The notes below the pieces were generated by a model, which was given only the letters and a program-made list of their open reading frames with translations, was not told the DNA's origin and did not search any database. A stretch of DNA of 46,152 nucleotides from Candidatus Woesearchaeota archaeon (GTDB taxonomy: Archaea; Nanobdellota; Nanobdellia; Woesearchaeales; 21-14-0-10-32-9), in assembly GCA_021735165.1 (NCBI GenBank), contig JAIPHP010000009.1, forward strand, positions 1 to 46,152, given 5' to 3'. Of this stretch, positions 1 to 46,152 are shown one piece after another (position 1 is the first letter of the stretch; every line of letters starts with the position of its first letter). The translations under genes and the position numbers were made by a program.

Positions 1-676
1 AGTATAATGAATCGGAGTCTTGAAAATTCTGCGAAACTTGCGAGGCTTGCGTTTTTTGTGCTTTCTCAAAATCATCATTATTATTTCTGCTGTTGGTCAC
101 AGGCATTTTTATAGTTCTGTTTCCTTTTACGCTCTCATGCGTTATTTGGCCGTTTTGAATTGATATAAGCCTACTTATTACGCCGTGTTTGTTGCTGTAT
201 GTTTCAAAGTAGTGCGAGTCTGCTAATCTGTTAAAATTGTTTTTTGGCAAATCGTTATTACCTTGCTTTAGATCTATTTGTTCTTTTAGTATTTCTTGCA
301 TTAAAGGCACTGTGTACACGGCGTGTGTTAGTTGTGTGTTGTCTGTTGCAGACAAAAAACCTTTGTTATCTAAAATTATGTAGTTCATAGGCGCTAATGC
401 TTGGTGTTCTTTCATGCCTGTTACAATAGTACTTATTTCGTATTGTCCTTGTTCGTTGCTCATCGTATTAGTTCTTGATTGCCATGAACCGCTAACTAAC
501 TGTTCTATGTTTATAGGCACTTGCAAAGGCCTCTCCATTTCAGTTTTAGTCTTTACTTCACCAGAAAACGTTAAATTAGTAGTCTGAGCAGCATTTATGC
601 TGTTTAACAACAATAATCCTGATGCTGTCAAGATTACTTTTTCAAGGCCTTTCCTAAAGAAACTCTTTTTCCTCAT
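1..676 (-). CDS. partial secreted hypothetical protein
   Basis: An open frame of 225 codons runs off the left edge, so the C-terminus is missing. The first ~30 residues are a basic stretch (MRKKSFFRKGLEK) and a hydrophobic segment ending near NAAQT, which looks like a signal peptide for export. The rest is polar, rich in Asn, Gln and Thr, with no motif I recognise. A TATA-like TTTAAATAC (minus strand, about 702-712) lies about 26 bp before the ATG, which fits a leaderless start at 676. It is transcribed divergently from gyrA. A surface or cell-wall-associated protein is an inference from export alone. Confidence 0.6.
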   Translation of the reverse strand, partial: MRKKSFFRKGLEKVILTASGLLLLNSINAAQTTNLTFSGEVKTKTEMERPLQVPINIEQLVSGSWQSRTNTMSNEQGQYEISTIVTGMKEHQALAPMNYIILDNKGFLSATDNTQLTHAVYTVPLMQEILKEQIDLKQGNNDLPKNNFNRLADSHYFETYSNKHGVISRLISIQNGQITHESVKGNRTIKMPVTNSRNNNDDFEKAQKTQASQVSQNFQDSDSLY

Positions 677-800
677 AGTCTTTAACAGATCATTCAACAG
701 CCTTTAAATACTTTACGATTTTATACCACTCAAAAGTGACTATCGTTATTTTTTAGTTGAAAATGATGCAATACAACGCACCTTTTTTCAATAACAAAAA

Positions 801-811
801 CCTTATAAAAT
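801..811 (+). promoter_or_regulatory. TATA box of gyrA
   Basis: CTTATAAAATG stands 40-50 bp before the gyrA ATG at 851 in the intergenic space shared with the divergent gene on the left. The spacing predicts a short leader of about 15-20 nt rather than a leaderless message. Called by eye. Confidence 0.45.
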
Positions 812-850
812 GCACCAATTTGCTTAGAACATAAAACTAGAGAACATACG

Positions 851-3439
851 ATGGACACTGAAAATAACGAAAAAACAGAAAAACAAGAAAAAATAATACC
901 TCAAGTAATTGAAGATGAGATGAAATCTGCTTATCTTGATTATTCTATGTCTGTAATTGTCGGAAGAGCACTTCCGGATGTAAGAGATGGATTAAAACCA
1001 GTACATAGAAGAATTCTTTATGCAATGAATGACATGGGCATAAGACACAATACACCTTTTAAAAAATGCGCAAGAATAGTAGGAGAAGTCTTAGGTAAAT
1101 ATCACCCACATGGAGACTCGGCAGTATATGATTCGCTTGTGAGAATGGCCCAAGATTTTTCATTAAGATACCCGTTAGTGCAAGGACAAGGAAATTTTGG
1201 ATCAGTTGATGGAGATTCTGCTGCGGCTATGAGATATACAGAATCAAGAATGGCAAAAATAAGCCAAGAAATGCTTCAAGATATTGATAAAGAAACCGTG
1301 CCATTCATGGAAAACTTTGATGGTTCACTAGAAGAACCAAAGGTTCTACCAAGCAAAATCCCAAACCTTTTGATGAATGGAAGCACAGGAATCGCAGTAG
1401 GAATGGCAACAAACATTCCACCACATAATCTAAAAGAGATAGCCTCAGCGGTAATAAAAATAATAGAAGATCCCGATATTAAAGATTTAGAATTAATGGA
1501 ATTAGTAAAAGGACCAGATTTTCCTACAGGAGGACAAATAGTGGGTCAAATGGGAATAAAATCTGCTTACGTAACAGGAAGAGGAAAAGTCCTTGTAAGA
1601 AGCAAAACTTATGAAGAAGAAAAAAACGGAAGAAAAAAAATAATAGTTACAGAAATACCATACATGGTAAATAAATCAGAACTAATAATTCAAATCGCCG
1701 AATTAGTAAAAGACAAAAGAGTTGAAGGCATCTCTGATCTAAGAGATGAATCAGACAGAAAAGGAATGAGAATAGTAATAGAACTAAAAAAAGATGCAAA
1801 CCCAGAACTCATAAAAAACCAATTACTAAAACACTCAAGACTTCAAGAAACATTTGGAATAATATTTTTAGCATTAGTAAACAACAAACCAGAAATTCTA
1901 ACACTAAAAGATATGCTTTCACACTACTTGCAACATAGAAAAATAGTTGTAATAAAAAGAACAGAATACGATTTAAGAAAAGCAGAAGAAAGAGCACACA
2001 TATTAGAAGGGCTCACAATCGCGCTAAACAATATTGACAACATGATAGAACTAATAAAAGGTTCAGAATCTGCAAATGATGCAAAAGAAAAACTGACAAC
2101 AAATTATGAATTAACAGACAAACAAGCCCAAGCAATATTAGATATGAAACTTCAAAAAATTGCAAAACTTGAAACTCACAAAATAAAAGAAGAATACACA
2201 GAACTAAAAGAAAAAATAACAAAATACAAAGAAATACTAGCCGACGAAACAAAAATACTTAACATAATAAAAGAAGAGCAAGAAGAAATAATAAGTACGT
2301 ACGGAGACGAAAGAAAAACAGAGATAATAGAACAAGAAGACGAAGACCTAGATATTGAAGACTTAATTGAAGAACAAGAAGTCGTAGTAACCGTAAGCAA
2401 CGCAGGATATGTCAAAAGAATGCCGCTAGACACATATAAAGCTCAAAGAAGAGGAGGCACAGGAATCATAGGAACAGAAAACAAAGAAGAAGATTTCACA
2501 GAAAAAATATTCATAGCAAATACGCATTCATACTTACTTGTACTAACAGACAAAGGACAAGTCCACTGGGTAAAAGTTTACAGAATCCCTGAAAGTGGAC
2601 GTTATAGCAAAGGCAAAGCAATCGTAAACTTAATAGATATAGAAAAAGAAGAAAAAATATCAGCAATCCTACCTGTAAGAAACTTTGAAAAAAACAAATT
2701 CTTACTAGCTGCGACAAAAAAAGGAATAATTAAAAAAACGTCTTTGGCAGCATATAGCAAACCAAGAAAAGGCGGTATAAGAGCAATAACTTTAGATGAA
2801 GGAGACGAAGTTGTTTCAGTAACAATAACAGACGGCAAACAACAAGTACTCCTTGCAACAAAAAACGGAAACGCATGCAAATTCAAAGAAACAGACGCAA
2901 GATCAATAGGAAGAACATCAAGAGGAGTCACAGGAATAAGGCTTAAAGGAAAAGATGAAGTTGTAAGCATGATACTAGTAAACGATGAAACAAAAGTTTT
3001 AACATTAACAAGCAAAGGATATGGAAAACAAACAATAGCTTCAGAATACAGACTGATAAACAGAGGCGGATCAGGCGTTATAAACATAAATTTAACAGAA
3101 AAAAACGGGTACGTAGTAAGCGTAAGATCAGTTAATGGAAACGAAGATTTAATGCTAATAACAAAAAATGGGATGGTTGTAAGAACACCTGTGAGAGGCA
3201 TTTCGACAATAGGAAGAAACACACAAGGAGTAAGAGTTATAAAATTAAGAGAAAACGATCAATTAGTAGCAGCAGGAAAAATACTAAACGAAGAAACAGC
3301 AGAAGAAGAAGTAGAAAAAGAAGAAGAAGACTTAAAGAAAAACCCTCGACCAGTACAAAAAGTTGAAGAAAACAGCGATGATGACGAAACAGAAGATGAT
3401 AAAAATATAGAAGAAGACCAAACTAATTCTGACGACTAA
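851..3439 (+). CDS. gyrA: DNA gyrase subunit A
   Basis: GyrA is the breakage-reunion subunit of type IIA topoisomerase; with GyrB it introduces negative supercoils using ATP. The protein has 862 residues. The N-terminal winged-helix/tower part carries the active-site Tyr129 in the RYTES motif. The quinolone-pocket positions are Ser90 and Asp94, the wild-type pair. The C-terminal beta-pinwheel keeps the GyrA box QRRGGTG at 532-538, which argues for true gyrase rather than ParC. The last ~45 residues are a very acidic tail (many D/E), a known feature of some GyrA tails that tunes supercoiling. No gyrB is next to it. A bacterial-type gyrase in an archaeal setting points to ancient transfer. Confidence 0.95.
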
Positions 3440-3505
3440 AAAAAAGCTCAAAAAAATAAAAAATTTTAACAAATATTATAAACAATTAATTATTCTCAAA
3501 GAAAT

Positions 3506-3778
3506 ATGTCAGACGAAAAAAAAGAAAAGAAGTACAAATTATTGCACGATAGACCTGGATGTATTGGGTGCAGCGCATGCGCAGCTGTGGCTCCTGATCA
3601 CTGGGAAATGGCGGATGACGGAAAATCAGACATCATAAATGGAAAAGACAGAGAAGATGGCTGGCAGGAAAAAGATATTTCTGAAGAAGAATTCAAAGAA
3701 AACATGGAAGCAGCAGAAAGCTGCCCGGTAAATGTAATACACCTGAAAAGATTAAAAGATGAAAAAGATTTAATCTAA
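3506..3778 (+). CDS. single [4Fe-4S] ferredoxin
   Basis: A 90-residue acidic electron carrier. Cys19, Cys22 and Cys25 form CxxCxxC and Cys73 is followed by Pro (ESCPVNVI), the ligand set for one [4Fe-4S] cluster. An insertion of about 25 charged residues lies between the first three ligands and the last, as in archaeal and Thermotoga-type single-cluster ferredoxins. AATATTATAAAC at about 3472-3483 is a TATA box roughly 25 bp before the ATG, so the gene is probably leaderless. The next gene starts 2 bp after the stop, suggesting co-transcription. The redox partner cannot be told; the FNR-like enzyme at 27.7 kb is one candidate in this window. Confidence 0.9.
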   Translation: MSDEKKEKKYKLLHDRPGCIGCSACAAVAPDHWEMADDGKSDIINGKDREDGWQEKDISEEEFKENMEAAESCPVNVIHLKRLKDEKDLI

Positions 3779-3780
3779 AT

Positions 3781-4176
3781 ATGAAAATAAGAAATGCCAA
3801 AAAAGAAGATATAAATCAAATAATTGATTTATGGAAAGAAACAAATCTTTATTTCGAACCATTTGATAAACAAGAAAGATTAGAAGAAAAAATAACAAAT
3901 GAACCCGAACTTTTCTTGATTGCCGAAGAAAATAATAAAGTTGTTGGCGCAGTAATAGGTAATTATGGCTGGAGAATTTCTATAGATCATTGGGCCGTAT
4001 TAAAGAATTATCAAGGACAAGGTATTGGCAAAGCACTACTAAAAGAAATAAAAAATAATCTCAAACAAAAAGGTGCAGAAATTGCCCTAATCGACACAAA
4101 TCTTCCGGAGGAATATGCAAAAAAGGTAGGATTTGAATACAGAGGAACAAATAATAATTATACTATTAAGTTATAA
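3781..4176 (+). CDS. GNAT-family N-acetyltransferase
   Basis: A 131-residue protein with the acetyl-CoA-binding signature of the GNAT fold: the pyrophosphate loop QGQGIG at 78-83 followed by a helix (KALLKEI). The N-terminal MKIRNAKKEDINQIIDLW is the usual first strand and helix of the family. Length is normal for a single GNAT domain. It starts 2 bp after the ferredoxin stop and probably shares its transcript. The acceptor amine cannot be predicted from the sequence. The C-terminal EYRGTNNNYTIKL strand is typical of RimI-like and aminoglycoside-type GNATs, but that does not fix the substrate. Confidence 0.85.
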   Translation: MKIRNAKKEDINQIIDLWKETNLYFEPFDKQERLEEKITNEPELFLIAEENNKVVGAVIGNYGWRISIDHWAVLKNYQGQGIGKALLKEIKNNLKQKGAEIALIDTNLPEEYAKKVGFEYRGTNNNYTIKL

Positions 4177-4217
4177 GTATTAGAAAATTATTTAACTTCA
4201 AAGCGAAAAATTATTCT

Positions 4218-4550
4218 ATGAACACAACACAAATAATACTTCAATTTATAATATCCGGAGCCGTAGTAGTCGGAGCAACACTTCTTTCAAGAACAATAGA
4301 TTCAAAATGGTCTGGGCTTCTTGTAGCATTGCCAATAATGACGATACTTGGATTAATATTCATATCTATGAATCCTCAGCTAGCAGTCACACAAAGATAT
4401 TTACTCTCAGCATTAATATTTATGATACCTGCAGCGCTTTACATTCTTTCAGTTTATTTACTTTTTGGCAAAGTATCCTTAGTAACAAATTTATTAATCT
4501 CTATAATACCCTTAGGAATAAGCGTATTTATTATTCAGAGATTTTGGTGA
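4218..4550 (+). CDS. small four-helix membrane protein (DUF3147-like)
   Basis: A 110-residue integral membrane protein with four hydrophobic segments, at about 7-24, 33-51, 60-80 and 86-107. The stretch around the first two segments (GAVVVGATLLSR, then KWSGLLVALPIMTIL) resembles the DUF3147 family from memory. Function unknown. The stop lies 8 bp from the convergent stop of the next gene. A TATA-like AATTATTTAAC lies about 25-30 bp before the ATG. Confidence 0.6.
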   Translation: MNTTQIILQFIISGAVVVGATLLSRTIDSKWSGLLVALPIMTILGLIFISMNPQLAVTQRYLLSALIFMIPAALYILSVYLLFGKVSLVTNLLISIIPLGISVFIIQRFW

Positions 4551-4557
4551 ATACAAA

Positions 4558-4986
4558 TTATAAATCCAAAAAATCAAAATTATCAGTAACGCCCCAAATA
4601 GCTCCATCAGAATGCGCACGATATAATTTCACCACCCTGTCTTTCCAGCCAGGTATAGTTCTCTCTTCTATAATTCTATTCATTTCATGCGCGGCAGTCA
4701 AACCGTACTTCTCCATGCCCTCACTAATCCCTAAATCTTTGTAAAATGCAGATACATCAAAGAAAGATGCAATTCTAAGACCTGCTTGTATGCCCGCCAT
4801 TCTTTCCGGATCGATTTTGTCATCAAGAATTCCTGGTTGTGTAAAGAATATGTGAGAGCCATAAGGGAATTCTCCCCTCTTTATACAATCATTAGCAGCT
4901 ATTCTTGCATACGCAAGATTCCTCCTTATTATTTCAATATTATCTGACTTGTAAGGCGACTCAATTAGCACTAACTGTCCTTTCAT
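4558..4986 (-). CDS. DUF7768/DUF4406-like protein (deoxyribosyltransferase-like fold)
   Basis: A 142-residue soluble protein. It opens with a beta strand and a SPY motif (VLIESPY, 6-12), then an alpha-helix of Arg/Ala (RRNLAYARIAANDCI), then a conserved-looking FFTQPGILDD at 47-56 and RMAGIQAGL. This order (strand, SPY, Ala-rich helix, H-F-TQPG-LDD) is what I recall for phage and bacterial DUF7768 proteins, which have a nucleoside 2-deoxyribosyltransferase-like fold. Catalysis has not been shown for those that I know. The C-terminal half (KLYRAHSDGAIWGVTDNF) has no motif I recognise. It is in line with the glycosylase gene 41 bp upstream and may share its transcript. Confidence 0.55.
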   Translation of the reverse strand: MKGQLVLIESPYKSDNIEIIRRNLAYARIAANDCIKRGEFPYGSHIFFTQPGILDDKIDPERMAGIQAGLRIASFFDVSAFYKDLGISEGMEKYGLTAAHEMNRIIEERTIPGWKDRVVKLYRAHSDGAIWGVTDNFDFLDL

Positions 4987-5027
4987 AAGTATGGGAAACT
5001 ACAGGCAATTAAAAACATTACTATTTT

Positions 5028-5534
5028 TCAATGGTGTTTTTTAAACATATAACAATCATCATCATGAGCTCCAGGCAAATAATTTGTACTCATCAAGAAT
5101 TCGTTTGTTATTTCTCCGCCTGTAAACTTAAAAGTTTTCTTAAAGAGTTTTACCCATTCTTCCTTATTTTTGCATTCTTGTTTATTAAGCCATTTCTTAA
5201 AAGAACCATGTTCCTTCTGAAGCTCAATTATTTTTTTTGCATTATGAATTGCTGCATGAATCTTGAGTTTGTTTCTTATTATTCCTGGATTTTGCATGAG
5301 TTCAGCTATTTCTTTCTCTCCGTACTTTGCAACTTTCTTTACAGAAGGGAATGCTTTGTGTATAGTTTTCTTCTTTTTTAGAATTGTATCAAAAGAGAGT
5401 CCTGCTTGACTTATCTCTAGAATTAGACGTCTGAATAAGTCATCGTCATTCTTCGCAGGCACGCCATGTTCTGTATCATGATGTTCTTTATGATGATCAT
5501 TTCTAGCTCTTGCGTATGTACAATATGAGGACAT
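5028..5534 (-). CDS. tag: DNA-3-methyladenine glycosylase I
   Basis: Removes 3-methyladenine from alkylated DNA in base excision repair. The 168-residue protein has the Tag pattern: Cys5 and His19 (HHDTEHGVP), and His157 and Cys161 near the C-terminus, which together bind zinc in the E. coli enzyme. Glu40 in LILEISQAGLSFDTIL matches the catalytic/base-recognition Glu38 of E. coli Tag, and the following helix keeps QAGLS. GIIRNKLKI follows as in the family. It is a little shorter than E. coli Tag (187). The aromatic partner Trp46 of E. coli is Phe48 here. Confidence 0.9.
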   Translation of the reverse strand: MSSYCTYARARNDHHKEHHDTEHGVPAKNDDDLFRRLILEISQAGLSFDTILKKKKTIHKAFPSVKKVAKYGEKEIAELMQNPGIIRNKLKIHAAIHNAKKIIELQKEHGSFKKWLNKQECKNKEEWVKLFKKTFKFTGGEITNEFLMSTNYLPGAHDDDCYMFKKHH

Positions 5535-5552
5535 AATTAAAGAGAATTATTT

Positions 5553-5807
5553 TCATTTATAGATTTTGTCATGATGATCGAAGTTATCAAAGTAAACAGT
5601 CATTTCTTGATGTTCAATTCTGAATACTAAAACAAAATGACCTATGTGAACTCTCTGAAATCCTTTCATCACATTTTTTAGATATTTATATTCATGAAAA
5701 GGATTTTCACATATATCTTTAATTTTTTTTACAACATCTTTTCTTTGTGTCGTGTCTAATTTCTGTATTTTTTTCTCTGCTGTTTTAGAAAATATGCTTT
5801 TATACAT
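5553..5807 (-). CDS. RelE/ParE-family toxin
   Basis: An 84-residue basic protein with the compact RelE fold pattern: N-terminal helices rich in Lys (SKTAEKKIQKL), NPFHEYKYLKN, then strands QRVHIGHFVLVFRI and TVYFDNFDHHDKIYK. Arg52, His79 and Tyr83 are candidates for the ribosome-dependent RNase site. The frame is open upstream to 5900, but that part lies inside the antitoxin gene. The ATG at 5807 overlaps the antitoxin stop by 8 bp (ATGTATAA), the coupling typical of toxin-antitoxin pairs, so I chose it. Toxicity is inferred from family and layout. Confidence 0.75.
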   Translation of the reverse strand: MYKSIFSKTAEKKIQKLDTTQRKDVVKKIKDICENPFHEYKYLKNVMKGFQRVHIGHFVLVFRIEHQEMTVYFDNFDHHDKIYK

Positions 5808-6021
5808 TAAAGTGTTTTTCAAGATCTTTGACTTTGATATATTTTCCTTTTCTGATTCTTTCAAGTCTTTCAAGGTATTCTTCTCTGACTTCCCGTTCAT
5901 CTTCAGTCATCGTTTTCATGAAGTTGTTTATTTGCTTGCTCATGCTAATTCCGGAAGACTTGCAGTACTCGGAAAACTTACGATATGTTTCTTCATCCAC
6001 ATTAAATGTTTTTATTGCCAT
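5800..6021 (-). CDS. ribbon-helix-helix antitoxin
   Basis: A 73-residue protein whose first ~45 residues fit a ribbon-helix-helix DNA-binding domain: strand MAIKTFNVDEE, helix TYRKFSEYCKSSG and helix SMSKQINNFMKTM. The C-terminal half is charged and probably wraps the toxin. It precedes the toxin, as usual, and its upstream DNA holds two 9-bp direct repeats suited to autorepression (see the operator entry). Confidence 0.75.
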   Translation of the reverse strand: MAIKTFNVDEETYRKFSEYCKSSGISMSKQINNFMKTMTEDEREVREEYLERLERIRKGKYIKVKDLEKHFNV

Positions 6022-6048
6022 TAAATAAAGTTATTTAATGTTATTTAA
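6021..6048 (-). promoter_or_regulatory. operator-like repeats of the toxin-antitoxin operon
   Basis: GTTATTTAA occurs at 6030-6038 and again at 6040-6048, one helical turn apart, with an inverted TTAAATAA at 6021-6028 touching the antitoxin start. RHH antitoxins commonly bind such short tandem sites. The TATA-like ATATTTAAATAAC on the minus strand overlaps the second repeat, so binding would block transcription. Inference from layout. Confidence 0.4.
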
Positions 6049-6105
6049 ATATTTTTTTAAATCAACTTCGGAAATATATTTATTTTCTGTATGGAAGTTT
6101 ATTAT

Positions 6106-6300
6106 GGTACCCACCCTCTCCTCGCCCTAAAGGACGAGGTACCATTCGGGTGGGTACTGGTTATTATTTGAAACTTTTTTAGGGCTAAAGCCCTTTTAAG
6201 AACTAAATTGATGTTTTATCAATGAAAAATCCTAAGAAACAAATGATGTTTTTTTGGAGTGGCATTCACTCAATGGACTAAAGTCCACAGTACCTCTGCC
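6106..6300. repeat. hairpin-rich intergenic stretch, possible IS200/IS605 relic
   Basis: The 350-bp gap 6022-6371 has no gene but several perfect or near-perfect hairpins. GTACCCACC (6107-6115) pairs with GGTGGGTAC (6149-6157) and encloses CCTCG (6120-6124)/CGAGG (6135-6139) with the loop core CC-TAAA-GG. GGGC-TAAA-GCCC is at 6182-6193, GAGTG/CACTC at 6257-6271 and TGGAC-TAAA-GTCCA at 6274-6287. The recurring TAAA loop on GC stems recalls the subterminal hairpins of IS200/IS605-type elements as I remember them. No transposase or tnpB frame is left. Confidence 0.4.
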
Positions 6301-6352
6301 ACATAATCTGTATAGTAAATAATTATTCACAACCCAAAACCATTATAAACAA

Positions 6353-6374
6353 CATATGAATTCTATTTCATATG
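6353..6374. promoter_or_regulatory. palindromic operator at the arsR-suf start
   Basis: CATATGAA-TTCTAT-TTCATATG is a perfect 8-bp inverted repeat with a 6-bp spacer. Its right half contains the arsR start codon (ATG 6372-6374). The TATA box ATTATAAAC is at 6342-6350, so the palindrome covers the probable transcription start. Winged-helix ArsR dimers bind such sites; autorepression is the simplest reading. Most of this palindrome recurs upstream of sod at 25410-25429. Confidence 0.65.
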
Positions 6375-6707
6375 AAATGCTACTCGTACACTGACTTTTT
6401 CAGCAACCTTGCTAATGAAAGCAACATCAAAATAATTGAATCGCTAAAACAAGGACCTAAAAACGTTACAACAATAAGCAACGAAACAAAAATTGAGCAA
6501 TCCGCAACAAGTCACCGTCTAAAAAAATTAGTTAGTTGCAATGTCTTAAATGTAGAAAGAAAAGGAAAAGAAAGAATATACTCATTAAACAAAGAAACAA
6601 TAATTCCCATACTAAAGTTAGTAGATGAACACGTACATAAACAATGCAAGACTTGTTGGAAAAGAGACCAACGCAAAGTAAAAAGACCTTTAAAAATAAA
6701 ACTATAA
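6372..6707 (+). CDS. ArsR-family winged-helix regulator, likely controls suf
   Basis: A 111-residue DNA-binding repressor. The ArsR winged helix runs from about residue 10 to 75: the helix-turn-helix lies in NVTTISNETKIEQSATSHRLKKL (31-53) and the beta wing in NVERKGKERIYSL. Cysteines at 3, 56, 92 and 95 could sense metal, Fe-S or redox state; Cys92 and Cys95 form a CxxC near the C-terminus, followed by a basic tail. It is first in the suf operon, 2 bp before sufB, a place often held by SufR-like regulators. A perfect palindrome overlaps its start codon. That it binds an Fe-S cluster is my inference. Confidence 0.8.
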   Translation: MKCYSYTDFFSNLANESNIKIIESLKQGPKNVTTISNETKIEQSATSHRLKKLVSCNVLNVERKGKERIYSLNKETIIPILKLVDEHVHKQCKTCWKRDQRKVKRPLKIKL

Positions 6708-6709
6708 AA

Positions 6710-9700
6710 ATGGAAATAAGTAGACAACTATACGACAATAGAGACGAAACAAAATACATATTCAAAGTACCGATAGGCATAAACGAAGAAGTAGTTCGGC
6801 AAATATCAAAATACAAAAAAGAGCCTGAATGGATGCTTAAAAAAAGATTACAAGCACTCAAAATATTTCAGGAAAAACAAGTACCAACATGGGGGCCTGA
6901 TCTAAGCAAACTTGACTTAAACAAAATATGCTTCTACGCAGTAGCAGACGCAAAATACAATTCAACAAAATGGGAAGATGTTCCTGAAAACATAAAGCAA
7001 ACCTTTGAAAGACTAGGAATACCTGAAGCTGAAAGAAAGGCACTTGCAGGAGCAGGAGCGCAATTCGATTCTCAAACAATATACCACAACCTAAAAGAAG
7101 ACCTAAAGAAAAAAGGAGTCATCTTTGAAGACATGCACGTAGCAGTAGAAAAATATCCAGAGCTCGTAAAAAAATACTTTATGACACAATGCGTCTCCCC
7201 AGCTCTGCACAAATATGCAGCTTTGCACGGAGCAGTATGGAGCGGAGGAACATTCATCTACGTACCAAAAGGAGTTAAAGTAAACCAACCACTTCAAGCA
7301 TATTTTAGAATGAACGAATCCGGAATGGGACAATTCGAACACACACTCATAATAGTAGAAGAAAACGCTGAATGCCACTACATAGAAGGATGCTTTACAA
7401 AAGGAACACTAATAATAACAGACGCAGGATACAAAAAAATAGAGGACGTAACAGAAAAAGACAAAGTTTTAACTCATGAAGGAGAATACAGAAAAGTAAA
7501 AGATCTTCAAAAATACAAACACGAAGGAGAACTCTATGAAATAGAATACTATGGGGACTCAACACAAAAAATAACAGCAACACCAGAACACCCCTTTCTC
7601 TTTGCAAAAAGAAAAACACAAAATGACAGAAACAAAGAGTTCGAATTAGAATGGAACATACCAAAATACATGGAAAAAAAAGATTATTTAGCAATGCCAA
7701 TAAATCAAGTGACAAAAACAAAAAAAGAAAGAACATTTGAAGTAAAAAAATGGGACCCTGAGAAAAAATTCAAAACAAGCAAAGTAAAAGTAAAAGCGAC
7801 ACCTGAATTTTACAGATTAATAGGATATTATTTATCAGAAGGAAGCACCATGAAAGAGCATTACTTGTGTTTTGACTTTAACAAAAAAGAAAGAACATAC
7901 ATAGATGACGTAAAAAAATGCCTAAAAAAAGTATTCAAAGTAGAAGCATACGAAGTACACCACAAAAAAAATAATGGAACGTCCGTAAGAGTAAACTCAA
8001 CGGAACTGGCAAGAATATTCAAACAATTCGGAGATAGAAACTATAACAAACAAGTACCGCCGTGGATGCTTACAGAAAGCCATGAAAACCAAAAACAAAT
8101 AATTCTTGGATGGTTCAGAGGAGATGGGAACTACTACAACAAAAAACATGAATCAGGAACTAAAGAAGCATTCAGAATTAACACAACATCCAAAACGATG
8201 ACAAGGCAAATACGAGATATACTACTAAGACAAGGAATATTTGCATTCATAAACAAAAGAAACAGAAAAAAAGAAAACAGAAGAACCATTTATACACTAG
8301 GAATAACAGGAGAACACATGGTAAAATTCGGAAACCTAGTCGGAATAAAAATAAATAAAACAATAAACAACCACAAAAGAGCATCAATGTTTGGAATTGA
8401 TAAAAAATTCGCCTATGTACCCATAAAGAAAATTACAAAAAAGAAAACCAAAAACAAAGAAGTATACAATTTCGGAGTAGAAGGACACGAAACATACACC
8501 GCCGGAAGCGTAATAGTGCATAACTGCTCAGCTCCAAAATACAAATCTCCTTCAATACATGCAGGCTGCGTAGAAGTAATAGTACATAAAGGAGCAAGAA
8601 TGCGTTACAGTTCAGTAGAAAACTGGTCAAGAAACACATACAACCTAAACACAAAAAGAGCAAACGTATACGAAGAAGGAATAATGGAATGGGTTTCTGG
8701 AAATCTCGGTTGTCTTGCCGGAGACACAAAAATATCAACAAACCCAAAGGGACCGACAAAAATAATGGAACTAAAACCTGGAGATTATGTATATGCACTA
8801 AATGAAAAAACTAACAAATTAGAAAAGGCAAAAATCAAACAAAAAATTTACAGCGGCGATAAAAAAACATACAGACTAAAAGCCGGAGGAAGAGAAATAG
8901 AAGCGACCGGAAACCATCCCTTCCTTGCACTAACACATAAAAAAAACAACCCGAATCACAAAAAAGGATTTTTCAGAACAGAATGGAAAAAGCTTGAAGA
9001 TTTAAAAAAAGGAGATTTAATAGCTATAGCCAAATCTCTGCCAGTAGAAGGAATACCCTATAAACTTCCATCATACAACTACAACAAACAAGTAAAAAGC
9101 AAAAACCAATACACCAAGGAGTTCTCCATGAGCATAAACCATTTATACAAAAAAATAAAACAACCAAAAGAAACAAATGAAGACTTAATGTGGCTTTTGG
9201 GAATTCTTCTAGGAGATGGACATATATATCTAAACAAAAAAAATGCCAAGATAAATATAGCAATACCTGAAAAGGATTCGTTGAGAAAAGAGGTAAAGAC
9301 TGCTGTAAAAAAATTATTTCATATTGACGTAAAATATGAAAAAGACAGATTCCTTGTTATAAATTCCAGACCCTTAGCTGATCTAATAATCAAAATTGGT
9401 TTTTCAGGAAAAGCAGACACAAAAAAAATTCCGCCATGGGTTCACAAACTACCAAAAAAACAAAAAATGGCTTTGCTAGCTGGATACATTGACTCTGACG
9501 GACACATAGGCGAAGGAGGCGCATACATAACAAGCATAAACAAAGAAATACTAGAAGACATCCAAGAAATTGCACTATCTTGTGGAATAGGATTTTCAAA
9601 TGTCTTTGTACACGGCAAAAAAAGGAAAACAAAAATCCTTGGAATAGATTGCAATGCAAACGACTCATACAGAATACTTCTAAATGGAAAAAATGTAAAA

Positions 9701-10444
9701 GAAATCCCTATAAAAAACAAAGAAAAGAAAGAAAAACTAAAAATTGTAAAGACAAAAAGAAACTATGTAAGCAGTAAAGGAAAAAACTTCAGAAGCAAAA
9801 CAACCGATGAAATTGGATTCACTACAATAAAAGACATAATCCCTACGGGAATAAAACCAACCTTCGACATAGAAGTTGAAAAACATCATAATTTTGTAGC
9901 AGAAGGGATGATTGTTCACAATAGCGGAATAACAATGCTCTATCCAGCATCACTCCTACTAGGAAGAAAATCTCAAGGACACCATGTAACTATAGCATAC
10001 GCAGGACCAGAGCAAAACCAAGATACAGGAGCAAAAATATACCACTTAGCGCCAGACACAACATCAACAGTAAAATCAAAATCAATAAGCAAAGATGGAG
10101 GAATAACTGCATACAGAGGAATAGTAGAAATAAAAAAAGGAGCAACAAATGCAAAATGCTCCGTACACTGTGATGCAATGATGTTTGACAACAAATCTCA
10201 ATCAAACACATACCCAACAATAAAAGTAGAAGAGAAAGACGCAGATATGGTGCACGAAGCAACAATAGGAAAAATATCAGAAGATCAAATATTCTACTTA
10301 ATGAGCCGCGGACTTTCAGAAGAAGACGCATTAAAACTAATAGTCTCAGGATTCATAGAACCTCTAATGAAAGAACTCCCGCTCGAATACGCAATCGAAA
10401 TGAACAAACTGATACAAATGGAAATGGAGGGAAGTCTAGGTTGA
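6710..10444 (+). CDS. sufB: SufB Fe-S scaffold protein with two inteins
   Basis: SufB is the main scaffold of the SufBCD complex that builds Fe-S clusters. The 1244-residue precursor contains two in-frame inteins; the spliced protein would be 462 residues, normal for SufB. Extein 1 is residues 1-227, ending YIEG; extein 2 is 606-667, starting CSAPKY and ending GNLG; extein 3 is 1072-1244, starting SGITMLYPAS and ending with the family's SRGLSEEDA helix region. Intein residues are Cys at +1 and His-Asn at each end, followed by Cys606 and Ser1072, so splicing looks intact. The ATG at 6710 is 2 bp after the arsR stop; the frame upstream of it lies inside arsR. sufD overlaps its stop. Confidence 0.95.
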   Translation: MEISRQLYDNRDETKYIFKVPIGINEEVVRQISKYKKEPEWMLKKRLQALKIFQEKQVPTWGPDLSKLDLNKICFYAVADAKYNSTKWEDVPENIKQTFERLGIPEAERKALAGAGAQFDSQTIYHNLKEDLKKKGVIFEDMHVAVEKYPELVKKYFMTQCVSPALHKYAALHGAVWSGGTFIYVPKGVKVNQPLQAYFRMNESGMGQFEHTLIIVEENAECHYIEGCFTKGTLIITDAGYKKIEDVTEKDKVLTHEGEYRKVKDLQKYKHEGELYEIEYYGDSTQKITATPEHPFLFAKRKTQNDRNKEFELEWNIPKYMEKKDYLAMPINQVTKTKKERTFEVKKWDPEKKFKTSKVKVKATPEFYRLIGYYLSEGSTMKEHYLCFDFNKKERTYIDDVKKCLKKVFKVEAYEVHHKKNNGTSVRVNSTELARIFKQFGDRNYNKQVPPWMLTESHENQKQIILGWFRGDGNYYNKKHESGTKEAFRINTTSKTMTRQIRDILLRQGIFAFINKRNRKKENRRTIYTLGITGEHMVKFGNLVGIKINKTINNHKRASMFGIDKKFAYVPIKKITKKKTKNKEVYNFGVEGHETYTAGSVIVHNCSAPKYKSPSIHAGCVEVIVHKGARMRYSSVENWSRNTYNLNTKRANVYEEGIMEWVSGNLGCLAGDTKISTNPKGPTKIMELKPGDYVYALNEKTNKLEKAKIKQKIYSGDKKTYRLKAGGREIEATGNHPFLALTHKKNNPNHKKGFFRTEWKKLEDLKKGDLIAIAKSLPVEGIPYKLPSYNYNKQVKSKNQYTKEFSMSINHLYKKIKQPKETNEDLMWLLGILLGDGHIYLNKKNAKINIAIPEKDSLRKEVKTAVKKLFHIDVKYEKDRFLVINSRPLADLIIKIGFSGKADTKKIPPWVHKLPKKQKMALLAGYIDSDGHIGEGGAYITSINKEILEDIQEIALSCGIGFSNVFVHGKKRKTKILGIDCNANDSYRILLNGKNVKEIPIKNKEKKEKLKIVKTKRNYVSSKGKNFRSKTTDEIGFTTIKDIIPTGIKPTFDIEVEKHHNFVAEGMIVHNSGITMLYPASLLLGRKSQGHHVTIAYAGPEQNQDTGAKIYHLAPDTTSTVKSKSISKDGGITAYRGIVEIKKGATNAKCSVHCDAMMFDNKSQSNTYPTIKVEEKDADMVHEATIGKISEDQIFYLMSRGLSEEDALKLIVSGFIEPLMKELPLEYAIEMNKLIQMEMEGSLG
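7391..8524 (+). mobile_element. SufB intein 1 with LAGLIDADG endonuclease
   Basis: 378 residues (228-605 of SufB). It begins CFTKGTLIITDAG (block A, Cys1), has the TPEHPF block B His, and ends GSVIVHN before Cys+1. Between the splicing blocks lie two LAGLIDADG-type motifs, LIGYYLSEG and ILGWFRGDG, each with an acidic residue, so the homing endonuclease may be active. It sits at EG^CSAP, a highly conserved site of SufB. Family features are well established; activity is inferred. Confidence 0.9.
8711..9922 (+). mobile_element. SufB intein 2 with LAGLIDADG endonuclease
   Basis: 404 residues (668-1071 of SufB). It begins CLAGDTKISTN (Cys1), has GNHPFLAL as block B, two LAGLIDADG motifs (LLGILLGDG and LLAGYIDSDG), and ends GMIVHN before Ser+1. 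It is inserted at GNLG^S, only 62 extein residues after intein 1. The two inteins differ in sequence, so they look like independent arrivals rather than a duplication. Confidence 0.9.
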
Positions 10445-11163
10445 ACAAAAATAAATATAGTGTATTCGCTGAAAGCGACATACGCTCAGGTGTCAATGGA
10501 CGATACCACTGCATGAAAATAATAACAATTCCAGAAAACTCGCAGCAAATCCTCGACATAGAAGAAAAAGAAGTTAAAATAGTTGCAAAGAAAAACAGCA
10601 AAGCACATATTTTAATAAAAGCAGAAAACATAATAACAGAAACAGAAGAAAACGCTAAAATAATTCTCTTTACATTATCTTCAGCAAAAGTCCACGCAAA
10701 ACTAATAGGAGATAACAGCAATCAAAGAACAATAAATCTCTTCAAAGCAAACAATGAAGAAATAACAATAGACACAAAAAGCGAACACACAGGAAAAAAC
10801 ACAAATAGCAGAATAGAAACAAAAGGAACGCTAACAAAATCAACAGCAACAACAAGAGGAATGGTAAAAATAAACCCGCAGGCAGACGAAGCAGACGGAT
10901 ACCAAAAATCAGACTTATTAATTTTGGATAATTCAAAAGCAATATCAATACCAGACCTAGAAATACACAACCACAACGTAACATGCAGCCATGGATCAAC
11001 AATAACCAAACTAGACCAAGACCAAATATTCTACATGCAAAGCAGAGGACTAAAAAAAGAAGACGCAGAAAAAGAAATAATAAATGGTTTCTTCACAGCA
11101 ATGCTAAAAGACATACCAGAAGAACTAACAAAAAAAATAAAACAAAAGCTGGAGCTAATATGA
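10441..11163 (+). CDS. sufD: SufD, short Fe-S assembly scaffold partner
   Basis: SufD pairs with SufB and the SufC ATPase. The 240-residue protein is much shorter than typical SufD (around 400) and keeps mainly the C-terminal beta-helix core: PDLEIHNHNVTCSHGSTI near residue 170-187 and then FYMQSRGLKKEDA, both hallmarks of the SufB/SufD family. The start is a TTG overlapping the sufB stop (TTGA). It is supported by a strong Shine-Dalgarno GGAGGGA at about 10426-10432. The first ATG (10513) would remove 24 residues. The missing N-terminal helical domain suggests a reduced SufBCD complex. Confidence 0.88.
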   Translation: MNKNKYSVFAESDIRSGVNGRYHCMKIITIPENSQQILDIEEKEVKIVAKKNSKAHILIKAENIITETEENAKIILFTLSSAKVHAKLIGDNSNQRTINLFKANNEEITIDTKSEHTGKNTNSRIETKGTLTKSTATTRGMVKINPQADEADGYQKSDLLILDNSKAISIPDLEIHNHNVTCSHGSTITKLDQDQIFYMQSRGLKKEDAEKEIINGFFTAMLKDIPEELTKKIKQKLELI

Positions 11164-12374
11164 AACAAGATTTCCCATTACTAAAAAAACAGAGTAAATT
11201 AGTTTATCTAGATAACGCTGCAACAACACAAAAACCAGAGGCATGTATAAATGCAATAAAAGAATTCTATGAAACGAGCAATGCAAACGCACACAGAGGA
11301 TTATACAAACTAAGCATGGATGCAACTTCAAAATTAGACTGGGCAAGAAAAAGAATAGCAAAATACATAGAAGTAAAACCTGATGAAATAATATTTACAA
11401 AAGGAACAACAGAAGGACTTAACATGCTTGCAATAGCACTAGAACCAGAAATAAATTCAAAACACAATATCATAACAACAGAACTGGAACATCATGCAAA
11501 CTTCATACCATGGCAACAACTATCTAAAAGAAAAAAAGCAGAATTCAAAGTAGCAAAATACAACAAAGAAAAAAACAATTTTGAAGACATAACAAAACTT
11601 GTAGACAAAAATACAAAGATAGTTGCATTTACAGCAATGTCAAACGTAACAGGACAAATAATAGACATAGAAAGAATATCAAAAAAAATAAAACAAAAAA
11701 ATCCTAAAACAAAAATAATAATAGACGGAACGCAACTGCTAGCACATAAAAAAATAGACTTAAGCAAAACAAACATAGATTTCATAGCATTCTCAGCACA
11801 CAAATTATACGGACCGCTAGGAACAGGGTTCTTGCACGGAAAACAAGAACAACTAACAAAACTAAGACCCTTCCTATACGGAGGAAACATGATAAGCAAA
11901 GTCACAACAAAAGAGACAACATGGGATGAACCCCCTTACAAATTTGAAGCAGGAACTATAGATACAGCAGGAATATATGCATTTGCAAAAACAATTGAAT
12001 GGCTTCAAAAACAAGACCTTAACAAACTATTCAAAAAAGAAGAACAACTAAAAGAATACGCGCTGAAAAAACTAAGAAAAGAAGGAGCAAAAATATTTGG
12101 TCATGACATTAGCTTTCAGAATGAAGATCGTCAAATACAAACTTACGGGCCTGTCATTTCATTTGAAATAAAAAACATTCATCCTCATGACCTTGCTACA
12201 ATCGCTGACAAACACAATGTTTGTATAAGATCAGGACATCACTGCTGCCAGCCACTAATGAACAGTCTCAAAATTCCTGGAACTGCAAGAATAAGCATAA
12301 GTTTTTACAACGACAAAAAAGACGTAGATAAATTAATAGAAGCAATAAAAGACGCGAAGAGATTACTAAAATGA
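11160..12374 (+). CDS. sufS: cysteine desulfurase SufS
   Basis: A PLP enzyme that takes sulfur from cysteine as a persulfide for cluster assembly. In the 404-residue protein Lys215 (FSAHKLYGPLGTG) is the PLP lysine, His111 (ELEHHANF) stacks on the cofactor, and Cys362 (RSGHHCCQPLM) is the persulfide cysteine, with an extra Cys363 beside it. The frame is open further upstream, but that part lies in the sufD gene. The ATG at 11160 overlaps the sufD stop by 4 bp (ATGA) and gives the normal SufS N-terminus (LVYLDNAATTQKP). sufU overlaps its end by 4 bp. Confidence 0.95.
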   Translation: MKQDFPLLKKQSKLVYLDNAATTQKPEACINAIKEFYETSNANAHRGLYKLSMDATSKLDWARKRIAKYIEVKPDEIIFTKGTTEGLNMLAIALEPEINSKHNIITTELEHHANFIPWQQLSKRKKAEFKVAKYNKEKNNFEDITKLVDKNTKIVAFTAMSNVTGQIIDIERISKKIKQKNPKTKIIIDGTQLLAHKKIDLSKTNIDFIAFSAHKLYGPLGTGFLHGKQEQLTKLRPFLYGGNMISKVTTKETTWDEPPYKFEAGTIDTAGIYAFAKTIEWLQKQDLNKLFKKEEQLKEYALKKLRKEGAKIFGHDISFQNEDRQIQTYGPVISFEIKNIHPHDLATIADKHNVCIRSGHHCCQPLMNSLKIPGTARISISFYNDKKDVDKLIEAIKDAKRLLK

Positions 12375-12739
12375 ACGACGAAATATACAAAGAAAACATC
12401 CTAAAAGAAAACAAAAATCCGAAGAACAATCATAAAATCATAAAACCAACAAATGAAGGAGAACATAGCAACCACATATGTGGAGACATCATAAAAATAC
12501 GGCTAAGAATAAAAGACAACAAAATACAAGAAGCGGGATGGACAGGAAAAGGATGCGCATTATGCATTGCAACAGCGTCCCTCCTAACAGAACACATAAA
12601 GAACAAAACAGCAAATGAAACAAAAGAACTTGAAACCCACAACATAGAAAATCTAATCAAAATCCACGTACCGGAATCAAGAAAGGAATGCATACAAACA
12701 CCACTAATCGCATTAAAAAACTCAATAGAAAAAGAATGA
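12371..12739 (+). CDS. sufU: SufU-type sulfur acceptor / scaffold
   Basis: A 122-residue IscU-fold protein. Cys37 and Asp39 (HICGD), Cys62 (GKGCALC) and Cys107 (RKECIQ) match the zinc and sulfur-accepting ligands of Bacillus SufU; Cys65 is extra. In SufU systems this protein takes persulfide from SufS, fitting its position directly after sufS (4-bp overlap). The sequence is shorter than bacterial SufU (~145). Confidence 0.88.
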   Translation: MNDEIYKENILKENKNPKNNHKIIKPTNEGEHSNHICGDIIKIRLRIKDNKIQEAGWTGKGCALCIATASLLTEHIKNKTANETKELETHNIENLIKIHVPESRKECIQTPLIALKNSIEKE

Positions 12740-12750
12740 CTAAAACAAAA

Positions 12751-12855
12751 AGCTACCTTGAAGACAAATTAAGATGAGCACATTGACAAAGTCAATAATG
12801 CTTGTGCTCATCAGTAAATATTTGCTCTTAAAGAAGGCAATAAATCTTCGTAGCT
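12751..12855 (+). ncRNA. candidate structured RNA element between sufU and sufC
   Basis: The 148-bp gap holds nested inverted repeats that fold as a three-way junction. Outer stem: AGCTAC (12751-12756)/GTAGCT (12850-12855), continued after a CTT bulge by GAAGA (12760-12764)/TCTTC (12845-12849). Arm 2: GATGAGCACA (12773-12782)/TGTGCTCATC (12803-12812), extended by TTGAC/GTCAA (12783-12795) with a one-sided 7-nt bulge. Arm 3: TTGC (12822-12825)/GCAA (12837-12840). It lacks a T-loop and is not a tRNA. It could be a processing or attenuation element setting SufC level. Confidence 0.5.
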
Positions 12856-12887
12856 AAAACCACAACAAAACAAAGGAGACAAACAAA

Positions 12888-13634
12888 ATGACAAAAGCAC
12901 TCATAATAAAAAACTTAAACGCAAAAGTTGAAGACAAAGAGATAATAAAAAATCTTAATTTAGAATTAGATAAAGGAAAAATCCATGTAATAATGGGACC
13001 AAACGGTTCAGGAAAAAGCACATTAGCAAATGCAATAATGGGACACCCAAATTACGAAGCAGAAGGAGAAGTCTTACTAAATGAAAAAAATATTCTAAAC
13101 ATGGAACCTAACGAAAGAAGCAAAGCAGGAATATTCTTATCATTTCAATACCCTGTATCAGTACCTGGAGTTACCGTGTCAAACTTCTTAAGACAGGCAA
13201 TTAATGCAAGAAGAGAAAAAAATAACGAAATAAAAATTCCTGAATTCGTAAAGAAACTAAACAAACAACTAGATATTCTGCAAATACCAAAAGAATTCGC
13301 TCGCAGATACTTAAACGAAGGATTCAGCGGAGGAGAAAAAAAGAAAATGGAAATCCTCCAATTAGCAATGCTTGAGCCAAAAATAGCAATACTAGATGAA
13401 ACAGACTCAGGCCTTGACATTGACGCATTAAAAAAAGTATCTGAAGCAATAAACAAAGTAAAAGAAGAATTCCCAGACATGACAATACTAGTCATAACAC
13501 ACTACCAAAGAATGCTTAACTACCTAAAACCTGATACGATACACGTAATGATTAATGGAGAAATAATAAAAACAGGCGGACCAAAGCTAGCAAAACAACT
13601 GGAAAAAAAAGGATATGACGCATTTAAAAAATGA
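12888..13634 (+). CDS. sufC: SufC ATPase
   Basis: The ABC-type ATPase of the SufBCD complex; soluble, no membrane partner. In 248 residues: Walker A GPNGSGKST at 37-45, Q-loop SFQYPV, signature FSGGEKKK at 146-153, Walker B IAILDETDSG at 167-175 and switch His in VITHYQR. LNEGFSGGE and DETDSGLD are SufC hallmarks. The start is fixed by a good Shine-Dalgarno (AAAGGAG) before the ATG. sufC last in the operon and separated by a structured gap is unusual; it more often leads. Confidence 0.95.
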   Translation: MTKALIIKNLNAKVEDKEIIKNLNLELDKGKIHVIMGPNGSGKSTLANAIMGHPNYEAEGEVLLNEKNILNMEPNERSKAGIFLSFQYPVSVPGVTVSNFLRQAINARREKNNEIKIPEFVKKLNKQLDILQIPKEFARRYLNEGFSGGEKKKMEILQLAMLEPKIAILDETDSGLDIDALKKVSEAINKVKEEFPDMTILVITHYQRMLNYLKPDTIHVMINGEIIKTGGPKLAKQLEKKGYDAFKK

Positions 13635-13689
13635 TTTTTTTGTTCTTATGAAATAAATCCAGAAACTTTTAAAAACAAAAAATTTTATT

Positions 13690-14784
13690 TCATCTTTTTA
13701 TTGCAACAACAAAAAATTTTCCCCCTCCAAAGTCAACTCTTTTATAATCCGCAATTAAAAAACCCTGACTCTCAACTAATCTTAACATTCTGTCTACAGG
13801 AAGAACTAAGCCCCTGTATTTTATCAAGCCCGTACCTTCATCTTCATAGTTTCCCTCAGCATCAATCTGAACATTTTTACCTACATCAGGAAAGTCAAAA
13901 ATGAAAATACCATCACTGACTAATACCTTATGAATTTGTTTTAAAACATCAACTTGATATTCTTTAAATTCATTAATAACATGCCAAGTTAATATGACTG
14001 CTTGAAAACTATTAGAAGGCAAATCTATATTTGTAAGACTCATTCTTAAATATTTTGGATTATGCTTATTCTTGCTTTTATTACGAGCTTCTTTAAGCAA
14101 ATTTTCATTAATATCAATACCTGTAATTATAAATCCCATAGCGGCTAAAGGTTCAGTTAACCTTCCATTTCCGCAACCGCCATCAAGAACGACTCCTGCT
14201 TTCCACACATCAAGATATTTCTTAATAAGTGATAATTCAATCCTAGTATTAGCAGTTATTGTAGATCTATAATCAAAAATATCTTTAACAGAATCATAAA
14301 ATTCTTTTTTTTCAATAATTAATGATTCGATTGATTGATTTGGTTTTTTATTAAGAATAATATTTGTCAATAAATGTCTAAATAATTGAAAAGAAGAATA
14401 TTTTTGTTTTTTTAAGTGCCTGTGAATAAATTCATCTTTTTGAAAGAAATAATCAACTCCCGCCATCAAATATTGATTTGCAAAAATAATAAGATCTAAA
14501 CCTAAGACATACTTAGCACCATTATTTTTTGAAGCCTTAGTTAATATTTCTAAATATTTTATTTTATTTTTAGAAAATCCAAACTCTGGAAAACAAAAAA
14601 CTACAACTGCAAATTTTTTAGTACTTAGTTCTTTAATGAATTCCTTATAATTTTTGACACTTATTAAATTACAATTTTCTTTTATATATTCATCATCAAA
14701 TACTAAGTCAAGCCAAACAAGTTCCCTTTCTAATAAAATCAACACATCCATTTTTTTGTTAGTCTCCAAATTATTTTTATTCAT
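13690..14784 (-). CDS. SAM-dependent methyltransferase with receiver-like N-terminal domain
   Basis: A protein of about 364 residues. The C-terminal half is a class I methyltransferase: motif I VVLDGGCGNGRL near 200, ITGIDINENLL as the ribose-binding acidic strand, and ILTWHVINEF as the post-motif. The first ~120 residues alternate strands and helices like a response-regulator receiver (MDVLILLERE, FAVVVFCFPEFG, GAKYVLGLDL, AGVDYFFQKDE), but the phosphoacceptor Asp appears to be lost. The ATG at 14784 overlaps the upstream lrp stop by 8 bp (ATGAATAA); an ATG at 14796 is also possible. It is co-transcribed with the Lrp regulator. Substrate unknown. Confidence 0.75.
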   Translation of the reverse strand: MNKNNLETNKKMDVLILLERELVWLDLVFDDEYIKENCNLISVKNYKEFIKELSTKKFAVVVFCFPEFGFSKNKIKYLEILTKASKNNGAKYVLGLDLIIFANQYLMAGVDYFFQKDEFIHRHLKKQKYSSFQLFRHLLTNIILNKKPNQSIESLIIEKKEFYDSVKDIFDYRSTITANTRIELSLIKKYLDVWKAGVVLDGGCGNGRLTEPLAAMGFIITGIDINENLLKEARNKSKNKHNPKYLRMSLTNIDLPSNSFQAVILTWHVINEFKEYQVDVLKQIHKVLVSDGIFIFDFPDVGKNVQIDAEGNYEDEGTGLIKYRGLVLPVDRMLRLVESQGFLIADYKRVDFGGGKFFVVAIKR

Positions 14785-15727
14785 CAGGCATACCATTTAT
14801 TAACAATTCTTCATTAGTAAATATTAAATCATATTTTTTTATATAAATGCTTTCTTCTAGTTTCTCAATATATCTTAATAAATCATGTATACTCTTATAA
14901 TGACATTCAAACTCCAAATCATACTTACCCCACGCATCAGTTATATATACTGTGTGAGGATTATTTGTTAATACTTCTTTAAGAATTTTTTTCTGAGAAG
15001 TATCCGCAAGCTCTATCATCACTTTAAAATGTTCATAATTAAACTTATCTAAATTAATTAATGGTTTATAAGAAAATATTATTCTTTTTTTTTCAAGAAT
15101 CTGTAAATGATATTTAACAGTGGTTAAAGACACATCCATTCTTCTAGCCATTTCTAACAAAGTAATCCTGCCATCTTCTTCTAATAGTTCAATTATTTTT
15201 TTCTGATTTTCATCAAGACTAAAATTTTTTGTCTTCATTTCCTGCTTTAAGTAGTTTCTTTCACCACCATATAGATATGTGAGTGGAAAATGAGTTATTG
15301 AAAATACTAAAGAAGATATTTTTTTATCTATATATTTTCCAAATTTGATTATGAATTCTTCATATGTTTTTGAAAATTCCAAGTTACTTCTAGAATTAAA
15401 TAAAAATACATAATCCCACGCGCCAGACAATTTTACTAACCAACTAAGAATTTTTAATTTTTTTAATTCTTCTTCAATTTCTGCTTTCTTTTTTTTTCCT
15501 TCAGGATTCAATAATACTTGTATCCTATATGTTGAATATCCTAATGCTGAAAAATCTATTATAGGAACAATTTTTAAAAGGATTCCTTCGTTTTGAAGTC
15601 TTTTCAATCTATAATTAGTAGCTTCCTTTGATAGGCCTATCTTAGAAGCCATTTCAGTTATAGATGCTCTGCCGTTATTATATAGCTCCAGAAGCAGCCT
15701 TTCATCCTTTTTATCAATATTTTTCAT
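14777..15727 (-). CDS. tandem Lrp/AsnC-family transcriptional regulator
   Basis: A 316-residue protein made of two Lrp-type units. HTH 1 is at about 5-50 (ITEMASKIGLSKEATNYRLKRL) followed by a RAM-like alpha/beta domain to ~150. HTH 2 is at about 172-218 (LLEMARRMDVSLTTVKYHLQIL) followed by a second RAM-like domain. Normal Lrp is ~150 residues and dimerises; here the dimer may be built into one chain, an arrangement common in Woesearchaeota-like genomes. The effector is unknown. Its divergent promoter holds repeated TAGTATAA sites. Confidence 0.85.
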   Translation of the reverse strand: MKNIDKKDERLLLELYNNGRASITEMASKIGLSKEATNYRLKRLQNEGILLKIVPIIDFSALGYSTYRIQVLLNPEGKKKKAEIEEELKKLKILSWLVKLSGAWDYVFLFNSRSNLEFSKTYEEFIIKFGKYIDKKISSLVFSITHFPLTYLYGGERNYLKQEMKTKNFSLDENQKKIIELLEEDGRITLLEMARRMDVSLTTVKYHLQILEKKRIIFSYKPLINLDKFNYEHFKVMIELADTSQKKILKEVLTNNPHTVYITDAWGKYDLEFECHYKSIHDLLRYIEKLEESIYIKKYDLIFTNEELLINGMPDE

Positions 15728-15731
15728 TTTT

Positions 15732-15817
15732 TAGTATAACATTAGTACTTTATACTAATTTTATAAATTTTTTCATTGAAACATTAATATATCTGTTTTC
15801 ACTTACAAGTAGTATAA
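15732..15817. promoter_or_regulatory. divergent promoter with repeated TAGTATAA sites
   Basis: TAGTATAA at 15732-15739 and its inverse TTATACTA at 15750-15757 form an inverted repeat over the TATA region of the lrp gene. A third copy is at 15810-15817, between the TATA-like TTAATATA (15784-15791) and the Shine-Dalgarno of the rightward secreted-protein gene. The layout suits autorepression and control of the rightward cluster by the Lrp protein. Confidence 0.5.
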
Positions 15818-15829
15818 GAGGTGAATGAA

Positions 15830-16546
15830 ATGGAACTAATGAAAAAAGCAAAAATCGGAATTGCAGGATTAGTACTAGCACTAGGATTGGCAACAACGCC
15901 ACTAAAAGCACAAAGCACAACAGAAATAGAAGGAATCAAATCATTTGAAGCAGGAAAATCATATGTAAGACCGACAGTAGGCTTTGAACTACCAGGAGAA
16001 ATCAAAGGAAGCAGTTTCCTGGAAATATACGGAGAAAAAGGATACTACGGAAAAACAACACTATCCAAACAAGTAGAAGGCCCAATAAGCATAATAGGCC
16101 AAGGAGTATACGGAAGCGGTTTTGACACAAGATACGGAATAGGAGCATCAGTAGGTGGAAAAATAACAGACGGAATATACGCAAAAGCACACATAATACC
16201 ACTATACGTAGATGATCAAGGAAAAGTCCAAGACCACAAAGGAGTAGCAGGATACTACATAGGCGCAGACTTGCCACTAGATATGAAAATTTCAAGCTTT
16301 GGTGAAATAAGACTAGATGGAGGAAAAGGACCTGAATGGGCATATGGAGAACTTAGCCTATCAAAAGAATTAAGCGACAAACTAAGCGTAATGTACCAAC
16401 CAGCACTAAAAATGCACAAACAAGGAGACTTGAAACCAAAAATAGAACACAGAATAGCAATGAAATACAAACTATGGGGTAAACGAAATGGATACAAAAG
16501 AAATCGAAAAAATGTACATCCAAGCATGCCAACCAAAATACGCTAA
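15830..16546 (+). CDS. secreted beta-rich hypothetical protein
   Basis: About 238 residues with a clear signal peptide: MKKAK, a hydrophobic core (IGIAGLVLALGLATT) and a probable cut after PLKA. The mature part alternates short polar and hydrophobic stretches with many Gly, Tyr and Lys, as in a beta-barrel or beta-sandwich. The ATG at 15830 has the Shine-Dalgarno GAGGTGA; a GTG at 15821 overlaps that site and is less likely. The last ~21 residues (after KLWGK) overlap a small frame at 16488-16586 and look like out-of-frame translation, so the natural stop may have been lost by an indel at GGGG near 16476-16479. No family recognised. Confidence 0.65.
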   Translation: MELMKKAKIGIAGLVLALGLATTPLKAQSTTEIEGIKSFEAGKSYVRPTVGFELPGEIKGSSFLEIYGEKGYYGKTTLSKQVEGPISIIGQGVYGSGFDTRYGIGASVGGKITDGIYAKAHIIPLYVDDQGKVQDHKGVAGYYIGADLPLDMKISSFGEIRLDGGKGPEWAYGELSLSKELSDKLSVMYQPALKMHKQGDLKPKIEHRIAMKYKLWGKRNGYKRNRKNVHPSMPTKIR

Positions 16547-16586
16547 AATCGAAAAAGAATCAACACTAGAAAAACTAATTGCATAA
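16488..16586 (+). CDS. small 32-residue ORF overlapping the preceding gene
   Basis: ATG at 16488 follows GGGGTAAACGAA, which resembles the GGTGAAACAAA leader used by the genes downstream. The peptide (MDTKEIEKMYIQACQPKYAK...) is hydrophilic and helical. It overlaps 59 bp of the secreted-protein gene in another frame. Either it is a real small gene or the upstream gene is frameshifted into it. No homologue known to me. Confidence 0.4.
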   Translation: MDTKEIEKMYIQACQPKYAKIEKESTLEKLIA

Positions 16587-16602
16587 AAAAAGGTTTGAAA
16601 AA

Positions 16603-17040
16603 ATGAAAGACGCATATGAAAAACTGGATAAAAAACTCAAAATTAGAACAATGAGAAAAATAGTGAAAGAAACATACACAAAACAAGTAAGTGAAGAAGG
16701 GACGCCCTTAGAACATCTGGTTTACGGAGACAAACTCTTAGAAAAATACAGAAAAGAAAAAGAACCTGAAAAATTGTGGGATGCAGCAACACACTACATG
16801 ACGATTCTAGCACCACAAAAACTGTATGCACCAGAAAAAATACCAAAAGTGCTCAGAGAACAATCAGAAAAAGAAAAGTACGCATTAAGCCAAGAAAGTG
16901 CGAAAGAAAAAGCAATCACAAGAATGTACAGAGCTGCAGAAACCCTTCTTAAAACTAAAGTGACAGATTTTACTGTAATAAGCGAAATAAGTACAATGAT
17001 GAAATTTATCAAAGAACAATACAAAGGCGAAACAAAATGA
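16603..17040 (+). CDS. helical hypothetical protein of the receiver cluster
   Basis: A 145-residue, highly charged, all-helical protein (many K/E), without signal peptide or membrane segment. I chose the ATG at 16603, which has AGGTTTGA upstream; a TTG at 16579 falls inside the preceding small ORF. Its end overlaps the next receiver gene by 4 bp (ATGA), so the two are translationally coupled. Segments such as KLWDAATHYMTIL and TRMYRAAETLL suggest paired helices of a TPR-like kind, but the repeat pattern is not clear. Function unknown; its neighbours suggest a partner of the receiver protein. Confidence 0.65.
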   Translation: MKDAYEKLDKKLKIRTMRKIVKETYTKQVSEEGTPLEHLVYGDKLLEKYRKEKEPEKLWDAATHYMTILAPQKLYAPEKIPKVLREQSEKEKYALSQESAKEKAITRMYRAAETLLKTKVTDFTVISEISTMMKFIKEQYKGETK

Positions 17041-17567
17041 CCATAGAACAAAAACTTACGGACAAGGACATCAAAAAAATATTAGTGGTAGATGACAGAG
17101 AAGAAAACACACAAGCAGCAAAAGAATATTTCCAAACAATACCAATAAAAACAGATTACGCATCAAGCGCGCAAGAAGCAATAACAAAAATGAAAGAAAA
17201 CTACAAAGCTGAAACAAAATACGATCTAATCATCACAGATCTTGAAATGGAAACAAAAAATGCGGGACTGGATGTAGTTAAAGAAGCATTAAACCAAACA
17301 ATATACGTAACAATAGCAACGGGAATGAACTACGACCAACCAGAAGAACACGGACACGGACCAAGTACAACAATAATGCCAACAAAAGAGTCCATTAAAG
17401 GAAAAAAGAACAACCCAGAAGTCTGGGAACAAGCAATGAAAATAACGCTTGACTACATCGCAAGTCCGGAAATACAAAGAAGCTACAACTCAGCAAAAAG
17501 ATACAAAAAATACACAGGAAAAGAATCAGAACTATTCAAAGAAATAATGCTGAAACTATACAAATAA
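17037..17567 (+). CDS. stand-alone receiver-domain protein 1
   Basis: 176 residues. Residues 12-115 fit a response-regulator receiver: IKKILVVDD (Asp19, Asp20), phosphoacceptor Asp68 in LIITDLEM, Thr95 in TIATG and a possible Lys117. The tail lacks an output domain and instead has a helix with PEVWEQA (127-133), also found as PELWKQA in receiver 2. The linker EEHGHGPS is His-rich. No histidine kinase is in the window, so the phosphodonor is unknown. It is homologous to receiver 2 (shared YASS, KYD-ITD, PE-W-QA, AS). Confidence 0.8.
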   Translation: MTIEQKLTDKDIKKILVVDDREENTQAAKEYFQTIPIKTDYASSAQEAITKMKENYKAETKYDLIITDLEMETKNAGLDVVKEALNQTIYVTIATGMNYDQPEEHGHGPSTTIMPTKESIKGKKNNPEVWEQAMKITLDYIASPEIQRSYNSAKRYKKYTGKESELFKEIMLKLYK

Positions 17568-17580
17568 AAGGTGAAACAAA

Positions 17581-17997
17581 ATGGAATTAACAGACTTATT
17601 AACTAAAACAGTAGAAAAAATGGAAACAAAAGAAGAAGAAATACTAAAGGACGTTTTTGAAATGAGCAAAATGTATGTAGACGCAGAATTAAAATCATAC
17701 GTTATGCACATAACAACAGATCAAAGTAAATATAAAACTGTTGTAGGTCAAGACGGCAGAATTTATGTTGATTCTGACAAAGATGAACTGCACTATATCA
17801 CAGGACCACAAAGTCAAAGAAAAATAGATATGAAGCACAGATACATAACATCAAAGGAAAAGTCAATGAGTGCACTTTCAAGATACTCTGATTATCTAGA
17901 AGTATTAGAACAGTATCAAACAAAACTAAAGAGTGAACTAGACAAGAAAGAAGAAATTGTAAAGACATACTTACAAAAATTCCAAGACAAAGAATAG
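17581..17997 (+). CDS. hypothetical helical protein of the receiver cluster
   Basis: A 138-residue protein, unrecognised. The first ~50 and last ~45 residues are amphipathic helices, and the C-terminal one (YLEVLEQYQTKLKSELDKKEEIVKTYL, read as heptads) is a probable coiled coil. Between them lies a short strand-rich part (YKTVVGQDGRIYVDSDKDELHYI). No signal peptide or membrane segment. The leader AAGGTGAAACAAA before the ATG is identical to that of two later genes in the cluster. Confidence 0.65.
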   Translation: MELTDLLTKTVEKMETKEEEILKDVFEMSKMYVDAELKSYVMHITTDQSKYKTVVGQDGRIYVDSDKDELHYITGPQSQRKIDMKHRYITSKEKSMSALSRYSDYLEVLEQYQTKLKSELDKKEEIVKTYLQKFQDKE

Positions 17998-18033
17998 AAA
18001 TCAAAAACAGAAGAAAAAAAAAGGTGAAACAAA

Positions 18034-18609
18034 ATGGAATTACCCAAGACAAGCATTGAAGAAACAATATCAAAACTTGAAATAAAAAAAATACTGGTTG
18101 TAGATGACACACCAGAATTTATAGAAACTGCAAAGAAGGTTTTTTCAGAATATCAAGGAATATTATTTGAATATGCTTCAAGTGAAGAACAAGCAAAACG
18201 CAAAATAAAAACAGAATACGACTCTGGAAAAAAATATGATTATGTTTTAACAGACATGGTGCTCGAGAAAGAAGACAGCGGTAAAAAAATACTACAATAC
18301 GCGTCAGATAACTTAACTTTTGGAGCGGTAATAACGAGAACATTTCATGAAGCGGCAAAAGAAGATGAACAAGGATACAAAACAGCATTAATAACACCAC
18401 TCACACATTCAAAAGGCGGATTTGACCCGATAGCATGCAATACATACTATAAAGATATATTTAGATATTCAAAAAACCAACCAGAACTATGGAAACAAGC
18501 ACTAGAATGGGGTCTTTACAGAGCAAGCACAGAAACACCAAAAGAATGGATGAAAATGTTCAATGACGAATACAAAAAAATAATCAAACAACAAGAGGAT
18601 ATAAAATGA
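18034..18609 (+). CDS. stand-alone receiver-domain protein 2
   Basis: 191 residues. The receiver core spans about 17-130: IKKILVVDD (Asp24, Asp25), phosphoacceptor Asp74 in YVLTDM, Thr101 in VITRT and possible Lys127. The usual short beta4-alpha4 region is enlarged (HEAAKEDEQGYKTALITPLTHSKGG). The C-terminal helix PELWKQA (150-156) parallels receiver 1. No output domain. The start follows AAGGTGAAACAAA; the end overlaps the next gene by 4 bp (ATGA). Confidence 0.8.
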   Translation: MELPKTSIEETISKLEIKKILVVDDTPEFIETAKKVFSEYQGILFEYASSEEQAKRKIKTEYDSGKKYDYVLTDMVLEKEDSGKKILQYASDNLTFGAVITRTFHEAAKEDEQGYKTALITPLTHSKGGFDPIACNTYYKDIFRYSKNQPELWKQALEWGLYRASTETPKEWMKMFNDEYKKIIKQQEDIK

Positions 18610-19256
18610 ATAAATTTCCGGAAAAAACAAGAAGAGTAAAAAACAGTGAACTAATAGAAACAAGCGGCATGTACACAATACCTTATTTTACAGGAATTGA
18701 TACATTAAAAAACAAATTTATAGATCCTGATAAATTAAGAAAAGAGATTCCTTTAGCAGAGAAATTTTTACTAACAGTGCCAGTGGTAGATTTTATTATT
18801 TCAAAAGATTACAAAGCAATGTTGGTAGCTCCAATAGTTCATCATAGTCAATCTTATGATTATTATTATAGTGATATTTTAACGTTCTTCATAAATCAGG
18901 ACTGCATATTCGGAAAAAAAGGAGAAGTTGTTGGTGGCAATCACAAATACATTACTTTTGATAGACTATCAAATCCTGAAATAAGAATGAACATAGAAAC
19001 CATACACTCAAGGTACTTTATAGCAAACATAGAAAACGAAAAAATTATCGGATTACTCAAGGAAGAAAAATTGTATAACATAGAAACATTAGATATTTTA
19101 GCAAATCAGTTACTTCCAGAAGAGAAAACTCCTAAAATAGTGACTGATAAGGCGAGCGAGTTAATAAAAAAATATGCGGCAGATAGAATTTATAATTTTA
19201 CAAGAAAAGTAGGATTTGAAGATAAAGAATTATTACCTATAAAATACAAAAGGTGA
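18606..19256 (+). CDS. hypothetical protein of the receiver cluster
   Basis: 216 residues, soluble, alpha/beta, not recognised. A central segment (YKAMLVAPIVHHSQSYDYYYSDILTFF) is rich in His and Tyr and slightly resembles the enlarged loop of receiver 2 (YKTALITPLTHS), which may be chance. The ATG overlaps the receiver 2 stop by 4 bp, so the two are translationally coupled. The C-terminal part has a Lys-rich helix. Function unknown. Confidence 0.6.
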   Translation: MNKFPEKTRRVKNSELIETSGMYTIPYFTGIDTLKNKFIDPDKLRKEIPLAEKFLLTVPVVDFIISKDYKAMLVAPIVHHSQSYDYYYSDILTFFINQDCIFGKKGEVVGGNHKYITFDRLSNPEIRMNIETIHSRYFIANIENEKIIGLLKEEKLYNIETLDILANQLLPEEKTPKIVTDKASELIKKYAADRIYNFTRKVGFEDKELLPIKYKR

Positions 19257-19262
19257 AACAAA

Positions 19263-21050
19263 ATGAACATAGACGATATTGTAAAAAAGATGAGCAAGAA
19301 AAAACAACTATCATTGCTAGATAAGATAAAAGATAAAGAACTTGCAAACGAAATAGCAAACGAAATAGCAAACGAAGCAAAATACCAAATTAGCGACAAT
19401 GAAATAAATCTAGTGGTAGAAAACACATACATTAACAAGGACGAATTTGTAAAAAAATACGGACTTGAAAATAATACAAGAATAAAAGAACTTAACAAAG
19501 ACATTTACAAAAGTTTTCTTGTTGAAAAAACAAACATTGATGAAGCAATAAAATTTGGAAAAGAATATTTAATTGAAACAGACTATATAGAAATAACAAA
19601 CAAAGTATTATCAGAAATCTCAACAACGCACGAGATAGATGCCAATGGAGCTCTTGGATGGCTTGTTTGGCCAGCCAAATTATCCGTAAAAGGAGAAAGG
19701 GTTCTTGAGATTTCAACAAAAGTACTTGAGGATAAAGAATTAGCAAAACAATACATGAATACAATCCTCGATAAAGGATTTAGATTCCCAGAAAATGCGT
19801 TGAAAATTTTTGAAAAAACAGAACTAGAAAACATGGTACTTGAAAAATTATCAAACGGAGAATCACCTAGATCGTCTAAATATCTAAAAGACATAATAGA
19901 TATTGAAAAAAACAAAGAAACTTTAATAGATATTGTGATTAAAAAAATAGATAATTTTCAAACATATAATACGAGATACGTTGGAAGTAACCAAGGCGCA
20001 TGGTTTAAAGAAGAACCCGTATATAATATGACAACAAACAAAGGTAAGACAGCAGAACTAATATTTAACTTGTACAAGGATTTAGATCTGAAAAAACAAA
20101 CAGAGTTTGAAGAAATAATGTACAAACACATCAAAAAATCACTAGACAAAGAAGGAAAACTCCCACAAGACGGATTTAAACATAATTATGGGTCTCCAGA
20201 AACGGAACCAAAAAGACTTGATGCAAGAAAAATCCACGAATTAATCTCGGAAGAACATTCAAGTGAAATTTTAAAACAATTGTACAAATCAAAACTCGAA
20301 ACAGATGAAGAAACTTACGAAATAAGAGAAGCCATAAGTTCGGATGATGCATTCAAAGTACTAATCGAACAATTAGAAAATCCGCACATATATAAAATGG
20401 ACTTGTTGCTTAGAGAAAAACACAATTTAGTGCATCAGCAAAAAAAAGAATCTTCATACATAAAAGAATTTGATACAAAATCAAAAGAAATATCTATGAA
20501 TATATGTGAGAACGCCATAGAAAAAGGCAGGTATGACAAGGTATCAAAATTCATACAAAACCACTACAAAGATAAGAAAGAATATTTTGACAAAAAAATT
20601 TTGGTTTCAAAAATTCAAAACAGCGAATATGATCTAAACGACCTAAAAAAAGCAGAATCAATATATGAAAAGAATCAAATTGAAGATTTAACCTTCAAGC
20701 TTTTCAAAAAAACCGCAGAAAAAGGCGTTAACGCAATAAGACTAGATAATTTAATAGAAGAATACAATATAGAAGGTCATGAAAAAGAAATTGGAACAAT
20801 ATTAATAGAAAATACACAACAAAAAAACTTCTTTGAAAACCTCACAAACTTAAACAGAGAATACAGAACTGGAATAAAACTCCTCGAAAAAACAGGAGAC
20901 ATAAACTTAATCAAGAAGTACATAAAAACAGCAACAACGCACGATATACTACAAGACGAATCAAGTAAGTACTTGTTTGAAATGGCAAAGAAATACGAAG
21001 TAAAAGAAAGTATTTCAATAATGCAAGAAATAGGATATCCAAATACCTAA
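19263..21050 (+). CDS. large helical hypothetical protein of the receiver cluster
   Basis: 595 residues, almost wholly helical, charged, with no signal peptide or membrane span. Recurrent pieces of about 30-40 residues containing L-KI/L-K, D-E-A and KKY motifs suggest an alpha-solenoid (HEAT- or TPR-like), but I cannot align clean repeats by eye. Residues 32-44 contain a short tandem of NEIANEIANEA from a 12-bp repeat (19345-19380). It follows the cluster's AAGGTGAAACAAA leader and closes the operon that starts at 15830. A scaffold or adaptor role is a guess from shape. Confidence 0.6.
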   Translation: MNIDDIVKKMSKKKQLSLLDKIKDKELANEIANEIANEAKYQISDNEINLVVENTYINKDEFVKKYGLENNTRIKELNKDIYKSFLVEKTNIDEAIKFGKEYLIETDYIEITNKVLSEISTTHEIDANGALGWLVWPAKLSVKGERVLEISTKVLEDKELAKQYMNTILDKGFRFPENALKIFEKTELENMVLEKLSNGESPRSSKYLKDIIDIEKNKETLIDIVIKKIDNFQTYNTRYVGSNQGAWFKEEPVYNMTTNKGKTAELIFNLYKDLDLKKQTEFEEIMYKHIKKSLDKEGKLPQDGFKHNYGSPETEPKRLDARKIHELISEEHSSEILKQLYKSKLETDEETYEIREAISSDDAFKVLIEQLENPHIYKMDLLLREKHNLVHQQKKESSYIKEFDTKSKEISMNICENAIEKGRYDKVSKFIQNHYKDKKEYFDKKILVSKIQNSEYDLNDLKKAESIYEKNQIEDLTFKLFKKTAEKGVNAIRLDNLIEEYNIEGHEKEIGTILIENTQQKNFFENLTNLNREYRTGIKLLEKTGDINLIKKYIKTATTHDILQDESSKYLFEMAKKYEVKESISIMQEIGYPNT

Positions 21051-21113
21051 ATATGTTATTATTAGAAAAATCATTTCAAAAAGTTTAAATACACAAATAC
21101 AAATAATTAATAC

Positions 21114-21518
21114 ATGATAAAAATCCTAATAGTAGAAGATAAAGAGCAATACTTAAAAACAATGACTTTTGTATTACAAAATCATTTCGCTGTAGATACA
21201 GCAGCAAGCCTGCAAACTGCTCTTAATAAAATCCAAAAAGAACATTATGACTTAATACTTCTTGATGCAATATTTCCTGAAAGAGACGGACGACCATTAG
21301 GCGACGGACATGGAAATTTATCTTCTAAAGATTTTAGGGGAAAAACAGTACTAGAACTTGCAAGAAGTAAAAAAATACCAGTAATAGGAATATCTTCAAA
21401 TCCAGAATATTACCAAAACGAGAATCTTGCATTGAATCTCCATAAAAGAGACATCGACCTAGTCGCACTTCCTAAAATAATAAATGAAATAGTTGAAAAA
21501 AATGTTCGTCCACAATGA
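21114..21518 (+). CDS. stand-alone receiver-domain protein 3
   Basis: A 134-residue single receiver: MIKILIVEDK (Glu8, Asp9), phosphoacceptor Asp51 in LILLDAIFPERDG, Ser94 in IGISS and a Lys in LPKIINEI near 121. The beta3-alpha3 loop is long (GRPLGDGHGNLSSKDFRG). It has its own promoter: AGTTTAAATACAC at about 21081-21093, 25 bp before the ATG, so it is leaderless. The next gene overlaps its end. Confidence 0.85.
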   Translation: MIKILIVEDKEQYLKTMTFVLQNHFAVDTAASLQTALNKIQKEHYDLILLDAIFPERDGRPLGDGHGNLSSKDFRGKTVLELARSKKIPVIGISSNPEYYQNENLALNLHKRDIDLVALPKIINEIVEKNVRPQ

Positions 21519-22065
21519 ACCAGACCCAAAGACATGGAAAGAACTTCTTACCTCACAGAACAATCCATTATTCAAAAGAATAAAACACAAGTCTCCAATA
21601 ATAGGACCTCATACAACTAAAGAAGGAAAAGTGGTGGGCGACCTTTTAGCCATGGAAAACAACCATTTCGAAACCTACGCAACAGAAGAACAAAAACAAT
21701 ATTACAATGAACTCCTAAAAATAAACAAACCAAGAGCGTATGAATATCTTCTTACAATTACAAACTCAATTGACATATGGAAACAAGATTTGCAAGCAAT
21801 TTGGTACGTTAGAGCTTTGCTCACAACAGAAGCAGATTCTTTTAAACAAAGACTAAGACAACTTAAAGAATCCCTTAAAGAAGAACAAATAAAAGAAATA
21901 CCCAATTCTCTGAAAAGACACATACCGGAACAAATATTTGATATAGAAATAGAGGAAATAATAAAAATAGCAAAAATAGAAGAAAAAGAAAAAGCACTCA
22001 CAGAATACTTAAAAAAAATAGGAGAACAAATGCCTTTCTTATTTGAAGATATGAGATATATTTAA
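21502..22065 (+). CDS. helical hypothetical protein after receiver 3
   Basis: About 187 residues. The ATG at 21502 overlaps the receiver 3 gene by 17 bp; a TTG at 21493 is the alternative. The chain is mostly helical and charged, with the segment IDIWKQDLQAIWYVRALLT (near 93-111) that resembles the PE-W-QA helix of receivers 1 and 2. That resemblance and the overlap suggest that it is a partner of receiver 3 or a split-off tail of that family. No known domain. Confidence 0.6.
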   Translation: MFVHNEPDPKTWKELLTSQNNPLFKRIKHKSPIIGPHTTKEGKVVGDLLAMENNHFETYATEEQKQYYNELLKINKPRAYEYLLTITNSIDIWKQDLQAIWYVRALLTTEADSFKQRLRQLKESLKEEQIKEIPNSLKRHIPEQIFDIEIEEIIKIAKIEEKEKALTEYLKKIGEQMPFLFEDMRYI

Positions 22066-22109
22066 AGAAACTAGCACTAAATTTATAAATAAAAAATTTC
22101 AAAAATACA

Positions 22110-23057
22110 ATGATGCAAGAAAATAAAAACTGGAGATCTTTCATAAGAGAAACTTTTTTTGAAGGAGATAACCTCTCAGTAGCCAGATTTGAAACATTCA
22201 TACTCATAATAATAATCCTAAGCGTCTTAGCTGCTCTAATAGAAACAATACCTGGAATAAATCAACAATACTACAACGAATTCTACAATTTAGAATGGCT
22301 ATTTACAATAATATTCACAATAGAATACTTGCTTAGAACAATAACTGCAAAACAGCCATTAAAATACATATTCAGTTGGCAAGGATTCGTAGATTTAGTA
22401 GCAACACTCCCATTATATGTAAGACTAATATTCTCAGGAAAAGAATACTTGTCATTATTCAGATTACTAAGAATTGCAAGAATATTCTCAAGAATGGGAA
22501 GATTCACAAAATCAATGAAAAAAACAAAGTATTTTTACAAAAACATGGAATCCCACCTCGGAACACATGAACACATAGTAAAATACTTTAAAAGATCAAG
22601 GCTAAGCTATTTAATACAATACTTCTTTGGGATAATAATATTTATAGCCTCTTTAATTGAAATAGTATCCCAAGCAATCTCAACAGCGATAGGAATTCAA
22701 GGAACTTGGATAACAATAACAGCATACATAATATTTATACTGTCAACAATCCTAATAATTGTATTTGAAATAAAAGTAATTTATAGAAGATACGCTGTTA
22801 CGAATCACAGAGTGATAATGAACGAAGGCATATTACATGAAAACTTCAAAAGCACAACATACCATTATATAGCAGATACAGAATTACATCAAACGTTAAT
22901 AGATAAAATACTAGGGACAGGAACAATAGGTGTAAAAACAACCGGAAGTGAAACAGAAAACATAAATCTAGAAAAAATAAGACATCCAAATGAAATTAAA
23001 AAAGTGGTACAAGACGCAATAGTACACGCGCACAATTCACACCTAAAACATCAATAA
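22110..23057 (+). CDS. voltage-sensor domain fused to bacterial PH (bPH2) domain
   Basis: 315 residues. The first half is a four-helix voltage sensor: S1 28-46, S2 62-79 (Glu72), S3 91-108 (Asp95 in FVDLVATLP) and S4 115-132, with arginines at 118, 121, 124, 128 and 131 and Lys134, the regular spacing of Kv sensors. No pore helix or TVGYG filter follows. Instead two more membrane spans (about 167-187 and 200-222) lead into YRRYAVTNHRVIMNEG-I and GTGTIGV, the pattern of the DUF304/bPH2 domain. Sensor-only proteins such as Hv1 or Ci-VSP are the nearest idea; a voltage-controlled membrane protein without an ion pore is an inference. AATTTATAAAT about 25-30 bp upstream is the TATA box. Confidence 0.75.
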   Translation: MMQENKNWRSFIRETFFEGDNLSVARFETFILIIIILSVLAALIETIPGINQQYYNEFYNLEWLFTIIFTIEYLLRTITAKQPLKYIFSWQGFVDLVATLPLYVRLIFSGKEYLSLFRLLRIARIFSRMGRFTKSMKKTKYFYKNMESHLGTHEHIVKYFKRSRLSYLIQYFFGIIIFIASLIEIVSQAISTAIGIQGTWITITAYIIFILSTILIIVFEIKVIYRRYAVTNHRVIMNEGILHENFKSTTYHYIADTELHQTLIDKILGTGTIGVKTTGSETENINLEKIRHPNEIKKVVQDAIVHAHNSHLKHQ

Positions 23058-23120
23058 TTTTATTAAAACAAAGATAATTCTTAAATTAACCTCATAAAAA
23101 GAAAGAAATATGAAAATAAA

Positions 23121-23759
23121 ATGATAAAAGCAATACTTTTCGACAGGGACGGAGTGATTCTTGACTCGGAACACACAAATATAGCAGCAGCTACAAAGAC
23201 ATTCAAAGAACTAGGAATAGAAATAACAAAAGAAGATGTGCAGCAAATAATAGCAAAACATCCAAAAGACTATCTTACATATTTTCATTCAAAATACAAA
23301 TTCAGCGAAGAAGACTTCATAAAAAAAGGAATGAAGAATTATCTTGACATGTTAGAGCACGTAAAATTCTTTGAAAAAACAGTAGAACTTGTAAAGAAAC
23401 TAAAACAGGAAGGATACAAAACAGGCCTAGTTACAAGTTCAGATAGAAACAACACATTAGAAATTATAGAAAAAGCAGGCCTGGAAAAATATTTTGAAAC
23501 AATAGTAACTCTTGATGAAGTAAACAACAGAAAACCACACCCAGAACCATACTTTCTTGCAGCAAAAAATCTAAACGTAAAACCAGAAGAATGCCTAGTA
23601 ATAGAAGACTCCCAACAAGGAGTAGAATCAGCTAAAGCGGCAGGCATGAAATGTATAGCAGCCCCTACAGAGCACACAGAGCACCAGGATTTTTCAAAAG
23701 CAGACAAAAAAGTAAAAAAACATGAACTCACATTAAAACTAATAAAACAATTCGAATAA
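23121..23759 (+). CDS. HAD-superfamily phosphatase/phosphoglucomutase-like
   Basis: 212 residues with all four HAD motifs: I FDRDGVILDSE (Asp8 nucleophile, Asp10), II VTSSDRNN, III in KPHPEPY (Lys) and IV VIEDSQQGVESA (Glu-Asp). The helical cap between motif I and II, with DSE-T after motif I, is that of the beta-phosphoglucomutase/phosphoglycolate phosphatase subfamily. Substrate not decidable. The end is 2 bp before the endonuclease IV gene, so they are co-transcribed; HAD phosphatases sometimes process 3'-phosphoglycolate ends, which would fit, but this is speculation. Confidence 0.88.
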   Translation: MIKAILFDRDGVILDSEHTNIAAATKTFKELGIEITKEDVQQIIAKHPKDYLTYFHSKYKFSEEDFIKKGMKNYLDMLEHVKFFEKTVELVKKLKQEGYKTGLVTSSDRNNTLEIIEKAGLEKYFETIVTLDEVNNRKPHPEPYFLAAKNLNVKPEECLVIEDSQQGVESAKAAGMKCIAAPTEHTEHQDFSKADKKVKKHELTLKLIKQFE

Positions 23760-23761
23760 AA

Positions 23762-24619
23762 ATGGAAATAGAATACCCAAAAATAAACAAACCAAACGAA
23801 CTCAGATTCGGAACCTCAGGAATACCTATAACTACAGTTAAAGGAGATACTTTCGACGGATTAAGAGACATAAAAAAATTAGGATTAAAAGCAATGGAAC
23901 TACCCTTTGTGCATTCAGTTTATCTAAACAAAACAACAGCAGCAGAACTAGCAGAAGAAGCAAAAGCAAACGACGTAACATTAACAGCCCATGGCTCATA
24001 CTACATAAATCTTAATGCAAAAGAATCTCAGAAAATAGGTGCAAGCAGATCAAGAGTATTGCAGGCAGCGCACATAGGAAGAACAGCAGGAGTTTGGAGT
24101 TTAACATTTCACGCAGCATTCTATTTAGGCATGGAAAAAGAAACTGTTTATGATCATGTAAAGTTTCAAATGAAAAAAATAATTGATGAATTACAAGACG
24201 TTGGAAACGACATATGGATAAGACCTGAAACTACAGGAAAACCAACACAATGGGGACACTATAAAGAAATTTTAAAACTATCAGAAGAACTTGAGCAGGT
24301 AATGCCCTGCTTTGACTTTGCGCATCTGCATGCAAGAACTAATGGAAAATATAATACAAAAGCAGAATTCCAACAAGTCCTTGAAGACACAGAAAAAACA
24401 TTAGGAAAAGAAGCCTTACAAAACATGCACATACACATGTCTGGAATAAACTACGGAGAAAAAGGAGAAAAAAACCATCTTTTCCTTGAAGACAGCGACA
24501 TGAACTACAAAGACCTAATGAAAACCCTAAAAGAATTTAAAGTCAAAGGTACATTAATATCAGAAAGTCCTAACTTAGAACATGATGCACTACTAATGAA
24601 AAAAACATTTGAAAAATAA
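23762..24619 (+). CDS. nfo: endonuclease IV-family AP endonuclease
   Basis: A 285-residue TIM barrel that cuts DNA at abasic sites. The Nfo trinuclear-zinc ligands appear in order: His77 (TAHGSYYINL), His117 (FHAAF), Glu156 (RPETTG), Asp185 and His188 (CFDFAHLHAR), His225 (HIHMSG) and Glu268 (ISESP). Length is like E. coli Nfo (285). It works after glycosylases such as Tag in this window. Starts 2 bp after the HAD gene. Confidence 0.9.
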   Translation: MEIEYPKINKPNELRFGTSGIPITTVKGDTFDGLRDIKKLGLKAMELPFVHSVYLNKTTAAELAEEAKANDVTLTAHGSYYINLNAKESQKIGASRSRVLQAAHIGRTAGVWSLTFHAAFYLGMEKETVYDHVKFQMKKIIDELQDVGNDIWIRPETTGKPTQWGHYKEILKLSEELEQVMPCFDFAHLHARTNGKYNTKAEFQQVLEDTEKTLGKEALQNMHIHMSGINYGEKGEKNHLFLEDSDMNYKDLMKTLKEFKVKGTLISESPNLEHDALLMKKTFEK

Positions 24620-24620
24620 A

Positions 24621-25328
24621 TCATAATCTTTTTGATACGTATCTTTTTATGTGCTCTATAAATTTTTTCTTTGTTTTAGAATCGATTTTTTTTGTTTGTC
24701 TTAATTCATAAGCTTCTCTGACAATATGATTTTCTGGAGAATTTTCTACCATAACTTTCCATCTTTTTTCGGGAGTTCTTCCTTTGGCTTTTTGTTCATT
24801 CTCATATAACCAAAATACCTGTTTTGCTATATCTTTAAAACCCATCTTCTTTTGTTCATAATTTGGAAAGAAAATACTATCAAAAGCTTTCAGCATGCCA
24901 ACATAATCTTGTTCATCTGATTTAATTGGAAACTTTGATGTATCTAATTTTTCGCCATATATTTGTTCATACAAAGGAATATGTTTTACGAACCTGCTTG
25001 TTGATGCTCTTCCTGGTTTAACCCTGGATGTTTTTAATTCGTATAAAGTATAATTGCTTAACTGTATTGATGGATCATATTTTTTCTTATACTTTTTTTC
25101 TAATTCCTTAAGTTTGCTTGTATACTTTTTTGATTTTAACACTGTTACTGTATCTAAATCACTCTTTTCAATCAGTTCTCTTCTTGGAAAGCTTCCTTTT
25201 ATGAATATAGCAATTATCTGATCTTTAGGAACATTACTAAGAATGATCTTTTTTGCAACAAGAGCTGATTTGATTGCTTTCTTTTCAAGATTCGTTGTAT
25301 TTTTCCAAGATTCCCAAAAATATTTCAT
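24621..25328 (-). CDS. nucleotidyltransferase-fold protein
   Basis: 235 residues. The motif GS-x10-DLD (Gly45, Ser46, Asp57, Asp59) in IFIKGSFPRRELIEKSDLD is the metal-binding signature of the pol-beta-type nucleotidyltransferases. The C-terminal part is helical (KQVFWLYENEQKAKG, VREAYELRQTKK), as in antitoxin MNT or aminoglycoside adenylyltransferases. The target is unknown. TATA-like AATATTTAAAAA on the minus strand lies about 25-30 bp before the ATG. It converges on the nfo gene with 1 bp between stops. Confidence 0.75.
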   Translation of the reverse strand: MKYFWESWKNTTNLEKKAIKSALVAKKIILSNVPKDQIIAIFIKGSFPRRELIEKSDLDTVTVLKSKKYTSKLKELEKKYKKKYDPSIQLSNYTLYELKTSRVKPGRASTSRFVKHIPLYEQIYGEKLDTSKFPIKSDEQDYVGMLKAFDSIFFPNYEQKKMGFKDIAKQVFWLYENEQKAKGRTPEKRWKVMVENSPENHIVREAYELRQTKKIDSKTKKKFIEHIKRYVSKRL

Positions 25329-25373
25329 AAAACAATTGTAACAAAGAAATTTTTAAATATTCTTATTATAAAA

Positions 25374-25389
25374 AGGCATAATAATGCCT
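25374..25389. promoter_or_regulatory. small hairpin in the sod/nucleotidyltransferase intergenic region
   Basis: AGGCAT-AATA-ATGCCT is a perfect 6-bp inverted repeat. It lies in the divergent promoter region, upstream of both TATA boxes, and could be an operator. Function not known. Confidence 0.35.
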
Positions 25390-25409
25390 AAAAGCAAAAC
25401 CTCAAAAAC

Positions 25410-25429
25410 ATATGAAATTCCATTCATAT
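25410..25429. promoter_or_regulatory. operator upstream of sod, like the one at arsR-suf
   Basis: (C)ATATGAA-ATTCCA-TTCATAT: left half CATATGAA at 25409-25416, right half TTCATAT at 25423-25429, spacer 6 bp. The half-sites and spacing equal those of the palindrome over the arsR start (6353-6374), except for the last base. The TATA-like CTTTAAATG at 25440-25448 follows. Likely target of the same ArsR regulator. Confidence 0.55.
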
Positions 25430-25482
25430 TTCATAAAAGCTTTAAATGACCGTTTATTCTTTATTCATAGAGGATGATAATA

Positions 25483-26094
25483 ATGACACACGAACTACCA
25501 GAATTAGGATATAAATATGACGCACTAGAACCCTTCATAGATGCACAAACAATGGAAATACACCACACTAAGCACCACGCAGGATACGTAAAAAAATTAA
25601 ATGCTGCACTTGAAGGAGCACCTGAAGAATTCAAAAACATGACTATAAGCGAACTAATCAAAAACATAAATAAACTGCCAACAGATATTCAAACAACTAT
25701 AATGAACAACGCAGGAGGCCACTTTAATCACAGTATGTTCTGGGATTTATTAAAAAAAGATGTTCCATTTGAAGGAGAACTTGCAGACGCAATAAAAAAC
25801 AAATGGGGCTCATTTGATAAGTTCAAAGAAGAATTCTCAAACGCAGCAGCAACAAGATTCGGATCTGGATGGGCTTGGTTAGTGCTAGAAGGCGATCAGC
25901 TATCAGTAGTCAGCACACCTAATCAAGACAATCCTTTAACTGATGGAAAAAAGCCAATTATTGGACTTGATGTCTGGGAACACGCATACTATCTAAAATA
26001 TCAAAATAAAAGACCTGATTACATAGAAGCGTTCTTTAACATAATTAATTGGAAGCAAGCAAACCACAATTATAAAAATGCAAAACAAAACTAA
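25483..26094 (+). CDS. sodA: superoxide dismutase, Mn-type
   Basis: Converts superoxide to oxygen and peroxide. 203 residues from the ATG at 25483. The Shine-Dalgarno GAGG at 25470-25473 is 9 bp upstream and too close to the alternative ATG at 25474. Metal ligands: His27 (MEIHHTKHH), His83 ([10 protein letters not shown]), Asp163 and His167 ([14 protein letters not shown]). Gly at 78-79 with NQD at 147-149 (STPNQDNPL) is the manganese/cambialistic pattern rather than the iron one. The palindrome upstream links it to suf control. Confidence 0.93.
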
Positions 26095-26110
26095 TAACTT
26101 TTTTATATTT

Positions 26111-26512
26111 TTATTTAAAATTCACAACATTTAGTTTTGATTCTATTGTTTCTTCCTTTTTCTCTTCTAAATATTGTTCATCAAGCAGCAATATTATTTT
26201 TTTTATATTCCTCTGAATTTGTTCTAATACAGATTTTAATTCATCTTTCAAAAGTATAGAAATTTCATTGAGTTTTTGATTTAACATTTTTTCTTCAGAT
26301 TTGTTAAAACTCCCAGAGCTTCCAGAAGCTAAAGAATTAGCATAACCACTCCACAAACGAGCTTTTTTTTCAAGAATAGAATCATATTCTTCGAGTAATT
26401 TTATTAAGTTGGAATTTGAAGTGGATTCTACAGAAATAAGATTTTTTAAAGCTATTTGAGTGTTTTTATTTAATGCTTGATGATCTTGAATCAACTTTAT
26501 TATGTTTTCCAA
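26111..26512 (-). CDS. coiled-coil hypothetical protein
   Basis: About 133 residues, all helical, with heptad-like leucines (LLEEYDSILEKKARL; MLNQKLNEISILLKDELKSVL). No membrane span or signal. A Gly/Ser linker (NSLASGSSGSF) separates two helical halves. The TTG at 26512 has AGGTGA 5 bp upstream, the leader used widely here, so I prefer it over the GTG at 26521. A 6-2-6 palindrome ATTATG-TT-CATAAT (26528-26541) lies just upstream, between this gene and the divergent peroxiredoxin. Function unknown. Confidence 0.6.
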   Translation of the reverse strand: MENIIKLIQDHQALNKNTQIALKNLISVESTSNSNLIKLLEEYDSILEKKARLWSGYANSLASGSSGSFNKSEEKMLNQKLNEISILLKDELKSVLEQIQRNIKKIILLLDEQYLEEKKEETIESKLNVVNFK

Positions 26513-26601
26513 TTTTCTCACCTGGATATTATGTTCATAATTTATTTAAGTATTTATATTATTTTTGGATTTGTTGAACATTTTTACGAGGTGAAGATAA
26601 T

Positions 26602-27080
26602 ATGTTAAAAGAAGGAACTAGAGCACCAGCATTCACATTAAAAGACCAAGATGGTAAAACACAAAAATTATCTGACTATAAAGGTAAGAAAATAATTCTT
26701 TACTTTTATCCTAAAGATAATACTCCTGGTTGCACTAAAGAAGCATGTGCATTTAATGATAATTTGGAAAAACTCAAAAAGAAAGCAGTACTCTTTGGAA
26801 TTAGCGCAGATAGTGTGGAAAGTCACAAAAAGTTTGCTAATAAGTTCGGTCTAAAATTTTCTTTGTTGTCAGACCCAGATAAAAAACTAATTTCTAAATA
26901 CAAAGCATATGGAAAAAAAAATACATGGGCAAAGAGTACATGGGAATTCATAGAGTAACATATATTATTGACGAAAAGGGCGTAATTCAAAAAAATTTTC
27001 CTAAAGTCAATCCTCAAGAACACGCAGAAGAAATATTAAAATATATTATTAATTGGCCTGATAAAAGCTCTCAATCTTGA
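26602..27080 (+). pseudogene. bcp: thioredoxin-dependent peroxiredoxin (Bcp/PrxQ), frame broken at a poly-A run
   Basis: Reduces peroxides. The first frame (26602-26958, 118 residues) has the Bcp core with peroxidatic Cys44 and resolving Cys49 (NTPGCTKEAC), then loses homology after KAYGKK. The expected C-terminus (KYMGKEYMGIHRVTYIIDEKG...) continues in another frame from 26922 to the TGA at 27080. The switch falls on nine A residues at 26913-26921; ten would restore one reading frame of 159 residues, a normal length. It may be a sequencing indel, a true mutation, or -1 slippage on the A run. Start: Shine-Dalgarno GAGGTGA. Redox partner: thioredoxin, with TrxB at 38.5 kb. Confidence 0.8.
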
Positions 27081-27172
27081 TTAAAAGAAATAAAAGGAGA
27101 CATATTGACAACACAATTAGTTAAATTTTTATATTTACGTCATAATTAATTGTAACTAAGGAGCGTGATTTC

Positions 27173-27412
27173 ATGAAAAAAGAAGTAATTGAAAAAATAG
27201 CTGCGCTTGTAACTGCAGCATTTGGATTAGTCGCAGCATTAGCTTGGAACGACGCCATAAAAGCATTATTTGTAGGTCCATGCGGAACTGAAGGTGCAGG
27301 AACGCTTTGTGCAGTATCAAGTGGCGGACCCTGGGTTTATGCAATAATAATTACAATTATAGCGGTTATTGCAGCTATTTGGGTTGGTAAAGCTGTTGAA
27401 AAGGCAAAATGA
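27173..27412 (+). CDS. small two-span membrane protein (DUF5654-like)
   Basis: 79 residues with two hydrophobic spans, about 8-25 and 54-73, joined by a short Gly/Cys loop (GPCGTEGAGTLC, two Cys that could pair). The N-terminal IAALVTAAFGLVAALAWNDAI is what I recall of the archaeal family DUF5654, whose function is unknown. Shine-Dalgarno AAGGAG before the ATG; TATA-like TTTATATTTA at about 27127-27136. Confidence 0.65.
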   Translation: MKKEVIEKIAALVTAAFGLVAALAWNDAIKALFVGPCGTEGAGTLCAVSSGGPWVYAIIITIIAVIAAIWVGKAVEKAK

Positions 27413-27489
27413 ACATCTAATTTATATTTATTATTTCTTATTATAGAAATATTATTTGTTTCAAAGACTAACTAAAACTGATTTTGTGC

Positions 27490-27700
27490 TAATTGATAGA
27501 CATATTGCCTAGCAATACTGTGTTTTTGACTAAACGGATGTGTCCTTAGGTCTTTCTTTTTCGTATTGCAAAGTATGTTAGCTGCTTTGCAGTCTAAGTT
27601 TTTTACTAAGAAACGCAGATCTTTAACGTGTTCCGCGTTGTGTTTCTCTCAATTGAGCTCTAGGGCAATACAGATATTTGGGACACGTCCTAACTAAACG
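27490..27700. ncRNA. candidate structured RNA in the 324-bp gap
   Basis: No protein frame fills 27413-27736. Strong pairings are present: TATTGCCTAG (27503-27512) with CTAGGGCAATA (27660-27670); GGATGTGTCC (27536-27545) with GGACACGTCC (27681-27690, one G-U); hairpin TGCAAAG/CTTTGCA (27568-27591); and GAAACGC/GCGTT near 27610-27645. The first two cross each other, so they would make a pseudoknot. It has none of the RNase P or SRP core motifs that I know. Strand is undetermined; the FNR-like gene with TATA GTTTTAAAG follows. Confidence 0.4.
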
Positions 27701-27736
27701 CAAAAGTTTTAAAGAGTTATTTTTTCTTTTGAAATT

Positions 27737-28429
27737 ATGGAAATTCACACATTTACTGCAGGACTCATTACTAAAGAAAAACTCACTGATGAAGTTTATA
27801 GGATTTCATTTACTCATCCTGATAAATTTTCTTTTAAAGCAGGACAGTTTATTCAAATTAAATTTGAGAAAAATGAAGAGATTAAATGGAGAGCTTATTC
27901 TATTTTAAACCCCCCAAGCCATAATAGCATGATTGAAATAATAGTTAAAATTGTTGATGGCGGATTTGCTTCTGAAATATTAAAAGAGTCTTTTCATGGC
28001 AATAAATTTGAGATAAAAGGTCCTTTTGGTCAATTTATTTTTGATGAGCAAGACACTAGCGAAAATATTGTGATGATTTGCACAGGTACTGGTGTTGCAC
28101 CATTTCATAGTATTTTAAAAGAGAATTTGTTGAAATTTCCTAATAAAAACTTTACTCTGCTTTTTGGAGTTAAGACTTTAAGTAATATGTTTTTGAAAGA
28201 ACAATTTGATGTTATGGAAAAAAGACATAGTAATTTTAAATTTGTTCCAGTTCTTAGCAAAGAGAGTTGGGAGGGTAAAATTGGACATGTCCAACAGTTT
28301 ATTCCTAAACCAGACGGAAAGACCACATATTATATTTGCGGGCTTAAAGAACTAGTCTTAGAAACTGAACAATTACTTAAAGACAACAAAGTTCCTGAAG
28401 ATAAAATAAAAAAAGAAAGATATAATTAA
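27737..28429 (+). CDS. ferredoxin-NADP reductase-like flavoprotein
   Basis: 230 residues of the FNR superfamily. FAD domain: RAYSILNPP (52-60, the RxYS flavin motif) and GPFGQF (95-100). NAD(P) domain: CTGTGVAPFHS (115-125), then YYICGLKELV, and the C-terminal ERYN, close to the EKY-type aromatic end that stacks on flavin. It moves electrons between NAD(P)H and an acceptor such as the ferredoxin at 3.5 kb. The last base-pairs overlap the convergent stop of the next gene. Confidence 0.88.
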   Translation: MEIHTFTAGLITKEKLTDEVYRISFTHPDKFSFKAGQFIQIKFEKNEEIKWRAYSILNPPSHNSMIEIIVKIVDGGFASEILKESFHGNKFEIKGPFGQFIFDEQDTSENIVMICTGTGVAPFHSILKENLLKFPNKNFTLLFGVKTLSNMFLKEQFDVMEKRHSNFKFVPVLSKESWEGKIGHVQQFIPKPDGKTTYYICGLKELVLETEQLLKDNKVPEDKIKKERYN

Positions 28430-28956
28430 ATTTTTTCATATTTGTATTGCGCTAAGTCTTTAAATAAAATTTGATATATTTGTAATTTTCCTTCTTGCAC
28501 ACTTCTTGCTATGTATTCATTTGGAAATAAATGAAGAATTATTTGTTTATAGAGATTTTTTTCAGTTTTATTAGATTTTACCAATTCGTTTTCCTCTGAA
28601 ATTATTGAAGAAGTTAACGACTCTGAACCTATTTTTTCTATAAAGCTTACACGTCCATTTTTTAAATATTTGCCATCTTTCCTAAATAGCGTTTTGTTGT
28701 AAACCTTTACATCCTTTGGAGTTATTAATTCCAAAAGTTCGTTTAATGTCTCTTTTGAATAATGAACTATTTTAGGATATGTAAATAAGCGGGTTTTCTG
28801 ATTGAATATTTCTTTTGAATTATATTGCACATCATAAGAAGGGTCATATTCAAATACTACTGGAAAATAACCTATTATTTGGTTTAAAGATTCTAGATGA
28901 TTTATTATGTCTTGTTCAGAATGGCATGATTTAAGTATATTTTGTTGTGAAAACAT
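28426..28956 (-). CDS. hypothetical protein
   Basis: 176 residues, not recognised. Mixed alpha/beta, soluble, Tyr- and Asn-rich (VVFEYDPSYDVQYNSKEIF), with two Cys or fewer and no evident catalytic motif. TATA-like AGTTATAAATTAAAC on the minus strand lies about 20-30 bp before the ATG, so it is probably leaderless. Its stop overlaps the FNR-like gene's stop. Confidence 0.55.
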   Translation of the reverse strand: MFSQQNILKSCHSEQDIINHLESLNQIIGYFPVVFEYDPSYDVQYNSKEIFNQKTRLFTYPKIVHYSKETLNELLELITPKDVKVYNKTLFRKDGKYLKNGRVSFIEKIGSESLTSSIISEENELVKSNKTEKNLYKQIILHLFPNEYIARSVQEGKLQIYQILFKDLAQYKYEKI

Positions 28957-29039
28957 AAAAGAAGGAGTTTTGTTTAATTTATAACTATTGCTATATTAAT
29001 TTGCCAGCATCTATTTACATGCAAAAACCAAAAAGATCT

Positions 29040-29157
29040 ATCTTTTAAGAAGGACACGAATGACATCTTGCTTCGTATGTTCAAAAATTTGCGATTAAGA
29101 AAAAATCATTAAAGCTTTATCTTTTAAGGCTGGAAATAGATTATTTCACCAAATTTT
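29040..29157 (-). repeat. two-copy intergenic element, copy B (candidate RNA)
   Basis: Read on the minus strand, this 118-bp stretch aligns end to end with 37594-37712 (+). Shared blocks: AATCTATTTCCA (29131-29142 complement), TTCTTAATCGCA (29090-29101 complement) and TCTTAAAAGA (29041-29050 complement), with spacings of 41 and 51 against 40 and 51 in the other copy. A hairpin GATT...AATC before the middle block is kept. No frame is preserved, so it is more like an RNA gene or mobile repeat than a gene relic. Confidence 0.6.
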
Positions 29158-29241
29158 TTTTACATTAATTTCTGACTACTAGCACGCAATAGTTAACAGT
29201 GTCATAATATTTATATAGTTCTTAAATTGACATTGAATAAA

Positions 29242-30732
29242 ATGGTAAATGTACAGATAGACAAAGAAATTAATACAAAAACTCAAGTTCTTGTTGTTGG
29301 AATGTTCAATGAATCTCATGATTACTTTAAAAATTTAAATCCTGAATTACATCAAAAAATAGCAGATGCTGTAAAAAGAAAAAAGTTTTCTTTGAAAAAA
29401 GATGAATATCTTTCAGTACATATAACAAACTCTGTTTATGAAAAAATTGTTGTTTGTTGTCTTGGCTTTGAAAATGAAGTCTCTTTAGAAAATATAAGAC
29501 GTGCCGTTTATAATGGAATATATTCTTCTCAGATCGATAAATTTTCAAGCTTAACAATAGATTTAACAGACATTTTAAATAATAAATTCGATGAATATGA
29601 CTTGGGAGTTGCACTAGGCGAATCTATTTTGATGTCCACATACACTTTTGAAAATCATATATCCGAAGATAAGAGAAAAACAACAATAAACAACATCAGC
29701 ATTCATATGAGTAAAAAGAGCAGTAAATTTTCATTGGGTTTAAGACATGGACAAATTATAGGAGAATCTACTAATTTAACCAGAGACTTAGTAAATGAGC
29801 CTGCTAATATTGTGAATCCTGATTATTTAGAAAAGATTTGCAAAATGATTGCTAAAAAAAATAAGACTTTGAAGGTTACTGTTTTAAACAGATCCGAGCT
29901 TATCAAGAAAAAAATGGGAGGCATTTTAGCAGTTAGTAGTGGAGGAGGATTTGATCCAAAATTAATTATTATTGAATATAAAGGAAATCCTAAATCAAAG
30001 GAAAAATATGCTTTAGTAGGTAAGGGAATAACTTATGATTCAGGCGGATTAAACATTAAACCCACAGGATACATGGAAGATATGAAAATAGATATGGGTG
30101 GAGCAGGAGCTGTTATCGGCACTATGAATGCTGTAAGCAACATAGGCATTAAAAAAAATATTGTAGGCGTTATCCCTGCTTGTGAGAACATGATTTCTGG
30201 CTCAAGTTACAGACCAGGAGACATAATACGCATGTATAATGGAAAAAGTGTTGAAGTCAAGAATACTGATGCGGAAGGAAGATTAATTTTAGGTGATGCT
30301 CTTAGTTATGCTGAAAAGGACTTAAAGGCTGACAAAATTATTGATTTGGCCACGCTTACCGGTGCTTGTATGGTTGCTCTTGGATATGAAGCGTCTGGGC
30401 TTATGGGAACTGATGATGAACTTAACAGAGCTCTTAAAGAAGCTGGATTTCGTAGTTATGATAGAGTTTGGGAATTACCTTTATTTGAAGAATATATGGA
30501 TCAAATGGATAATGACATTTCTGATTTGAAAAGTCTTAGCAGTCCTGGAAATGGAAAGTATGGAGGCGCGATTACAGCAGGTGTTTTTTTAAGTAAATTT
30601 GTTGAAAATGCTAAGTGGGCCCACATAGATATTGCAGGTCCTGCTTACTTTGAGAAAAAAAGATTTTATGTGCCAAAACACGCCACTGGTGCGGGTGTTA
30701 GATTGTTGACTTATTTGTTTTTAAAAAAATAA
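29242..30732 (+). CDS. pepA: leucyl aminopeptidase (M17)
   Basis: 496 residues from the ATG at 29242; the TATA ATATTTATATAG (about 29205-29216) is ~26 bp upstream, and a TTG at 29227 would be too near it. The M17 catalytic domain has metal ligands Lys261 and Asp266 (GKGITYDSGGLNIKP), Asp in KIDMGGAGA, and the signature NTDAEGRL at 341-348 with Asp and Glu ligands and the catalytic Arg. The N-terminal 160 residues are the usual macro-like domain. It removes N-terminal residues from peptides as a hexamer in the cytosol. Codons here are T-ending, unlike the suf operon. Confidence 0.93.
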   Translation: MVNVQIDKEINTKTQVLVVGMFNESHDYFKNLNPELHQKIADAVKRKKFSLKKDEYLSVHITNSVYEKIVVCCLGFENEVSLENIRRAVYNGIYSSQIDKFSSLTIDLTDILNNKFDEYDLGVALGESILMSTYTFENHISEDKRKTTINNISIHMSKKSSKFSLGLRHGQIIGESTNLTRDLVNEPANIVNPDYLEKICKMIAKKNKTLKVTVLNRSELIKKKMGGILAVSSGGGFDPKLIIIEYKGNPKSKEKYALVGKGITYDSGGLNIKPTGYMEDMKIDMGGAGAVIGTMNAVSNIGIKKNIVGVIPACENMISGSSYRPGDIIRMYNGKSVEVKNTDAEGRLILGDALSYAEKDLKADKIIDLATLTGACMVALGYEASGLMGTDDELNRALKEAGFRSYDRVWELPLFEEYMDQMDNDISDLKSLSSPGNGKYGGAITAGVFLSKFVENAKWAHIDIAGPAYFEKKRFYVPKHATGAGVRLLTYLFLKK

Positions 30733-30750
30733 AAAAATAAGTTAAAAGAA

Positions 30751-30810
30751 TTATTCTTCATCATCGCCGCCATAGTCGAAGTCATCATCGTCGTATTCGT
30801 CTCCTCTCAT
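30751..30810 (-). CDS. acidic 19-residue microprotein
   Basis: The frame reads MRGDEYDDDD then FDYGGDDEE: 11 of 19 residues are Asp or Glu. The ATG has AAGGTGG upstream on the minus strand, about 6 bp away. It is directly downstream of a 30-residue Lys-rich protein in the same direction, and both have ribosome sites, so I think the pair is real. A counter-ion or chaperone for the basic partner is a guess. Confidence 0.45.
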   Translation of the reverse strand: MRGDEYDDDDFDYGGDDEE

Positions 30811-30823
30811 ATGGTCCACCTTC

Positions 30824-30916
30824 TTACTTCTTCTTTGCTACTTTCTTTTTTACTGGTGCTTTCTTAGCTGCAGGTTTTGCTGCTGCTTTTTTAGCTGTTT
30901 TCTTTTTTGCTGCCAT
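30824..30916 (-). CDS. Lys/Ala-rich histone H1-tail-like microprotein
   Basis: 30 residues made of Lys, Ala, Pro, Val and Thr (MAAKKKTAKKAAAKP...), about half Lys, like the tail of histone H1 or of bacterial H1-like proteins. Strong Shine-Dalgarno GGAGGT on the minus strand, about 7 bp before the ATG. TATA-like ACTATATATTA (about 30953-30963) lies upstream and a small hairpin GAGAC-N7-GTCTC forms in the leader. It probably binds nucleic acid. The acidic microprotein follows 13 bp later. Confidence 0.6.
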   Translation of the reverse strand: MAAKKKTAKKAAAKPAAKKAPVKKKVAKKK

Positions 30917-31060
30917 AGTGACAACCTCCGCGGAGACTTTTTTGGTCTCTCTAATATATAGTTAAAGTCAGAGAAATGACAATGAATAAAAAATCTAGAA
31001 CTATATCATCATTTTGTTGTTGTGGAAGTATTTAAATATTTTGATTTGTATCTTAATGTA

Positions 31061-33271
31061 ATGATCAAATTTTCGAATGTTGTAAAGGTGTTTATTTTTC
31101 TTATTCTAGTTCTTGGTTCCTATCAGATTTATCTTATTTATTTGGATGAATTTTTTGATGCTTTAGATCTGAATTTGAATCCTTCCCTTCAAGAAAGGAG
31201 CGTTGTTAGAGGAGAGAATTTTGAATTACGAGCGGATCTGGGAATAAAAGTAAAGGATTATTGTAATTTAAAATGTTTTTATGAATTGACTTCCAGCGGA
31301 GGAATTAGAGATGCTGATAATTTTTCTGTATTGCTAAACGATGATTTAGAGTTTTTGTTTGAGGAGAAGATTTCTAATTATGGTTTTGGAAAGTATCTTT
31401 ATTCTTTAGATGTAAAGTGCGTTCCTGATAAAACTCTTGGTTGTTCTGATGATTTTAAAGAAACTGCTGATTCTGCTTTGTTTATCGTTAATTTCGAGCC
31501 TAATAAGCAGGATATTTTGTTGTTAGATAATTTTAGAAAAGATTATTTTGATCTGGCAAAATTGGATGTTTCTAGTCTTAAATATTATGATTTTGTTTTG
31601 GAATCAAAAAATATTTCAAAGATAAAGCTTAGGAATCTCGATGAATTTTTGCTTTTGATAAGACTAAGATTAAATCATACACAATCTGTTTTTGATGAAT
31701 TTAGTAGTTTGTGGGTTGAACAGAATCCTAATGTTATTGAGGGTGTTGTTTCTAAAGATGAGATGATTTTTGCTAAAGAGACTGAATTTAAAATTAAATC
31801 AAAGTATTTAGAGATAAATAGTCTTATCACTTCTTATAATTATTCTGTCGAGGCAGCCAGGAGCATTCTTAATAAATCTCATTTAATTGACAGCATTTCT
31901 TTTAATGTTGTTTTTTTAGGCAATAATTATTCTTATTTATGGAAATCTAAATATGATTGGGCTACTAATGATATCAGAGATCTTAATTATGGTGGTGTTT
32001 ATAATTATTCTTTTATTTTAGAGAATTTAGAAGAATTTAATGTTTTGGTGGATGAGTATTCTTATTTGTTTTTTGAGGATGTTTCCGATAGACGAGATTT
32101 GCTTGTTGAGTCTTTTTTACTAAGTAATGATTCTTCTGTGGCTGATTTGTTTTATAACAATATTAGCTGGTATGATAATTCTTGTATTTATTTTGATAAT
32201 CTTTCATTTTCAGATAATTATAGTGGTTTTTCTTGGGAGTCTAGGTTAGATGACTTTTATGATTTGTTTGATGAACCTATTAATTTTTCTTATAATAAGA
32301 GTTTAGATGCATTTAATTATACAGTTGTCATCAACAATATCAATAATTTTTTAGGGGTTTGTAATTCCAGAAAAAAACTAGATTTATTGCCTGAGTTAGA
32401 TTCGGAAGAAATAGATTTTAGATTGAAGAATCTTTCAAAGGACTATAGCTTGCCTGATCCTGGAGAGATTTGTTGTGCCAATAATGGATGTTTTGAATGT
32501 GACTTTGAACCTAAAATTCCTTTGATAATGCTTCATGGTCACAGTTTTAATAAAAATAACAGGCCCGAGTATAATAGCAACATTTTCAATGATTATGTTG
32601 AAAATTTTGATGATAGACGTTATTATCATGCAGGGTTATTTAATATTGAAAATGGTTCGATGGGCGTTTTGTCTGGGTTTGACAAACCTTTTTTGTTTAG
32701 GTATTCTTATTATTTAGATAGTGTCTTAGGAGAAGATAAAATTTCTAATGAAGCTAGTATATCTGAATACTCTGAAAGATTAGATTTTTTTATAGATAAT
32801 GTTTTGAATTTAACAGGAGCTAATAAAGTAGATATTTTGGCACATTCTATGGGAGGTCTTGTTTCTAGAAAATATGTTTTAGATAATGGTCCTGAAAAAA
32901 TTAATAATATGATTTTGGTTGGAACACCTAATAATGGCATAACTAAGACAATAAGCAATGTTTGTCCTGTTTTTGGTTCTAAAAGGGAATGTGATGAAAT
33001 GAAAAAAGATAGTGATTTTATCTTGGCTCTTAATTCAAATGTTAATAATACATTAGTTGACAATACGTATTTGTTTGGTGGTGTTGGTTGTTTTTTGGAT
33101 GGATTTGCTTCTGATGGCGTTGTCATTTTACCAAATCTTAATTTGACTGGCGTGCCTTTAATTTTGATAAATATGAGCTGTTCTAAGATGAATTTTATTC
33201 ATAATGATTTGTTGAATCCTGAGATTTTTCCAAGTATTTACACAAGTATTGAAAATATATTATTTGAGTAG
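31061..33271 (+). CDS. secreted/anchored alpha/beta-hydrolase (lipase/PGAP1-like)
   Basis: 735 residues. One hydrophobic span at about 5-25 acts as signal or anchor, leaving the rest outside. Residues 40-470 are Asn/Asp/Tyr-rich and unrecognised, perhaps a stalk or binding domain. The C-terminal ~260 residues are an alpha/beta-hydrolase: PLIMLHGHSF (oxyanion loop), AHSMGG with nucleophile Ser596, VGTPNNG, and a His near NFIHNDL. This pattern is that of lipases and PGAP1-like hydrolases. TTTAAATATT at about 31031-31040 is the TATA box, so the GTG at 31022 cannot be the start. Cys pairs (CNLKC, CCANNGCFEC) suggest disulfides. Confidence 0.8.
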   Translation: MIKFSNVVKVFIFLILVLGSYQIYLIYLDEFFDALDLNLNPSLQERSVVRGENFELRADLGIKVKDYCNLKCFYELTSSGGIRDADNFSVLLNDDLEFLFEEKISNYGFGKYLYSLDVKCVPDKTLGCSDDFKETADSALFIVNFEPNKQDILLLDNFRKDYFDLAKLDVSSLKYYDFVLESKNISKIKLRNLDEFLLLIRLRLNHTQSVFDEFSSLWVEQNPNVIEGVVSKDEMIFAKETEFKIKSKYLEINSLITSYNYSVEAARSILNKSHLIDSISFNVVFLGNNYSYLWKSKYDWATNDIRDLNYGGVYNYSFILENLEEFNVLVDEYSYLFFEDVSDRRDLLVESFLLSNDSSVADLFYNNISWYDNSCIYFDNLSFSDNYSGFSWESRLDDFYDLFDEPINFSYNKSLDAFNYTVVINNINNFLGVCNSRKKLDLLPELDSEEIDFRLKNLSKDYSLPDPGEICCANNGCFECDFEPKIPLIMLHGHSFNKNNRPEYNSNIFNDYVENFDDRRYYHAGLFNIENGSMGVLSGFDKPFLFRYSYYLDSVLGEDKISNEASISEYSERLDFFIDNVLNLTGANKVDILAHSMGGLVSRKYVLDNGPEKINNMILVGTPNNGITKTISNVCPVFGSKRECDEMKKDSDFILALNSNVNNTLVDNTYLFGGVGCFLDGFASDGVVILPNLNLTGVPLILINMSCSKMNFIHNDLLNPEIFPSIYTSIENILFE

Positions 33272-33295
33272 GAGGTTGTTAAAATTAGCGGCTAT

Positions 33296-33739
33296 TTGTT
33301 TCATTGGTTTTTTTCTGTTTGTTTAGCAGCGTTATTCTTGTTAATTGGTATTTATTATAGCGTAGTTTCGTTGACGTATATATTTTTGTTTTATTGGATT
33401 TTTGTTGTTGTTTTAGGAGCATTGATACCAGACATTGATTCTAAGAGCTCTATGATCTCAAGGTTATTATTGCCTTTTGCTGGAGTTTTCATTATTTTAG
33501 TTTTTATTGGCATTATTTCTTTTTTTCAAGGGTTTATTCTTTGTTCGTTTTTACTTATTCTTAAGATTTATAGTGTTTTATTTAGCAGACAAGGAAAATT
33601 TCATAGAAGATCTCCTCATTCTGTAATTTTTGGGTTTTTTGTGGGTTTAGGAATATTCTTTTTGTTTGAAAGTTGGATTTTATTTGCGTCCTTCTTTATT
33701 TCTTTTTTAGCACATATTATTTTAGATAGATTTTTTTAG
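33296..33739 (+). CDS. YdjM-like membrane-bound metal-dependent hydrolase
   Basis: About 147 residues with four hydrophobic spans. The family marks of the YdjM/LexA-binding inner-membrane hydrolases (PF04307 type) are HWFFS near the N-terminus, GALIPDIDSKSS, RRSPHSVIFG and AHIILDRF, whose His and Asp residues would bind metal. The TTG at 33296 is the usual choice. However, AGGAGG at 33270-33275 is better spaced for an ATT at 33284 (four residues longer), so a rare ATT start is possible. The biochemical role is unknown. Confidence 0.75.
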   Translation: MFHWFFSVCLAALFLLIGIYYSVVSLTYIFLFYWIFVVVLGALIPDIDSKSSMISRLLLPFAGVFIILVFIGIISFFQGFILCSFLLILKIYSVLFSRQGKFHRRSPHSVIFGFFVGLGIFFLFESWILFASFFISFLAHIILDRFF

Positions 33740-33854
33740 ATACTCCTTATTTATCTGAAATCATTAGTGTTTATGCAGGATTCGGAGTAAATTATAGAAA
33801 TGTTTATATATGAGAAGTGATGGGTTGTTATATAATTCGAGAGGTGGTTCGAAA

Positions 33855-34115
33855 ATGAACAAAGCAGAATTAGTAGAAGCAGTAGCAAAAGAAACTGGAT
33901 TTACAAAAGCGGATGCTGAAAGAGCACTTGAAGCAACAATGAAAACTGTATACAAAGCAGCTAAAAAAGCTCCTGTACAACTAGTAGGATTTGGAACTTT
34001 CAAGTTTTCAAAGAGAAAAGCTAGAACGGGCGTTAATCCAGCAACTGGAGCTAAATTAAAAATTCCAGCAAAGACTGTTTTCGTCTTTAAAGGAAGTAAA
34101 AACCCAAAATATTAA
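33855..34115 (+). CDS. hup: HU/IHF-family DNA-binding protein
   Basis: 86 residues: helical dimer base MNKAELVEAVAKETGFTKADAERALEA (read to ~28) and beta arm with GFGTFKFSKRKARTGVNPATG and FKGSKNPK; the arm-tip Pro (NPATG) intercalates in HU. Bends and packs DNA as a dimer. The ATG at 33855 has GAGGTGG upstream; TATA TTTATATATG at 33800-33809 gives a leader. Bacterial HU in an archaeal setting, as with Thermoplasma HTa, together with gyrase suggests bacterial-style chromosome packing. Confidence 0.92.
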   Translation: MNKAELVEAVAKETGFTKADAERALEATMKTVYKAAKKAPVQLVGFGTFKFSKRKARTGVNPATGAKLKIPAKTVFVFKGSKNPKY

Positions 34116-34124
34116 TTTTTGGTT

Positions 34125-34153
34125 TTACTTTATTTTTATTTTTTTTATTTTTC
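34125..34153 (+). terminator. T-rich tract after the HU gene
   Basis: Runs of T separated by single A residues begin about 10 bp after the HU stop and reach the convergent rhomboid gene. Archaeal RNA polymerase stops at such U tracts without a hairpin. Confidence 0.45.
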
Positions 34154-34158
34154 TTGAT

Positions 34159-34956
34159 TTATTTGATTGATACGTAATATATTATTATAAGTATCGCTAA
34201 AGATATTAGGTTTATTATTAGGCCTTTTTTCATTTTAGTTTTGCTTTCTATGCCTATAACAAATGACAGTATTGCTACTGATAAGAATCCTCCTAGATGC
34301 GCGAAGTGTCCTATTCCGTCTGCTGAAGGATTGAGTATTCCTATTATGTCCAGCCATATTGTTAGCCAACCTACAACCATTATTGGCAGAGGAAATATTA
34401 ATTCATATGTAAAATAGAATGGCTCTATAAGTATTGCTGCTGCAACTAAGCCCATTATTGCGCCGCTTGCTCCTAATCCTGGCGTGTTATTTTCTAGGAT
34501 ATAAAGGTTTATTATTGATGTGAATATTCCTGAAATTATGAGTGCTCCAAAATATATTGTTGCTGTTTTTCCTGCACCTATTTTTCTTTCAAGAACTCTT
34601 CCGAATATGAATAATGCGAGCATGTTCCCAAGAAGATGTGCTATACCTGCATGCAAAAATCCTGCTGTTATTAAGGTATAAGGTCTTATCAGTAAATCTG
34701 CAGGGTATTGTATCAAGCTGAGCAGGGTTTGTTCTGGAAGAAACAATGAGATTATGAAAACTGCTATGTTTATGATTATTAGTGTTATTGTGAATTTTGG
34801 TTCAAATATGAATTGGTATAGATATTTAAATGGAGCAAAAAGATCTTTTGGTTTTCTTTTTCCAAAGAGCATAAGTATAAGAGTTGCTGGCGTTAGTAGT
34901 AGAAGTCCTATGAATTTCCAGAGGAATTTGCTTTCGGATTGTATTTCTGTTTTCAT
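34159..34956 (-). CDS. rhomboid-family intramembrane serine protease
   Basis: 265 residues, six or seven membrane spans. Catalytic Ser164 in GLGASGAIMG and His220 in FAHLGGF form the dyad; His107 and Asn111 in HLLGN stabilise the oxyanion. An N-terminal span and an Arg/Lys-rich loop (FGKRKPKD) precede the core. It cuts membrane proteins within the bilayer; substrate unknown. Its start overlaps the preceding coiled-coil gene by 4 bp. Confidence 0.9.
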   Translation of the reverse strand: MKTEIQSESKFLWKFIGLLLLTPATLILMLFGKRKPKDLFAPFKYLYQFIFEPKFTITLIIINIAVFIISLFLPEQTLLSLIQYPADLLIRPYTLITAGFLHAGIAHLLGNMLALFIFGRVLERKIGAGKTATIYFGALIISGIFTSIINLYILENNTPGLGASGAIMGLVAAAILIEPFYFTYELIFPLPIMVVGWLTIWLDIIGILNPSADGIGHFAHLGGFLSVAILSFVIGIESKTKMKKGLIINLISLAILIIIYYVSIK

Positions 34957-35378
34957 CTTATAAATTCGTTTTCTGCTCTATTTACAGTGTTTTTAAAGTC
35001 TGAATCTTTTTTTTCTATCGCGTCTATTATTGAGTTTAGAGAACTTAGAAGGGTTGTTTTTTGTTTTTTTTGAAATTGTATTATTGCTATTTTTATGTAT
35101 TCGAATTCTTTTTTTAGTTTTTGAAGTTGTTTGTTTATAGATTTTAATTTTTCAATATGTCGCCAGGTTTCAGATTCTCTATCAATATTTGGTCTCCTTA
35201 GATCTGTAGCTTTTTTTATTGCTATTGATACGTTGAAAGATTCAAACATTTCCTTCATTAGGAGATATTTTTCAATTTTATGTTTTAAGTCAAATAAAGA
35301 AATTGATATTTCTTTTAGAATGTTTAGGTCATATTCTGTTAGTTCGAACTCGTATTGTTTTATTTTTATACTGGCCAT
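34953..35378 (-). CDS. coiled-coil hypothetical protein upstream of rhomboid
   Basis: 141 residues, strongly helical, with long K/E/L-rich stretches (YDLNILKEISISLFDLKHKI; INKQLQKLKKEFEYIKIAI) likely to form coiled coils. No signal or membrane span. The 4-bp overlap with the rhomboid gene indicates translational coupling, so it might be a cytosolic partner. No family recognised. Confidence 0.6.
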   Translation of the reverse strand: MASIKIKQYEFELTEYDLNILKEISISLFDLKHKIEKYLLMKEMFESFNVSIAIKKATDLRRPNIDRESETWRHIEKLKSINKQLQKLKKEFEYIKIAIIQFQKKQKTTLLSSLNSIIDAIEKKDSDFKNTVNRAENEFIR

Positions 35379-35483
35379 TATGTTATTTTAAGCTCGCTGT
35401 TTTTATTTCTTTCCATAAAATTTAAATAGTATTATGAATATATATTCATAACTAAGCGTGATAAAACGCTGGAGGTAAATAAA

Positions 35484-35633
35484 ATGCCAGGATTTGATGG
35501 AACAGGACCTGAAGGAAAAGGACCTAAAACAGGAAGAAAATTAGGAAGATGCACAGATAAAGAAGACCAGAATGAAATACAAAAAGGACAAGGACTAAGA
35601 AGAGGCCTTAGAAGAAGACAACAACAAAATTAA
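35484..35633 (+). CDS. DUF5320-like small protein
   Basis: 49 residues starting MPGFDGTGPEGKGPKTGRKLGRC, the Gly/Pro-rich opening typical of DUF5320, then a charged, Arg-rich helix. One Cys. Strong Shine-Dalgarno GGAGGT before the ATG. DUF5320 genes are often near DUF134 regulators and dinitrogenase-cofactor-like proteins, and here the DUF134 gene follows 9 bp later. Function unknown. Confidence 0.8.
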   Translation: MPGFDGTGPEGKGPKTGRKLGRCTDKEDQNEIQKGQGLRRGLRRRQQQN

Positions 35634-35642
35634 TGAGTTTAA

Positions 35643-35924
35643 ATGCCAAGACCAAGACATAGAAGAAGAATAAGCTTTGATCCAGAAGCAACTTTCTTCA
35701 AGCCTGCAGGAGTTCCGATGAGAGAACTAGAAGAGATTACTATAGAACCAGATGAGCTTGAAGTTCTGCGACTTAAAGATTTTCTTGGATTAGACCAAAA
35801 AGACGCAGCAGATATGATGGAGATATCTCAACCAACTTTTCACAGAACATTATTAGTTGCTAGAAAAAAGGTTTCTCAGGCATTAGTAGAAGGAAAAGCA
35901 ATAGTTCTTAAAAAAACAAACTAG
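35643..35924 (+). CDS. DUF134 (UPF0251) HTH regulator
   Basis: 93 residues. MPRPRHRRRISFDPEATFFKPAG is the standard DUF134 N-terminus, then a sigma70-region-4-like helix-turn-helix at about 50-80 (LDQKDAADMMEISQPTFHRTL). A probable DNA-binding regulator; the effector may be a metal, judging from other genomes where it neighbours iron-molybdenum cofactor proteins. Translated from the same message as the DUF5320 gene. Confidence 0.88.
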   Translation: MPRPRHRRRISFDPEATFFKPAGVPMRELEEITIEPDELEVLRLKDFLGLDQKDAADMMEISQPTFHRTLLVARKKVSQALVEGKAIVLKKTN

Positions 35925-35948
35925 AGAATTCAAATTGGCTAGTACAAC

Positions 35949-36275
35949 CTATCTAATGAATTTAGCACCGGAATCCGAAGCGTAAGAATCTTTTAATCTT
36001 TGAGATTCTGAAGATGAATAGCTAACTAAATCAACTGCCTTGTTTATTGCACTCAAATAGTTTTTATCATCATTTTTTTGCTTAACATAAGCTCTAACTA
36101 TCGGCCCATTTGTCGAACCTCTAAAATAAACATCTCCTTTTCTTAGTAAAGTGACTTTATCTAACAACTTATCTATCGAAGAGGACTTGTCAGAACTAAA
36201 TTTAGGCAAATTCGTAGCTGTAGAAACATAATTGTCTGCTACAGACTTATTTAAGTAATTAAAATTTATCGACAT
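35949..36275 (-). CDS. hypothetical protein
   Basis: 108 residues from the ATG at 36275, unrecognised, Ser/Lys/Asp-rich, with possible strands KGDVYFRGSTNGPIVRAYV. The frame is open to an ATG at 36326. However, the TATA ACTTTATAAAC at about 36298-36308 lies between, 25-30 bp before 36275, so the shorter, leaderless form is preferred. No Cys and no membrane span. Confidence 0.5.
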   Translation of the reverse strand: MSINFNYLNKSVADNYVSTATNLPKFSSDKSSSIDKLLDKVTLLRKGDVYFRGSTNGPIVRAYVKQKNDDKNYLSAINKAVDLVSYSSSESQRLKDSYASDSGAKFIR

Positions 36276-36418
36276 CGTATTATCAATAAAATGCGTTTGT
36301 TTATAAAGTTTTCGGTATGTTGTCATTTGCTAGTGATCATAAATTTGAAAATTGCAAGTTCTATAATGCGCGAAATTAATGAAAACTCAAAGCATCACAA
36401 TCAACACTCAAACATATC

Positions 36419-37477
36419 TTAAAAAAACCATTTTACTAAATATAAAATATCTTCAACCATCTTGTTAAAAAAACCCCTATTTTTCCAAACTTCATAATTA
36501 AATAAAGAAGAATCTTTTATTGATTGCTTTATATGACTCTCTAAGCCTTTCATTATTAATTTATTTCTTCCTAAAAGACTTAATTCATACTGATGAAGAA
36601 AACTCCTATAATCAAGGTTCGCAGTATTTATAAGAAACGCATCATCTATGATAGAAAGTTTAGCATGAAGAATTTTTGGTTCGTAGTAATATATTTTTAT
36701 TCCAAATTTATGTAATTTCCCTAAATATCTTTCTTTCAACAAATCTACTGTTTTTACATCCGATATTCTAGGAGTTATCAAAAATATTTTTACTCCTCTC
36801 TTCGCCGCTTTTTTTAGTGCGTTTGTAAAATGCAAATCCGGTACAAAATAAGGCGTTTCCAATATAATTCTTGATTTTGCTTTATTTATAAGTTTTATAT
36901 GCCTGTTTTTTATGCTTTGAAAAATGTGACTTGGCTTATCTGCAATTAGTTCAAAATCTTTATATTTTATTTTATTAGTTCTTTTTAGAGGATTTGGAAA
37001 ATGAAATTTTCTTTTATTAAAATTCTTCATAAATATTTTTACAAACTGTTCTACAATAGACCCTTTAATATTTATCACTAACTCCCTCCAAAAGAGGCAT
37101 TGTTGTTCTATGTTCAAAGAACCAAAATAAACAATTTCCTCATCTATAACATACATTTTTCTGTGATCTCTCTTATGATGCGCAGCAATAAATTTCCATT
37201 TTAGATGAAATTTTCTAAAAAATTTAACTTCAGCACCAAGTGTTTTGAGCTTAGTAAAATAGCTTTCAGAAACTTCCGAACCAAAGGAATCTATGAGAAG
37301 TTTCACTTTTATACCTTCAAGCGCTTTCTTTTCAAGAACCTCCCTAAAATTGTGACCTATTGAATCGCCTGCATATATGTAAACTTCTATGTAAATAGAT
37401 TTTTTAGCTTTAATGATATCCGAAAGAATATCATTATATGCTTTCAATGGTTCGTCATAGAGCTTAAAGCTTTTCAT
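36419..37477 (-). CDS. phospholipase D / cardiolipin synthase-like
   Basis: 352 residues with two HKD motifs: His105-Lys107-Asp112 (DHRKMYVID) and His271-Lys273-Asp278 (LHAKLSIID), each followed by an Asn/Ser-rich strand. The two-domain layout without N-terminal membrane spans resembles ClsB-type enzymes, which join phosphatidyl groups; exact lipid substrate uncertain. The frame is open to 37558, but TTTATATATTG at about 37498-37508 is a TATA box, making the ATG at 37477 the probable leaderless start. Confidence 0.85.
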   Translation of the reverse strand: MKSFKLYDEPLKAYNDILSDIIKAKKSIYIEVYIYAGDSIGHNFREVLEKKALEGIKVKLLIDSFGSEVSESYFTKLKTLGAEVKFFRKFHLKWKFIAAHHKRDHRKMYVIDEEIVYFGSLNIEQQCLFWRELVINIKGSIVEQFVKIFMKNFNKRKFHFPNPLKRTNKIKYKDFELIADKPSHIFQSIKNRHIKLINKAKSRIILETPYFVPDLHFTNALKKAAKRGVKIFLITPRISDVKTVDLLKERYLGKLHKFGIKIYYYEPKILHAKLSIIDDAFLINTANLDYRSFLHQYELSLLGRNKLIMKGLESHIKQSIKDSSLFNYEVWKNRGFFNKMVEDILYLVKWFF

Positions 37478-37593
37478 TACTGTGAATATACAAGCACAAT
37501 ATATAAATTTGATTAATTTTATTAATTTTATTACTAAAATAGATCCATGCATATTCATGCACTAATTTATTAAAAACAAAACATTTGCAAAAG

Positions 37594-37712
37594 TAAAAAA
37601 ATGTCGAAACAATCTATTTCCACATTAAAATGTGGAGCTCTAACGATTAGTTCTTAATCGCAGATTTTTAAACAAACAAAGCAAGACGCTATTCACATCC
37701 ATCTTAAAAGAG
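37594..37712 (+). repeat. two-copy intergenic element, copy A (candidate RNA)
   Basis: A 119-bp match to the minus strand of 29040-29157. Two local hairpins: TCCACAT-TAAA-ATGTGGA (37619-37636, perfect) and CGATTA-GTTC-TTAATCG (37644-37660). In the other copy both positions also pair, but with different bases. It occupies most of the 316-bp gap between the PLD and MazG-like genes. Nothing else is seen in that gap. Confidence 0.6.
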
Positions 37713-37793
37713 GAACTTTATAACTTTCATACATAAGAAGAACTCATTTTTGGCTAAATATGAACGAGCAGAGAAAATAAAATAACTACTGCT

Positions 37794-38171
37794 CTACTGC
37801 TCTTCCATCTCTTCTTTCAAATCAATTCCACCCGCAAGTTTATTTGCATGATTCCCTTTAGTTTTATCTTTTGGAAATCTTTTCTCATATTCAGCCATTA
37901 CGTCTTTTATTGCTTTGTCCGAATCAACATCACAAAGATATGCAACTTTGAATATTAAATAAAGCATATCACCAACGTAATTTTCAACTTCTGATTTGTT
38001 CTCTTTTATTAGTTGCATTTGTTTTTCTGTGTCAACCCATTTAATAATATTCCAAAATTCTCCTATTTCTTCATTCATGTTAAGCATTAAATCTTTAATA
38101 CTTCTAGGATGACTCCATTCTCTTTCATCATTGAATTCTTTTATGTATTCTTGCATTTCTTTTATTTCCAT
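37794..38171 (-). CDS. MazG-like NTP pyrophosphohydrolase
   Basis: 125 residues, all-alpha. Glu34, Glu35 and Glu38 (MNEEIGEF) match the EExxE half of the MazG motif. The second half should be ExxD; here Asp68 (YVGDML) is kept but the Glu position is Tyr65, with Glu61 and Glu63 nearby, so metal binding may differ. Hydrolyses NTPs or damaged dNTPs in the family. Start set by GAGGGA upstream on the minus strand. Confidence 0.75.
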   Translation of the reverse strand: MEIKEMQEYIKEFNDEREWSHPRSIKDLMLNMNEEIGEFWNIIKWVDTEKQMQLIKENKSEVENYVGDMLYLIFKVAYLCDVDSDKAIKDVMAEYEKRFPKDKTKGNHANKLAGGIDLKEEMEEQ

Positions 38172-38382
38172 TTGATTCCCTCAATTTTTCTTTTATTTTC
38201 ATATCAATATCTTTAGGCCTTCTTCTTTTGAAAACTCCAGTTATCTGGTTTGACAATAAAGATATGCCTATTGTAATTAACTTGTAATTTCTTTCAAATA
38301 AATGTTTTTCTGATAAAATCTTCAAATTAATTGAAATGATGAAAATCTTTGCTCCAATTTTACTTAGAAACAAAAAAAGCAC
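38128..38382 (-). CDS. doubtful small ORF overlapping the MazG-like gene
   Basis: 84 codons, overlapping the MazG-like gene by 44 bp in another frame. A hydrophobic N-terminus and a basic C-terminus (GVFKRRRPKD). No Shine-Dalgarno, no family. The non-overlapping part may be real, but chance is as likely. Confidence 0.25.
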   Translation of the reverse strand: MLFLFLSKIGAKIFIISINLKILSEKHLFERNYKLITIGISLLSNQITGVFKRRRPKDIDMKIKEKLRESNGNKRNARIHKRIQ

Positions 38383-38536
38383 ATCTAACTAAGAACAAAG
38401 AATGAAAAGTGTTTATGTTTCTTTTTATTCAAATTCCATATCAGTACCGCAAAAAATGAAAATACTAATAAGTCCTCAATAAAGTATATAAATCAACAAC
38501 CATTATTAAAAATATTAGAATCGTCGAGGTGTTATT

Positions 38537-39457
38537 ATGGAAAATGTTATTATTTTAGGAACTGGTATTGCAGGAGAAACTGCTGCAATATATACTGCTA
38601 GAGCCAATTTAGAGCCTTTAGTAATTTCAGGCATGCAAGAAGGAGGACAATTAACTATGACTACTGAAGTGGATAATTTTCCTGGTTTTCATATGGGAAT
38701 TACAGGGCCAGAACTTACTGCTAATGCTAAGAAGCAATCTGAAAGGTTCGGTGCAAAACATAAATTTGGTTTGGCGATAGAATTTAAAGAAATTAAAGGC
38801 GGTTTTGAAATCACTCTTGAGAGTGGAGAAAAAATTCTAAGCAAAGCATTGATAGTTGCTACTGGAGCCAGTGCCAGATGGCTTGGTTTAGAATCAGAAG
38901 AAAAGTTCAAAGGAAAAGGCGTTAGCACATGTGCTACTTGTGATGGTGCATTTTACAAAGGCAAAGAAGTTATCGTTATAGGCGGCGGAGATAGCGCTAT
39001 GGAAGAAGCGACCTTTCTAACAAAGTTTGCTAATAAAGTAACTGTTGTGCATAGAAGAGACGAGCTTAGAGCTAGCAAAATTATGCAAGATAAAGCTAAA
39101 GCGAACCCTAAGATTGAGTGGCAATGGAATAAAGAAATTCATGAAATCATAGGAGATACCTCGGGAGTTACAGGAGTTAAGCTTAAAGACACTAAGACTG
39201 GAGAAGTTGCTGATTTCAAAACAGATGGCATTTTTCTTGCTTTAGGACACATACCAAATACAAATATTTTCAAAGGAAAGCTTGATATGGACGATCATGG
39301 TTATTTAAAAGTGAATACCAGAAATGAAACAAACATTAAAGGTGTTTTCGCTGCAGGAGATGTTCATGATACTAGGTATAGACAAGCAATAACGGCCGCT
39401 GGCTCTGGATGCAGAGCTGCTATGGAAGTTGAAAAATATTTGGAACAGTTAGAATAG
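38537..39457 (+). CDS. trxB: thioredoxin reductase
   Basis: 306 residues. FAD site GTGIAGE (8-14); redox-active Cys132 and Cys135 (CATC); NAD(P) site GGGDSA (149-154) followed by HRRDELRA, whose two Arg suit NADPH; final FAD contact AAGDVHDTRYRQAITAAGSG (AGD near 275). Reduces thioredoxin, which would serve the peroxiredoxin at 26.6 kb. TATA AGTATATAAATC at about 38482-38493 and Shine-Dalgarno GAGGTG. Confidence 0.95.
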   Translation: MENVIILGTGIAGETAAIYTARANLEPLVISGMQEGGQLTMTTEVDNFPGFHMGITGPELTANAKKQSERFGAKHKFGLAIEFKEIKGGFEITLESGEKILSKALIVATGASARWLGLESEEKFKGKGVSTCATCDGAFYKGKEVIVIGGGDSAMEEATFLTKFANKVTVVHRRDELRASKIMQDKAKANPKIEWQWNKEIHEIIGDTSGVTGVKLKDTKTGEVADFKTDGIFLALGHIPNTNIFKGKLDMDDHGYLKVNTRNETNIKGVFAAGDVHDTRYRQAITAAGSGCRAAMEVEKYLEQLE

Positions 39458-39508
39458 ATAATATTAAATACTGCATATTTTTATTAAGTGTTTAGGGGGT
39501 GGACAATC

Positions 39509-39895
39509 ATGAAATACTTTGTTTATTTCATAATTTTTTTGTTAGTTGTTTCTTTTGCTAGTGCTAATGTTCTTCCAATAATAGAAGATAAAACGTATAT
39601 GATTAATGCTGAGCAAAATCAGTTGAATAGATTTGTTTTTACAAACAGCCCTAAATCTGCAACTTTACATTTAGCCGTATCAGGAGGTTCTCTGAAAGCT
39701 GAAGGCAAATCAAATATGCAATCAACAATAGCTATTTTACCTGGCGAAACCAAAATCATTGAAGCGCAATTCTCTGAAGCGGGAACTCATTACATAATAA
39801 ACTATGGAAAAGAAACAAGAATTTTTGCTGTTGTCAAAGTAAAAGAATCAAAATTTATTTTTCCTAAAAGCATAGCCTCTGAAGAAATGGCTTAA
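39509..39895 (+). CDS. secreted small hypothetical protein
   Basis: 128 residues. A clear signal peptide: MKYFVYFIIFLLVVSFASA, cut before NVLP. The mature part is beta-strand-like (RFVFTNSPKSATLHLAV, ETKIIEAQF, THYIINYG), resembling a single Ig-like or COG1470-type fold. The ATG at 39509 has GGGGGTGG 8-10 bp upstream; a GTG at 39488 would lengthen it by 7. No family assigned. Confidence 0.6.
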   Translation: MKYFVYFIIFLLVVSFASANVLPIIEDKTYMINAEQNQLNRFVFTNSPKSATLHLAVSGGSLKAEGKSNMQSTIAILPGETKIIEAQFSEAGTHYIINYGKETRIFAVVKVKESKFIFPKSIASEEMA

Positions 39896-39958
39896 ATATT
39901 TCTTTTTTCTTTATTTTTAATCAAAAAATAATAAATACTAGTACAAATTACTGATTTT

Positions 39959-40243
39959 ATGAAATTATTTATTTGTGAAAGTTGTGGTGCTGAAATTAAG
40001 AGAAATAATACGCCTGAACACTGCCCTCTTTGTAGTAGGAAAAAGTTTTCAGTAGCTAAGGCTCCAGAGCCTTCAATACATGATGAAGAAGCTAAGAGAA
40101 AATATGATGAAGCCCTTAGTATTTTAAGTAAGTATGATGAAGGCACAAGTCCTAGAAAAATGGATGATCATACATGTTGTGTTTCATGTGATGATTGTGA
40201 TGATAAATGCAATAACACTTGTAATAATAAAGATAAAAATTAA
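39959..40243 (+). CDS. rubredoxin-like zinc ribbon with Cys-rich tail
   Basis: 94 residues. Cys6, Cys9, Cys22 and Cys25 form a zinc ribbon as in rubrerythrin-type proteins. A helical middle (EEAKRKYDEALSILSKY) leads to a tail with six Cys in 16 residues (73, 74, 77, 80, 84, 88), plus Asp and His71, a possible second metal centre of metallothionein style. The stop overlaps the convergent TrmB gene by 4 bp. Function unknown. Confidence 0.7.
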   Translation: MKLFICESCGAEIKRNNTPEHCPLCSRKKFSVAKAPEPSIHDEEAKRKYDEALSILSKYDEGTSPRKMDDHTCCVSCDDCDDKCNNTCNNKDKN

Positions 40244-40947
40244 ACTTTCTTTGCTATATTCCAGAAATGTTTAAAGTATTCTAAATTCGTTTGGGCTATT
40301 TCTTTTGAAGTTATTTTTATTATAGTTAATGGTTCTGTGTAAACGTATTGCGTTGTTACATCTCCATATATCAAAGTAGGTGCAGGAGGAATTAGCTTTT
40401 TGTCTAAAGCGCGATATTCACCTTTTTTTATTTTAGAGATTGGATCCCCTTTTGCATAGATTATTTTTTCAACCATCCCTTTCTTTTCTAATTGACTAAG
40501 AAACTTCTTTACTATTCTTGCATATTTTTCAATATATATAAGAGGACTTATATCTCCCCAAGAATAGTGCACAAGACCTGACTCTATTACTTCATAAAAT
40601 ACCGTCATCAAACCCTGTTCTCCTTTCAGTATTTCAACTTTGGCTCCTTTGGGAGTTTCTAGTGCTTCAAGTCTTGGTATTATTTCTGCGAAAGAATCCT
40701 GTCTGTGTTTTAGCTCTGCTAAAATCACATTGGGATTTGTTGGAGAGAATATTCTAGTTCCATTTTCTTCATAATAACTAGCTCTTCCTTTCTGAACGAG
40801 TCTTTCCAATATGTCATAGATGCTTCTTCTTTCTATACCAGTATTTTTTAGTATTTCTGTAACTCCTGCTTTACCTAGTTTTGTTAGTGCTATATATATT
40901 TCTGCTTCTTTTGAATCAAAACCTATTGCTTCTAATTGTTCTTTCAC
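40240..40947 (-). CDS. TrmB-family transcriptional regulator
   Basis: About 235 residues from a GTG at 40947. N-terminal winged helix: QLEAIGFDSKEAEIYIALTKLGKAGVTEILKNTGIERRSIYDILERLVQKG (read in pieces) is the TrmB/HTH-2 domain. The rest is a PLD-like ligand domain (ILKGEQGLMTVFYEVI, VHYSWGDI). The frame is open far upstream to 41124, but AAATATAAAC about 25-30 bp before 40947 is a TATA box, and the ATG at 41001 lies against another TATA. The effector, often a sugar, is unknown here. Confidence 0.8.
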   Translation of the reverse strand: MKEQLEAIGFDSKEAEIYIALTKLGKAGVTEILKNTGIERRSIYDILERLVQKGRASYYEENGTRIFSPTNPNVILAELKHRQDSFAEIIPRLEALETPKGAKVEILKGEQGLMTVFYEVIESGLVHYSWGDISPLIYIEKYARIVKKFLSQLEKKGMVEKIIYAKGDPISKIKKGEYRALDKKLIPPAPTLIYGDVTTQYVYTEPLTIIKITSKEIAQTNLEYFKHFWNIAKKV

Positions 40948-41003
40948 AATATTATAAATCAGAACTTGTTTATATTTCTTATGGGTGACAATTTCCCACA
41001 TAA

Positions 41004-41018
41004 GTTTAAATATAAAAC
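41004..41018. promoter_or_regulatory. TATA element between the TrmB and methyltransferase genes
   Basis: GTTTAAATATAAAAC reads as a TATA box on both strands. On the plus strand it is about 20-30 bp before the methyltransferase ATG at 41035, giving a leaderless start. Confidence 0.45.
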
Positions 41019-41034
41019 ACTTATTAGTAGTAAC

Positions 41035-41718
41035 ATGAAAAGAAAACACAACAAAGCATATTGTCAAGAAAAATATAATAAAATTACAAAAGAAAAACAA
41101 ATTATTGCAGACATAATAAAACATAATGTGAATTTAGAAAATATAACATCAATTCTAGACATAGGTTCAAACACAGGAGAGATATCTCAACAAATAAGAC
41201 CAATAGGTAGTAAAATAACTTTTTGCGATCCAACAACACTACCAAAAACAAATTATGAAGAAGACATTTTTATAAAAGAAAAATTTGAAGATGCCAAAGT
41301 TAATGAAAAATATGATTTAATACTTGTAAATCATGTATGGGGTTATTTTTGGGAAAATTTCACAACAGATAAAGTACTTGAAAAAATATTCAAACACAAA
41401 AAAGAAAATGGAAGAGTAGTAATAACATACAACACAAATAAAGGATATGTTGATAAATTAACCAAACATGTCTTTTCATTAACCCCTGAAAGTAGATTTG
41501 AGCATTTTAAAGGACTTATAATACCCGAAAAGAAAATAAACTTCTGGACAGAAATAGAAACTCCTTCATTTTATGAACTAGCAGATCTGTGTCGCACTTT
41601 ATACACTGCGTCTGATGAAGAATATGATAATAAATTCATATTCATTGAAAGTTATATGGAACAAACACTTTACAAACCAAAACTGATAATTGAACAAGAA
41701 ATGATCATAATAAAATGA
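41035..41718 (+). CDS. SAM-dependent methyltransferase
   Basis: 227 residues, class I. Motif I LDIGSNTGE (41-49), acidic strand end TFCDPTTL, motif IV-like YDLILVNHVWGYF and motif VI region GRVVITYNTN. The frame is open from 40936, but the promoter lies inside that extension, so the ATG at 41035 is used. The small-molecule or protein target is unknown. Divergent from the TrmB gene, its possible regulator. Confidence 0.8.
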   Translation: MKRKHNKAYCQEKYNKITKEKQIIADIIKHNVNLENITSILDIGSNTGEISQQIRPIGSKITFCDPTTLPKTNYEEDIFIKEKFEDAKVNEKYDLILVNHVWGYFWENFTTDKVLEKIFKHKKENGRVVITYNTNKGYVDKLTKHVFSLTPESRFEHFKGLIIPEKKINFWTEIETPSFYELADLCRTLYTASDEEYDNKFIFIESYMEQTLYKPKLIIEQEMIIIK

Positions 41719-41760
41719 TATTACTAGATTTCATGAATAACAAAATAAGGAGTGAAATAA

Positions 41761-42258
41761 ATGACAGAAAACAACAAAGAATATTTTAGTTTGAATTTTT
41801 CAGTAAATAAAAAATCTTTAAAGAAACTTTTTGCTTGGTCTATTATTGCTTCAATATTAGGTTTTATGGCATTCAAATATTATTCTTCAAAAAAATACAG
41901 CTACGAATGGACAGAACAAAATTTCAAAGAGGAACTTGCAACAAAGATAATGCAATACGTAATAGATAATCCTAAATTCACACTAGAATATAACAAAGAA
42001 TATGATTGCTTGGAATATAGAGACACAGTAACTAAAGAAAACAAAGACATATATGAAATAATCATGGCAGACTGTCCTCCTTTTGACAGCATTTCAACGG
42101 GAGATTCTATGATTTTAGGAAAACAATTTTCGGGAAGTAACACATTGCTTCAGCAAAGATTCGAAGTTAATTCAGATTATTTTGGAGCAAGAAGCATAGA
42201 TAAAGAAGATTACACAACATACAGACTATTTATTGACTTTTTAGAATCAGATAAATAA
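41761..42258 (+). CDS. membrane-anchored hypothetical protein
   Basis: 165 residues with one membrane span at about 23-42 (LFAWSIIASILGFMAFKYY) after a polar N-terminus. The larger C-terminal part has Cys82 and Cys104-like positions (EYDCLEY, ADCPPFD) that could form a disulfide outside. Shine-Dalgarno AAGGAGTGA. Not recognised. Confidence 0.6.
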   Translation: MTENNKEYFSLNFSVNKKSLKKLFAWSIIASILGFMAFKYYSSKKYSYEWTEQNFKEELATKIMQYVIDNPKFTLEYNKEYDCLEYRDTVTKENKDIYEIIMADCPPFDSISTGDSMILGKQFSGSNTLLQQRFEVNSDYFGARSIDKEDYTTYRLFIDFLESDK

Positions 42259-42342
42259 ATACTTCAAAATAACTGCTGTTTTATTATGTTCACCATTAAG
42301 CTTATAAATTGAAAGTATTTTCATAGTGTTGAGGTTATAATC

Positions 42343-43623
42343 ATGTCAGAAATATTCAAAAACGCACAAAAACAATTGGAAAAAGCATTCAAACAAATTA
42401 AGTTAAGCAACGATGTTCACGAGATTCTTTCAAGACCAAAAGAAGCCATACAAGTCAACATACCTGTAAGGATGGACAATGGAAAATTAAAAACTTTCGA
42501 AGGCTATAGAGTTAGATATAACGATTCACTCGGACCTACAAAAGGAGGAATAAGATTCCACCCAGATGTTTCCTTAGACGAAGCAAAAGCACTTTCATTT
42601 TGGATGACTTTCAAATGCGCAGTAGCCGGACTTCCTTTCGGGGGAGGAAAAGGAGGCGTAATAGTTAATCCTAAAGAACTCACAAAACACGAATTAGAGC
42701 AATTATCAAGAGGGTACATGGCCGCTGTAGCAGACGTAGTAGGTCCTGACAGAGACATACCCGCTCCTGATGTTTATACAAACGCTATGATTATGGGCTG
42801 GATGAGTGACGAATACAATAAAATAACAAGAAAAATTCAGCCAGCTGTAATAACTGGAAAACCTGTTAGTATGGGAGGCTCATTAGGAAGAGATGAAGCT
42901 ACTGCTAAAGGATCTTATTATGTAATAAAAGAGCTTATTGCAAAAAAAGGACTTAATCCTAAAGAGTTAAAAGTAGCAATTCAAGGTTTTGGCAACGCAG
43001 GATTCAATTTAGCAAGAATGCTATATGAAGATGGTTTTTGGATTGTTGCATTAAGCGATAGTAAAGGAGGCATTTACTGTAATAATTGCTATTTAAATCC
43101 TGACCTTATTATGGACTCAAAAAAAGCTAAAGGCATGATTGACAAAGAATACTACAAGGGATCGGTTGCAGACACTGAAGATCATTCCAGAATTACAAAT
43201 GAAGAACTGTTAGAATGTGAATGTGATATCCTTATTCCTGCCGCGTTAGAAAACCAAATAACTAAAGAAAATGCTGAAAAAATTAAAGCAAAATATATAA
43301 TTGAAGTTGCTAATGGACCAACAACTCCTGAAGCTGACGAAATTCTTGAAAAGAAAGGAATTCTTGTTGTTCCAGACATACTGGCAAATGCTGGAGGAGT
43401 AACAGTTAGTTATTTTGAATGGGTGCAAAATAGGCAAGGATATTATTGGAGCTTGGAAGAAGTAAGAAAAAAGCTGAAAGAAAAAATAGTTCCTGCATTT
43501 AATGACATATACAAAATAATGGAAGAAAAAAAGATTGATATGAGAACTGCTGCGTATGTAAGAGCACTAAAACTTATAGGGGACGCAATTGAAAGCAAAG
43601 GCACCGAGGAAACATTTCGTTAA
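42343..43623 (+). CDS. gdhA: glutamate dehydrogenase
   Basis: 426 residues, a hexameric NAD(P)-dependent enzyme linking 2-oxoglutarate and ammonia to glutamate. Substrate domain: GGIRFHPDVSLDEAKALSFWMTFKCAVAGLPFGGGKGG (in parts), catalytic Lys103. Cofactor domain: QGFGNAGFNLA, then AIVALSDSKGG; Asp/Ser after the second strand leaves the NAD/NADP choice open. C-terminal ANAGGVTVSYFEWVQN is diagnostic. Length is normal for archaeal GDH (~420). Shine-Dalgarno GAGGT. Confidence 0.95.
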   Translation: MSEIFKNAQKQLEKAFKQIKLSNDVHEILSRPKEAIQVNIPVRMDNGKLKTFEGYRVRYNDSLGPTKGGIRFHPDVSLDEAKALSFWMTFKCAVAGLPFGGGKGGVIVNPKELTKHELEQLSRGYMAAVADVVGPDRDIPAPDVYTNAMIMGWMSDEYNKITRKIQPAVITGKPVSMGGSLGRDEATAKGSYYVIKELIAKKGLNPKELKVAIQGFGNAGFNLARMLYEDGFWIVALSDSKGGIYCNNCYLNPDLIMDSKKAKGMIDKEYYKGSVADTEDHSRITNEELLECECDILIPAALENQITKENAEKIKAKYIIEVANGPTTPEADEILEKKGILVVPDILANAGGVTVSYFEWVQNRQGYYWSLEEVRKKLKEKIVPAFNDIYKIMEEKKIDMRTAAYVRALKLIGDAIESKGTEETFR

Positions 43624-43695
43624 GTGCTTCTAAATCTTTTTATTTAATAACATTATTCCATAAATGTTTTAAATGAAAAAAATAGACTAAATCAA

Positions 43696-44247
43696 ATGAA
43701 AAAGTCTACATATTTATTATTTATGATAATTCTAATATTAACAATAACGGGATGTAATTCTAAAAGTCAAACAAACAATGAATTGGAAACGCAAAAAGAA
43801 TTTGTTCATTGGCTTGATTATGAATTAAAAGATATAAATTCAAACGAGACTTTTAAAATATCAGATTTTAAAGGGAAAAAAGTAATGATGGAGACCTTTT
43901 CAGTTTGGTGCGTCAATTGTAAACAGCAACAAAATGAAATAAAAAAATTCAACGAACAATGTCTTAATGAATGTGGGGAAGATGTAGTTTTTATTTCTAT
44001 AAACGCAGATCCTAATGAGGATGAAAAAATTGTTAAAAAACATATTGAAGAAAATGAATATTCGTGGAGATATGTAATAGCGCCTTCTGATTTTATGAAT
44101 CAGCTGATGAATGAATTCGGATTTGTTATTTTAAATGCGCCGCAAGCACCAATAGTAAGAATATGTGAAGATCAGTCATATACATTAATACCTACAGGCG
44201 TTAAAACTGTAGAGGATTTAAAAGAAGTAATAAAAATGGGTTGTTAA
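43696..44247 (+). CDS. TlpA-like thioredoxin-fold lipoprotein
   Basis: 183 residues. Signal peptide with lipobox LTITGC (Cys20), so a membrane-tethered, exported protein. Thioredoxin fold of the TlpA/ResA type: active-site Cys72 and Cys75 (WCVNC), then VVFISINADPNED and a cis-Pro region near APQAPI. It should reduce disulfides outside the membrane, with electrons passed by the CcdA-like protein encoded 1 bp downstream. Confidence 0.85.
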   Translation: MKKSTYLLFMIILILTITGCNSKSQTNNELETQKEFVHWLDYELKDINSNETFKISDFKGKKVMMETFSVWCVNCKQQQNEIKKFNEQCLNECGEDVVFISINADPNEDEKIVKKHIEENEYSWRYVIAPSDFMNQLMNEFGFVILNAPQAPIVRICEDQSYTLIPTGVKTVEDLKEVIKMGC

Positions 44248-44248
44248 A

Positions 44249-44911
44249 ATGAGTTTTATTATAAGTTTGTGGAGTTCTTTTCTTTTAGGTTTGTTAGCTC
44301 CTATAACTGCTACTTGTATTCTACCACTATACCCAGGATTCATAGCATTTTTAACAAATGAAAGCACAGCTAAAAAAAATTCTTTAAAACTTGGTTTGTT
44401 TGTTTCTATAGGTTTACTAACATTCATGTTGTCTTTAGGATTTATATTTACAACCATCTTTCAAGTTTCACTAACTAATGTTATCCAAATAATTTCACCA
44501 ATAGCATTTATCATCCTTGCATTATTTAGCATACTTCTTATTTTTAATATCAACATTTTCAAAATTAAACAACTAAAAGTTCCAACAAGTAAAAAACCTA
44601 ATGTTGCAGCATTACTTTACGGTTTATTTTTTGGTGCAATAATAATTCCATGCAATCCCGGAATATTAGCTGTGTTTTTTACAAGAGCAATATCAACAAC
44701 TGGCTTTTTAGGGAACATGCTTAATTTTCTATTTTTCGCAATAGGTATGGCGCTTCCTTTACTCATATTATCTGTGGCAACCCAAAAGTTCAGCAAACAA
44801 ATCATAGGATTTTTAACAAAAAATTCAAAATTAGTAAATATTATTGCAGGAATAATAATGCTTCTAATAAGCATGTATTATCTAGTTTTTAATTTCAAAA
44901 TATTTGGTTAG
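44249..44911 (+). CDS. ccdA: CcdA/DsbD-type transmembrane thiol transporter
   Basis: 220 residues, six membrane spans. Cys23 (PITATCILPLYPGF) and Cys135 (IIIPCNPGI) are the paired cysteines of CcdA that move reducing power across the membrane, each next to Pro. The internal repeat (ILPLYPG / IIPCNPG) is typical of the family. Starts 1 bp after the TlpA-like gene stop; one unit. Confidence 0.9.
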   Translation: MSFIISLWSSFLLGLLAPITATCILPLYPGFIAFLTNESTAKKNSLKLGLFVSIGLLTFMLSLGFIFTTIFQVSLTNVIQIISPIAFIILALFSILLIFNINIFKIKQLKVPTSKKPNVAALLYGLFFGAIIIPCNPGILAVFFTRAISTTGFLGNMLNFLFFAIGMALPLLILSVATQKFSKQIIGFLTKNSKLVNIIAGIIMLLISMYYLVFNFKIFG

Positions 44912-44963
44912 TAATAGATTTGAGTTCTATATTTATAGTTCATAAAGCATTAAAAAAAATAAA

Positions 44964-45076
44964 AACAATTGTTCTAAATATTTGGGAGTTATGACTCCTT
45001 CTCCGAATAATGTCCTAGCAACCTCCACGAAACGGGCTCCTTCCAAGGAGTCCTTTGTTAGGACTAAACAATTGTG
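44964..45076. ncRNA. candidate structured RNA or MITE between ccdA and DUF368 gene
   Basis: ACAATTGT occurs at both ends (44965-44972, 45068-45075) and the copies can pair. Inside: GGAGT-TATG-ACTCC (44985-44998), GTCCTAGCAA (45012-45021) with TTGTTAGGAC (45055-45064, one G-U), and CTCCTT-CC-AAGGAG (45037-45050) inside that. The 3' end of the 10-bp stem is followed by TAAACA, so a one-hairpin H/ACA-like RNA is possible, but the K-turn is not seen. The right end overlaps the DUF368 stop codon. Confidence 0.4.
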
Positions 45077-45966
45077 TCTCTTACTATTTTCTTTCTTGAT
45101 AACTTATTAATTATTAAAACAAGAATTATTCCTATTATAAGAAAAATAACTGAAACAAAAACAGACAAAGTATTATTTAAGCTTGCCAAAACTGTTGTTA
45201 TAGGACTATATAATGCTCCAAACATCAATCCTGTTAAAAAAGCAAATGTTTTAGATTTATGGCTTTTTAGTAAATAAGAGAGCAATTTGCTAAACACTAA
45301 TAAGCTTATAACACCTCCAAGACCAAAAAATAGAGCATATAAGTATTTAGAAGTTATGTTATGTGCAACTCCTAGCATAAATTCATATTTTCCCATCAAT
45401 ATAAGCATGTAAGAACCTGAGATTCCAGGAAGCATCATCGCCAATAAAGAAACCATCCCTACAAAGAATATTGTTACATAGGATGCGCTGCCTTCTTTTA
45501 CAGGTTGCAAAACACTCACCAATAACCCAAATAGCAAACCTAAGACAAGAAATAAATTTGTATAAATGTTTTTCTTGCCTATTTCATTGTATAAAATGAT
45601 GGTTGAAGCTATTATTAATCCTGCAAATAAACTAAAAACTTGAGCAGGATAACTTTTTAGCATGAATAAAATAAATCCTGAACCAACAAGAACAATAAAA
45701 ATAACTCCTACGATTAAAGGTATGAAAAACTTAAAGTCAACAAGTTTAAGTAAGGATTTTAAATCAATTTTCTTCCCGGTAATTAATTCTTTAAAAAAGG
45801 TTTTCCCAAAAACAGCTATGTTTTTTATACCCTCTATAAAACGTTCATAAATTCCTGTAATAAAAAGAATGGTTCCTCCACTGATTCCGGGAACTAAATC
45901 CGCCATTCCCATAAGAATACCTTTAAGAAAAGTAAAAAAAATGTGTAATAATCTCTCCTGTTTCAT
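45064..45966 (-). CDS. DUF368 polytopic membrane protein
   Basis: 300 residues, eight or nine membrane spans. GMADLVPGISGGTI near the N-terminus and MLPGISGSYMLILMG in the middle are an internal repeat and the signature of DUF368; recent work links this family (with DedA) to undecaprenyl-phosphate flipping in bacteria. In an archaeon the polyprenyl carrier would be dolichol-type; this is an inference. TATA ACATATAAATA on the minus strand about 25 bp before the ATG. Confidence 0.88.
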   Translation of the reverse strand: MKQERLLHIFFTFLKGILMGMADLVPGISGGTILFITGIYERFIEGIKNIAVFGKTFFKELITGKKIDLKSLLKLVDFKFFIPLIVGVIFIVLVGSGFILFMLKSYPAQVFSLFAGLIIASTIILYNEIGKKNIYTNLFLVLGLLFGLLVSVLQPVKEGSASYVTIFFVGMVSLLAMMLPGISGSYMLILMGKYEFMLGVAHNITSKYLYALFFGLGGVISLLVFSKLLSYLLKSHKSKTFAFLTGLMFGALYSPITTVLASLNNTLSVFVSVIFLIIGIILVLIINKLSRKKIVRDTIV

Positions 45967-46069
45967 AAAATCAAAAGCGACATTATTATTTATATGTTTT
46001 CCTCTTTTAGATTAAGTGTGTTATCCTGTAAGTATTTCCCTTCGATACCTTTTTTCGTTTTATCATTTA

Positions 46070-46152
46070 TTAAACCTCCGCTTTCAACTTTCGTTGAAAG
46101 GCTTGTTCTGGTGTTTCCAGAACATTAAATCTAAGAGCCATGTGTGGCCTTA
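46070..46152 (-). CDS. C-terminal end of an integrase-core (DDE) transposase, partial
   Basis: The frame enters from the right edge and ends at TAA 46070-46072. The visible 27 residues contain RPHMALRF and LETPEQAFQRKLKAEV; RPH-AL with a TP-E-F following is the tail of IS481/IS3-type and related integrase-core transposases. The rest of the element lies beyond the window. TGTTATCCTGTAAG near 46019-46032 may be its terminal repeat. Confidence 0.6.
   Translation of the reverse strand, partial: RPHMALRFNVLETPEQAFQRKLKAEV

Follow-up and report, generated by a model that had tools for sequence, protein, structure and literature searches.

An archaeal protein predicted to join a Kv-type voltage sensor, without a pore, to a two-span bPH2 module

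In voltage-sensor domains (VSDs), S4 moves past a charge-transfer centre, and Kv channels pass this movement through the S4-S5 linker to S5. The VSD is also found in proteins that have no K+ pore. In the eukaryotic VSPs it is followed by a PTEN-like enzyme, Hv1 and TMEM266 carry a VSD without a K+ pore, and in SLC9C1, the sperm Na+/H+ exchanger, the VSD comes after the transporter and before a cyclic nucleotide-binding domain. To our knowledge, these known pore-less voltage sensors (VSP, Hv1, TMEM266 and SLC9C1) are all eukaryotic. All four are treated in a 2024 review, according to which non-channel use of the VSD is known in VSP, TMEM266 and SLC9C1, and eubacteria and archaea have no Hv channels (PMC13095418).

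Membrane proteins of the bPH2 family (PF03703/DUF304), such as B. subtilis YdbS and E. faecalis DdE, have two N-terminal spans and a cytosolic PH-like domain. We know of no established biochemical activity or ligand for bPH2. Here we describe a gene from an uncultured archaeon, a member of the Woesearchaeota, that encodes a VSD and a bPH2 protein in one frame. The window that we analysed is a stretch of 46,152 nucleotides, and the gene has the following features.

22110-23057, + strand: VSD-bPH2 fusion ORF (P0001, 315 aa), uninterrupted from ATG to stop, with full-length homologues
22188-22523, + strand: Kv-type VSD, residues 27-138 (from Pfam, PDB relatives and hydropathy), with S1 at about 29-47, S2 at about 61-79, S3 at about 92-110 and S4 at about 114-136
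22449-22517, + strand: S4, with R118, R121, R124, S127-R128 and R131 invariant in three fusions and K134 not
22524-22604, + strand: cytosolic cationic linker, residues 139-165, within which the stand-alone bPH2 proteins start
22605-22784, + strand: bPH2 two-span hairpin, residues 166-225 (from hydropathy and charge counts), without P-loop or filter; TM5 at about 168-186, TM6 at about 201-219, a short loop between
22788-23000, + strand: bPH_2 (PF03703) PH-like domain, residues 227-297 (from Pfam), predicted to be cytosolic
22076-22097, + strand: putative promoter with an archaeal TATA-like box (TTTATAAATA), about 25 bases before the ATG

By sequence, the fusion is both a VSD protein and a bPH_2 protein. 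Pfam detects Ion_trans at residues 27-134 (E 3.8e-14, above the curated cut-off by a good margin), and the match spans profile positions 4-114 of 241, which correspond to S1-S4; the pore half is missing. The bPH_2 match at residues 227-297 (E 1.6e-9; 38.3 bits against a gathering score of 22) is preceded by two spans, as in membrane proteins of PF03703. Both domains are detected in 3/3 fusion homologues. The PDB relatives of the VSD half are S1-S4 of Kv4.2 and of other Kv channels (E 1e-10 for the sequence alone), and the match to Kv4.2 improves to E 9e-14 in a PDB sequence search with a three-homologue profile. This half has the four spans, conserved charge-transfer centre and periodic S4 arginines of a VSD.

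The hydropathy profile runs from S1-S3 through a cationic S4 and a cytosolic stretch to two spans with a short loop between them, and ends in a cytosolic tail that holds the PH-like domain. Hydropathy and charge counts place the end of S4 and the N terminus of bPH2 both on the cytosolic side, in agreement with the charged loops. An earlier note on this DNA had proposed such a protein, a VSD joined to a two-span bPH2 unit in place of a pore; the reading frame holds, and the Pfam matches and a search for filter motifs agree with the proposed make-up. Of the checks that the note suggested, structure prediction, run in AlphaFold on two sequences only, gave a low-confidence model with a mean pLDDT of 46 and a pTM of 0.28.

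Like Kv channels and prokaryotic 6-TM K+ channels (PF00520; for example, KvAP and Kv4.2), the fusion has F-x-x-E in S2, an Asp in S3 and an Arg-rich S4. In contrast to them, it has bPH2 instead of S5-P-S6 and the filter, and its S4 spacing is shifted by one residue. A filter motif, either G[FYL]G or T-x-[GS]-[FYL]-G, is absent from all three fusion proteins and present in 13/13 of the best-scoring VSD-matching channel homologues. The third homologue has only about three residues between the two predicted spans after S4 (by hydropathy), which is too few for a pore helix and a filter. A pore region between the modules, the finding that the earlier note had named as its refutation, is therefore not present, and we rejected assignment to the Kv or other voltage-gated cation channels on the profile match, which stops at position 114 of 241, and the missing filter motif.

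The bPH2 half resembles the stand-alone woesearchaeal bPH2 proteins, which align to the fusion over their full length from residue ~144; unlike membrane bPH2 proteins, the fusion has a full voltage sensor in front. As in Ci-VSP, a VSD without a pore precedes a module that faces the membrane from the cytosol. In VSP this output module is a PTEN-like enzyme; in the fusion it is PH-like in fold, brings two spans of its own and has no known catalytic site. No PTEN-like domain with a C-x5-R site was found, and there was no phosphatase among the Pfam matches to E 10, so membership in the VSPs was rejected. In layout the fusion resembles Ci-VSP, most likely with a non-catalytic output. SLC9C1 also couples a VSD to a module other than a P-loop pore, but in the fusion the VSD comes before its partner, bPH2.

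The sensor residues of the VSD are in place. S2 carries F69-x-x-E72 and an outer E62, S3 carries D95, and the S4 charges are R118, R121, R124, R128, R131 and K134; the residue numbers given in the earlier note for S4, E72 and D95 are all correct. E62, F69, E72, R76, D95 and the five S4 arginines are identical in 3/3 fusions, and E62, F69, E72, R76, D95, R121 and R128 stay invariant when six 6-TM channels are added to the alignment. The S4 charges are spaced 3-3-4-3-3 if K134 is included, and the arginine spacing of 3-3-4-3 is common to all three fusions, unlike most 6-TM channels, which have a charge at every third position over the same stretch. Of the six S4 charges proposed earlier, the five arginines are thus conserved, but K134 is His in the third homologue. 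Loss of these charges in homologues had been named beforehand as a second ground for refutation; the arginines are kept, and an intact sensor, as judged from the identical charge-transfer centre and S4 arginines, is what the comparison supports. Between the sister-species copies dN is 0.16 and dS 1.15 (dS near saturation), and dN is well below dS in each of the VSD, hairpin and PH parts, which indicates that the VSD and bPH2 halves are both under purifying selection.

The closest homologue is in a sister species of the genus (Woesearchaeota MAG Tobar13m-G34, locus L031), which encodes the fusion in one frame at 75% identity; a stop inside the match is the normal terminator of the sister-species gene. 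A search of 353 genomes of the order returned one further full-length fusion, at 34% identity, from another family (G491). With 3/353 genomes, the fusion is rare and patchy in the order. No further full-length copy turned up among the 11 genomes of its own family or the 10 of the other family, or in overlapping samples drawn from the class (378 genomes) and the phylum (371 genomes). We also scanned 84,980 genomes for exact peptide words of one protein, a method that reaches close relatives only. Among plasmids and phages, tblastn gave partial matches, none covering 80% of the query and the annotated ones being ion transporters, and a scan of viral contigs with alignment A4 gave no match. Targeted searches of an open-access library of papers found no description of the fusion architecture; the earlier note likewise knew of none.

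The genome is a draft assembly of 31 contigs, which might raise the concern that an assembly or gene-prediction artefact joins two genes. However, the fusion recurs without interruption in other genomes, at 75% and 34% identity, and the genes flanking the third copy are arranged as in a congener. These homologues rule out the artefact, which we consider exceedingly improbable.

Conservation is uneven along the protein. The VSDs of the two distant fusions are identical at 50/112 residues, against 46/151 in the rest of the protein, which makes the VSD the better conserved half. The hairpin (TM5-TM6) is the least conserved region, with 11/49 residues identical to the third homologue. The linker is the most conserved stretch between the sister species (23/27 identical), but only 6/27 of its residues are shared with the third homologue.

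The front half is closest to woesearchaeal 6-TM channels from the same order (265-269 aa), which have GFGD or GFGE filters and end in a zinc-ribbon-like C-terminal tail. The back half is closest to stand-alone bPH2 proteins of ~170-200 aa, whose N termini align at fusion residues ~143-146, directly past S4 (alignment A1). Because the front is channel-like and the back matches bPH2 proteins over their whole length, the protein is best described as a channel apparently truncated after S4 and joined to a complete bPH2 protein. In trees, each half and its relatives form a small clade (VSD 100/100; bPH2 90/92), which is compatible with one fusion event or two; the common S4 arginine spacing favours a single event.

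The host genome encodes one other, distant bPH2 protein (L067:2924-3409 on contig C10, 162 aa, very divergent) and no second VSD. In relatives within the family, open frames of ~770-820 aa each contain between two and four bPH2 matches (L033, L032, L034 and L039/L040); these frames are predicted to represent a multi-bPH2 family in archaea related to the host. Sister genera encode proteins of 130-171 aa that resemble Ion_trans weakly (L063, L064, L065 and L066), and a recombinase or integrase gene lies near this ORF in L063, L064 and L066. We rejected these short ORFs as Kv-type sensors, as they have no Arg-rich Kv-type S4.

In the sister species, the fusion gene lies between sufC and the superoxide dismutase (SOD) gene, with the peroxiredoxin gene next. 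The window has the same gene order, with insertions on both sides of the fusion gene. One of these differences is a block of ~8 kb between sufC and the fusion gene that is absent from the sister-species locus and thus reflects insertion or loss; it includes a cluster of three response-regulator receiver ORFs and long unannotated ORFs (17037-21518), with no histidine kinase visible there. SufB in the window (6644-10444) is 1266 aa long and has two intein-like insertions (Intein_splicing in two stretches, LAGLIDADG and Hint), and the SufB of the sister species (L031:528-1913) is intein-free at 462 aa. The peroxiredoxin frame in the window (26602-27060) breaks after about residue 106 and similarity resumes in another frame, which is a frameshift or a sequencing error at an A-rich run; the sister copy is intact.

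In other genera of the family, the suf-SOD region lacks the fusion gene. The third copy adjoins an isochorismatase-family gene and a [NiFe]-hydrogenase operon. A congener of its host (G117) has glycolytic genes and the hydrogenase with no fusion gene between them, and the same order on the contig of the third copy indicates a genuine chromosomal locus. Gene neighbours therefore differ between lineages; partners are not conserved and none is indicated. Because suf-SOD loci exist without the gene and the third copy lies by a hydrogenase operon, we rejected an operon link to suf, SOD or peroxiredoxin and treat the gene as a putative accessory insertion with its own promoter. Upstream of the gene, the window has the motif GCACTAAATTTATAAATAAAAAA, which also precedes the copy of the sister species, and the third homologue has a similar TATA-like box. 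The motif common to the sister copies makes the gene look independently transcribed and probably leaderless, although in AT-rich DNA this is modest evidence.

How might such a protein work? The reading that we hold to be somewhat probable on balance is a pore-less voltage-sensing protein in which S4 motion controls the bPH2 module. An archaeal Kv S1-S4 sensor, cut right after S4, would continue into an entire YdbS-like bPH2 protein with two spans. If the membrane potential changed, S4 would shift relative to the charge-transfer centre of E62, F69, E72 and D95. S4 would lead through the short cationic cytosolic linker into the bPH2 hairpin, at the place of the Kv S4-S5 linker and S5, so its motion would pull on the hairpin and may alter how the PH-like domain contacts the membrane, oligomerises or binds partners. 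The protein would then most likely act as a regulator or scaffold on the inner face of the membrane, neither conducting ions nor catalysing a reaction. We infer the voltage movement of S4, its transmission and its bPH2 target. Voltage sensing is supported by nine sensor residues that are identical between fusions sharing 50/112 VSD residues, and the poor conservation of linker and hairpin in the third homologue (6/27 and 11/49) argues against a fine-tuned mechanical coupler.

The same conservation bears on whether voltage sensing has been lost and the VSD is a mere membrane anchor or dimerisation part of a bPH2 protein. The rarity of the fusion in the order, the one-residue shift of the S4 spacing and the loss of K134 would fit a vestigial sensor, but nine identical sensor residues at 34% overall identity go beyond the need of an anchor, and the VSD is better conserved than the rest; we find this reading rather doubtful. 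A functional VSD could instead conduct protons, as the earlier note had considered, or a gating-pore current, with bPH2 as an anchor or dimerisation module. The sensor is intact, and in Hv1 a free VSD is able to conduct protons. However, the selectivity aspartate of Hv1 (D112, position 1.51 in S1) is replaced by Ser38 in 3/3 fusions, placed at 1.51 by our alignment of S1 of the fusion to the S1 motif of Hv1. Ser occupies position 1.51 in Kv1.2 (S176) and Asp in Hv1 (PMC5065317). Ser38 is thus the Kv residue and disfavours Hv1-like conduction; likewise, the relatives in the PDB are Kv channels, and the best 60 of 102 include no Hv1. The fusion shares with Hv1 and TMEM266 a VSD without a K+ pore but differs in Ser at 1.51, in its Kv-like sequence, in the added bPH2 and in being archaeal. 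We rejected membership in Hv1, and the earlier suggestion of proton conduction is weakened to the point of being very unlikely.

A bolder alternative keeps the sensor and makes the bPH2 half the conductor: hairpins would oligomerise into a transport path gated by the VSD and would replace S5-S6 functionally. By hydropathy, TM5-TM6 lie at the exact place of S5-S6 with the same topology. We know of no bPH2 pore that has been demonstrated directly. Xu et al. proposed that membrane DUF304 proteins are transporters or pores with PHb domains for oligomerisation, and soluble PHb proteins form rings (PMC2817789). Export of the leaderless bacteriocin enterocin DD14 requires the PHb2 proteins DdE and DdF, which are YdbS/YdbT-like (PMC8657885). 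Against such a path stand the very short hairpin loop of the third homologue and the low conservation of the hairpin, which leave it unlikely, if the least so of the alternatives. Its fuller form, a prokaryotic voltage-controlled assembly other than a P-loop channel, in which bPH2 hairpins and PH-like domains make up a ring or pore gated by the sensor, is rather unlikely; if true, it would place a PH-type fold under direct control of the membrane potential. Our first choice over this assembly is the voltage-controlled scaffold or regulator.

If the preferred reading of a voltage-controlled bPH2 module is true, the fusion would be a Kv-derived sensor with a non-channel module in an archaeon, suggesting that VSDs are reused as modular voltage switches in prokaryotes too. 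At 315 residues, the protein is small enough for expression and patching, and it would supply the poorly understood bPH2 family with a testable input.

Follow-up and report, generated by a model that had tools for sequence, protein, structure and literature searches.

A dispersed two-hairpin repeat family in a Woesearchaeales genome, probably a fossil non-autonomous element of the IS200/IS605 type

Results

The window analysed here, a stretch of 46,152 nucleotides, is contig C9 of the 1.10 Mb genome of a Candidatus Woesearchaeota archaeon (G000, 31 contigs). It carries two copies of a repeat that we call element A. The first copy (the 29 kb copy) occupies positions 29019 to 29163 of the plus strand, with its left end at 29019 and its right end formed by TTAC at 29160-29163. 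These ends are approximate and were placed by the tetranucleotide TTAC, a putative target word, which as read from the sequence also makes up the left flank (29015-29018, plus strand). The second copy (the 37 kb copy) lies on the minus strand at 37593 to 37732, its left end at 37732 and its right-end TTAC visible as GTAA at 37593-37596 on the plus strand. Its left flank (37733-37736, minus strand) reads TTAT on the sense strand, so that the left and right words are TTAC/TTAC for the 29 kb copy and TTAT/TTAC for the 37 kb copy. The former sits between divergent genes, upstream of the one for a leucyl aminopeptidase (Pfam and NCBIfam), and the latter between the start of a PLD-family gene and a weakly MazG-like gene.

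A preliminary description of this DNA had reported two copies of an element of about 118 nucleotides, in opposite orientation, with three conserved blocks at equal spacing and with paired changes in its hairpin stems. The opposite orientation is borne out by the alignment and by a whole-genome BLAST search (E = 5.8e-21, 78% identity over query positions 2-118), and all three blocks are present in both stretches. The spacing is not quite equal, as an alignment gap makes the distance between blocks 1 and 2 unequal by one base, and the element is longer than proposed, at about 140-145 bp, with similarity extending past the ends first assigned. The sense strand of the element is also the reverse of the one chosen there, which had placed the 29 kb copy on the minus strand.

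Nor is the element confined to two copies. We built a sequence profile (R1) from six copies, at C13:7676, C28:7255, C9:29013, C14:24078, C7:47274 and C9:37587, the last and the third being the window copies (profile matches 37587-37738, E = 1.1e-32, and 29013-29167, E = 2.2e-35, each copy being among the six builders). Searched against G000, R1 returned 12 copies among the matches listed, all at E = 2.6e-5 or better, six of them the builders themselves. The others comprise a copy without its far end (C5:42073), a first half only (C4:19229), a second half only (C16:303) and three short forms whose core is deleted (C28:11090, C25:10920 and C1:64243). BLAST with a single copy recovered eight of these places, including the query itself, at E = 3.9e-4 or better. 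One additional profile match in the window, at 24895-24998 (E = 0.044), lies inside an ORF (24621-25328) and was excluded from the copy count.

The copies are dispersed over the genome in both orientations, and pairwise identity among the eight compared is 70-81%. At the eight loci that we read, the copies lie between longer ORFs, the C4 copy touching one ORF end, and the gaps are divergent, co-directional or convergent, with no fixed place or orientation of the element relative to the genes. One copy is flanked by the genes for ribosomal protein S3ae and a Dph2-type protein.

Outside G000 the family was not found. Searching relatives, as the preliminary description had suggested, detected A by DNA search in none of the 39 related genomes, leaving G000 as the only one of 40 to carry it, and R1 gave no copy of A among the matches listed in G001, the sole genus mate. 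Among the matches listed, R1 produced single hits in five relatives (E = 1e-4 to 9e-3), which we took as AT-rich noise; six genome stretches and three viral ones retrieved by exact-pattern search, bacterial where named, were taken as chance. The genome searches with R1 and with the model R2 described below scored a capped number of candidates, at most 75 per genome for R1 in the relatives.

Two sites have both neighbours conserved in G001, and element A is absent from both (two of two). The gap between the PLD-family and the weakly MazG-like gene measures 45 bp in G001 against 235 bp in the window, and the S3ae/Dph2 gap about 95 bp against about 192 bp in G000. These orthologous gaps are empty at gene resolution, the flanks being too diverged for base-exact sites. 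The 29 kb site provides no clean insertion test, because only one neighbour is conserved in G001 and a different long ORF, purF-like by eye, occupies the other side.

On the sense strand, the element runs from TTAC through a left hairpin and a right hairpin to a terminal TTAC. The left hairpin has outer arms of the ACATACGAA/TTCGTATGT type; the right one has outer arms of the AAAAATTTGC/GCAAATTTTT type, inner arms of the GAAACAATC/GATTGTTTC type and an apex of approximately CCTTTTAAGG. The two hairpins stand side by side just inside the element ends, and the outermost 30 bases on either side of one full copy (L022) form no terminal inverted repeats. TTAC is found at the right end of eight of the 11 copies that retain that end and in the left flank of five of ten, being absent from the left flank in the other half. 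By eye, similarity falls off beyond the TTAC points; in three copies it continues for about seven bases after the right TTAC, and the right end could lie farther out. With a length of about 140-155 bp, A is too short for a transposase gene. A short open frame that crosses part of the element in two copies was considered as a coding remnant and set aside, as it meets stops in others (by eye). In the three short forms the left and right ends are joined at TTAAAA, the loop word of both hairpins, and these forms are core deletions between two direct TTAAAA repeats.

A second family, B, has the same layout as A, two neighbouring hairpins with CCTAAAGG-type loops. The matches listed number 39 in G000, 23 in G001 and 13 in G010, and at E up to 1 there is a match in 18 of the 40 genomes, many of them weak and short. 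By sequence alone the two families are barely linked: in G000, R1 reached two B copies (L031 and L032) below threshold, at E = 0.2 and 0.35. Structure connects them more closely. A covariance model (R2), built from A copies alone, found B among its listed matches seven times in G000 and twice in G001 (33-46 bits, E = 5.5e-6 to 2.6e-3), with one further B copy at 26.7 bits and the first unassigned match at 19.8 bits; the R2 matches listed in G001 are B only. When 32 B-bearing or B-like loci were scored, 16 reached E = 0.01 or better, including loci of G010, G014 and G018, and R2 misses or underscores B loci with large inserts. Two results count against the link: in a control of nine loci fetched by an A motif, R2 scored as high as 23 bits (E = 0.017) at a place other than the motif, and 16 Y1 transposase loci gave no R2 match (best 10 bits).

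The left end of B leads to Y1-linked DNA by sequence. A direct match (94% over 31 bp, E = 2.3e-9) connects it with DNA upstream of an IS200-type Y1 tnpA gene in G024, and so does a chain of longer matches: from B to a G001 left end located where a contig stops (85% over 60 bp, E = 1.6e-14), from there to left ends at the G000 contigs C16 and C19 (80-81%, E = 4.4e-34 and 1.3e-34), and from these to the DNA upstream of the G024 Y1 gene (82-83% over 123-127 bp, E = 8.6e-34 and 5.8e-36); all these E-values refer to subjects of a few kilobases. Y1 loci with a B match within 200 bp number five and come from four genomes (G024, G033 twice, G034 and G010), four of the five matches having 15-24 bases at E = 0.03-0.4. 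A motif search of 26 loci located 20 B left ends, each of them preceded by TTATT, and most B right ends also read TTATT (exceptions L074, L082 and L090). A 544-bp Y1 element common to two G033 loci has TTTATT at both ends. That B is a non-autonomous element of the IS200 type is well supported, and B is probably a younger relative of A.

A Y1 match was obtained in 15 of the 40 genomes searched, some of these being mere fragments, and no Y1 domain was found in the contigs of G000. Two of these contigs, C16 and C19, break off within an IS200-type left end, so that an unassembled tnpA gene is likely in this genome. The TnpB C-terminal domain PF07282 was not detected in G000 either. A tnpB or omega-RNA remnant was considered for these repeats and discarded, with no PF07282 in G000 and no Rfam match either on A or, above the gathering score, on B.

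The B copies have a peculiarity of their own, namely hairpin units nested in their loops. Eleven of the 12 loci scanned contain such inserts, 13 in all (eight distinct, 50-105 bases), which sit between CCTAAA and GG and fold better than mononucleotide shuffles (z = -3.2 to -9.7). A 42-mer is present in seven exact copies in G000, always at B loci, and was not found in G001 with up to three mismatches. Locus L092 of G001 shows the nested layout as in B, with other stem letters.

Discussion

Element A is likely a fossil non-autonomous element of the IS200/IS605 type, a PATE (palindrome-associated transposable element), that was moved in trans by a Y1 transposase. The preliminary description had left open a small RNA family or a non-autonomous mobile element, and the latter alternative agrees with dispersed copies in both orientations, restriction to one lineage, absence from two orthologous gaps of G001, the core-deleted forms and a layout in common with an IS200-type family. 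We file A as a probable PATE, old and probably inactive, because B's layout is common to A, because A has a tetranucleotide of its own, TTAC, and because it displays four of the six PATE features: it lacks terminal inverted repeats, has near-terminal palindromes, is too short to code and is inserted in a lineage-specific manner. The relation of its palindromes to those of an IS605-type transposon runs from A to B through the structure model and from B to Y1 through sequence, with no direct match between A and a Y1 locus.

In such a mechanism, the two long hairpins would be the left and right element ends, and the Y1 transposase (HUH, TnpA) of an autonomous IS200-type element would bind both of them on single-stranded DNA. 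The enzyme would then cut at TTAC, excise a circle and insert it on the 3' side of another TTAC; neither terminal repeats nor a target duplication would be involved. TTAC at both ends of A would be expected from this mechanism. We infer that Y1 moved the element, that cleavage took place at TTAC and that A is now inactive.

Another way to bring in this kind of enzyme is to regard A as a REP/BIME-like repeat tied to a RAYT, a single-copy domesticated Y1 transposase, instead of a mobile IS. RAYTs belong to the same enzyme class as would act on A, and intergenic palindromes in opposite orientations are in keeping with the idea. However, no Y1 domain was found in G000, the copies among the matches listed are merely 12, and A has the layout of B, whose left end matches left ends at several contig ends. 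We therefore regard a RAYT-bound repeat as unlikely, if the least unlikely of the rivals.

Slightly less probable still, in our judgement, is a small structured RNA family in which every copy, as a gene or a cis-element, is maintained because of its fold. The consensus of A does fold into two long hairpins, pairing at 33 of 36 positions, and the seven near-full copies pair at 24-32 of 32-36. We examined this structure of 36 pairs in eight aligned copies (alignment A6). Of all stem cells, 78.3% are paired, and shifting the partner by one to three columns lowers this to 33-48%; thus, the inverted repeats are real. Their changes, however, are not those of a conserved RNA. The paired changes proposed at the outset did not hold up: 15 of the 36 stem pairs differ between the two window copies, and only one of these 15 is paired in both through a two-sided change. 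Across the eight copies, two-sided changes occur in five pairs, where shuffling gives 4.7 on average, and at 0.081 the covariation score falls short of its shuffled average of 0.087. The preliminary description had itself named an absence of covariation as weakening the RNA reading, and two-sided changes no better than shuffles have that effect here. In 67 stem cells the base differs from the consensus of the remaining copies; pairing is lost in 52 of these and survives through a one-sided change in 11 and a two-sided change in four. Folded as DNA against dinucleotide shuffles, the C28 copy is far better than its shuffles (z = -3.45), which together with the few two-sided changes (the apical hairpin accounts for four of the five pairs) favours an RNA, whereas the other six of the seven copies score between -1.1 and 0.6. 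Rfam gave no match at the gathering score in the window, and on the A loci, searched to E = 5, it returned one tRNA and one sub-threshold match, both outside the element. The variable gene context of the eight loci and the lack of A in the genus mate (by DNA search and among the R1 and R2 matches listed) also speak against an RNA gene. As most stem departures break pairs and two-sided changes stay at shuffle level, the hairpins of A are the product of independent decay of a palindromic ancestor, with no kept RNA fold.

Least probable by our estimate is a classical MITE, with terminal inverted repeats on which a DDE transposase would act: A is short, non-coding, dispersed and lineage-specific as a MITE would be, but the terminal 30 bases of a full copy hold no inverted repeat, those that A does have lie inside it and make up two separate hairpins, and the flanks of nine copies, whose longest shared words are of 3-7 bases, AT-rich and inconsistent, give no consistent target duplication.

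The PATE reading finds its closest parallels in published elements. The PATEs of Haloquadratum walsbyi (PMC3119063) resemble A in having no terminal inverted repeats, near-terminal palindromes, a length too short for a transposase and divergent copies. Core deletions are described for them as well, and in both cases a deletion between end repeats leaves a terminal-only form. They are also targeted by other repeats, as B is here. In contrast, A has other sequences, belongs to another archaeal lineage and carries long side-by-side hairpins, and we found no parent transposon with the ends of A itself. IS608, of the IS200/IS605 family, likewise has a hairpin at each end; it inserts 3' of TTAC, which is kept in the left flank (PMC5934647). 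A shares the left-flank TTAC in half of its copies, but it has neither tnpA nor tnpB, and its right end also shows TTAC where that of IS608 is TCAA. Finally, a PATE-like element of Halanaerobium hydrogeniformans has IS605 ends without tnpA, as is proposed for A, and such elements are said to move in trans (PMC7290912); unlike A, it keeps part of tnpB, is present in a single copy and resides in a bacterial host. No description of A appears among the top matches listed in the open-licence literature. A is most likely a new family of a known kind and not a new RNA gene.

It is tempting to speculate further that a single lineage of self-nesting hairpin elements is seen at two ages in A and B, its members being moved by Y1 in trans as folded single strands, with B growing as small two-hairpin units (TGC-hairpin-GCA, twice) enter fixed places in loops and stems, hairpin into hairpin. 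We offer this broader scenario tentatively, and hold it to be doubtful as it stands. The available portions of the PATE and IS200 papers cited above describe no hairpin-into-hairpin entry of such small units, and the literature matches listed for nested palindromes are mainly CRISPR and general archaeal papers.

What looked like a small RNA family is thus explained as worn mobile DNA, and hairpin-ended debris of the IS200 type is present in an archaeal order with small genomes. Such hairpin repeats stand at contig ends here and therefore interrupt assemblies, and in comparative scans they pass for structured RNA. The more interesting question is raised by the nested units of B, which are an accessible case for how palindromes spread and grow.

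The hairpins of family B, a second two-hairpin repeat family, contain nested hairpin units at recurring places, both in the archaeon's own genome (L071-L081) and in its genus mate G001 (L092 and L100), where the layout is the same and the stem letters differ. These units lie in the loops, between CCTAAA and GG, and inspection by eye also places them at the hairpin junction and between GGGGTA and TTAAACCCC. A 42-mer has seven identical occurrences, every one at a B locus.

Family A, read as a decayed non-autonomous IS200/IS605-type element, can be a neighbour of family B, since one A copy directly adjoins a B element end in the own genome (L022 1440-1510; C7, 47.2 kb). On C16, a partial A copy (profile match 303-389) lies about 5 bases from a minus-strand tRNA match (L008 394-522) which, as it spans 129 bases, is probably intron-bearing. 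Within the window, a sub-threshold match to the A profile (24895-24998, plus strand; E 0.044) falls inside an ORF on the opposite strand and is probably due to chance.

In the relative G010, a Y1 transposase gene is matched in two pieces (L126; C31:28478-28827), the second with an internal stop; a short B-type hairpin match lies 39 bases behind this gene. IS200-type left ends stand at or near contig breaks in the own genome (C16:1-140, L085; the end of C19, L084) and in G001 (C3, L095; C23, L097; C47, L099; C11, L098). That contigs stop inside or near such ends suggests that autonomous multi-copy elements were collapsed and are absent from the bins.
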